DNA from: Candidatus Kuenenia stuttgartensis
GTDB taxonomy: Bacteria; Planctomycetota; Phycisphaerae; Phycisphaerales; SM1A02
Direction of reading: 5' to 3'
Length of the DNA stretch: 39,262 nucleotides
NCBI GenBank assembly: GCA_945902075.1
Contig: CAMDMA010000034.1
Location: 1-39,262, forward strand
Shown piece after piece: positions 1 through 39,262 of this stretch. Every line of letters begins with the position of its first letter. Position 1 is the stretch's first letter. The notes beneath the pieces are model-generated. The model was not told where the DNA came from. It did not search any database and was given only the letters and a program-made list of their open reading frames with translations. Both the position numbers and the translations under genes were made by a program.

Positions 1-870
1 CTGCTGCGCGTCGCAGCGAGCGTCGAGTCAGCGTCGAGTCATCCGATCGCGAAAGCTGTGATTGAGGCGGCTCGTGTGCGTGGTATCGATGTGCCGCTTG
101 CGCAGGACTCCGTCGCAGTGCAAGGGAAGGGTGTCGAAGCAACGGTTGATGGTGTGCGTGCAGGTGTTGGACGGACGAGCCTCTTCATAGGAAATGCATC
201 ACTTGCGTTGGATGTAGCGTCGGAATCGATTGCACGCGCGATCGAGGCGAAAGCAATGACAGCGATGACCGTCGTACATGGCGCGCGTGTACTCGGCGCG
301 ATTGGTGTGAGCGATCGGCCCCGCGCCGAGGCGAGACGAGCGATCGATGCTCTCCGCGGGCTCGGTTGTGAGGTCGTGATGCTGACCGGTGACAACAAAG
401 CCACTGCGCAACGGATTGCTGAAGAGGTTGGCATCACGAGTGTCGAAGCCGGGCTGATGCCAGAGGACAAGATTGCCCGCATTCGCACGCTGGTGACGGA
501 GCGCGGCGCAGCGGGCATGGTTGGCGATGGCGTGAATGACGCGCCTGCACTCGCTGCCGCGACGGTTGGAATTGCGATGGGTCACGGTGGAACCGACGTC
601 GCGCTTGAGGCCGCGGATGTCGTGCTCATGTCGGACGATCTCACGCGACTTCCGTTTGCGATTGAACTCGGTCGAGCAACGCGCACCATGATTCGGCAGA
701 ACGTCCTATTTTCGATGGCGGTCGTCGTCAGCCTGATTCCGCTCACCCTCTTTGGGATCGTCCCACTCTCGCTTGCTGTTGTTTGCCACGAGGGCAGCAC
801 AGTCCTCGTGGCTCTGCATGGCCTCCGGCTCCTTTCACGTCGCGACCGATACGCGGGAGAAGCGCTTTAG
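1..870 (+). CDS. P1B-type metal-transporting ATPase, C-terminal part (5' end outside window)
   Basis: The frame is open from the first base, so the gene begins upstream; 289 residues are visible. They cover part of the cytoplasmic ATP-binding domain and the last membrane segments. Seen: an SHP motif of the nucleotide-binding domain (His-Pro at bases 40-45), TGDN (385-396) and the hinge motif GDGVNDAP (523-546), all hallmarks of P-type ATPases; the phosphorylation site DKTGT lies upstream and is not in the window. The final membrane helix carries HEGST (787-801). From family knowledge, this motif in TM8 marks the P1B-4 subgroup (CoaT/CtpD/PfeT-like exporters of Co, Fe or Zn ions), unlike the Cu or Zn/Cd groups. 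The metal therefore cannot be fixed, but efflux of a divalent transition metal from the cytoplasm is likely. The stop overlaps that of the converging asparagine synthase gene by four bases (TTAG). Confidence 0.9.
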   Translation: MLRVAASVESASSHPIAKAVIEAARVRGIDVPLAQDSVAVQGKGVEATVDGVRAGVGRTSLFIGNASLALDVASESIARAIEAKAMTAMTVVHGARVLGAIGVSDRPRAEARRAIDALRGLGCEVVMLTGDNKATAQRIAEEVGITSVEAGLMPEDKIARIRTLVTERGAAGMVGDGVNDAPALAAATVGIAMGHGGTDVALEAADVVLMSDDLTRLPFAIELGRATRTMIRQNVLFSMAVVVSLIPLTLFGIVPLSLAVVCHEGSTVLVALHGLRLLSRRDRYAGEAL

Positions 871-2705
871 CCAAATACGCCGTCGAGCCATCGCGCGATG
901 TTGAGCATCGGCCACGCGAGTCGCCAATGTTGTGCGGCTTGTGTGCGAACGAGCCCTCGTGCCGCAGGCGAAAATATCTCGCGCGAAACCGGTCCGTCCA
1001 TCCAGCCCGCTTGTCCGGCGATCCACTTCTCAAAAGGCAGGGGAAAGCTCGCCTTTGGTCGAGCGACGATCTCAGGTGAGAGTACGTCAGCAAACGCTTG
1101 ACGTAGCACGCGCTTCGTGACCAGCGTGCCTGTCGCAGTTGCGATACCACCCTCTGATCCGCTGCCAAAAAGGTGTGATGTTCCAACGCGCTGCGCGGCG
1201 TGCAGCACAGCGATATCAGCGAAGGGCACACGACCCTCAACCGAACCGCGCATCAGCGAGATATTCAGGCGTTCGAGCAGGTTGGTGAGATTCACCTTTC
1301 GCTGCACTGTGAGATGCGAGCCGAGTACGGCGAGGTCACCGGCTTCGGTGTATTCACGCGTGAGAAGCGCGCCGATTGGATCGTCATTGCCTTCGCGCAA
1401 CGGTGCCGACACGTTGTCTGCAAAAAACTCATGGACGAGTGTGCGCGGCGACCAACCAAAGGCGGTGCGATAGAAACTTGCTGCAGTTTCTGGTGTGTGC
1501 TCGATACCGGCGTCCATCCACGCGATTGTTGCGTCGAGCGGCGCGCCATAGCCTCCGAAGAGTTCATCGGCACCCTCGCCAGAAAGTGCTGCCTTTGCGT
1601 GTGGCGCGATTCGCGTACCAAGCATCGCGATCGCAATCTCATTTGGCGTCGACAAAGGCATGCAACTTGCGCCCACAAGTTCGTCCCACATCGCGCTGAA
1701 ACCATCTTGATCGAGTAAGACCTCGTGGTGCTCGGAGCCGAGCAACTTCGCCACGCGGCGCGCGGTGAAGAGATCAGAGCCCGGTTGCGCTGTGTCAGTG
1801 GCCGCACCAGCGGCAAAGGTGAGAAGCGATTTCGACCTGGTTCGTGCGATCGATGCGATCACGGTGCTATCAATCCCGCCAGATAGCAGCGTGCAGATGG
1901 GTGCATCAGCGACGAGATGCGCGTCGATGGATTCGGTGACTGCGGAACGCACAATCCATGCGGCCTCACGGTCGTCGCATGGCAGAGCGTGTGCAAGTTG
2001 CGCAGAAAAGTTGGTCACAGTTTCTGCAAGCTCATCACTCGCAAGGTTGAACTCATGTACCGCGCCAGGCTCGACCATCCGCAATCCGTGAAACAGCGTG
2101 CGTGCGCCGAATGAGCGTCGCGGCAACTCAAGATACGACGCCACGCTCGCCCAGTCGGGCTCAATGCGAAAGCCCGGATGCGCGAGGATTGCGGACGGCT
2201 CGCTTGCGAATGCAATTTCCGTGCGGCTACCGATATTCATCCGAGCATGAAAGAGTGGCACGATGCCAAAGCTGTCGCGCGCAAGTAAGAGTTGTTCAGT
2301 CTGCGGAAACCATGCGGCAATGGCGAACATCCCGCGCAGCGACGCGAGTCCGCCGCGGCCGCGCTTCGCGAGGAGATACGCAAGCGTCTCGGTGTCGGAG
2401 CGTGTGCGAAAGACACAGCCATCGCGCTCGAGCTCGCGACGAAGTTCAAGGTGGTTGTAGATTTCACCATTCCAAGCAAGGACGACGCGCGGTATTCCCG
2501 GTTGGGCGAGATGAAAGGGTTGTAATCCGCCGACAGCATCGAGAAGTGTGAGTCGTCTATGCGCGAGCGCAATATGGCCCTCATGCGCAAGTCCCACGGC
2601 GTCGGGACCTCGGTGTGCGAGTAAATCGCGCATTGCCGACATCGCTGCCGAATCAAGCGAGAGTCGTTCGCCCCGCGATGTTGCTGCACCGAGAATTCCA
2701 CACAT
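867..2705 (-). CDS. asnB: Asparagine synthase (glutamine-hydrolysing) family protein
   Basis: The family converts aspartate, glutamine and ATP to asparagine and glutamate, or amidates other carboxylates. The start was placed at ATG 2705 because it gives the N-terminal Met-Cys-Gly-Ile in which Cys2 is the glutaminase nucleophile; a longer in-frame version exists upstream but would bury that cysteine. Length is 612 residues. Seen: class II glutaminase with RGPD (residues 32-35) and NGEIYN (79-84), then the synthetase domain with PP-loop SGGIDST (275-281), and a C-terminal RPKASFPLPFEKW segment typical of AsnB-like proteins. The gene is divergent from the acetylesterase gene (167-base gap). Such enzymes also occur in exosortase/polysaccharide clusters as amidotransferases; PEP-CTERM-like proteins are encoded at 31.6-33.0 kb, but nothing local decides between the two roles. 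Confidence 0.88.
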   Translation of the reverse strand: MCGILGAATSRGERLSLDSAAMSAMRDLLAHRGPDAVGLAHEGHIALAHRRLTLLDAVGGLQPFHLAQPGIPRVVLAWNGEIYNHLELRRELERDGCVFRTRSDTETLAYLLAKRGRGGLASLRGMFAIAAWFPQTEQLLLARDSFGIVPLFHARMNIGSRTEIAFASEPSAILAHPGFRIEPDWASVASYLELPRRSFGARTLFHGLRMVEPGAVHEFNLASDELAETVTNFSAQLAHALPCDDREAAWIVRSAVTESIDAHLVADAPICTLLSGGIDSTVIASIARTRSKSLLTFAAGAATDTAQPGSDLFTARRVAKLLGSEHHEVLLDQDGFSAMWDELVGASCMPLSTPNEIAIAMLGTRIAPHAKAALSGEGADELFGGYGAPLDATIAWMDAGIEHTPETAASFYRTAFGWSPRTLVHEFFADNVSAPLREGNDDPIGALLTREYTEAGDLAVLGSHLTVQRKVNLTNLLERLNISLMRGSVEGRVPFADIAVLHAAQRVGTSHLFGSGSEGGIATATGTLVTKRVLRQAFADVLSPEIVARPKASFPLPFEKWIAGQAGWMDGPVSREIFSPAARGLVRTQAAQHWRLAWPMLNIARWLDGVFG

Positions 2706-2872
2706 CGACGTTCTCCAGCGGGATCGTTCGTTGGCGCAAGTCGCGCCGTACGACCACCTATCGGCAGGCTGGCGTGCGATGTGCAGTTTGCACCTCTGCG
2801 AATTGTGGCTTCTCAGGTATTGAAAGCCATTTGAGCCTTGCGCGGCCACTCTGTCGAGGTGACGATGCACGG

Positions 2873-4924
2873 ATGCACCTCAATTCTGCGGTTCTTTCCC
2901 CATCAATCGTCACTTGCGCGCTACTCGTTTGCGCGAATGTTGCGTCGGTTGCAATAGCCGATGTACGTCTCGACCCTGTATTCCGCGATCACGCGGTCTT
3001 GCAACGTGGGCGCGAGGTGGCGGTGCGCGGGCGCGCGATGCCGGGCGAGAAAGTTTCGGTGTCATTTGGCGTGATGAAGGCCGAGGGCGTGGCGGGCGCG
3101 GATGGCCGCTTTCTCGTCCTCCTTCCGGCGATGGAGGCCGCCCTTGAACCACGCGAGCTCATCGTCTCGACTGCCAGCGGCGAGGCGCGGGTCGGGGACG
3201 TGTTGGTTGGCGAGGTCTGGATCTGCTCCGGCCAGTCCAACATGGAGTGGAGTGTCGATGCGTCCGACGACGCCCCGCGCGCCCGGCAGATGGCTTCAAA
3301 GCTTCCAATTCGTTCGTTTAAGGCACCGCACGTCACCGCCAATCGTCCGAGCGAAACCGTTGCGGGTGAATGGCGTGTTGCAACGCCAGAAACTGTTGGT
3401 TCGTTCACAGCAATTGGTTGGTGGTTCGGCGTGGATCTCGCACGCGCATTCGACCTGAGAGTTCCGATTGGCCTCGTCGACATTTCGTGGGGCGGTACGC
3501 GCATTGAGCCGTGGATTCCGCTTGATGTCATGGCGAAGTCAGATTTCAAGTCGACGGCCGACGAACTCTCCGCGCAAATTGCGGCGTTCGAAGCGACGGC
3601 GCCAGACGCTCGCGAACTCGCGGCTGCACAAGAACTCGTGCGTTACAACGCGGCGCGCATGGAATACTGGAAAAAAGCATTTGCCGGCGAGATCGGAGCG
3701 AAGGAAAATTGGTCGATGCCCGCTCCCGAAAGCGGCTTTCCGGCTGGTTGGGGGAAGGCAATCTTGCCAGCGTTTTTCCCAGCGGTGGACCGATCGATCG
3801 AGCGCTTCGATGGTTTCGTCTGGTTTACGCGCGAGTTCGAAGTACCGACGGCAATGGCGTCGAAAGCGTGCACCATTTGGCTCCCTCCGATTGATGATTG
3901 CGATCGTGTGTCTATTGACGGCGTCGAAATCGGCTCCACGATCGGCGATTGGAATACGCCGCGTGGATACGAGATTCCTCTCGGGCTCACCAGCGGTACT
4001 CATCGCATCACGATTGCGGTGCTCGATATGCAGGGCGAGGGCGGCATTGCGCCTGGCGCGATGCGTCTCGGGCTCGCAGGATCGAACGAAGAAATCTCCC
4101 TCGCGGGTGAATGGTTGTGGCGAAAAGGTGGGGGCGTGCCGCGCCTTCCCGTACCTTCACGTCGCGATGTGACGAAGGCGCCGGGTACTGAGCCGCACGA
4201 ACCAGCGGCGATTTACAACGCGATGATGGCTCCATGCATCGCGTATCCCGCGCGCGGCGTGCTTTGGTATCAGGGCGAATCGAACGCCGGTGAGCCAGTG
4301 AAATACGCGAAACTGTTGCCGCTTCTCATCCAGAGTTGGCGCGAAAAGTCGGACAATCCTGAACTCGCATGGGGTGTGGTGCAGCTCGCGGGATTCATGC
4401 CCTTTATCGAGAGCGAACCAGCGCAGGGTGCTTGGGCGTTGCTCCGACAGGCGCAACTTGACGGCGTCAAGGCTGCTGGAAATGCGGGCCTCGCGAGCGC
4501 GATTGATCTTGGCGATGCCGCGGACATTCATCCGAGACGCAAGCGTGAGGTTGCCGATCGCCTCGCTGCATGGGCTCGTAACACCGTCTACGGTGAGAAG
4601 TCGGTCGCGTGGGAAGGGCCGGAACTTGCAGCAGCATCCCGCGAGAATGGGTCGATGGTTCGGCTTCGCTTGACGCACGCCGACGGCCTGCGAGCGACGA
4701 GTGGCGAACCAGGAGGTTTCGCGCTCGCCGGTGCAGACGGAAAGTTTGTTTGGGCGAAGGCGACGATTATGGATAGCGGACGCGATGGCATCGTGCTGAC
4801 CGCACCCGGGATTGCCGAGCCAGTTGAGGTGGTCTACGCGTGGCAGAACAATCCGGAGCGCGCAAACATCGTGAATGGTGCGGGGATTCCGATGCTTCCA
4901 ATTCGCATGAAACTACAACCGTGA
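2873..4924 (+). CDS. Sialate O-acetylesterase-like SGNH hydrolase, exported
   Basis: A secreted carbohydrate esterase that removes O-acetyl groups from sialic acids or other sugars. Length is 683 residues from ATG 2873, chosen because it begins a signal-peptide-like stretch (hydrophobic residues about 9-29, ending AIAD); a longer open frame upstream looks non-coding. Seen: block I GQSNM (120-124, catalytic Ser), QGESN (467-471) and D-I-H at 551-553 preceding PRRK, the Asp/His pair of SGNH hydrolases. A beta-sandwich-like region (about 310-410) is inserted, as in planctomycete sialate esterases. Only three bases separate its stop from the next start, so it should be co-transcribed with the cytochrome-type and DUF1552 genes. 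The actual substrate is not deducible; acetylated algal or mucin-type glycans are plausible. Confidence 0.88.
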   Translation: MHLNSAVLSPSIVTCALLVCANVASVAIADVRLDPVFRDHAVLQRGREVAVRGRAMPGEKVSVSFGVMKAEGVAGADGRFLVLLPAMEAALEPRELIVSTASGEARVGDVLVGEVWICSGQSNMEWSVDASDDAPRARQMASKLPIRSFKAPHVTANRPSETVAGEWRVATPETVGSFTAIGWWFGVDLARAFDLRVPIGLVDISWGGTRIEPWIPLDVMAKSDFKSTADELSAQIAAFEATAPDARELAAAQELVRYNAARMEYWKKAFAGEIGAKENWSMPAPESGFPAGWGKAILPAFFPAVDRSIERFDGFVWFTREFEVPTAMASKACTIWLPPIDDCDRVSIDGVEIGSTIGDWNTPRGYEIPLGLTSGTHRITIAVLDMQGEGGIAPGAMRLGLAGSNEEISLAGEWLWRKGGGVPRLPVPSRRDVTKAPGTEPHEPAAIYNAMMAPCIAYPARGVLWYQGESNAGEPVKYAKLLPLLIQSWREKSDNPELAWGVVQLAGFMPFIESEPAQGAWALLRQAQLDGVKAAGNAGLASAIDLGDAADIHPRRKREVADRLAAWARNTVYGEKSVAWEGPELAAASRENGSMVRLRLTHADGLRATSGEPGGFALAGADGKFVWAKATIMDSGRDGIVLTAPGIAEPVEVVYAWQNNPERANIVNGAGIPMLPIRMKLQP

Positions 4925-4927
4925 TCG

Positions 4928-7252
4928 ATGCTGTTCGGCGCGACCATCTTCCTTGTGGCTTCAACGCTGGTCGCGCCGCCCGTTACGAAAGGCGCTGCCG
5001 ATAGCGCGGACATTGTGCTGCCATCTGCAGTGCGTCCGTTGCTCGAGGCACATTGCGTTGATTGCCATGATGGACCGCGAGGGAAGGGTGGACTTGATCT
5101 TGCGCCCGTCCTTCGAACGAATCGAATCGCGGAGGCACCTCTCCGGGCGCTGCGAAAGCGGCTTTCAAAACGTGATATGCCGCCTGCGGACGAAGCTGTT
5201 CGGCCGACGCTCACGGAGTACTCAGCGGCTGTCGCAGATATTGATGCGTTGATCGCGCCGACAGCACGCGAAGTTCCCAACGTGCGTCGATTGAATCGTG
5301 CGCAATATGTTGGTGCGATCGACGCCGTACTCCAAGTCGCTGCTGTTGTTGAGATTGCGCGCGGCCTTTTGCCTCCTGACGAGATCGGTGAGGGGTTTGA
5401 CACGACGGGCGATACCCTCGCGCTTCCAGCACTTTTGATCGAGAAATACTTTGATGTCGCCGAAGCAGTGGCAGCAGCCTGCGTGCCGGACGACAAGCCG
5501 CTGCGGACGGTTGTGGCCGCGGAAAAGTTCGATCGGCGCGGGCAGGGTGGTTTGCGTGATGGTTTCGCGTGGCTTGCGACCAACGGCACACTCTCAGCGG
5601 AGGTGCGCATTTCACGGAGCGGGCGGCATCGCGTCTCGATTGACGTCATGGCGCAGCAGGCGGGCAACGAGCTCGCGCGCGTGGGTGTGGTCATCGATGA
5701 CCGCATGCTTGCAGAGCATGTGATTGACGAGGAGGGCACCAAAGAGCCGCGCATCGCGGGCGCACCGGAACCCGTTTCTGCGCCGACGCGGATTGTGTGG
5801 GAAGGCGATCTCACGCCGGGGGTTCATAGAATCGGTGCAAGATTTCTCAACGACTTTTGGGCACCGAATGCGGAAAATCCGAAACGCCGCGATCGGAACC
5901 TCGGTGTCGGGTCCATCACTGTCGAGGGTCCGCTCGATCCAACAACGCCAACGCTGTTCGAGTCGCGCGCACGTGATGTGGCTGGTGAGGGTGTTGATAT
6001 CACGCGACTACGTCGTTGCGCTGCGGTGTTCGGCGAGGAACTGTTCGGACGTCAGTTGACGAAGGATGAATCGAACGCGCTCGCTGCGACCGCGCGCGAG
6101 GCGGCGGGGCGGAAGTCGCAGTGGAGGTTGCAGCTTCGCTGGTTGATCACCGCACTCCTTGTCGATCCACGTTTTTTGCTGCGCGTAGAAGCACCTGCTG
6201 CAATCGGCGTCCAACGCACATTGACCGGTGATGAAATCGCCTCACGACTCTCTTACTTTCTCTGGTCAAGCGTGCCCGATGGAGAACTTCGCCGAGCTGC
6301 TCGAGAAGGCGAACTCTCCGACCCGCACGCTCTTGCGACCCAAGCGCGCCGCATGCTGAGCGATGCGCGTCGGACATCACTCTCGCAGCGATTCGCGGTG
6401 CAGTGGCTCGGGATTGACGCACTCGAAACGAAGTCGATCGATCCAACGCTCTTCCCAGGAGTCGATATCGCGTTGCTGACATCGATGCGACGCGAGACAG
6501 AATTGCTGTTTGACGAAATCGTGGCAGGGCGGATTCCTGTGCGCGGGCTTCTTGAGTCGCGCACCTCGCGCGTGGATGGACGATTGGCTCGGCACTATGC
6601 AATCACCGTCGATCCACCAATGTCGGATGAATTCATCAAGATCGCAGTTCCCGCCGAACGTGCGGGCGGTGTGCTTGGCCATGCCAGCGTGCTTGTTGCC
6701 ACCAGTAACCCCACGCGTACCAGCCCAGTCAAGCGGGGCAAGTGGGTGCTTGACGCGCTCCTTGATCAAGCGCCGCCGCCCCCTCCTCCGGGCGTTCCGC
6801 AACTTCCAGAAACGATTGATGCGAGTGCGGGACTTTCAATTCGTGCACTCATGGAGCAGCATCGCGCCAATCCGGATTGCGCATCCTGTCATGTGCAGAT
6901 GGACGCACTCGGACTTGCGTTCGAACGCATCGATGTCGATGGTCGGCCGCGTACCGTGCTTGATGGTGCACCGATCGACGATCGCACGGAACTTCCTGAT
7001 GGCCGCATGCTGAATGGCATCGTGGGAGTCGAGGAGTTTCTCGCAACGAGCGGCGAGTTCGAGCGCTCGCTTGCACGTCGCTTGCTCGTGTACGCACTTG
7101 GGCGGGGGACAGCAGATGCGGACGACAAGCTGATCGATGCGCTCGCGACAGAACTTCGTGCAAGCGGGTCATTCGTCGGCCTCGTCGAGGGAATCGTGCG
7201 CTCAGAGGCATTCCGCACCCGCACTGATTTTGTGATTTCGCCACGGCCGTGA
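4928..7252 (+). CDS. Planctomycete c-type cytochrome, DUF1587/DUF1592/DUF1588/DUF1585 family
   Basis: Length is 774 residues, starting three bases after the acetylesterase stop. The N terminus is signal-like (MLFGATIFLVASTLVA), so the protein is exported. Seen: a first haem-binding CxxCH at residues 43-47 followed by DGP and KGGLDL, as in the planctomycete cytochrome C domain; a DUF1587-like region starting near 117 (VRRLNRAQY); a beta-rich segment (about 190-320); a DUF1595/DUF1592-like helical region near 430-510 (RLSYFLWSSVPD); a DUF1588-like region near 570-630 (TSPVKRGKWVLD) with a proline run; a second CxxCH at 651-655; and a DUF1585-like end (LARRLLVYALGRG). The family is confined largely to Planctomycetes and relatives and pairs with DUF1552 proteins, as here. 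Its biochemical role is not established; electron transfer linked to extracellular glycan use is an inference. Confidence 0.9.
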   Translation: MLFGATIFLVASTLVAPPVTKGAADSADIVLPSAVRPLLEAHCVDCHDGPRGKGGLDLAPVLRTNRIAEAPLRALRKRLSKRDMPPADEAVRPTLTEYSAAVADIDALIAPTAREVPNVRRLNRAQYVGAIDAVLQVAAVVEIARGLLPPDEIGEGFDTTGDTLALPALLIEKYFDVAEAVAAACVPDDKPLRTVVAAEKFDRRGQGGLRDGFAWLATNGTLSAEVRISRSGRHRVSIDVMAQQAGNELARVGVVIDDRMLAEHVIDEEGTKEPRIAGAPEPVSAPTRIVWEGDLTPGVHRIGARFLNDFWAPNAENPKRRDRNLGVGSITVEGPLDPTTPTLFESRARDVAGEGVDITRLRRCAAVFGEELFGRQLTKDESNALAATAREAAGRKSQWRLQLRWLITALLVDPRFLLRVEAPAAIGVQRTLTGDEIASRLSYFLWSSVPDGELRRAAREGELSDPHALATQARRMLSDARRTSLSQRFAVQWLGIDALETKSIDPTLFPGVDIALLTSMRRETELLFDEIVAGRIPVRGLLESRTSRVDGRLARHYAITVDPPMSDEFIKIAVPAERAGGVLGHASVLVATSNPTRTSPVKRGKWVLDALLDQAPPPPPPGVPQLPETIDASAGLSIRALMEQHRANPDCASCHVQMDALGLAFERIDVDGRPRTVLDGAPIDDRTELPDGRMLNGIVGVEEFLATSGEFERSLARRLLVYALGRGTADADDKLIDALATELRASGSFVGLVEGIVRSEAFRTRTDFVISPRP

Positions 7253-7300
7253 TTGCGTGCGCCCACGCACGAAGTAGATTTCTACGAACGACTGTTTCAC

Positions 7301-8665
7301 ATGCGCGAACCGCTTCTCAACCGTCGAACCGTACTCCGGAGCCTCAGTGCGACAATCGCTCTGCCAATGCTTGATGCCATGCTTCCGCGTGGTCTCTGCC
7401 GCGCGCATTCGGCGGCTGCGAGTGGAGTTTCCGCGACGGGCATGTTGGGGGCCCCGACTCGCGTTGCGTATCTCTTCTTTCCAAACGGCGTCAATGTGGA
7501 AGCTTGGCGTCCCACGATCGATGCTGCGGGACGCTGGATTCCCTCCGCAACGCTCGCGCCACTCAACGACCTCCGCAGCAGTATTGCCGTCTACACCGGA
7601 CTTCGTCATCGCAACGCCGAAGCAAATGGTGACGGTCCCGGCGACCACGCGCGGAGTGCAGCGTGTTTTCTGACTGGTGTCCAAGCGCGGAAGACGGCTG
7701 GCGACGATATCAAGGCGGGCCGCTCTATCGATCAAGCAATTGCCGATGAGTTTGCGCGCACCGGAGTTCGCACGCGCTTGCGTTCGCTGGAGCTAGGCAG
7801 CGAGCCCGCGATGACGGCGGGGAGTTGCGACTCTGGGTACTCGTGCGCGTACAGCGCGAACATCTCGTGGAAGTCAGAGAATCTTCCGAATGGAAAGGAG
7901 ACCGATCCACGCGCGGCGTTTGAGCGCATTTTCGGGCGAAGCTCTGAATTGCCTGAGGATGCAGCATCGCGATTGCATGCGCGACGTTCGATTCTGGATG
8001 GCGCCATGCTTGAGGCGAAGCGGCTTGCGAGTCTGGTCGGGCGCGATGATCGTGCACGTCTCGACGAGTATCTCGACGGTGTTCGCGAACTTGAACGGCG
8101 CATCGACAACGATGCTGTGGCGCAACTCGACGCGGGCGATGTTCCGGAGTTCGACGGTGGTCCATACGACCTCGCGCAGCGCATCGACCTTCTCGGCGAA
8201 GTGCTCGCACTCGCATTTCGAACTGACTCGACGCGGGTCGCAACGCTCATGCTCGCAAATGAGGGCTCCAATCGTCCATACCGCGAAGTTGGCGTTTCAG
8301 CTGGTCATCACGATGTTTCACATCACGGGGGAAACCCCGAGAAACTGGCGCATTTCGCGGCGATCAACCGGTTTCATACGGAGCGCTTTGCGTCGTTCCT
8401 CCGTGCGCTCTCGAAGGCGCGTGAGAACGGGAAGCCGCTGCTTGATTCAACCATCGTGCTCTACGGAGGCGCGATCGCCGACGGCAATCGTCACAACCAC
8501 GATGATCTGCCAATCCTTGTCGCAGGCGGAGGAATTCGCGGTGCCGGCCATGTGGTCGCGTGCGAGCCCGGTACGCCGCTCTGCAATTTGCACACCGGCA
8601 TCGCGCAAGCCGCGGGCGCGACGCTGACAAACTTTGGCGACGCGACAGGTGCGATTCAAATCTGA
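7301..8665 (+). CDS. DUF1552 family protein with twin-arginine-type signal
   Basis: Length is 454 residues from ATG 7301. An upstream TTG at 7253, directly after the previous stop, would add 16 residues; ATG 7301 was preferred because it places the signal motif (NRRTVLRSLSATIALP) near the N terminus as in other members. The two arginines suggest export by the Tat pathway. The body has the features of DUF1552: FFPNGVNVEAW, the GDHARSAACFLTG stretch, SCDSGYSCAYSANISW and HDVSHHGGN. It is the third gene of the run begun by the acetylesterase and is the usual partner of DUF1592 cytochromes in planctomycete genomes. The molecular function is unknown; the histidine- and cysteine-rich segments suggest metal binding, which is inference. 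Confidence 0.88.
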   Translation: MREPLLNRRTVLRSLSATIALPMLDAMLPRGLCRAHSAAASGVSATGMLGAPTRVAYLFFPNGVNVEAWRPTIDAAGRWIPSATLAPLNDLRSSIAVYTGLRHRNAEANGDGPGDHARSAACFLTGVQARKTAGDDIKAGRSIDQAIADEFARTGVRTRLRSLELGSEPAMTAGSCDSGYSCAYSANISWKSENLPNGKETDPRAAFERIFGRSSELPEDAASRLHARRSILDGAMLEAKRLASLVGRDDRARLDEYLDGVRELERRIDNDAVAQLDAGDVPEFDGGPYDLAQRIDLLGEVLALAFRTDSTRVATLMLANEGSNRPYREVGVSAGHHDVSHHGGNPEKLAHFAAINRFHTERFASFLRALSKARENGKPLLDSTIVLYGGAIADGNRHNHDDLPILVAGGGIRGAGHVVACEPGTPLCNLHTGIAQAAGATLTNFGDATGAIQI

Positions 8666-8687
8666 CTGCACGGTCGGTGATATTGCG

Positions 8688-9569
8688 TCATGAGGCCCCG
8701 TCGTCGACCTTCTTCATAATGAAGCAGTAGTTGAATCCACGGAGAAAGAAGTTGCCTTCCTCGGCCGCGCGACGCCAGTTGCCGAACTCAAGTTTCTTGT
8801 TGTGACGCACACAACAAATGATGTCGACCGGCGTGAAATACTTGCGCATGATCGCGAAGAGTTCAAACCCGATAGGCATAAATTCGCCACCTCCAGCACC
8901 AGGCGCGCCTTTACGTTTCCGCCAAGAATCGCTGACGTAGAGGCCCATATAGCGGCGGTTTTTCAGCACGCGATACATCTCTCGAATGACTTCCTCCATT
9001 GCGCGGTAGTACGCCTTTCCGCCGTCATCGCCACCTGAATCGAGCTTGCCGATACAGCGGGCGTCATCCGAGTAATCCACATGCGTGGAGTACGGGGGAT
9101 CGAGAAAGGCGAAATCGACGCTGGAAGCCTCAAGCGGAAGTTTCCGTGAGTCGTTGCGCGTGATCTCCGGCCGCTGCGGATTGAGATCAAAGCCTACGCC
9201 CTTGCGCTTGAGATCGCGGCAGACGTCGAGTGTGGTTCCCGACCCACACATCGGATCAACGACCAAATCGCCCTCGCGGGTGTATCGAGAGAGCAGCTGC
9301 CAAATCACCCATGAGGGCGTTGCGCCGACATAATCCTTTTCTCCCTGCATCGAGCCGGCACCCACGACAGCGTCACCCTCAATCTCAAGTTGACGCGGCG
9401 CAGCATCGTGCGCGCGTTGCGCTGCTCGTTGCGCCTCGCGCATGGCAGGACTGTCGTAATGTTGGCTCGGATATTCCCAGAGCGTGGTCGGAAAGACGCG
9501 CAGCGTCGGGCGCTCATCGCGTCGTTGGGGATGCGGTCGGTCAGTCGGATCTCGGAAGGGCTTTGGCAC
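8688..9569 (-). CDS. Orphan DNA methyltransferase (N4-cytosine/N6-adenine type)
   Basis: Length is 293 residues from a GTG start. The first 20 residues are charged, there is no clear ribosome site, and the true start could lie further in. Seen: SAM-binding motif I DPMCGSGTT (residues 105-113) and catalytic motif IV DPPY (157-160), followed by a basic C-terminal half with a glycine-rich insertion (about 178-184). Motif I preceding DPPY at short distance with the rest of the chain behind it is the gamma-type order of amino-methyltransferases. The conserved TTLWEYPSQHY stretch near 28-38 precedes the fold. No restriction endonuclease or specificity subunit adjoins it, so it is probably a solitary methylase. 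It lies 39 bases downstream of the chromate transporter on the same strand and may share its transcript. An RNA or other substrate cannot be excluded. Confidence 0.8.
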   Translation of the reverse strand: MPKPFRDPTDRPHPQRRDERPTLRVFPTTLWEYPSQHYDSPAMREAQRAAQRAHDAAPRQLEIEGDAVVGAGSMQGEKDYVGATPSWVIWQLLSRYTREGDLVVDPMCGSGTTLDVCRDLKRKGVGFDLNPQRPEITRNDSRKLPLEASSVDFAFLDPPYSTHVDYSDDARCIGKLDSGGDDGGKAYYRAMEEVIREMYRVLKNRRYMGLYVSDSWRKRKGAPGAGGGEFMPIGFELFAIMRKYFTPVDIICCVRHNKKLEFGNWRRAAEEGNFFLRGFNYCFIMKKVDDGAS

Positions 9570-9608
9570 GGAGGGAGTGTACGGCGAGCCGCGCGCGAGT
9601 CGGCGCGG

Positions 9609-10694
9609 TCAGCGTAATCCGAGAAGCGCGCCGAGCGCAGCCGCGATCAGCACGGTTGCAGGCACGGCCATCCGTCCGCGTGTTCGAAACAAGAGGACAA
9701 CAACGAGTGCGATGAGCGGAGCCGTCCATGCACCAAAAAAGACTGGTCGACGCGCGTATCCACCCGTCGTTTCAAAGGCGAATCCGATTGCGGCACCCGC
9801 GACGAGGCCGATTGCGAGTGCGCTGAGAACATCAAGTGTGCGTCGTGCGGCGGGCCATGCGACGAGTCGTTCGAAAAAGTTGAATCCGAAAAAAGTAAAA
9901 GAAAACGCAGGGAGAAAGATCCCTGCGGTGAACGCAAGCGCGCCAGAAAGCCCCGCGCCTCGCCAGCCCACGAAGGTCCCGAAAATCACAAGTGGCGCGG
10001 GCAGCACGCTCGCAATCGCGATGCCATCAAGGCACGATTCTTGTGTCATCCATCCATTTGTGCCGGCGGCCACGGAGCCGACGTAGGGAATCGCGGTGTA
10101 CGCGCCCCCAAAGGTGACGAGCCCGGCGGTCAGCCCATGGCCAAAGAGTGCGAGTGGAGTTGGCGAAGCCACAGTCGCGTGCGCAGCATGTGTCGCAAGG
10201 AGTGGGTCGGCGCGTGTGGTTGCAAGCACAAGCCCTGCGACGGATGCCGCGAGTGCGACAAGTCCGAGCCACGAGTATGAAAGGGGAGCGATGAGTCGCC
10301 ACGATGCACGAAGGATCAGCGCCGATGCAGCAATCTGCATCGATGCCATCGCGCCAGCGATTGGTGCCGCTGTAAGGTCGACCGCGTCGTAGAGCGCACT
10401 TGCGACAAGCATCAAGAGAAGGCCCGGAAGCATGAAGCCGAGTCCAGCTGCGATGCCACCAAGCCGTCCACCGCGCACGGTGCCGATGTAACAGCACATT
10501 TCGTGCGCTTCCGGTCCAGGAAGCACTTGGTAGACGCCGAGCGCACGGCGAAAGCGGGCGTCATCTAGCCAGTCACGCCTCGCTACAAAATCCTCAGCGA
10601 GCGCTTGAATCTGAACGGCTGGTCCTCCAAACGCCCGCGCACCAAACGCGAGGAATGTGAAAAAGATCGTAATGAGGTTCCGCGTCGATGGCAC
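9609..10694 (-). CDS. chrA: Chromate transporter, ChrA family (CHR)
   Basis: An inner-membrane protein of the CHR superfamily, which exports chromate at the expense of the membrane potential. Length is 361 residues from a GTG start, slightly short for the two-domain form (about 400). Seen: two homologous halves, each beginning with an FGG motif (FGGPAVQIQ near residue 22; FGGAYTAIPYV in the second half) followed by a proline loop (LPGPEA near 57 in the first half; LPAPL in the second), separated by hydrophobic helices. This is the internal duplication of long-chain ChrA. The pairing with a DNA methyltransferase downstream is unusual. Some family members transport other oxyanions, so chromate is the family assignment, not a proven substrate. 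Confidence 0.88.
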   Translation of the reverse strand: MPSTRNLITIFFTFLAFGARAFGGPAVQIQALAEDFVARRDWLDDARFRRALGVYQVLPGPEAHEMCCYIGTVRGGRLGGIAAGLGFMLPGLLLMLVASALYDAVDLTAAPIAGAMASMQIAASALILRASWRLIAPLSYSWLGLVALAASVAGLVLATTRADPLLATHAAHATVASPTPLALFGHGLTAGLVTFGGAYTAIPYVGSVAAGTNGWMTQESCLDGIAIASVLPAPLVIFGTFVGWRGAGLSGALAFTAGIFLPAFSFTFFGFNFFERLVAWPAARRTLDVLSALAIGLVAGAAIGFAFETTGGYARRPVFFGAWTAPLIALVVVLLFRTRGRMAVPATVLIAAALGALLGLR

Positions 10695-10771
10695 AAAGTT
10701 AATGTAGCTGTTGAAGCGCGATCAGACTGCGAACTGTGATCTTCATGACCATGGCGCATCGTTGCTGGGTT

Positions 10772-10802
10772 CGCGAGGCATCGGTTTTTATCGATTCTCG
10801 CG
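10772..10802. promoter_or_regulatory. Hairpin between divergent chrA and metalloprotease genes
   Basis: CGCGAG (10772-10777) pairs perfectly with CTCGCG (10797-10802), and inside it ATCG pairs with CGAT around a T-rich loop. It lies 78 bases upstream of the chrA start and 60 upstream of the protease start. It could be an operator or part of a leader. No known motif was recognised. Confidence 0.25.
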
Positions 10803-10862
10803 TTTCGGCAGGATTCGAATTGAACCCGTTGGATCTCCGCGGACTCGGGCTACATTGCCGTG

Positions 10863-13142
10863 ATGCTCCGAAGCACCATCTCGACTCCCGTCGCAGTTTT
10901 CGCGAAGAATGCGGTTCTTCCATGGACGACGGCTGCAGCGTTTTCGAGTGCCGCTGCTGCGGTCGATCTTTCCGTTTCGGCTGTCGAAATCACGCAAAGC
11001 CTTCAGACATCAACCGGCACGATCGCGCTCATTGCGAAGAACGCAACGATGGTGCGCGTCAAAGTCTCATTGAACGGGCAGGCTTCCGTGCAGCCCGGCG
11101 TCGACGCGGTGCTGCGGATCTACTCCAACGGTATCGAGATTGTCGGTTCGCCTGTTTACAGCACGAATGGTCCGATCAGCGCGCCAGTCGCGCCGAACAG
11201 CGCGAATATCAACGACACACTCAATTTCCTTTGCCTTCCGCCCCAATCAGCCGATGTGGATTTCGTCGTGACCGTCAATCCATTTCGCGCGGTTGCGGAG
11301 TCAAACCACGACAACAACACCTTCACGGTGAGCAACAAAATCTTTGCCTGTCGCAAGATGGTGGATATCGCGTACACGCCTATCAACTACACATTTGGCG
11401 CCGGGCTTCCGAGTAACGCGCTCATTGAACCTGGGGTGGGCGATGCATTTCTCCGCGGTATCTTTAAGACGGGCGACTGGAATTACCATCGTTCGCCGGT
11501 TGCGCCGCCCATTGTTTCGACGAGTATCGATACCGCGAACGCTGCGTTGCTCAACACCTTGAGTTCGCTTCGCCAGACGACGATCCCCGCAGCAGGTTTC
11601 GCACGCCCAGAATTCATTTACGGCTGGCTTCCTGGAAATCCGTTCAGTGGGAATGGTCAAGCGAGCGGCATTCCCGGCGATGCAGCGTTCGGGAACACGG
11701 AGAACATCCGATTTCAGCGCACTTTTGCCCATGAAATCGGGCACTGCTGGGGCCTCTCGCACAATACGACGTCAGTTGGAGTTGTCGCGATTGATGTCGA
11801 GCACCAGTTGCGTGATCCATTGTTGATTGCCCAGATCATGCCGGCAACGAAGAAAGACATCATGTACGCAGGTCTGAACACCGCGGACGCATGGGTTGCA
11901 TCCGGGAGTTACCTCGATTGTCTCAACGATGCACGCTCAGCATGTACGGCGATTGACGGTGCGGACGGAGATGCGAGCGATGGTGCGGGCGCGAACGATG
12001 TGCCTGAGGGCGCAATTCCTGTGCTGCGCCTCAGTGGATCGCATGATCATCTGCTCCGCACGGTCGCGCTTGACCACGCGATGCCGAACGAGCTCGTTCT
12101 GCCAACCGCGGATAACCCCGCGGGCAATGTGCTCATCGAGAGCTTTGATTCCCGCGGCGCGCGGCTCGCCTCGATTCGCCTCGATACGCGCGGTTGCCGC
12201 GAATCGTGTGCCGATCCATCGCATCAGCACCGATTCACTTCGCTCTTTGTCAATCTTCCTCGTTGGATCGGCGGACGCGAGGCGGCGCAGATCGAAGTCC
12301 GTGAGATTTCCCGCGGAGTGCCGGGCAAGCGGCTTGCCAATCTTCGCCGCAGTGCCCATGCGCCCGAGATCGCGACGTTTGCGGTGACGGCTGTCGGTCC
12401 CGACGCAGCTGGCGTGGGCTCGGCGCAGTTCAATCCATCAGTCGATCGACTAGAAGGTGTAGCGCGCATTTCGTGGAGCGCGACCGACGCCGACGGCGAC
12501 GCGCTCGTGGCGGATCTTCTCTACAGCCCCAATGGCGGCGACGCGTGGCTTCCCGTCACGGTGGCTGAGACAAGTGGGTTGTTCGAGTTCGATACGTGCG
12601 ACCTTCCTGCGAGCCGAGGCGCGAACGGTCGATTTCGCATTCGTGTGAGTGACGGTATGAACTCTGTGGATGTTGTATCGAGCCAAGCGATGCTCTTCGG
12701 AAACAGCCAACCGCCCGATGTGCACATCATTGCGCCAAACAGCGCGACGACATACCCCGCCGGCGCAACGGTGCTGCTGCACGGTGCGGCATGGGACATT
12801 GACGATCAACTTCTCCCTGAAAACAGCATTACTTGGACCTCATCGCGGGATGGGCTTCTTGGTGGAGGTCGACTCTTCGTGCGTCGTAATCTTTCCGTTG
12901 GTGTCCACACAATTACGCTGCGAGGCACCGACTCCGGCGGGCTCTCAGCCGAGCGCGCAATCACGCTCACCATCACGGCACGCGACTACAACCGCGGTGA
13001 CGTGAACGGCGATGGCATCATTGGTGCTGCTGATCTCGCGACACTTCTCTCGACATGGGGAACCAACGGTTTGGCCGATCTCAACCTCGATGGATGGATC
13101 GATTCTGCTGATCTCGCAACGATTCTCTCCAACTGGAGTTGA
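10863..13142 (+). CDS. Secreted metzincin-like metalloprotease with C-terminal dockerin-like domain
   Basis: Length is 759 residues from ATG 10863 (a GTG directly before it would add one). Seen: HEIGHCWGLSH at residues 290-300, the HExxHxxGxxH zinc site of metzincins, with a possible Met-turn (DIMYAG) downstream; an N-terminal region with a CARDB-like sequence (AVEITQSLQ... SNHDNNTF); repeated beta-sandwich-like segments after about 400; and at the extreme C terminus two calcium-loop repeats, DVNGDGIIGAADLATLLSTW and DLNLDGWIDSADLATILSNW, which match a dockerin-type fold. Related end domains are common in Phycisphaerae surface proteins. The N-terminal signal is not canonical, but the domain content indicates an extracellular or cell-surface protein. 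The substrate is unknown. The flavoenzyme gene follows after 27 bases. Confidence 0.8.
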   Translation: MLRSTISTPVAVFAKNAVLPWTTAAAFSSAAAAVDLSVSAVEITQSLQTSTGTIALIAKNATMVRVKVSLNGQASVQPGVDAVLRIYSNGIEIVGSPVYSTNGPISAPVAPNSANINDTLNFLCLPPQSADVDFVVTVNPFRAVAESNHDNNTFTVSNKIFACRKMVDIAYTPINYTFGAGLPSNALIEPGVGDAFLRGIFKTGDWNYHRSPVAPPIVSTSIDTANAALLNTLSSLRQTTIPAAGFARPEFIYGWLPGNPFSGNGQASGIPGDAAFGNTENIRFQRTFAHEIGHCWGLSHNTTSVGVVAIDVEHQLRDPLLIAQIMPATKKDIMYAGLNTADAWVASGSYLDCLNDARSACTAIDGADGDASDGAGANDVPEGAIPVLRLSGSHDHLLRTVALDHAMPNELVLPTADNPAGNVLIESFDSRGARLASIRLDTRGCRESCADPSHQHRFTSLFVNLPRWIGGREAAQIEVREISRGVPGKRLANLRRSAHAPEIATFAVTAVGPDAAGVGSAQFNPSVDRLEGVARISWSATDADGDALVADLLYSPNGGDAWLPVTVAETSGLFEFDTCDLPASRGANGRFRIRVSDGMNSVDVVSSQAMLFGNSQPPDVHIIAPNSATTYPAGATVLLHGAAWDIDDQLLPENSITWTSSRDGLLGGGRLFVRRNLSVGVHTITLRGTDSGGLSAERAITLTITARDYNRGDVNGDGIIGAADLATLLSTWGTNGLADLNLDGWIDSADLATILSNWS

Positions 13143-13169
13143 GGAGCTGATTGAAACGACACAAGACGT

Positions 13170-14345
13170 ATGAGCGACACACTTGATGCCATCGTGGTTG
13201 GGCTGGGAGCGATGGGCTCAAACGCCCTTGCCGTGCTCGCTCGCCGCGGAAAGCGCGTTCTCGGCCTCGATCGGTTCGACCCTCCACATAACTTTGGTTC
13301 ATCGCATGGCGGCAGTCGCGTCATCCGACTGTCGTACTTTGAGCATCCTGATTACGTTCCACTTCTGAAGCGCGCATACGACGCGTTTGATCGGCTCGCG
13401 CAAGATTCGGGCGAGACGCTGCGCATCGAGAATGGGCTGGTGATGGGCGGTGCGCCGGGCAACGCGGTCGCCGCGGGCATGCTTCGGAGCGCGCGCACGC
13501 ATGATCTACCAGTGTCGGCCCTAGATGGCGCAGAACTCATGCGCCGCTATCCGCAGTTCACGGTGCCCGCGGATTGGGAAGTGGTCTTCGAGGCGCGAGG
13601 CGGCTTCGTTCGGCCTGAAGCGACCATCCGTGCTGCGCTTGCCGCAGCGGCCCGCGACGGCGCGAGGATTGAGCGCGAGACGCCGATCGCGGCATGGGGA
13701 AGCGACGGTCGCACCGCGTGGGTTGAGACGGCGAGAGGGCGCTTCGAGGCTTCTGCGCTGATCCTCGCCGCTGGTGCATGGATGCCTGCATGCACCGGTA
13801 CCCGGCAATCAGGCCAAAATCCGCTGCGGCTCACCCCGACGCGCGAGACGCTCGTCTGGATCGACGACGAGGGAGACCCAGATTGGCACGCGACGCGGAT
13901 GCCCGTCTGGCTCTTCGATCGCGGAAACGAGCCAGCGGTCTACGGGGTGCCAGCATTTGACCTCATGGGCGCACCGGGAGGGATGAAGGTCGGGCTTCAC
14001 GGCAGCGGCGGACCGGTGCGCCCGGAGCAGATTTGCGAGCCCGTCGAGCCAGCGATTGTCCGAAAAACCGTGCAAGCGATGCAGGAGCGGCTTCGCGGGG
14101 CCGCGGGTCGCCGGGTCACCGGCGCGTGCTCTTGTCTCTACACCATGTCCAAGGACGGCCATTTTGCGGTGGGACTTCACCCGGACCACTCGAATGTCGC
14201 GATTGCAGCCGGCTTCAGCGGGCACGGCTTCAAGTTTGCGCCCGTGATCGGAGAAGCGCTTGCGGACCTCGCGATCGGAGGCGAGACGCACCTTCCGATC
14301 GGATTTCTCGCCCCCGGTCGGCTGCTCAAAAATGGCACTTTTTGA
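13170..14345 (+). CDS. solA: Monomeric sarcosine oxidase / N-methyl-L-tryptophan oxidase-like flavoenzyme
   Basis: Length is 391 residues, the usual family size. It oxidatively demethylates N-methyl amino acids, releasing formaldehyde and hydrogen peroxide. Seen: the FAD dinucleotide-binding GLGAMG (residues 11-16), the family stretch SSHGGSRVIRLSYFEHPDYV, and CLYTMSKDGHF near the C terminus, whose Cys322 corresponds by alignment of the motif to the residue that binds FAD covalently in monomeric sarcosine oxidase. GFSGHGFKFAPVIGE near the end is also characteristic. Which N-methyl amino acid it uses cannot be told. It follows the protease by 27 bases, but a functional link is not apparent. 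Confidence 0.88.
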   Translation: MSDTLDAIVVGLGAMGSNALAVLARRGKRVLGLDRFDPPHNFGSSHGGSRVIRLSYFEHPDYVPLLKRAYDAFDRLAQDSGETLRIENGLVMGGAPGNAVAAGMLRSARTHDLPVSALDGAELMRRYPQFTVPADWEVVFEARGGFVRPEATIRAALAAAARDGARIERETPIAAWGSDGRTAWVETARGRFEASALILAAGAWMPACTGTRQSGQNPLRLTPTRETLVWIDDEGDPDWHATRMPVWLFDRGNEPAVYGVPAFDLMGAPGGMKVGLHGSGGPVRPEQICEPVEPAIVRKTVQAMQERLRGAAGRRVTGACSCLYTMSKDGHFAVGLHPDHSNVAIAAGFSGHGFKFAPVIGEALADLAIGGETHLPIGFLAPGRLLKNGTF

Positions 14346-14454
14346 GCCAGGCGCCAAGTTTTTGCCGGCGAAGACCTTTCGTGCGCCGGTTTCCCGAAGC
14401 CATCGTGAATTACCCAGGGAACACTTGAAGGACCACTGTTGGTGGCTCTAAATA

Positions 14455-14508
14455 GGGAAGCATGAATGGGGGAGGCATGAATGGGGAAGCATGAATGGGG
14501 AAGCATGA
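14455..14508 (+). repeat. 14-bp tandem array carrying overlapping start/stop (ATGA) mini-ORFs
   Basis: There are four copies of GGGGAAGCATGAAT (the second reads GGGGGAGGCATGAAT), with ATG at 14462, 14477, 14491 and 14505. Reading frames: ATG 14462 gives ten residues ending in TGA at 14492-14494, which overlaps ATG 14491; that ATG gives MNGEA and ends in TGA at 14506-14508, overlapping ATG 14505; that gives MNARKRATARSASQ and stops at 14547-14549. Each unit has a purine-rich GGGGA or GGAGG just before ATG. See the similar ladder at 29081-29161. Confidence 0.85.
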
Positions 14509-14515
14509 ACGCACG

Positions 14516-14553
14516 AAAAAGGGCCACTGCGAGATCGGCTTCGCAGTAGCCCC
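14516..14553 (-). terminator. Rho-independent terminator (minus strand)
   Basis: Read on the minus strand, GGGCTACTGCGA (14552-14541) pairs with TCGCAGTGGCCC (14532-14521) with one mismatch and an eight-base loop, followed by TTTTT (14520-14516). On the plus strand there is no T tract. It lies about 290 bases downstream of the ThuA stop, so it may end either a long ThuA transcript or the short RNA proposed here. Confidence 0.6.
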
Positions 14554-14599
14554 ATGGGGGAAAAGATCGTGGTTGGATCGCGTCAGTTTCCCTCGCGAC
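14516..14599 (-). ncRNA. Possible small RNA with its own promoter and terminator
   Basis: On the minus strand TCGACA (14633-14628), a 16-base spacer and TATACT (14611-14606) resemble a sigma-70 promoter, which would start a transcript near 14599. It would run about 84 bases to the terminator T tract. Inside, TCGCG and CGCGA form a first small hairpin, followed by an unpaired pyrimidine-rich segment and then the terminator stem. There is no plausible start and frame in it. The support is only the promoter-terminator pairing, and planctomycete promoters often deviate from this consensus. Confidence 0.27.
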
Positions 14600-14845
14600 A
14601 ACCGAAGTATAGAAACTCACTTGCGGCTGTCGAGGGTCACTTGCGTGAACAATTCAAATTGTTCGCATTTCTTGCAAACGAACGAAGTCATTTTGGAACA
14701 GGGCGGAAAAACAATAGTGTTCTGACTGATCTGCTTCGGGAGGTGCACGTTCACATCGCGGCGGAGTTTCGCGCGAATCTCTCGAAACCCGCTTCAAACC
14801 GATGCAACGGCCGTCATCGGACATTGGTCCGCCCCGCGGAATCAC

Positions 14846-15688
14846 CTACTTCTTGTCGGCTTTGGTCGCATCCTTCGTTATCGCTGTCGCGTCGGTCGCG
14901 CCCGCGGCCCAAAGGATCCCGCCCTCGAGGTGCTGACGAAAAAGGGGTTCTTGAAAGCTCTCTTTGGTGTGGCCTCCGCCGGTGTACCACGACCGTCCGC
15001 CGTCAAACTCATGAAACCACGCGATCGGATGATCGCCGTTCATGGTTGGACCTTTTACCGTGGAACCATCGAGAGTCGCGAGCACGCGAACCGCGCCGCG
15101 TGGGTTATGGTCGTAAACGTACCACTCATCGGTGCGGATCCACGATGCAGGCAACATGCGGGTCGAGCGATGGGTTCGATCTTCGACCTTCACCGTGGAT
15201 TCTTGGACTGGTGGATGTGTCTTGAAGTACGCGCCCACGAGTTTGCCAAACCAAGGCCAGGTGTGCTCAGTGTCTGCAGCGGCGTGAATCCCAGCGAAAC
15301 CGCCGCCTGCTCGGATAAACGTCTCGAAGGCCCGCTGTTGTCCGTCGTTGAGAATGTCCCCGGTCGTCGAAACAAAAACGATGCAGCGATAGCGGGCGAG
15401 GTTGGCGTCGGTGAACGCCGCGGCATCTTCGGTGGCGTCGAAGTCGTAACGATCACCGAGAATCTCGCGTACGCAGTTGATGCCGTCCGGAATGGACTCG
15501 TGACGGAATCCTGCGGTCTTCGAAAAGAGAAGAATGCGGTCGCGAGGTGCGGTTGGCGTGGCGGTTGGCGCCTTCGCGTCGCCCGTCGGAGCTGATTGCG
15601 CAGCAAGAAGAAGGAGCGTGCCTCCAAGAAACGCTGCGGCTCCGGCGAGGGTGCGGGCTTGGGAGTATCGCTTCCGGTGCAGGCTCAT
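14846..15688 (-). CDS. ThuA domain protein, exported
   Basis: Length is 280 residues from ATG 15688. A longer frame reaches 15781 but would overlap the start of the divergent kinase gene and precede the signal sequence. The N terminus has basic residues and then a hydrophobic segment (GAAAFLGGTLLLLAAQSA), so it is probably secreted or membrane-anchored. Seen: ILLFSKTAGFRHESI, GGGFAGIHAAADT and HPIAWFHEFDGGRSWYTGGGHT, the conserved blocks of the ThuA family (trehalose-utilisation-like, a glutamine amidotransferase-type fold). ThuA-like proteins in Planctomycetes often sit with sugar-oxidoreductase genes, but none adjoins it here. Some relatives are 3-keto-sugar enzymes; no enzymatic activity can be assigned here. 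Confidence 0.87.
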   Translation of the reverse strand: MSLHRKRYSQARTLAGAAAFLGGTLLLLAAQSAPTGDAKAPTATPTAPRDRILLFSKTAGFRHESIPDGINCVREILGDRYDFDATEDAAAFTDANLARYRCIVFVSTTGDILNDGQQRAFETFIRAGGGFAGIHAAADTEHTWPWFGKLVGAYFKTHPPVQESTVKVEDRTHRSTRMLPASWIRTDEWYVYDHNPRGAVRVLATLDGSTVKGPTMNGDHPIAWFHEFDGGRSWYTGGGHTKESFQEPLFRQHLEGGILWAAGATDATAITKDATKADKK

Positions 15689-15779
15689 ATCGCGAGCGTC
15701 GTGCCGGATGAACTGAAAGTCAAGTGCACATCGGCGATGTTGTGTCCAACTTGTCGCCGACGTACCCTTCGAGCGGATC

Positions 15780-18428
15780 ATGTCACTTCCAAGCGTCGAT
15801 GAAATCTCAAGGGACTTGCCGCGCAGCGCGGAAGCGTTGTCACCGCTTCTCGCGCGTATGGCAGAGGCTGTTCGTGCCGCGGTCGATGCGGAGTCTTGCG
15901 AGATTTGGATCTGGCGTGCGCAGGCGTCGGGTCATCGTTCGCTCCATCGAGCAGGGCTTGCGGGGCTTCCGCGCTCAACCGCCGATGTTTGCGACGAAAC
16001 ACTCAACTCGGGGCCGCTCGGCGCACTCGCTGATCACCGAGCACCACGCGAGCCCGACCACGCAGAAACCGCACATTTCGTCCTCGGACCATTTGGATTT
16101 GTCACGGTTGCGCGCACGATTGGGAGCATCGCGCAGCAGGACTTTGATGAGATTCGCGCCTGGCTTGTCTTATTGGCTGATGCGGTTGGCGCTCGGTTTC
16201 CGCAGACGGAACTGGCCGAAATCAATCGCTGGCTGTTGGTGCGCGCGGACATCGATCGGAGAGCTACGCGCGCGTTTGCTCGCGTCCAGTCGCTGAAGGA
16301 ACTTGCGAGCACCATCGACGGATTCGCCGAGGAGACGGTGCCCGTTGAGTATTCGGGCCTCTATTTCCTTGACCCGGACACCCAAGTACTACGGTTATTG
16401 TTTGCACGCGGATTGAGCGAACGAGAGCGTCGCGCAGCCGAGGAGACGGCTGAGTCGCGACATCCTGGCGAGGTCATTCGTACAGGCCGTGCGATTGACA
16501 TCGTCGATACCGAGGAGCGCGACGGTGAAAACGCAGCTGGGATGCAGACCCGCGCGGGCATGGAGGGTCATGGCCAAGCCGTGCGGTCACGGCTCTTCAT
16601 TCCTGTCTGGTCGGAAGGAAGCGTCGTAGGCACGATCGGTTTCGCAAGTTCGAGCCGTGCGAGTTTCAGTGCCCGCCATAGACAAGTGCTCGAATTTCTC
16701 GCAGATTTTGCAGGACTCGCCTACGCGCGAATTGTTGCAGACCGCGCGAACACGCGCCGCGGAGCATTGCTTGAGGCTGGCATTGACGCGACAGAACGGT
16801 TGCTTGGCGCTTCGGACTGGAAGCCTGCGGCGTACGCGGCACTCGCCATGATCGGCAGTGCGATGAACGCTGGAACAATCGCGATGCTTGAACTCGCCGC
16901 GATTGGCGGCCAGAGTCGTGACGCGCCCGATAGGCAGCAACCGCTTGAGTTCGTTTGGCAGCCTACGTTTGGAAATCCGTGGATTCGAGCGGAGCGCATC
17001 GCGCACGCGACGGAGGAGGAGCGAGCACATCTGACCGCGCTCCGTGCGGTCACACTGCAGTTCGACGATGGCGCGCCGCCAGCGATACTGAAGCCGGTGA
17101 TCGTTGATGGAGTGCTTTGGGGTGTCATCGTCCACGAGCCGCGACCAGGAACGCGGCGCGAACTCGACCGCGCGGAACGCTCCGCGCTGCGCGGGTTGGG
17201 CCAAGCCTTCGCGACCGCGATCGCACGTGAGCGGGTGGATCAACTGCTTCGGCACCGGCAACAAATGGAAGCAGTTGGCCAGCTTGCAGCAGGTATCGCC
17301 CACGAATTCAACAACCTGTTGTGGCCGATTCTGCTGTACAGCGAGATGCTTGAGCGCAACGCTCCGCTCGACGAACGCTCGCAGCAAATGGTGCGTGATA
17401 TGCACACGGCAGCGCGGAGTGCGAGCGTCTTGGTTCAACAAGTGCTCGCCATCTCACGCCGACGCGATCGGATGGTCGAGATCGTCCACGTCCCAGAAAT
17501 TGCGATCGAAGTCTCGAACACCCTCCGACGAAACGCACCTGCGAAGGTTCGGATTACTGCGGAAATCGATGCGGACGCAGGGCAAGTTCTCGGCGATTCG
17601 GTCGCGTTACAACAGGCACTGATGAATCTTGGAACGCACGCGATTGATTCGATTGGCGATCAGAGCGGCTCGATTCGATTTGAGGTCAGCGCCGTCACGC
17701 GGGGAGGACAGCGTGCGGTACGCGTTGTTGTCGTCGACGACGGTCCCGGCATGACACGCGACGTGTGCCTTCGCGCCTTCGAGCCGTATGTGGTGGCAGA
17801 CTCTGTGGAGAGGCCTCGATCTGGACTCGGTCTTAGCGTCGCTCATCGCATCGTGACGGAGATGGACGGGTCGATTTCGGTTGAAAGCTCTGTGGGCGGG
17901 GGAACGCGATTTGAGGTGCTGCTGCCGCTCATTGCAGCCGATCGTGCTCCGTCTCAGCAATCTCCCGCACGAACGGCGGCCAAGATTCGTGACAATATCG
18001 AGACGCGCGTGTCCGCCATCGGACTGGCCGCGCAGCTCGCGCATCACGTGCTCTTCGTCGACGACGACGCACTCGTGCGCGATGTCGGACGCGAGATGCT
18101 TGAGATGCTCGGGTATCGCGTGACCGTTTGCGCGCACTCTGAGGAGGTTCTCGCCGCAATCGGAAAAGAGGAGAGTTCAGCTCCGATGTTCTCGCTGCTG
18201 CTCACAGACCTCACCATGCCGGGAATGAACGGAATCGACCTCGCGCGCGAGGTTCGCGCGCGACGACCGACGTTACCGATTGTCTGTTGCTCGGGATTTG
18301 TTGATCCTGAAACAGAGCGGCGCGGTTTCGAAGCGGGTATGTGCGCGTTCGTTCGTAAACCAATCAACTTTGACACGCTCGACGCAGCGGTCAAAAAGGC
18401 CATTCACGAGGCCCGCGCGGGTGGTTGA
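15780..18428 (+). CDS. Hybrid sensor histidine kinase: GAF repeats, HisKA, HATPase, receiver
   Basis: Length is 882 residues, with no obvious membrane segment, so it is probably cytoplasmic. The order is GAF-like domains at about 15-145, 160-315 and 330-480; a dimerisation/phosphoacceptor domain with GIAHEFNNLL (His508); an ATPase domain with DDGPGM and a GLGLSV lid box; a linker; and a receiver domain from about 755 with acidic FVDDD, TDLTMPG (Asp810) and VRKP (Lys860). Family knowledge gives autophosphorylation at His508 and phosphotransfer to Asp810. Oddity: in the N box the usual NLxxNA reads NLGTHA, so the second Asn, which helps bind Mg-ATP, is His620. No dedicated response regulator with a DNA-binding domain lies next to it, so the output partner is elsewhere. 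It is divergent from the ThuA gene (91-base gap). Confidence 0.9.
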   Translation: MSLPSVDEISRDLPRSAEALSPLLARMAEAVRAAVDAESCEIWIWRAQASGHRSLHRAGLAGLPRSTADVCDETLNSGPLGALADHRAPREPDHAETAHFVLGPFGFVTVARTIGSIAQQDFDEIRAWLVLLADAVGARFPQTELAEINRWLLVRADIDRRATRAFARVQSLKELASTIDGFAEETVPVEYSGLYFLDPDTQVLRLLFARGLSERERRAAEETAESRHPGEVIRTGRAIDIVDTEERDGENAAGMQTRAGMEGHGQAVRSRLFIPVWSEGSVVGTIGFASSSRASFSARHRQVLEFLADFAGLAYARIVADRANTRRGALLEAGIDATERLLGASDWKPAAYAALAMIGSAMNAGTIAMLELAAIGGQSRDAPDRQQPLEFVWQPTFGNPWIRAERIAHATEEERAHLTALRAVTLQFDDGAPPAILKPVIVDGVLWGVIVHEPRPGTRRELDRAERSALRGLGQAFATAIARERVDQLLRHRQQMEAVGQLAAGIAHEFNNLLWPILLYSEMLERNAPLDERSQQMVRDMHTAARSASVLVQQVLAISRRRDRMVEIVHVPEIAIEVSNTLRRNAPAKVRITAEIDADAGQVLGDSVALQQALMNLGTHAIDSIGDQSGSIRFEVSAVTRGGQRAVRVVVVDDGPGMTRDVCLRAFEPYVVADSVERPRSGLGLSVAHRIVTEMDGSISVESSVGGGTRFEVLLPLIAADRAPSQQSPARTAAKIRDNIETRVSAIGLAAQLAHHVLFVDDDALVRDVGREMLEMLGYRVTVCAHSEEVLAAIGKEESSAPMFSLLLTDLTMPGMNGIDLAREVRARRPTLPIVCCSGFVDPETERRGFEAGMCAFVRKPINFDTLDAAVKKAIHEARAGG

Positions 18429-18504
18429 CGTCGTGAGGCCGCTGATCGGAACTACGACGCGCGCGTGTTTTCGAGCAACGGCAGCAAGCGCTCCGAACTC
18501 CTAA

Positions 18505-18729
18505 TCACTCTTCAAGCATCTTCGCCTTGGCGGCTGCGTACTCACATTCGGTGATTGCGCCCGCATCGCGCGCAGCCCTGAGGTCCAACAGTTGCTTGCC
18601 GAGTGTCGGCGTTTCTTGGTGCTTAGCACCGCCAACGGCAACGCAACCGACGGAGGCCGACGCGATCGCGCCCATCGTCAAAAGTGCCGGCAGACGCCTG
18701 CGCGTTCGAAGGAGCATGTCGCGACGCAT
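18505..18729 (-). CDS. Small SHOCT-domain protein, possible lipoprotein
   Basis: Length is 74 residues. ATG 18729 was chosen because GAGG lies six bases upstream on the minus strand; a further in-frame start lies upstream without such a site. Seen: a basic N terminus, a hydrophobic stretch ending ASVGC (Cys29, an imperfect lipobox), then a C-terminal LGKQLLDLRAARDAGAITEC-type helix pair ending in EYAAAKAKMLEE, which matches the SHOCT (short C-terminal) domain. SHOCT domains are small oligomerisation or interaction modules; the role here is unknown. The gene converges on the histidine kinase gene. Confidence 0.7.
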   Translation of the reverse strand: MRRDMLLRTRRRLPALLTMGAIASASVGCVAVGGAKHQETPTLGKQLLDLRAARDAGAITECEYAAAKAKMLEE

Positions 18730-18846
18730 CGCCGCCTCAATGACGCGAGAGAAGGGGACACGGGCAAGCGAGCGGATGCGGACGACGGACATAGCGGGCG
18801 TCAAGTGTTCGGTGGACTTGGGAGACTTTGTTGGCGTGCGTAGGGA

Positions 18847-19191
18847 TCAGGGCAGTTCCGGAACGCGCGGACCCGGGCCGGAATTCCTGCGCGAGGTTCT
18901 GCGATACCGAACTGCAGCGGCCACGATGCAGAGATTGAGACTTGCAGTCCCAAGTGCACCGAGGATTGATTCCACTTCCCCGTATTTTTCCATGTAGGCG
19001 AAGAGGCAGATGTTTGCGACTGCAAACAGCGTCCAGGCGACGATCGAGACGCCTTCAGCGTTTTTCCGATGAAGAATGGTGAGTAGTTGGAGCCCGGTCG
19101 CGATCGGAAAAACGAGCGCGGGCACCCAGCCAAGCACTTCGAAGAGCCAACCAGAGAAGGGTGGAGAGGTAGCGGGTTCCATCCCGTGCAT
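18847..19191 (-). CDS. Small PQ-loop/SemiSWEET-like membrane protein
   Basis: Length is 114 residues from ATG 19191 (ATG 19182 is an alternative; neither has a strong ribosome site). A longer frame runs upstream but lacks similarity and overlaps the divergent DUF1549 gene. Three hydrophobic segments are visible (about 15-33, 42-62 and 70-92). The first, followed by ILHRKNAEGVSIVAW, has the P...Q...K(S/N)xEGVS layout of PQ-loop/SemiSWEET half-transporters, which move sugars as dimers. The C terminus is arginine-rich. The transported substrate is unknown. It lies on the same strand as, and 117 bases upstream of, the SHOCT gene. Confidence 0.65.
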   Translation of the reverse strand: MHGMEPATSPPFSGWLFEVLGWVPALVFPIATGLQLLTILHRKNAEGVSIVAWTLFAVANICLFAYMEKYGEVESILGALGTASLNLCIVAAAVRYRRTSRRNSGPGPRVPELP

Positions 19192-19285
19192 ATCGGGAGA
19201 GTGACCCTTCGGACTTTGCGGTTCATTTTCGCTCCTCGTATCAATCGCCGTTGGAGAGGTCGCTGAGTGGGTATACCTTGATCCC

Positions 19286-22186
19286 ATGCGCCATCGCGGA
19301 ACGATCTTGGGAAGTGCAATCATGGTGTCGAGCGTCATATTGGCCGTGCTCCTTGCGGGAGCGGCTGCGCGTTCGGGCATGGCAACGGGTTCGCCCAAGC
19401 CTGTTGATGCGCTCGACGACCAAGCGAAGCCGAAGTCCACTCCCGAGGACACCATCATCCAGCGCGCGACCAACGCCCGCGAGTCATGGTGGGCCTATCG
19501 CGCACTCACGAAACCGGCAGTGCCGGTGGTGCAAGACCCGTCCTGGGGCCGTAACGACATTGATGCGTTCATTCTTTCAAAGATCGAGGCGAAGGGTCTT
19601 CGCCCGGCACTTGAGGCGGATCGCATCGCCCTGATCCGTCGCGCCTCACTCGATTTGACGGGGCTTCCGCCGACGCCGGACGAGGTCGCGGCCTTTGTCG
19701 CCGATGCTTCGCCCGAGGCCTACGAGCGTGTCATCGACCGGCTACTCGCGAGCCCACACTATGGGGAGAAGTGGGCGCGCCACTGGCTTGATCTTGTGCG
19801 CTACGCCGATACCAACGGATTTGAGCGTGACGGAGATAAAGAATCTGCGTGGAAATACCGCGACTTTGTCGTGCGCGCGTTCAACGATGACATGCCCTAT
19901 CCGCGTTTCGTCCGCGCTCAACTCGCGGGCGACGAGCTCTCAGACCGAAACTTCGATTCACTTGTTGCGACCGGATTCTTTCGGCTCGGTCTTTGGGATG
20001 ACGAAGTCGCCGATCTGAAGCAATCGCTCGCGGACGACATGGACGGCATCGTCGACACCACCGCCCGCACGTTTCTTGGGATCAGTCTGGGTTGCGCGCG
20101 CTGCCACGATCACAAGGGCGACCCGATCCTGCAAAAGGAGTACTACCAGTTTGCTGCGTGGTTTGCGGGCGTTGCGCCATACAAGGAGAGTCCGTTCAAT
20201 TCGATCGAGGCAGACAACGTTTTCCGCATGATCCGAAGCGATTTTGGGAAAGCAGACCCAGAACTTGAGCTTGCAGCGCACATCGCGAAGCGTGAGGCGA
20301 TCGTCGATGAACTTCGCGCGATTGAATTCCGAGCGATGGATCCTGACGCCCATGCAGCAGCCTTGAGCGCGTTTCGCGATTCTGCGCCGATAGATGGGCT
20401 TGTCGCGCATCTCAAGTTTGAGGATGCAAAAAGTGCGAGCGCGGCAAACGAGGTTGCGACGAGTGCGGCGGCGACGGTCCGCGATGCGGGCTTCGAGGCG
20501 GAAGGTCGCATCGGTAAAAGTTTTCACTTCGATGGCGGTGACGACCGCGTAGAGATTGAGCGGCCAGTCAGCGATGACTTCACCATCTCATTCTTTTTCC
20601 GCACCACCGATGTTGGCGGCGGCAGTGATTCGGACCGACGCTGGTTTCTTGGGAAAGGTCTTGTAGACGGCGAGATCCCGGGGATCGTGCGCGATTTTGG
20701 AATCTCGTATGTCGCGAACGGATATGTGAGCGCGGGGACTGGCGAGCCGGAGACTTTCGTGTCCTCGGGCCCTGGCCACAATGACGGACGTTGGCATCAT
20801 GTGGCCTTCACACGCGAGCGAAAAACCGGGGAAATCACGCTGTTTGTCGATGGCGCACCGGTAGACCGCGCGCGCGGCTCGACGGCGCGACTGGACTCAG
20901 CACGCAAGCTTTCGATTGGCGCGATGCTCCCGGGTGGAGGTGCATTCTCTGGCGATATCGACGAGGTGCGTTTCTACAACCGCGTGCTGTCGGAGGAGGC
21001 GGTGCGATCGATTTCGTTCGGTCTTACGCCCGCATCCACGATGCGCGACGCGATTGCGGCACAAGCCGGCTCAGGAGCGTGGACGCGGTTCGACGAGTTG
21101 CACGCGCAGCTCGCCGCACTTCGGGTGCCGGATTGGAAGGGCGAAACGGTGCTTGTTGTTCGCGAGAGTGACCCGCCGCGTGCAACCCACGTCATGCTTC
21201 GAGGGAGTCCGCATGCGCTTGGTGATGAGGTGCAGCCCGGTGTGCCCGTTGTCGCTGCACGCTTTACTGCGCCGACAGTTGTTTCTCCTTCGCATGGTGA
21301 AAGCTCGGGCCGTCGGCTTGCGCTCGCGGATTGGATCGTCGATCCACGCAATGGACTCGCGTGGCGAACCATCGCAAATCGCCTCTGGCAGCATCACTTC
21401 AACGCCGCAATCGCGCCGACGCCAAACGATTTTGGCCGCCTCGGTGAAGCTCCGACACATCCCGAACTCCTCGACTTTCTCGCGGCATCGATGATCGAAA
21501 ATGGTGGCAGCATCAAAGCGATGCACAAGCTGATCATGACGAGCGCCGCGTATCGCATGTCGAGCGTTGCAACCGACGCTGCACTCGCCAACGATGCGCC
21601 GAATGAGCTCCTCACGCGGTTCCGAATGCGTCGGCTTTCGGCCGAAGAACTGCGCGATTCCATGCTTGTCGCAAACGGCACGATGAATCCTGCGGTCGGT
21701 GGGCCGCCAGTGCTTCCGCCGCTTCCGGATGAGGTGCTCCAAACCGCATCGCGCCCCGGCGAAGCATGGCCATTGACTGACGAGGCCTCGTGGACGCGAC
21801 GGAGTCTTTACATCAAACTCAAGCGTTCGCTTCAGCATCCGTTGCTCTCAGCGTTCGACCTTGCTGATCTCGATAGTCCGTGTCCACAGCGATTCGCGAC
21901 AGTCGTACCAACGCAGTCGTTGTCCATGCTCAACGGCGACCTTACGAATGAGGAAGCTGCAAAGCTCGCGCGGCGTGTGGCGCGCGAACATCCTGGTGAT
22001 CTCCGTGCGCAAATCATCCGCGCGCGCGAACTCACGAGTTGCCGAACGCCGAATGCGGAGGAGGCCGATGAGGCACTCGCATTCATCAGCGACCTCCAAC
22101 GCGACGAGGGGCTTTCCCCCGAGCGTGCGCTCGAGAGCCTTTGTCTCGTGTACTTCAATCTCAACGAATTTCTTTATATCGATTGA
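19286..22186 (+). CDS. DUF1549-LamG-DUF1553 planctomycete protein, exported
   Basis: Length is 966 residues with an N-terminal hydrophobic signal segment (about 8-28). Seen: DUF1549 at about 90-300 (RNDIDAFILSKIEAKGLRPA, LDLTGLPPTPDEV, then CARCHDHK with a haem-type CxxCH at residues 270-274); a LamG/concanavalin-like domain at about 370-577 (GKSFHFDGGDDRVEI, WHHVAFTRERKTGEITLFVD, DIDEVRFYNRVLS); and DUF1553 at about 670-940 (NRLWQHHFN, YRMSSVATD, NEFLYID end). Most relatives have a separate N-terminal cytochrome C domain; here it is missing. The LamG insert suggests binding of a glycan. The DUF1501 gene follows after 23 bases, the usual pairing in Planctomycetes. The biochemical function of these families is not established. 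Confidence 0.9.
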   Translation: MRHRGTILGSAIMVSSVILAVLLAGAAARSGMATGSPKPVDALDDQAKPKSTPEDTIIQRATNARESWWAYRALTKPAVPVVQDPSWGRNDIDAFILSKIEAKGLRPALEADRIALIRRASLDLTGLPPTPDEVAAFVADASPEAYERVIDRLLASPHYGEKWARHWLDLVRYADTNGFERDGDKESAWKYRDFVVRAFNDDMPYPRFVRAQLAGDELSDRNFDSLVATGFFRLGLWDDEVADLKQSLADDMDGIVDTTARTFLGISLGCARCHDHKGDPILQKEYYQFAAWFAGVAPYKESPFNSIEADNVFRMIRSDFGKADPELELAAHIAKREAIVDELRAIEFRAMDPDAHAAALSAFRDSAPIDGLVAHLKFEDAKSASAANEVATSAAATVRDAGFEAEGRIGKSFHFDGGDDRVEIERPVSDDFTISFFFRTTDVGGGSDSDRRWFLGKGLVDGEIPGIVRDFGISYVANGYVSAGTGEPETFVSSGPGHNDGRWHHVAFTRERKTGEITLFVDGAPVDRARGSTARLDSARKLSIGAMLPGGGAFSGDIDEVRFYNRVLSEEAVRSISFGLTPASTMRDAIAAQAGSGAWTRFDELHAQLAALRVPDWKGETVLVVRESDPPRATHVMLRGSPHALGDEVQPGVPVVAARFTAPTVVSPSHGESSGRRLALADWIVDPRNGLAWRTIANRLWQHHFNAAIAPTPNDFGRLGEAPTHPELLDFLAASMIENGGSIKAMHKLIMTSAAYRMSSVATDAALANDAPNELLTRFRMRRLSAEELRDSMLVANGTMNPAVGGPPVLPPLPDEVLQTASRPGEAWPLTDEASWTRRSLYIKLKRSLQHPLLSAFDLADLDSPCPQRFATVVPTQSLSMLNGDLTNEEAAKLARRVAREHPGDLRAQIIRARELTSCRTPNAEEADEALAFISDLQRDEGLSPERALESLCLVYFNLNEFLYID

Positions 22187-22209
22187 CCTCGATCCGGATC
22201 GGAACAGCC

Positions 22210-23700
22210 ATGAGCGACTCCAACGAGAAACCTGCGAACACATTTTGCGGCCGAACCCGGCGGGAATTTTTGTGGCAGGCGGGCGGTGCGTTCACGTCGG
22301 TCGCGCTTGCCGGAATGCTGTCAAAGGACGGCTACCTCGACAAACAAGCGTTCGCATTCGATGGAACAACGCCGCTTCCAAACCAGATGACGGTCAACCC
22401 GATGGCCGCGAAGCCCTCCATGCTGCCCGGCAAGGCGAAGAGCGTCATCTTCATCTTCTGCTACGGCGGACCAAGTCACGTCGATACCTTCGATTACAAG
22501 CCTGACCTCTACAAGTATGACGGGCAGACAATCAAGGTGAAGACAAAGGGTCGCGGCGGCGACAAGAGTGAGGGCCGCGTCGTGGGGCCGAAGTGGAAGT
22601 TTCGCCAGTACGGCGATTGCGGCGCGTGGGTCAGTGATTTGTTTCCGAACATTGCGACCTGCGTCGACGACATGGCGTTCGTCAAGAGCATGTATGCCGA
22701 GAGCCCGATCCACGGATCGGCGATGCTGATGATGAACTCAGGCAAACTGCTCGGCGGCCCATCAATGGGAAGTTGGGCGAACTACGGACTCGGTACGGTC
22801 AATCAGAATCTCCCCGGATTCGTGGTCATGCTCGACTCAGCAGGCGGGCCGATTTCCGGCGCGAAAAACTGGTCGAGCGGCTATATGCCAGCCATGTATC
22901 AAGGCACGGTGCTGCGCGGCGAAGGGCCACCGATTCTCGATCTTGCGAATCCAGAAGGCCGCACCGACAGCCTGCAACGGTCCATGCTCGACCGCATGAA
23001 GATGTGGAACTCGCGGCACGCGATGCTGCGGTCGGGAAACTCTGAACTTGAGAGCCGCATCGAAAGTTACGAGCTCGCGTATCGCATGCAGTCGACCGCA
23101 CCGGAGGCAGTCGACATGTCGCTTGAGTCGAAGGAAACGAAAGAACTCTACGGCTGCGATGACGAGCGCACGCGCGAGTTCGGAAACAAGTGTCTTCTCG
23201 CGCGCCGACTCGTCGAGCGCGGCGTGCGATTTGTGCAGATCTATTCCGGCGGCGGCCACAACGATGAATCGTGGGATGCGCACGGCGATCTCAAGAAGAA
23301 CCATGACTTTCACGCTGGTCGCACCGACAAGCCGGTGGCGGGGCTACTCAAGGATCTCAAGCGTCGTGGCCTTCTCGAAGAGACGCTTGTCATTTGGGGC
23401 GGCGAATTCGGTCGTCAACCGACTGCGGAGTACGCGGAAGGTACGGGCCGTGACCACAACTCATACGGTTTCACCATGTGGATGGCAGGCGGCGGGATCA
23501 AGGGCGGTACTTCGATCGGTCAGACGGATGAACTCGGCTCAATCGGTGTCGATCGTCGATTTCACGTGAAGCATCTGCACGCGACAGCGCTTGCATGCCT
23601 TGGGCTTGACCCGAACCATCTCACCTATTTCTACGCGGGGCTCGATCAGAAACTTGTCGGCGTCGAAGGGGCGGAGCCGATTCGCGAGATCATGGTTTGA
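22210..23700 (+). CDS. DUF1501 family protein with twin-arginine-type signal
   Basis: Length is 496 residues from ATG 22210; an earlier in-frame start lies inside the preceding gene. The N terminus carries TRREFLWQAGGAFTSVALAG, a Tat-type signal (RREFL). Seen: KSVIFIFCYGGPSHVDTFDY, ESPIHGSAMLMMNSGK, GVRFVQIYSGGGHNDESWDA and LVIWGGEFGRQPTAE, all conserved blocks of DUF1501, a family with a sulfatase/phosphatase-like fold. It is the downstream partner of the DUF1549/DUF1553 gene and probably exported with it. The reaction is unknown. Its stop codon lies at the first base of a 200-bp palindromic element, and it contains the last ACGT of the window (23564-23567). Confidence 0.92.
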   Translation: MSDSNEKPANTFCGRTRREFLWQAGGAFTSVALAGMLSKDGYLDKQAFAFDGTTPLPNQMTVNPMAAKPSMLPGKAKSVIFIFCYGGPSHVDTFDYKPDLYKYDGQTIKVKTKGRGGDKSEGRVVGPKWKFRQYGDCGAWVSDLFPNIATCVDDMAFVKSMYAESPIHGSAMLMMNSGKLLGGPSMGSWANYGLGTVNQNLPGFVVMLDSAGGPISGAKNWSSGYMPAMYQGTVLRGEGPPILDLANPEGRTDSLQRSMLDRMKMWNSRHAMLRSGNSELESRIESYELAYRMQSTAPEAVDMSLESKETKELYGCDDERTREFGNKCLLARRLVERGVRFVQIYSGGGHNDESWDAHGDLKKNHDFHAGRTDKPVAGLLKDLKRRGLLEETLVIWGGEFGRQPTAEYAEGTGRDHNSYGFTMWMAGGGIKGGTSIGQTDELGSIGVDRRFHVKHLHATALACLGLDPNHLTYFYAGLDQKLVGVEGAEPIREIMV

Positions 23701-23898
23701 GCGGTCGCCGCTGCGGCGGCTCCCTCTGCCGTGCATGGTGCCGTCAGACTTCAGTCCGCTGAACGGATGACGCCAGCCGTCGACTCTGGCGCCCGTAGTT
23801 CAGCGGACGAAAGTCCACTGACACTCACGCCGGCCGACTCCGACGGTCGAATCTGAATCGCGCGACTTCGACAGCTGAGATTTCAGCCGCGACCGCTC
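23699..23898. repeat. 200-bp nested palindromic element (MITE- or REP-like)
   Basis: Outer ends are perfect 10-bp inverted repeats GAGCGGTCGC (23699-23708) and GCGACCGCTC (23889-23898). An inner pair joins CAGACTTCAGTCCGCTGAAC (23745-23764) to GTTCAGCGGACGAAAGTC (23798-23815) with one insertion or mismatch area. Inside that, CGCCAG (23771-23776) pairs with CTGGCG (23786-23791). A small CTGA/TCAG stem lies near 23875-23886. The RNA would fold into a long hairpin that could also stop transcription between the DUF1501 gene (plus) and the TM2 gene (minus), which converge here. No coding frame is seen. Confidence 0.7.
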
Positions 23899-23902
23899 GC
23901 GT

Positions 23903-24163
23903 TCAGAACCACTTCCGTCCACCGATCTGGTAGATCTGGATGAAGTCCGCGTCGCTCTTCGTGAGGTAGATGATGCCTTCGATGAGGCTCATGATGCCGC
24001 CGAAGCCGCAGGTCGCGACGGTGATCACGATGCGGAGAATCCCGCCGACGACATCGCCGAGGATGAAGCGGTGGACGCCGAGGCCGCCAAGCACGATGGC
24101 GAGGACGCCGCAGAGGATGCGCTTACTTTCGACCTGGGTCTGACCACTGGGGAAGCTGGACAT
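23903..24163 (-). CDS. TM2 domain protein
   Basis: Length is 86 residues from ATG 24163, with AAAGGA nine bases upstream; a longer frame extends back but lacks similarity. Seen: a polar N terminus, then two membrane helices joined by GLGVHRFILGD, the defining TM2 signature, and GGIMSLIEGIIYL. TM2 proteins are small two-helix membrane proteins of unknown function, common in bacteria. Codon use is GC-rich in third positions, like the genes to the right and unlike the DUF1501 gene to its left. It is divergent from the DUF418 gene; a palindrome lies between them. Confidence 0.85.
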   Translation of the reverse strand: MSSFPSGQTQVESKRILCGVLAIVLGGLGVHRFILGDVVGGILRIVITVATCGFGGIMSLIEGIIYLTKSDADFIQIYQIGGRKWF

Positions 24164-24210
24164 CGGATGGTCCTTTGGCGGGCGCGCCGTACGGGGAATG
24201 GATGCCCTGA

Positions 24211-24228
24211 AACCGACCCGTGTCGGTT
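24211..24228. promoter_or_regulatory. Perfect inverted repeat between TM2 and DUF418 genes
   Basis: AACCGAC (24211-24217) and GTCGGTT (24222-24228) are perfect inverted repeats with a four-base spacer, 48 bases upstream of the TM2 start and 94 bases upstream of the DUF418 start. The size and place fit a dimeric repressor operator or a short hairpin. No regulator can be named. Confidence 0.35.
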
Positions 24229-24321
24229 CCAAGACAGCCGGGCCCGCTTGTTGAACCTGCTTCGACGCTGCTTGTCAAGTCAGCTGGTTGATTCGCACAT
24301 CAATCCCATTACGATCTCCCC

Positions 24322-25599
24322 ATGCCGTTGACCCCAGTCGGCTCCTCCGAGCGTCTCCGCAGCGTGGACATCGCCCGCGGCATCGCACTGCTGGGCATCC
24401 TGTTCGTCAATGTCCGCTTCGTCTTCGCGCCGTTTGGGCTCGCGATGGACCCGATCGTCGCGCTCGATGGCTCGGAGCGCACGGCCGCCGACAGCGCCGC
24501 GTGGACCTTCGTCGAGACCTTCTGCAGCTTCAAGTTCATCTCGCTGTTCTCGCTGCTCTTTGGCTTCGGCCTCGCCATGCAGGCCGCCCGCGCCGCCGCG
24601 CAGGGGCAGAGCCCTTGGCCCGCGGGCCTGCGGCGCCTCGCGAGCCTCGCGCTGGTCGGCATCATGCACTGGTCGCTCGTCTGGTACGGCGACATCCTCA
24701 CGCTGTATGCGCTGCTTGGTGTGATCGCGCTCGCGTGCACGGGCCTCTCCCAGCGGTCGCTTGGCTGGATCATCGCCGTGGTCGCGGTGCTCGTGGCGCT
24801 CAACGCCTTCCGCGCTGCCGCGCTCTATGCGGTCGGACTGATGCTCGCGGGCGCGGCTGAGGCCGACGCCGCCGCGACGATCGAGCGCGGTCTCGAGGCG
24901 ATGCTCGAGGCGGGCTTCAATCCCATGAATCCCGCGTGGATCGAAGCCGAGCGCGCGGCCTTCGCGGAGGGCCCGTTCCTCGACGCGATGCTCTTTCGCT
25001 GCGTGCTGTTCGCGTTCGGCTTCATCGCGGCGCTCTTCAGCTACGGATGGCAGTCGCTCTTCATGATGCTGTGCGGCGTCTACGCCTTCAAGGCCGGCTT
25101 CTTCGGGCCGGAGGGTGCTGCGTTCCGCCGCCGCATCGCGCTCCCGGCGCTCCTGCTCGGACTCGCGCTCTCGTTCGGAAGCGCGCTGCCGAGCCTCATC
25201 CTCGGCTTCGACAGCACCGCCGCGCGCGTGACCTACCTCGTCCTCGTGTCGCTGAGCGCCATGGTGCTGCCGTTCGCCTATGCGGCGATCATCGTCGAAT
25301 GGGCGCCGAAGCTGCCGTCCTTCCTCGCGACGCCGCTCGAGCGCACGGGGCGCATGTCGTTCACCGTCTACCTCTGCGAGTCGCTCGTCTGCACGGCGCT
25401 GGCCTCGTGGTGGGGTCTCGCGTGGTTCGGCACCCTCAACGACGCGCAGGCGGCCGTCACGGCGTTCGTCGTCTGGCTCGCGCTCGTCCTCTTCGCGACG
25501 GCGTGGCTCGCCATCTTCCGGATCGGCCCGTTCGAGTGGCTCTGGCGAATGGTCACCTATGTGGGAAACACGGGCGCATCGAAGCCAATTCCCGCCTGA
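24322..25599 (+). CDS. DUF418 family membrane protein
   Basis: Length is 425 residues. It begins with RLRSVDIARGIALLGILFVN, the conserved opening of DUF418 proteins, and contains about eight to ten hydrophobic helices; the C-terminal DUF418 block (LERTGRMSFTVYLCESLV, then WLAIFRIGPFEWLWR) is intact. These are inner-membrane proteins related to acyltransferase-like families; a transport or lipid-modifying role has been suggested for some members, but none is established. It lies 41 bases before the SDR gene on the same strand and may share its transcript with the sugar operon. Confidence 0.9.
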   Translation: MPLTPVGSSERLRSVDIARGIALLGILFVNVRFVFAPFGLAMDPIVALDGSERTAADSAAWTFVETFCSFKFISLFSLLFGFGLAMQAARAAAQGQSPWPAGLRRLASLALVGIMHWSLVWYGDILTLYALLGVIALACTGLSQRSLGWIIAVVAVLVALNAFRAAALYAVGLMLAGAAEADAAATIERGLEAMLEAGFNPMNPAWIEAERAAFAEGPFLDAMLFRCVLFAFGFIAALFSYGWQSLFMMLCGVYAFKAGFFGPEGAAFRRRIALPALLLGLALSFGSALPSLILGFDSTAARVTYLVLVSLSAMVLPFAYAAIIVEWAPKLPSFLATPLERTGRMSFTVYLCESLVCTALASWWGLAWFGTLNDAQAAVTAFVVWLALVLFATAWLAIFRIGPFEWLWRMVTYVGNTGASKPIPA

Positions 25600-25640
25600 A
25601 ACCTCGACTTCGCGGCCACATTCTGTAGGATGGCCGACCC

Positions 25641-26405
25641 ATGCAGGCCCCGAACTTCCGTCTCGATGGCAAGGTCGCGCTCGTCACCGGCTCGTCGAAG
25701 GGCCTCGGCAAGGCGATGGCCTTCGCCCTCGGCGCCGCGGGCGCGAAGGTCGCGTTCAACTACGCGAACGGCAAGGAGTGGGCCGAGAAGACCTTCGCCG
25801 AGTACGAGGCCGCGGGCCACAAGGGCGGGCTCTTCCGCGCGAGCGTCGTCGACCCGGCCGAGGTCGCGCGCCTCACCGACGAGATCGCCGCGAAGCTCGG
25901 CCCCGTCGACATCCTCGTCCTCAACGCGACGCCCGCGCAGCCCCTGAAGCCGATCGAGGAGTACGACTGGGAGTTCTACCAGTCGATGCTCGACTTCTTC
26001 GTGAAGAGCCCGTATCTCCTTGCGCGCGCCACGCTTCCGCACATGAAGCGGCAGAAGTGGGGCCGCATCATCAACATCACGAGCGAGGTGTTCAACCGCG
26101 GCGTGTCGCCCTTCAGCGCGTATGTGGCCGCGAAGGGCGCGCAGGTCGGCTGGTCGCGCTCGATGGCGGGCGAGCTCGCGCCGTTCAACATCACGGTCAA
26201 CATGATCGCGCCCGGCTGGATCCCCGTCGAGCGCCACGAGAACGACCCCGAGCACGAGAAGGAGGCGTACCGACGCCTCATCCCCATGGGCCGATGGGGC
26301 GTGCCGAGCGACTGCGGCGGAGCGTGCGTCTTTCTCGCAAGCGACGCGGCGGGATTCATCACCGGCCAGGACATCCATGTGAACGGCGGCATGACGGTCG
26401 TCTGA
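25641..26405 (+). CDS. Short-chain dehydrogenase/reductase (FabG-like SDR)
   Basis: Length is 254 residues, a typical classical SDR. Seen: the cofactor motif TGSSKGLG (residues 16-23), NAT (95-97) in place of the common NAG, the catalytic Ser148, and YVAAK with Tyr161 and Lys165. The first glycine-rich loop is followed by NYANG, which favours NADP(H), although that is a weak inference. It ends with GQDIHVNGGMTVV, the usual C terminus. It precedes the sugar-binding protein by 27 bases, so in context it may oxidise or reduce a sugar or sugar-derived alcohol brought in by the transporter. The FabG-like sequence alone does not set the substrate. Confidence 0.9.
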   Translation: MQAPNFRLDGKVALVTGSSKGLGKAMAFALGAAGAKVAFNYANGKEWAEKTFAEYEAAGHKGGLFRASVVDPAEVARLTDEIAAKLGPVDILVLNATPAQPLKPIEEYDWEFYQSMLDFFVKSPYLLARATLPHMKRQKWGRIINITSEVFNRGVSPFSAYVAAKGAQVGWSRSMAGELAPFNITVNMIAPGWIPVERHENDPEHEKEAYRRLIPMGRWGVPSDCGGACVFLASDAAGFITGQDIHVNGGMTVV

Positions 26406-26432
26406 CCCGAAGCCCATGAAGAGGAGCATCCC

Positions 26433-27515
<1,083 letters not shown>

Positions 27516-27524
27516 GGGCGCGAG

Positions 27525-29093
27525 ATGATGTCGCGTCCGATGCAGCCCGAGCGCAGCGATCAGCGGCCCGTCGTTCTTTCGGTGCGTGGCGTCGGCCGAC
27601 GCTACGCGGGCGTCGTCGCGCTCGCGGGCGTCGACCTCGAGATCCGCGGCGGCGAGGTGCTTGCGATCGTCGGTGAGAACGGCGCGGGCAAGTCGACGCT
27701 GCTCAAGATCCTGTCGGGCGTCGTGCAGCCGAGCGAGGGTTCGGTCGCGGTGGCCGATGCGTCGGGCGCGCTGCGCGAGCTCGCGCTCGACGGCGTGCGC
27801 GAGGCGACCGACGCGGGCATCGCGCTCGTGCATCAAGAGCTCAACCTCGCGGAGAACCTCGATGTCGCGGGCGCGATCTACCTTGGCCGCGAGCCGTCGC
27901 GGTTCGGGTTTCTCGACCGCGCGCGCATGCGCGCCGAGAGCGCGAGGTGGCTTGCGCGCGTGGGGCTCGACCTCGATCCCGGCACGCTGTGCGGAACCCT
28001 GCGGATCGCGCAGCGGCAGCTCGTCGAGATCGCGAAGGCGCTCTCGACCGAGTCGCGCATCCTGATCCTCGACGAGCCGACCTCGAGCCTGACGACGCGC
28101 GAGACGGAGCGCCTGCTCGAGATCATGGACGAGCTGCGGCGCGCAGGCGTGGCGGTGGTGTTCGTCTCGCACCACCTCGACGAGGTGATGAAGATCGCCG
28201 ACCGCGTGGTCGTACTGCGCGACGGCCGCAAGACCGGCGAGCTTGCGCGCGGCGAGTACGACCGCGCCGCGATCGAGCGGCTCATGGTCGGGCGCGACAT
28301 CGCGCGGGCGGAGCGGCGCGCGGTGGCCGCGGACGCCGCGACGCGCCTCGAGGTGCACGGGCTCGTGACGACGCATCGGCGCCGCGTCCCCGCGTCGCTC
28401 GCGGTGCGCGCGGGCGAGATCGTCGGGCTCGCGGGGCTCGTGGGCGCGGGCCGAACCGAACTCCTCGAAGCGATCGCCGGTCTCGGCGCCTCGAGCGGCA
28501 TCGTGCGCCTCGACGGCCGCGCGCTGCCGGCGGGCGCCTCGGCGCGCGTCCGCGCGGGCGTGGCGCTCGTGCCCGAGGACCGCGCGCGCAACGGCCTCTT
28601 CCTCGAGGATTCGGTGGCGACCAACATGTCGCTTGCATGGATCGACCGCTCGAGCCGCGCGCGGCTCGTCGACGCGCGCGGCGAGCGCGGGATGGTGGAG
28701 CGCATGGTCGGCCGCATGCAGCTGCGCCCCGCGCAGCCATCGCGGCGCGTCCAGACGCTTTCGGGCGGAAACCAGCAGAAATCGGTGATCGGCCGCTGGC
28801 TTGCGATTCATCCGGCCGTGCTCCTCCTCGACGAGCCGACCCGCGGCGTCGATGTCGGCGCGCGCGCGGAGATTCACGCCGAGGTCCGGCGCCTTGCCGA
28901 GCAAGGAAGCGCCGTGGTGTTCGCCTCGAGCGAGCTCGAGGAGGTGCTGATGCTCGCCGACCGGATTCTCGTGATGTACGAAGGCGTGATCGCGGGCGAG
29001 CTTTCCGCCCACGAGGCGACCGAAATCGCGATCATGCAGCTCGCGACGGGAGGCGGAACCCCGAGAGCCCATCCGCCGACGGCCCAGCCATGA
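27525..29093 (+). CDS. Sugar ABC transporter double ATP-binding protein (RbsA/MglA-like)
   Basis: Length is 522 residues; there are two possible ATG codons (27525 and 27528). It has two nucleotide-binding domains, as in RbsA/MglA/XylG. First domain: Walker A GENGAGKST (50-58), a signature region reading RIAQRQLVEIAKAL and Walker B LILDEPTSS. Second domain: a degenerate Walker A (GLVGAGRTELLEAIAG, as usual in this family), a full signature LSGGNQQKSVIGRWL and Walker B LLLDEPTRGVDVGAR. It energises uptake of the sugar delivered by the binding protein upstream. The stop codon TGA overlaps an ATG (ATGA, 29090-29093) that begins a ladder of mini-ORFs leading to the permease start. Confidence 0.93.
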   Translation: MMSRPMQPERSDQRPVVLSVRGVGRRYAGVVALAGVDLEIRGGEVLAIVGENGAGKSTLLKILSGVVQPSEGSVAVADASGALRELALDGVREATDAGIALVHQELNLAENLDVAGAIYLGREPSRFGFLDRARMRAESARWLARVGLDLDPGTLCGTLRIAQRQLVEIAKALSTESRILILDEPTSSLTTRETERLLEIMDELRRAGVAVVFVSHHLDEVMKIADRVVVLRDGRKTGELARGEYDRAAIERLMVGRDIARAERRAVAADAATRLEVHGLVTTHRRRVPASLAVRAGEIVGLAGLVGAGRTELLEAIAGLGASSGIVRLDGRALPAGASARVRAGVALVPEDRARNGLFLEDSVATNMSLAWIDRSSRARLVDARGERGMVERMVGRMQLRPAQPSRRVQTLSGGNQQKSVIGRWLAIHPAVLLLDEPTRGVDVGARAEIHAEVRRLAEQGSAVVFASSELEEVLMLADRILVMYEGVIAGELSAHEATEIAIMQLATGGGTPRAHPPTAQP

Positions 29094-29161
29094 AAGGCCC
29101 AGCCATGAAGAAGGCCCATCCATGAAGAAGGCCCACCCATGAAAAAGGCCCATGCATGAAA
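29081..29161 (+). repeat. 17-bp tandem array with ATGA start/stop ladder before the permease gene
   Basis: There are five copies of a 17-bp unit, consensus ATGAARAAGGCCCAYCC, the first shortened to 15 bp, with ATG at 29090, 29105, 29122, 29139 and 29156. The last is the start of the permease gene. Frames: ATG 29090 (overlapping the ATPase stop) gives MKGPAMKKAHP and ends in TGA 29123-29125, overlapping ATG 29122; that gives MKKAHP and ends at 29140-29142, overlapping ATG 29139; that gives MKKAHA and ends at 29157-29159, overlapping ATG 29156. Each unit holds AAGG seven bases before the next ATG. The unit copies the permease's own first codons (MKKA). Confidence 0.95.
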
Positions 29162-30142
29162 AAGGCTCTTGGCATCATCGCCATCTTCCTCGCGATCTTC
29201 GTGTTCGCGTCGCTCTACGGCGAGAACTTCCTCACCGGCATCAACCTGATGCAGCTGACGCAGCGGACCGCGCTCTACGCGATCCTCGCGCTCGGCGCAG
29301 CGCTCGTGATCGTGACCGGCGGCATCGATCTCTCGATCGGCTCGGTCGTCTGCCTCGCGGGCATCACGACGCCGTGGCTCCTGATCGAGCACGAGTGGTC
29401 GCCGTGGGCGGTGGTGCCGACCGTGCTTGCGATGTCCGCGGGCATCGGGCTCTTCCACGGGCTCCTCATCACGCGGCTCAAGCTGCAGCCGTTCCTCGTC
29501 ACGCTCTGCGGCCTCCTTCTCTACCGCGGCATCGCGCGCTGGATGACGGGCGACCAGACGCAGGGCTTCATGGGCGAGCACGGCGACCTCCGCAAGCTCG
29601 CGACCGGCCGCTTCGAGATCCCCGGCGTCGAGAACTTCCTGCTGCCCGCGACCGTGATTCCCGCCGCGATCCTCGCGATCGTGATCGGCGTCTTCTACTC
29701 GCGCACCGTCTGGGGTCGCTGGCTGCTCGCGACCGGCCGCAACGAGAGCGCCGCGCGCTACTCCGGCATCCCGACCGCGGGGCTCGTGACGATCTCGTAT
29801 GTCGGCTGCAGCCTGCTCGCGGGCTTCGGCGGCATGCTCTTCATCTTCGACATCAGCAGCGCGCAGCCCTCCGACTTCGGCAACTTCTACGAGCTCTACG
29901 CGATCGCGGCGGCCGTGCTCGGCGGATGCAGCCTCCGCGGCGGCGAGATCAGCGTGATCGGCGTCATCTTCGGCGCAGCGACGCTGCAGGTGCTGCGCAC
30001 GACCATCATCCTCGTCGGCCTCTCGTCGCAGCTCGAGTTCGCCGTCATCGGCGCCGTGCTTCTTCTCGGCGTCGCGGCCGACGAAGGCGTCCGCCGCTTC
30101 CTCTCGCGCCGGCTCGAGCGCTCCGCTGCGGCGGTGCGCTGA
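29156..30142 (+). CDS. Sugar ABC transporter permease (RbsC-like)
   Basis: Length is 328 residues, all hydrophobic helices and short loops, the normal size for RbsC/XylH-type permeases (BPD_transp_2 family). Seen: NLMQLTQRTALYAILALGAALVIVTGGIDLSIGS near the N terminus, the characteristic GGIDLSIGS segment of this group, and the loop VWGRWLLATGRNESAARYSGI that contacts the ATPase. It forms the inner-membrane channel of the sugar transporter. The start was fixed at ATG 29156, the last ATG of the ladder. The epimerase gene follows after 80 bases that hold a second tandem array. Confidence 0.93.
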   Translation: MKKALGIIAIFLAIFVFASLYGENFLTGINLMQLTQRTALYAILALGAALVIVTGGIDLSIGSVVCLAGITTPWLLIEHEWSPWAVVPTVLAMSAGIGLFHGLLITRLKLQPFLVTLCGLLLYRGIARWMTGDQTQGFMGEHGDLRKLATGRFEIPGVENFLLPATVIPAAILAIVIGVFYSRTVWGRWLLATGRNESAARYSGIPTAGLVTISYVGCSLLAGFGGMLFIFDISSAQPSDFGNFYELYAIAAAVLGGCSLRGGEISVIGVIFGAATLQVLRTTIILVGLSSQLEFAVIGAVLLLGVAADEGVRRFLSRRLERSAAAVR

Positions 30143-30163
30143 GTCTTCGACCCACCGACCAAT

Positions 30164-30219
30164 CCCACCCAGCAGTTCCCACCCAGCAGTTCCCCCCCAG
30201 CAGTTCCCACCCAGGAGAT
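30164..30219 (+). repeat. 14-bp tandem array ending in the ribosome-binding site of the epimerase gene
   Basis: There are four units of 14 bp: CCCACCCAGCAGTT at 30164-30177 and 30178-30191, CCCCCCCAGCAGTT at 30192-30205, and CCCACCCAGGAGAT at 30206-30219. The last copy supplies the Shine-Dalgarno AGGAG and is followed by CCC and the ATG of the epimerase gene (30223). The earlier copies carry AGCAG instead, so they are weak or lost ribosome sites. Confidence 0.9.
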
Positions 30220-30222
30220 CCC

Positions 30223-31455
30223 ATGCAAGTACCAGCGACCCTCGCACTCCTCGCGCCGCTCGCCCTCGCGGCCTGCGCCTTCGCACAGCAGCCCGCGGCC
30301 GCGCCGCCGGCCCAGCCCGCGCCGCCCGCGGCCGAGATCACGAAGAAGGACTGGGGCACCGTCGACGGCAAGCCCGTCCACCTCTGGACGCTGCGCAACG
30401 GGCGCGGCATGGAGGCCGAGATCAGCGACTACGGCACGATCATCGTGTCGCTCAAGGCGCCCGACGCCGGCGGCAAGTTCGACGATGTGGTGCTCGGCCG
30501 CCCGAGCGCCGCGGACTATGTGGCGCGCACCCAGTACTTCGGCTGCACCGCCGGCCGCTGCGCGAACCGCATCGCCAAGGGCCGCTTCTCGATCGACGGC
30601 AAGGAGCACGCGCTCGCGACCAACAACGGCGCGAACCACCTCCACGGTGGCGTGAAGGGTTTCGACAAGGTCGTGTGGAAGGGCGAGGCGAAGATGACCG
30701 ACGCCGGCCCGAGCGTCACCTTCACCTACCGCTCGCCCGATGGCGAGGAGGGCTACCCGGGCAATGTCGACGCGACGGTCGTCTACACGCTGACGAACGC
30801 CAACGAGCTCAAGGTCGACATGAGCGCGACCACCGACAAGCCGACGGTCGTGAACCTCGCGCACCACACCTACTGGAACCTCGCGGGCCACGGCTCCGGA
30901 GACATCCTCGGCCACCTGCTGATGCTCCCCGCGAAGCGCTACACGCCGGTCGACTCGACGCTCATCACCACGGGCGAGATCGCGCCGGTGTCGGGAACGC
31001 CGCTCGACTTCACCGTGATGAAGCCGATCGGCAAGGACTTCGCGGCGATGCCCGCCACCAAGGACGATCCCGGCGGCTACGACCACAACTTCGTGCTCGA
31101 CAAGAGTCCCAATCAGAACGGGCTCTGGCTCTCGGCGATCCTGATGGAGCCGAAGTCGGGCCGCATCATGGAAGTCTGGTCGAACCAGCCGGGCATCCAG
31201 TTCTACACGGGCAACTTCCTCGACGGCATCCCCGGCAAGAACGGAGCCGTCTACCAGAAGAACGGCGCGCTCTGCCTGGAGACGCAGGCGTTCCCCGACT
31301 CGATCAACAAGCAGGGTCAGGATGGGAAGATGAAGGACGGCTGGCCGAATGTCGTCCTGCGCCCGGGCGAGACCTACAGCCACTCGATGTTGCACCGCTT
31401 CTCGACGGTGAACCGCTCCTTGCCCGCCGCCCCGACGACGCCGGCCGCGAAGTAG
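30223..31455 (+). CDS. galM: Exported aldose 1-epimerase (galactose mutarotase-like)
   Basis: Length is 410 residues from ATG 30223 with AGGAG upstream. It interconverts alpha and beta anomers of sugars. Seen: a signal peptide with LAAC at residues 15-18 (possible lipoprotein) and a low-complexity Ala/Pro stretch to about 38; the GalM fold with NHLHGG (His141), HHTYWNLAG (His215, the expected catalytic acid) and LETQAFPDSIN (Glu353, the expected catalytic base). All three positions correspond to His104, His175 and Glu309 of E. coli GalM by motif. Last gene of the transport operon; being exported, it may present the right anomer to the binding protein. It is followed by a long hairpin. Confidence 0.92.
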   Translation: MQVPATLALLAPLALAACAFAQQPAAAPPAQPAPPAAEITKKDWGTVDGKPVHLWTLRNGRGMEAEISDYGTIIVSLKAPDAGGKFDDVVLGRPSAADYVARTQYFGCTAGRCANRIAKGRFSIDGKEHALATNNGANHLHGGVKGFDKVVWKGEAKMTDAGPSVTFTYRSPDGEEGYPGNVDATVVYTLTNANELKVDMSATTDKPTVVNLAHHTYWNLAGHGSGDILGHLLMLPAKRYTPVDSTLITTGEIAPVSGTPLDFTVMKPIGKDFAAMPATKDDPGGYDHNFVLDKSPNQNGLWLSAILMEPKSGRIMEVWSNQPGIQFYTGNFLDGIPGKNGAVYQKNGALCLETQAFPDSINKQGQDGKMKDGWPNVVLRPGETYSHSMLHRFSTVNRSLPAAPTTPAAK

Positions 31456-31476
31456 GCGAGACGCCACGCAGCAGAT

Positions 31477-31513
31477 GACGACGCCGGCGCGCCCTTCGTG
31501 CGCCGGCGTTGTC
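31477..31513. terminator. Long GC hairpin after the epimerase gene
   Basis: GACGACGCCGGCGC (31477-31490) pairs with GCGCCGGCGTTGTC (31500-31513): 14 pairs with one G-U, loop of nine. It lies 21 bases beyond the epimerase stop and between convergent genes. There is no T tract after it on either strand, so termination is likely only in combination with the next hairpin. Confidence 0.5.
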
Positions 31514-31527
31514 GTTCTGCCGCGGCG

Positions 31528-31560
31528 AAAAACACAGCGCGCGCGGTTGCCCGCGCGCGC
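31528..31560 (-). terminator. Rho-independent terminator of the PEP-CTERM-like gene (minus strand)
   Basis: A perfect 10-bp stem (31537-31546 with 31551-31560, loop of four, all GC) is followed on the minus strand by TGTG and TTTTT (31532-31528). It sits 21 bases beyond the stop of the minus-strand gene at 31582. Confidence 0.75.
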
Positions 31561-31581
31561 GTGGAGGCTAAAAGGGGTTCG

Positions 31582-32244
31582 TTAGCGACGGCGGCGGCGA
31601 GTCATCGCCGCGAGACCGAAGGCCGCGAGCGCGCCGGGTGCAGGCACGGCGCTGATCGAGACGGAGTAGTTCATGAAGGAGTTGCCGGTGCCGGAAGCCA
31701 CGGCCGCGGCGCCCGAGACATCGAGCTGGTAGCTGGTGCCAGCGACGAGCGTCAGCTCGAGCGAGTCGTTGGCGCTGCTGCTGGTCGAGTAGAGCACATT
31801 GCCCGTCGCGACCTCGCGGAGGACGACCGAGACGCCGTTCGACGCGCCAGCGCCGAAGGACTGCAGGTTGGTGCCGACGCTCAGAGCCGCGAGCATGGCG
31901 CTGTCGACCGTGAACACGACGCTCGACAGGCTGTTGCCGCTGAGCGGGCCACCGAAGCTGGCCGCGTTCGAGAAGAGCTGGGCGAAGGCGCCGAAGCTCA
32001 TCGATTCGACGCCGAGCGTCGAGCCCTGCTGCACCGCGCCCGACACGAAGGGCGCGTTGTAGCTGCGGAACTCGAGGAAGTCGCCGAAGGCGGACGACGA
32101 CGGGCTCGCCGTGCCGCTGGGCGAAGTCAGCGCGATCGAACGCAGCGACGAGGTGTAGACGAAGCCGGCCTGGGCCGACGCGGCGGCGGAAAGCGCCGCG
32201 GCGACCGCGGTGAGTGAGAGGATGTTCTTCTTCGTGTTTTTCAT
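31582..32244 (-). CDS. Exported PEP-CTERM-like sorting-signal protein (paralogue 1)
   Basis: Length is 220 residues from ATG 32244. A signal peptide (KNTKKNILSLTAVAAALSAAASAQA) is visible, then a Ser/Ala/Gly-rich beta-type body beginning AGFVYTSSLR. The C terminus has VPAPGALAAFGLAAMTRRRRR: a proline-containing motif, a hydrophobic helix and an arginine run, the tripartite form of PEP-CTERM signals processed by exosortases, in the VPAPGA variant common in Phycisphaerae. No exosortase is in the window. The protein is probably anchored or secreted at the envelope. A 12-bp tandem array directly upstream is in frame and could add residues if translation began earlier (a TTG at 32346). It is similar to the neighbouring gene. 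Confidence 0.85.
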   Translation of the reverse strand: MKNTKKNILSLTAVAAALSAAASAQAGFVYTSSLRSIALTSPSGTASPSSSAFGDFLEFRSYNAPFVSGAVQQGSTLGVESMSFGAFAQLFSNAASFGGPLSGNSLSSVVFTVDSAMLAALSVGTNLQSFGAGASNGVSVVLREVATGNVLYSTSSSANDSLELTLVAGTSYQLDVSGAAAVASGTGNSFMNYSVSISAVPAPGALAAFGLAAMTRRRRR

Positions 32245-32304
32245 GGTGTTCTTCGTCGTGTGGTTCGTCGTGTGGTTCGTCGTGTTCTTCGTCGCGTCTT
32301 TCGT
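32221..32304 (-). repeat. 12-bp tandem array over the start of the PEP-CTERM-like gene
   Basis: On the minus strand, seven 12-bp units run from 32304 to 32221, consensus ACGAARAACACG. The sixth unit (32244-32233) reads ATGAAAAACACG and is the gene start; the seventh has diverged to AAGAAGAACATC. Translated in frame they give TKDA, TKNT, TNHT, TNHT, TKNT, MKNT and KKNI. The array therefore copies the gene's first four codons upstream with ATG changed to ACG. Confidence 0.9.
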
Positions 32305-32346
32305 CGTCGTGGACCTATCGAAACTGCGGATAGGAACAGGCAGCAA

Positions 32347-33006
32347 TCAGCGCCGGCGGCGTCGCTTGCCCACCGCGCCGGCCAGCGCGAGAAGCGCAGC
32401 CGAAGCAGGGCCAGGAACGATCGAGAAGCTGGCGTTGAAGCTGCTGAAGGCGTTGCCGGCGCCCGTCGCGCTCGAAGACGCAAGGGCCTCGAGGCGGTAG
32501 GTGTTGCCCGAGACCAGCGTCAGCGTGTCCGAGGCGTTCGCGCTGCTCGAAAGCACCAGACGCACCGTGTTCAGCGTCACATCGGTCAGCTTGATGAAGA
32601 CGGTCGAGCTGCCGGCGCCGCCGATCGTCTGGCTGAGGCCGATCATCCAGTTGACATCGAGGGTCGCGGCGCCGTCGTCGCTCATCGCCACGAAGGTCGC
32701 GTCGAGCGTGCTCTCGCCGATGGCCGAAGCCCCAGCCGCACCGATCGCCTGGCTGGCGCCGACGAGGCTGATGGAAGTCGATCCGAGGTCAGAGCCCTGG
32801 TTCGCGAGCGACGAAACGCCGGCGCCCGAGACGAACGCGGAGCCGAACCAGTTCCCGAACAGGCTGGTCGACTTCGTGTCTGACGACGACGGAACGACAG
32901 CCGAAACAACTCGGTCGGAGGTCGAATACACAAATCCCGCGTCGGCGGTTTGCAAACCAACCAACGCAGCGGCCGCAAGCGCGGCAGCGCGTGAGATAGA
33001 ACCCAT
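32347..33006 (-). CDS. Exported PEP-CTERM-like sorting-signal protein (paralogue 2)
   Basis: Length is 219 residues from ATG 33006; GGGAG lies upstream. Signal peptide (SISRAAALAAAALVGLQTADA), then AGFVYSTSDR and a Ser/Gly-rich body, ending in VPGPASAALLALAGAVGKRRRRR, again a Pro motif, hydrophobic helix and arginine run. It shares the AGFVY opening, the SSSA/FG segment and the end layout with the downstream gene, which suggests a tandem duplication followed by divergence. The gap between the two genes is 102 bases and contains a small CCTATC/GATAGG hairpin (32314-32334). The function is unknown; probably an exosortase substrate in the envelope or matrix. Confidence 0.83.
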   Translation of the reverse strand: MGSISRAAALAAAALVGLQTADAGFVYSTSDRVVSAVVPSSSDTKSTSLFGNWFGSAFVSGAGVSSLANQGSDLGSTSISLVGASQAIGAAGASAIGESTLDATFVAMSDDGAATLDVNWMIGLSQTIGGAGSSTVFIKLTDVTLNTVRLVLSSSANASDTLTLVSGNTYRLEALASSSATGAGNAFSSFNASFSIVPGPASAALLALAGAVGKRRRRR

Positions 33007-33343
33007 TTTCCAAACTCCCTGCACACGAACGAGTTCCCGCTCGTTCGTCCCTTTTCGCCGGCACCCTACATGCCGGCATCTCAAACAACAGAGATCACCT
33101 GCGCGACATAAGCCGCACAGACCTCCGAACCCGACCCTACCACGGGAAACGGCGAGGCCAAGAAAACCGCACTGATTTCAGGTGATTCTTTGCGGGAACC
33201 TTGCGGGATCGCGACAGATGGTCACAGCCACGCTGCCGATCGGTGTGCCCAAGGGCCAATATCTTCATCTCCCAAGGCTCAGGATTGCTGGTTTGGCGTC
33301 GCAGCATCCGATAACGCAACATCCACCCTCTGGATGAGGAGTT
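33007..33343. other. 337-base intergenic region upstream of PEP-CTERM-like gene 2
   Basis: It contains two stable hairpins near the gene (33025-33077), a TTGCGGGA direct repeat (33189-33196 and 33201-33208), and a CATCCA/TGGATG hairpin at 33320-33336 just after the phosphodiesterase stop. No gene was recognised. A promoter for the minus-strand gene is expected here, but I cannot place it. Confidence 0.5.
33025..33077 (-). promoter_or_regulatory. Structured leader of PEP-CTERM-like gene 2
   Basis: On the minus strand, GCCGGCA and TGCCGGC (33077-33071 and 33063-33057) form one stem. ACGAACGAG and CTCGTTCGT (33048-33040 and 33033-33025) form a second with a six-base loop, about 20 bases before ATG 33006. 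Such paired stems directly before a start could control translation. No known riboswitch was recognised. Confidence 0.35.
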
Positions 33344-34486
33344 TTAACCCTTCGACGGGCGCGTCTTCGGGGGTTCGTCTCGGATGACAGCGAGCTGGTC
33401 TACCGCGCCGTAGAGCGATCCATCGACGGGGGGCAGCCCGAGCAGGCGCAGGCAGAGGTTCCCGGCGTCGCCGTTTCGGACCGGCTGCGGCTTGGCCGCG
33501 GTGTCGAGCTGCGTCTCGCGGTCCGGCCACGCGCGCGCAGGGTTGAGCGCGCGCAGGTCCGCCGCCGCGCCGCCGCCGAGCCAGACCGCGAACGGGATGC
33601 GGAAGTTGATCGGCGCGGTCTTGTCGGTGTGCGACTTGAACGGCACGCCGCCGCCGTGGTCGGCGGTGAGGACGATCGCGGTGTTGCCGCGCAGGGCGGG
33701 GCTCGACTCGATCGCGTCGAGGATCGTGCCGAGCGCGCCGTCGGCGTCCTTGACCGCGGCGAGATAGGCGCTGCCGGCGGCGAGGTCCCAGCCCGTCGCG
33801 TGCCCCGCGAAGTCGGGCGCGCCGATGTGGACGAACGCAAAGCTGGGCGCGGGCGACCGCCGCAGGGTGTCGGCGACGATTCCACCGAGGTCCGACGCAC
33901 GCGTGGTGTAGAGGGCGCGGTCGATCTTCTGGCGGCCGTCGTCCTTGCCGACGCCGTCGGGCGCGCCCGACGCGTCGCTGTAGCTCTGGGTGAGCAGCAC
34001 GAACTTCGTCTTGGTGACGGCGATGGTGGTGTCGACGCCGTGGTCGTGCGCGACATCGAAGACGCTCTGCACATACGAGCGCTTCTGGGCGTGCAGCGTG
34101 CCGCCCTGCGCCTCGGCGGGCGGGTCGGTGTTGGCGATCCAGCCGTGCCCCGAAGGTCCGAGGACCGGTCGGCCCGTGAGCATCGACAGGTGGTTGGGCA
34201 GCGTGACGGTGTAGTCGGGGTCGGTGCGGGCCTCGAGCGTGTGCGGGCCGCTCAGGATGCGCGCGAAGTTCGGAAACTGCTCGAGCAACGGCGTTTCGAG
34301 GCAGTCGGGCCGCAGGCCGTCCACGCTGATCAGGAGGACATGGTCGAAGACCTCGGGAACGCGCGGCGGCGTGGTTTCCTGGGTGGAAGGGGCCGTCACC
34401 GCCGCCCGTTGCGGGGTCGGCGCGCCGCGCTCGCAGGCGACGAGCGCGAGCGCGATCGCAGGGACGACGAGGTGGCCGAGACGCAT
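33344..34486 (-). CDS. Lipoprotein alkaline-phosphatase-fold phosphodiesterase (NPP type)
   Basis: Length is 380 residues from ATG 34486. The N terminus ends in LVAC (Cys18), a lipobox, so it is probably a lipoprotein of the envelope. Seen: LLISVDGLRPD (Asp56), TVTLPNHLSMLTG with Thr95 as expected nucleophile, FVHIGAPDFAGHATGW and LTADHGGG. This set of metal-binding Asp/His residues and Thr defines the type I phosphodiesterase/nucleotide pyrophosphatase family. It could hydrolyse nucleotide or lipid phosphodiesters outside the cytoplasm; the substrate is unknown. It begins four bases after the stop of the alpha-hydroxy-acid oxidase gene, and the two are likely one transcript. Confidence 0.88.
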   Translation of the reverse strand: MRLGHLVVPAIALALVACERGAPTPQRAAVTAPSTQETTPPRVPEVFDHVLLISVDGLRPDCLETPLLEQFPNFARILSGPHTLEARTDPDYTVTLPNHLSMLTGRPVLGPSGHGWIANTDPPAEAQGGTLHAQKRSYVQSVFDVAHDHGVDTTIAVTKTKFVLLTQSYSDASGAPDGVGKDDGRQKIDRALYTTRASDLGGIVADTLRRSPAPSFAFVHIGAPDFAGHATGWDLAAGSAYLAAVKDADGALGTILDAIESSPALRGNTAIVLTADHGGGVPFKSHTDKTAPINFRIPFAVWLGGGAAADLRALNPARAWPDRETQLDTAAKPQPVRNGDAGNLCLRLLGLPPVDGSLYGAVDQLAVIRDEPPKTRPSKG

Positions 34487-34490
34487 GCGG

Positions 34491-35606
34491 CTACGGTACC
34501 GCGTCTCGCACGAGATCCGCGCCGAGGGAGCGGATCTCCTCGACGCTTCGCACGCCCGCGAGCGCCATCGCAAGCTCGAACTCGCCCGCGAGCATGGCGA
34601 GGGCGCGCGCGACGCCGGCCTCGCCGCCCGCGCCGAGACCCCAGAGGATCGGGCGGCCGACCGCGACGGCGTCGGCGCCGAGCGCAAGTGCGCGCAGGAT
34701 GTCGGTGCCGCGGCGGATGCCGCCGTCGACGACGACCGGGCCGCGGCCGCGCGCGGCCTGCGCGCACGCCGCCAGCACGCGCGCCGTCGCCGGCGCGCCG
34801 TCGAGCTGCCGACCGCCGTGGTTCGAGATCCACACGCCGCGCGCGCCGGAGTCGAACGCCGCGCGCACATCGTCGGGTCGGCAGAGGCCCTTCACGAGGA
34901 CGGGCTTCGAGGTCCATGACGCGAGAAGCTCGACATCCTTCCAGGTGACCGACGCGTCGATCGTCCACGAGAGCGCGCCGCCGATGCCGACGCCCGCGTG
35001 GCCGGTCGGGCCGCCGGGGCGCTCGAGGTTGACGATGTGCAGCCCGTCGGGCACGCGGAAGCCGTTGCGCATGTCGCGCTCGCGGATGCCCCAGGCGGGC
35101 GTGTCGGCGGTGACGGCGAAGGCGTCGATCCCCGCGCGCTCGGCGCGGGCGACGAGCTCGCGGGTGAAGCCGCGGTCCTGCGAGATGTAGACCTGCATCC
35201 AGAGCGGGCCGTCGGTGGCCGCGCGGACTTCCTCGAGCGCGGTGGTCGAGAGGCTCGAGAGGCACATCGGGAGCCGCGCGGCGCTGCAGGCGCGCGCGGT
35301 GGCGCACTCGCCGTCGGGGTGCGCCATCTTCTGCATCGCGGTCGGCGCCGCGACGAGCGGCGCGGCGACCGCGCGCCCGAGCAGCGTGGTGCCCGCGGTG
35401 CGCGCCGACACATCGACCATGCCGCGGAAGTGGATCTCGAACCGCTTCCAGGCGGATTCATTCGCGGCGAGCGTGGTTTCGTCCCAGGCGCCCGAGCGGT
35501 AGTAGTCCCACGCGGTGCGCTCGATCGCCCGCTCGGCGAGCGCCGCGAGGTCGGCGAGCGACACGGCTCGCGCGAGGGCGTCGGGGGATGGGCGCGGCTC
35601 GGGCAT
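34491..35606 (-). CDS. FMN-dependent alpha-hydroxy-acid oxidase/dehydrogenase
   Basis: Length is 371 residues. The enzyme family oxidises L-lactate, glycolate or related acids to keto acids with bound FMN. Seen: a TIM-barrel with AAPTAMQKMAHPDGE, VTADTP, LVKGL (Lys239), SNHGGRQLDGAPAT with the catalytic His263 and substrate-binding Arg266, and DGGIRRGTD near 294. These are the conserved elements of LldD/glycolate-oxidase proteins. No quinone-linked membrane signal is seen, so it could be an oxidase or a soluble dehydrogenase. It is upstream of the phosphodiesterase gene in the same operon, and divergent from the MgtC-like gene. Confidence 0.9.
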   Translation of the reverse strand: MPEPRPSPDALARAVSLADLAALAERAIERTAWDYYRSGAWDETTLAANESAWKRFEIHFRGMVDVSARTAGTTLLGRAVAAPLVAAPTAMQKMAHPDGECATARACSAARLPMCLSSLSTTALEEVRAATDGPLWMQVYISQDRGFTRELVARAERAGIDAFAVTADTPAWGIRERDMRNGFRVPDGLHIVNLERPGGPTGHAGVGIGGALSWTIDASVTWKDVELLASWTSKPVLVKGLCRPDDVRAAFDSGARGVWISNHGGRQLDGAPATARVLAACAQAARGRGPVVVDGGIRRGTDILRALALGADAVAVGRPILWGLGAGGEAGVARALAMLAGEFELAMALAGVRSVEEIRSLGADLVRDAVP

Positions 35607-35678
35607 GCGGGGAGGCTACCGCGAGCGTGGGGTGCGCACCATGCCCGTACACTCCATGGCGTGACGGCCGTCGGAAGC

Positions 35679-37007
35679 ATGATCGACCTCTTCGCCGTTG
35701 TGGCGGACCCGCCGTTGCAGGTAGAGATCTCGGGCGCGCCCTGGTGGCGGGAGATCTTCCCGCCCAAGGTGGTGTCGCTCGGCATCGCGCTCGGCGTCGG
35801 GCTCCTCGTCGGGATCGAGCGGGAACGCCACCCCGACACCGTCGCCGGCGTGCGCACCTTCGGGCTTGCGGGCCTGATCGGCGGGCTCGCCGCGATGCTG
35901 GGCGAGGCGGGCGCGACCCCGTGGGCGCTGCTCGTCGTCGCGTCGCTCGCGGGCGTCGCGGGCGTGTGGGGCGGCGTCAGCGCGGGCTCGGCGCCGGCGG
36001 AAGGCCAGACGGTCCGCGACATCGGGCTCACCACGGCGTTTGCGCTTGTCGCGACCACGCTCCTCGGCGGGTTCGCGGTGCTCGGCGACCGCACGATCAC
36101 CGTGGTGGCGGCGGGGGTCTTGTTCCTGCTTCTCTACCTGCGCGACCCGCTCCACTCGATGGTGCGGCGGCTCGGCAAGGAAGATGTGCGCGCGATCGCG
36201 ACCTTCGTGCTGATCGCGCTCGTGATCCTGCCTGTGCTGCCCGACCGCGACATGGGGCCTTTCGGCGCGATCAATCCGCGCACGGCGTGGATGCTGGTGG
36301 TGCTCGTCGTGTCGCTGAGCCTCGTCGGATACATCGCGCAGGCGCTGCTTGGCGACCGCGCGGGCACCGTCGCGACCGGGCTCCTCGGCGGCCTCGTGTC
36401 GAGCACCGCGGCCACCGTGGGCGCCGCGCGGCGCGCGCGAGAGGATCGAAATGCGATGGGCGCCGCCGCGACCGCGCTTCTCGCATGCGGCGTGCTGCCT
36501 GCGAGGCTCATGATGCTCGTCGCGGTGGTGTCGCCGGTGCTCTTCCAGCGTGCGGCGTGGTGGCTCGGCGCGATCGCGGCGCTCACGATGATCGGCGGGT
36601 TCGTCGCGCTGCGGCGCAATGGCCACGGCGTGCCGACGACGCGTTCGAAGTCGCGCAATCCGTCGCAGCTGCGCTCGGCGCTCGCGTTCGCGGGCGCGTT
36701 CGTGCTGATCCGCATCGTCACCAAGGCGACGATCGAGCATGGCGGCGTCGGCATCTTCCTTGCGGCGGCGGCCGTCGCGGGCATCACCGACATGGACGCG
36801 ATCGCGATGAGCACCGCGCGCGAGGTCACCGACGGCGCGATCGACCCGCAGCTCGGCGTCAGGGCCGTGCTGGTGGCGCTGCTCGTGAACACCGTCTTCA
36901 AGCTGGTCGTGACGCGCGTGGTGGGCGGGAGGGAGCTGTTCCGCCTCGTGCTGCCCGCGCTTGGCGCGGCCGCACTGGTCGCGCTGGCCGGCGTCTTCGT
37001 CGCGTGA
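35679..37007 (+). CDS. MgtC/SapB family membrane protein with DUF4010 domain
   Basis: Length is 442 residues from ATG 35679, chosen because GGAAG lies just upstream; an in-frame GTG at 35661 is an alternative. Seen: a membrane protein with about a dozen hydrophobic segments. The N-terminal half has GLLVGIERERHPDTVAGVRT, the MgtC/SapB motif; the second half is the DUF4010 part (GGLVSSTAATVGAARRA, GIFLAAAAVAGITDMDAIAM). MgtC proteins modulate Mg homeostasis or ATP synthase in some pathogens; the DUF4010 fusion form has no defined role. It converges on a small hypothetical gene with five bases between. Confidence 0.88.
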   Translation: MIDLFAVVADPPLQVEISGAPWWREIFPPKVVSLGIALGVGLLVGIERERHPDTVAGVRTFGLAGLIGGLAAMLGEAGATPWALLVVASLAGVAGVWGGVSAGSAPAEGQTVRDIGLTTAFALVATTLLGGFAVLGDRTITVVAAGVLFLLLYLRDPLHSMVRRLGKEDVRAIATFVLIALVILPVLPDRDMGPFGAINPRTAWMLVVLVVSLSLVGYIAQALLGDRAGTVATGLLGGLVSSTAATVGAARRAREDRNAMGAAATALLACGVLPARLMMLVAVVSPVLFQRAAWWLGAIAALTMIGGFVALRRNGHGVPTTRSKSRNPSQLRSALAFAGAFVLIRIVTKATIEHGGVGIFLAAAAVAGITDMDAIAMSTAREVTDGAIDPQLGVRAVLVALLVNTVFKLVVTRVVGGRELFRLVLPALGAAALVALAGVFVA

Positions 37008-37012
37008 ACCCG

Positions 37013-37324
37013 CTACTCGAGCGGGATCGAGTCCGCGCCGAGATCGAGCGCCTGGTCGAGGTCCGCTCCGCCGGCGATGAAGGGGAGTTCATCGGCGCGC
37101 GCGGTTTCGGCGGCGAGCGTGTGGTCGGCGTCGGCTCTCTCGAGCTCAGGTGAGGCCGCGGGTGCGAGCGACAACGCGAGCATCGTGATCGCCGCCCAGC
37201 GAATGTTGCGCTTCGCACGGCTCGGCGGGGATGGACGGTGACGAATGAGAGGACCCATCAAGCCGAGCATCGAATCCAGCGCGCCCGCCGCAAGCGGCAC
37301 CTGGGAAGGACGACGCGATCGCAT
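37013..37324 (-). CDS. Small hypothetical protein, possibly exported
   Basis: Length is 103 residues from ATG 37324; ATG 37270 is an alternative. There is no family I recognise. Visible: a basic N-terminal part, a hydrophobic stretch (IRWAAITMLALSLAPA, about 61-76) like a signal or anchor, then an acidic tail (ELERADADHTLAAETARADE). It ends five bases from the MgtC-like stop. Because this region is GC-rich, long open frames occur by chance; the hydrophobic/acidic layout is the main support for it being real. Confidence 0.4.
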   Translation of the reverse strand: MRSRRPSQVPLAAGALDSMLGLMGPLIRHRPSPPSRAKRNIRWAAITMLALSLAPAASPELERADADHTLAAETARADELPFIAGGADLDQALDLGADSIPLE

Positions 37325-37365
37325 GCGGACCTGCCGGAACGAGCGTGACAGACTGGACAGAACGA

Positions 37366-37394
37366 CCGCGAAGCGCGCGGGTGGTGCGTCATGC
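37366..37394 (+). repeat. 29-bp direct repeat, copy 1
   Basis: This is identical to 37601-37629 over 29 bases (it opens CCGCGAAGCGCGCGGGTGGT). Copy 2 contains the last codons and stop of the reductase gene, so copy 1 is a displaced copy of that gene end, on the other side of the MITE-like element. Confidence 0.85.
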
Positions 37395-37412
37395 TCGTGC
37401 GGCTGACGCCGA

Positions 37413-37600
37413 GGATGTCTCTCACGGAGGCACGGAGGCACGGAGTGCAAGCGGCTCGATCTTGCGCGCCGCGCGATCAAGGGAGATCTGGATTGGCCTG
37501 CTCCAGATCCTTCCGTTCATTTCCTCTCCCACACGAGCGACGCACGGCTTCCCCCGATCTCCGTGCCTCCGTGCCTCCGTGAGAGAATCAAAAATCATCC
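37413..37600. repeat. MITE-like element with perfect 28-bp inverted ends
   Basis: The arms at 37418-37445 and 37559-37586 are perfect 28-bp inverted repeats built from repeated ACGGAGGC units (left arm opens TCTCTCACGGAGGCACGGAG). Outside them GGATG (37413-37417) and CATCC (37596-37600) extend the symmetry with a nine-base insertion on the right. About 113 bases of non-coding sequence lie inside, with a further GATCTGGA/TCCAGATC pair. The 29-bp direct repeat follows at once on the right and lies 18 bases away on the left. No transposase is encoded, so it would need one in trans. Confidence 0.7.
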
Positions 37601-37629
37601 CCGCGAAGCGCGCGGGTGGTGCGTCATGC
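37601..37629 (+). repeat. 29-bp direct repeat, copy 2
   Basis: Identical to copy 1 at 37366-37394. It begins directly at the end of the MITE-like element and overlaps the stop codon (37624-37626) and the last codon of the reductase gene, which is therefore the likely original location. Confidence 0.85.
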
Positions 37630-38739
37630 GCGCGCGTAGTCGTTGTACCCGCGCGCGTCGTCGCCGTAGAAGGTCGTGTCGTCCCACGGGGCGAGCGGTG
37701 CGCCCGTTTCGAAGCGCTCGGGGAGGTCGGGGTTCGAGATCGCGAGCTTGCCGAAGGCGATGCAATCGCCGAGGCCAGCGTCGAGGTCGGCCTGGGCCGC
37801 CGCGACTTCGGCGCTGTAGCCGTTGAGCACGATGGGGCCCGCGAAGCGCTCCTTCATCTCGCGGCAGAGGCGCTCGGTGAACGGGCCGTTCCAGCGGTCC
37901 TTCGGCCAGTAGTGGTTGAAGAGGTGGAGGTACGAGAGGCGGCGCTTGCCGAGTTCCTCGGCGACGCGGCGCATGCACTCCTCGTCGTCGGGTGCAGCGG
38001 GGAGGTCGTTGGCGCTGCCCATCGGCGAAAGCCGCACGCCGACGCGCGACGGGCCGAAGACCGCCGTGTTCGCGTCGACGACCTCGAGCAGGAGGCGCAT
38101 GCGGTTCTCGATCGCGTCGAAACCGACGCCGCCCCACGCGTCGGTGCGCGTGTTGAGGCTGCCGGAGAGGAACTGGTTGATGAGGTACGAGTTGGCCGCG
38201 TGGACTTCGACGCCGTCGAAACCGGCGGCCTTGGCGCACGCCGCGGCGTGGGCGTAGTCGGCGACGACGCGCGGCATTTCGTGCGTCTCGAGCGCGCGCG
38301 GCATGCTCGCCTCGACGCGCTCGCGGCGGCCGTCCGGGTGGCGCATGCTGACATAGCCCTTCGACTTCACCGCCACGCACGAGACGGGCGGCTGGCCGTC
38401 CGGCTGGTGGGCGACATGGCTGACGCGGCCGACATGCCAGAGCTGGAGATAGATGCGCCCGCCCGCCGCGTGGACGCGGTCGGTGACGAGCTTCCAGCCC
38501 GCGACCTGTTCGTCGGAGTAGATGCCCGGCGTGTTCGGATAGCCCTTGCCTTCGGGCGAGATCTGCGTGGCCTCGCTGATGAGGAGGCCGAACGACGCGC
38601 GCTGCGCGTAGTGCTCGGCCTGGAGTTCGCCCGGAATGTCGCCCGGCGCCTTCGCGCGCTGGCGGGTGAGCGGCGCCATGAAGACGCGGTTCGGGCAGTC
38701 GAGGTCGCGGAGCGTGATGGGGTCGAGGAGGGCTGGCAT
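37624..38739 (-). CDS. Old yellow enzyme-family NADH:flavin oxidoreductase (alkene reductase)
   Basis: Length is 371 residues. The family reduces activated carbon-carbon double bonds (enones, nitroesters) with NAD(P)H through FMN. Seen: NRVFMAPLTRQRA at the start, GLLISEATQISPEGKGYPNTPGI, QLWHVGRVSH and the substrate-binding pair HAAN (His180, Asn183) followed by Tyr185, then GGVGFDAIENRMRLLLEV. This matches the NemA/OYE class with His/Asn. The stop overlaps the 29-bp repeat. The VOC-family gene ends 103 bases upstream on the same strand; a common transcript is possible. The physiological substrate is unknown. Confidence 0.92.
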   Translation of the reverse strand: MPALLDPITLRDLDCPNRVFMAPLTRQRAKAPGDIPGELQAEHYAQRASFGLLISEATQISPEGKGYPNTPGIYSDEQVAGWKLVTDRVHAAGGRIYLQLWHVGRVSHVAHQPDGQPPVSCVAVKSKGYVSMRHPDGRRERVEASMPRALETHEMPRVVADYAHAAACAKAAGFDGVEVHAANSYLINQFLSGSLNTRTDAWGGVGFDAIENRMRLLLEVVDANTAVFGPSRVGVRLSPMGSANDLPAAPDDEECMRRVAEELGKRRLSYLHLFNHYWPKDRWNGPFTERLCREMKERFAGPIVLNGYSAEVAAAQADLDAGLGDCIAFGKLAISNPDLPERFETGAPLAPWDDTTFYGDDARGYNDYARA

Positions 38740-38842
38740 GGGAGGGCGAGAGGATAGGTCTCGAACGACCGCGGCGGGACGGTGCAGCGATGGTGCGCTG
38801 CGCCCGAACCGAGGCGCTCATTGCAGAATCTACAGAGTGGGC

Positions 38843-39262
38843 TTACGGCGCCTGCCGCGGCGGGTCGTGTTCCGCGAGGGGTTTGGCAGCGCTGGTGGAG
38901 CCGCCGCGGCTCGCGAACAGCGCAATGCAGTTCCCCTCGGTGTCGATGAACTCCGCAACCACGCCGTACTCGGGCACTTCGGTGACTGGATAGTTGACCT
39001 CTCCACCTGCCGAGACAGCAAGGTGAAGAGTTGCCGCGACATCGGAGACTCCGAAGTAGATCCGTGCTCCCGCTTTGCCCGGGACATAGCTCTCGCCGCG
39101 AGCAAGGGCTCCCGACGCGCCGGGCACGCCTTCAGCGTGAGGAAAGAGCGCCATCTCGTTGCCGTCGATCTCGCGCAGCTCGAGCGAGACCTCGAACACC
39201 CGCTCGTAGAACAAGCACGCGCGCTTCATGTCGGCGACGGGGATCTCGAAGTAGACGAGGGG
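38843..39262 (-). CDS. Glyoxalase/VOC superfamily protein (5' end outside window)
   Basis: The frame is open to the right edge; 139 residues are visible, and the gene probably begins only a few codons further. The visible N terminus reads PLVYFEIPVADMKRACLFYE, the normal beginning of a VOC (vicinal oxygen chelate) domain, with ARIYFGVSDVAATLHLAVSAGG starting the second module and EFIDTEGNCIALF ending it. The family includes glyoxalases, dioxygenases and resistance proteins with metal sites; the chain here is a single short domain pair, with an uncertain metal site. Its GC content looks lower than that of the adjacent reductase gene. Confidence 0.85.
   Translation of the reverse strand, partial: PLVYFEIPVADMKRACLFYERVFEVSLELREIDGNEMALFPHAEGVPGASGALARGESYVPGKAGARIYFGVSDVAATLHLAVSAGGEVNYPVTEVPEYGVVAEFIDTEGNCIALFASRGGSTSAAKPLAEHDPPRQAP

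Follow-up and report, generated by a model that had tools for sequence, protein, structure and literature searches.

The window, that is, the whole stretch of 39,262 nucleotides that was analysed, comes from an assembly of 3.31 Mb that is 97% complete. It holds a short tandem array and a putative small RNA (sRNA) gene within the gap between two convergent genes. The earlier note had placed the array in such a gap with no gene directly after it, and we confirm this setting: an oxidoreductase gene (DAO) ends at 14345 on the plus strand and a ThuA gene ends at 14846 on the minus strand. Between the array and ThuA, a simple codon-score gene caller finds nothing on the plus strand. One open frame, at 14554-15225 on the plus strand, overlaps ThuA in antisense and was taken as a chance frame. 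The features discussed below are as follows.

13170-14345, plus strand: FAD-dependent oxidoreductase, DAO family (Pfam PF01266, 7e-41)
14451-14509, no strand assigned: tandem array with 4.1 copies of a 14-bp unit, AATGGGGAAGCATG; interpreted as a slippage minisatellite
14505-14549, plus strand: last frame of the earlier note, MNARKRATARSASQ and a stop, with its start codon in the non-conserved array
14516-14599, minus strand: putative sRNA gene of about 84 nt, its 5' end estimated from the position of the -10 hexamer
14516-14553, minus strand: intrinsic terminator with a 13-pair stem, an 8-nt loop and a T tail
14553-14565, minus strand: seed CUUUUCCCCCAUG, 13 nt, invariant and predicted to be single-stranded
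14577-14599, minus strand: 5' hairpin, variable in sequence with its fold kept
14606-14611, minus strand: -10 hexamer TATACT of a sigma-70-type promoter, 16-bp spacer
14628-14633, minus strand: -35 hexamer TCGACA of the sole promoter-like site found in the 500-bp gap (shuffles mean 0.1)
14846-15781, minus strand: ThuA family gene (Pfam PF06283, 2.3e-75)

The ladder array and its genomic context

The array carries a ladder of overlapping short frames. TRF reports a period of 14, 4.1 copies, 89% matches and a score of 95. Read by hand, its ATGs lie at 14462, 14477, 14491 and 14505, in steps of 15, 14 and 14 bp. The resulting frames, each closed by a stop, are MNGGGMNGEA (14462-14494), MNGEA (14491-14508) and MNARKRATARSASQ (14505-14549). 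The earlier note had described these frames, their TGA/ATG overlaps, an in-frame first step of 15 bp and an end at 14549, all of which our hand reading and TRF reproduce; the ribosome site that it saw corresponds to a purine-rich stretch before the ATG in each unit. When the period is 3n-1 and the unit contains ATGA, a frame opened by one ATG invariably reaches the TGA in the next unit. Any such unit yields a ladder, and no separate explanation is needed. This array is a case in which a start-stop codon ladder can arise as an arithmetic by-product of repeat length.

The last frame is probably not a gene. Its part at 14516-14549 is antisense to the conserved small-RNA terminator, and the conservation tracks the minus-strand helix. 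Comparison of positions 14400-14560 with the rest of the genome returned, beside their own place, 11 words of 14-21 bases (E at least 0.13), which were taken as chance matches and not as further copies of the array.

Intergenic tandem arrays are enriched in convergent gaps of this genome. Our census covered 827,809 bases (the window and further sequence, about 25% of the genome) and detected 97 arrays at a TRF score of at least 60; 35 in coding sequence and 10 unplaced were excluded, leaving 52 intergenic arrays. Genes were called with the simple codon-score caller, so the gap classes are approximate: of the 52 arrays, 19 fall in convergent gaps (15.7 kb in total), 26 in same-direction gaps (62.5 kb) and 7 in divergent gaps (21.3 kb). 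Arrays are about three-fold denser in convergent gaps; gap length alone predicts 8.2 there where 19 occur (p 2e-4), and the excess persists when the array at 14451 is left out (18 against 8.0, p 5e-4). A convergent gap is therefore an ordinary place for an array in this genome. A stop lies within 25 bp of 14 of the 52 arrays, and a start within the same distance of 5.

The repeat units are mildly enriched in ATGA. Twelve of the 52 units contain it, compared with 5.6 +/- 2.3 in random intergenic pieces of equal length (4 of 300 draws as high, uncorrected for the eight words compared). CATG exceeds this, with 14 of 52 units against 4.4 expected (0 of 300 draws), an excess of about three-fold; CATG is palindromic and thus strandless, which argues against a coding reason. 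ATG, ATGG and ATGC also exceed expectation (19, 12 and 13 of 300 draws), and TCGA, GCGA and GACA show no clear excess over random pieces. Periods of 3n-1 occur in 18 of the 52 arrays, and in 17 of 39 with periods of 10-20, and are not clearly favoured. The mild ATGA enrichment is unexplained by a purely neutral account of the arrays.

These counts separate what the earlier note had proposed. It had asked whether ATGA arrays are unusually frequent: they are, mildly, although CATG is more enriched. It had also suggested a search for 3n-1 units with ATGA, a combination that we find in just 5 of the 52 intergenic arrays, and the ladder as a design is unsupported. Of the lineage-wide habit that it envisaged, the intergenic arrays stand (52 in 828 kb, and in 7 of 11 gaps within the genus, below); the ladder design does not.

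Two other arrays in the window lie by genes. At 29081-29166, a 17-bp array with ATGA and a 3n-1 period supplies, in its last copy, the start codon for a 328-amino-acid ORF (at 29156) that follows an ABC-transporter ATPase gene. At 30151-30223, the last copy of a 14-bp array, TCCCACCCAGCAGT, forms the likely ribosome site (AGGAGATCCCATG) of an aldose epimerase gene. G+C content climbs at about 24 kb, from about 57-63% to 66-75%, and is high to the window end.

The DAO-ThuA gap carries unrelated arrays, or none, in other species of the genus. We compared 11 genus genomes in which a single contig spans the gap from the oxidoreductase stop to the sRNA (the G010 gap contains 100 N), and this comparison is between species. 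Arrays with a TRF score of at least 40 are present in 7 of the 11, and with at least 60 in 5; G001, G004, G013 and G015 have none at the lower threshold. Unit lengths are 14 bp here, 18 in G003, 13 in G007, 13 and 12 in G008, 17 in G012, 47 in G014 and 53 in G010, with the G008 and G012 arrays scoring just 50-59, under the census cut-off of 60. In the sister genus, none of four genomes has an array in its gap of 20-54 bp. Gap arrays seem to arise, change and vanish independently. Beside the sRNA in G014, G010 and G002, units of 44-53 bp share a stretch like CCAGAGG...CCGCCGCAG, which is perhaps a REP-like element.

Intergenic tandem repeats have been reported in lake Planctomycetota. In long-read data from lake bacterioplankton, noncoding deletions in Planctomycetota were often tied to such repeats, and slippage was named (PMC9426551). 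The lake repeats resemble the array described here in being intergenic and in tandem; unlike here, the portion of that article available to us describes no ATGA ladder, convergent-gap enrichment or small RNA.

A translated leader or lost gene start at the array is improbable. The earlier note had offered a relic of a lost gene start or a free-standing leader. In such a reading, a series of ribosome sites with ATGA-coupled mini-frames would feed, or would once have fed, a gene; the purine-rich stretch before each ATG, the roughly two-fold enrichment of ATGA in units and the three other arrays that end at a likely working start (29081-29166, 30151-30223 and the lutA-lutB junction described below) are in keeping with it. 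Here, however, no gene follows, the next called gene being on the minus strand, and the start codon of the last frame sits in a non-conserved array with a body that is the complement of the sRNA terminator. Furthermore, arrays in the census are found next to stops more often (14) than next to starts (5). No related ladder occurs in the DAO-ThuA gap of the relatives examined, which have unrelated arrays or none, so that neither a leader nor a lost start has comparative support. We favor slippage: the array would have formed by replication slippage in a convergent, little-constrained gap, and its frames would follow from ATGA in a 3n-1 unit, with no translated leader, as the lack of conservation suggests.

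A conserved putative small RNA gene beside the array

The minus strand next to the array is conserved across the genus. A DNA search with the gap gave matches in 14 of 61 genomes, the main ones outside the window beginning at 14512-14517. The sRNA block aligns over 52-69 bp at 91-100% DNA identity in 12 other genus genomes, and over about 99 bp at 79% in G031, from another genus; the flanking oxidoreductase protein is merely 59-70% identical within the genus. Of three terminator-like stems in the gap, the one at 14553-14520 is the longest and is followed by Ts. None of 4227 Rfam families matched the window at the gathering threshold. Below threshold, the best RNA-gene match in the gap was isrD (15.3 bits with 37 needed, E 2.4) and the sole other was sR23 (12 bits with 45 needed, E 1.8).

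Promoter, 5' segment, seed and terminator follow in the same order across members. We find this order, beginning with a -10-like hexamer, in 17 members from the own genus (g1) and genus g17. TANNNT occurs 28-55 nt before the 19-nt core in all 17, against 6.8 in shuffles, and -10 scores average 6.0, where shuffles give 4.82 +/- 0.18 (0 of 1000). Folding of the 36 nt that precede the core yields a mean of -11.7 kcal/mol, compared with -6.0 +/- 0.6 when shuffled (0 of 300; an upstream control region gave 30 of 300). Controls for hairpin and promoter were mononucleotide shuffles. The 5' hairpin sequence is not alignable between species, and its fold is weak in G015 (z-score -0.7) and in G064 (-0.4), where the predicted fold also differs.

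The terminator helix is maintained while its sequence changes. All 221 of 221 cells are paired with no broken pair, and in four pairs, comprising 19 cells, both sides have changed. Helices slid along the alignment gave 0-3 double-change cells; shuffles reached the observed cells and covariation score in 0 of 500 cases, the number of pairs with double change in 22 of 500, and the number of pair types in 187 of 500, so that pair types are no higher than in shuffles. The seed CUUUUCCCCCAUG is identical in all 19 aligned members from three genera, and GATCTTTTCCCCCATGGGG in all 17 members from g1 and g17. In the two members from the third genus, g54, the terminator sequence is wholly different, yet CTTTTCCCCCATG, which includes the 13-nt seed, is unchanged; these two show no clear promoter and no stable 5' hairpin. 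An invariant seed beside two changing helices is strong evidence of selected base pairing.

The element is restricted to three genera by pattern search. The pattern CTTTTCCCCCATGNGG matched 19 of 181 family genomes, at one site each and with no control match: 13 of 16 in the own genus, 4 of 4 in g17 and 2 of 3 in g54. Among 397 class genomes there were four matches, all in the own genus, and two for the reversed control. DNA similarity or a covariance model, and not the seed alone, brought up the 13 g1 and 4 g17 members; the three-genera limit rests on the pattern, which members with an altered seed would escape. Three genus genomes are without the element: the contigs of G005 and G006 end 210 and 32 bases past the oxidoreductase, and G009 has no oxidoreductase match.

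Broader searches added few sequences. R2, on the same 181 genomes, gave a match at E 0.05 in 35, of which 19 are the known members; the matches beyond these are weak (E 0.001-0.05), and G011 has a second, partial match at a contig end. Fourteen loci with weaker covariance matches (35.3 bits or less) were read singly, and the two from g54 alone were kept. At one locus in G115 (L089:1501-1569, 35 bits), a terminator-like hairpin has the same AGCCGATC loop and lacks the C-rich seed; it is possibly a distant relative of the sRNA. The 19-nt core matched 18 records of a contig collection and no viral contigs. Sixteen of the 18 hold the element; by title most of these are planctomycete assemblies (Phycisphaerales, Phycisphaera, Planctomycetia, Planctomycetaceae and Planctomycetota), and several come from lakes or ponds. 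The matches in Thermogutta and Roseovarius, with neither flanking gene in the sequence around them and no visible terminator stem, were taken as chance.

The gene neighbourhood is fixed in the loci that can be read. The element lies between DAO and ThuA in all 14 loci with both neighbours visible (13 relatives and the window), and faces the oxidoreductase in 13 of them. In G015, the element alone is inverted and retains a promoter-like TTGACC-17-TATTGT and a terminator. This inversion suggests that the sRNA need not depend on ThuA transcription, and points to an independent gene. The two g54 members show neither DAO nor ThuA in the roughly 1.5 kb to each side.

The conservation of the element, its covariation and its constant gene order support a real, if still putative, minus-strand sRNA gene with its own promoter and terminator. 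One could instead see in the element a mere terminator, that of ThuA or a bidirectional one, with no separate RNA gene. A good intrinsic terminator does sit 3' of ThuA, and the g54 members lack a clear promoter; such a terminator, however, gives no reason for an identical unpaired stretch beside a changing stem, nor for the -10-like hexamer and stable 5' segment that precede the element across 17 g1 and g17 members, and in G015 the element is inverted relative to ThuA. We consider a terminator without an RNA gene very unlikely.

Proposed action and candidate targets

Taken as a whole, we think it probable that the ladder is a slippage minisatellite beside which lies a real minus-strand sRNA gene that acts in trans via its seed. 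The invariant, unpaired seed CUUUUCCCCCAUG would pair with G-rich translation starts; its complement, CAUGGGGGAAAAG, itself contains AUG. Such pairing may block ribosome loading and thereby silence the mRNAs.

This proposal draws on a known design. The rhizobial sRNA alpha-r14/NfeR1 has an ultraconserved, unpaired C-rich motif and strongly differing stems, and acts at translation initiation regions (PMC10746234). A C-rich, predicted-unpaired, invariant seed between drifting helices is the same design, from which we infer pairing with G-rich starts. The two RNAs differ in that the available text of PMC10746234 places CCUCCUCCC in three hairpins, whereas here one linear CUUUUCCCCCAUG lies between two hairpins; the member sequences inspected contain two hairpins and no CCUCCUCCC. 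The sRNA described here also belongs to a different phylum and has no Rfam match at gathering. In IsrR of staphylococci, C-rich unpaired regions pair with the Shine-Dalgarno sequence and AUG (PMC9410917). Its rho-independent terminator is, like the one here, poorly conserved in sequence; going by the available part of that article, IsrR has three C-rich regions, three stem-loops and regulation by Fur, compared with one seed, two hairpins and a candidate target only.

The best candidate target is lutB, as a statistically unsupported lead. Among the 593 translation starts of the sample, lutB ranks first, with a predicted duplex of -26.8 kcal/mol (-32.7 with a longer seed piece). This rank is not independent, since lutB was first met in an exact 10-mer search. 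Of 40 permuted seeds, 5 reach an equally good best target and 8 an equal top-ten mean, and all 40 have a lower, that is better, mean duplex energy over the whole set of starts; because 5 of 40 match its score, lutB remains a lead only. The names LutA and LutB were assigned from translated sequences and not by a family search.

A tandem array also forms the start of lutB, where three copies of a 24-bp unit lie, with GGGGCCCCGAATGGGGGAAAAGC before the ATG. At the lutA-lutB junction (L160:7600-7680, minus strand), 24-bp units GGGGCCCCGAATGGGGGAAA(A)GC enter the LutA C-terminus in frame and supply the lutB ribosome site. Orthologues of lutB were matched in 12 of 16 genomes; 11 loci were read, one of them truncated, and the twelfth, on a partial contig, was left out. 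The units occur in 5 of the 10 genus orthologues with a readable start and are absent in the other 5: there are three copies here, at least five in G007, two in G012, one in G001 and none in five species. We find the element CCCCGAATGGGGG in 3 of 16 genus genomes, always at lutB apart from one additional G007 site (C57). G008, G013 and G015 carry the sRNA without lutB units, which argues against lutB as the reason for seed invariance.

A repeat target of this kind has a precedent in RepG of Helicobacter pylori, a conserved sRNA whose C/U-rich part acts on variable-length G repeats in an mRNA leader (PMC8295292). In RepG, as the accessible text describes it, the terminator loop pairs with a homopolymer, whereas in the sRNA described here the C-rich stretch precedes the terminator; RepG has a repeat target, and for the sRNA here such a target is a lead only (lutB). 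It is conceivable, though improbable, that the sRNA and the G-rich tandem units form one RepG-like system, with AUGGGGGAAAAG-kind targets amplified at ribosome sites. If this were true, unit copy number would tune the response of lactate oxidation to the sRNA, and the array at 14451 would then be a decoy or a mere by-product.

That the G-rich array is a sponge-like decoy or target of the C-rich sRNA, given DAO read-through, is very improbable: its units contain AUGGGGGAGG and AUGGGGAAGC, near the seed complement, and its predicted duplex with the 19-nt core reaches -16.6 kcal/mol, but 5.6% of 2,900 intergenic windows pair equally well in the duplex-energy test, the array at 30151 (minus strand) pairs better (-19.5), relatives' gaps without such units reach -16.0, and the array units in their DAO-ThuA gaps lack the motif, which leaves this reading unsupported.

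Trans-acting sRNAs with C-rich seeds are a known kind, to which we assign this sRNA as a new one, and we regard the array as an ordinary feature. No description of this sRNA was found among titles and abstract beginnings on planctomycete sRNAs in open-licence PubMed Central, and the seed string was not found in the open-licence literature there. Small RNAs are little catalogued in Planctomycetes, and the available text of the review PMC9029176 lists 8 distinct Rfam sRNAs for the entire PVC group. The 13-nt seed, together with the fixed gene neighbourhood, offers a handle for finding the regulon of this putative sRNA in lake metatranscriptomes.
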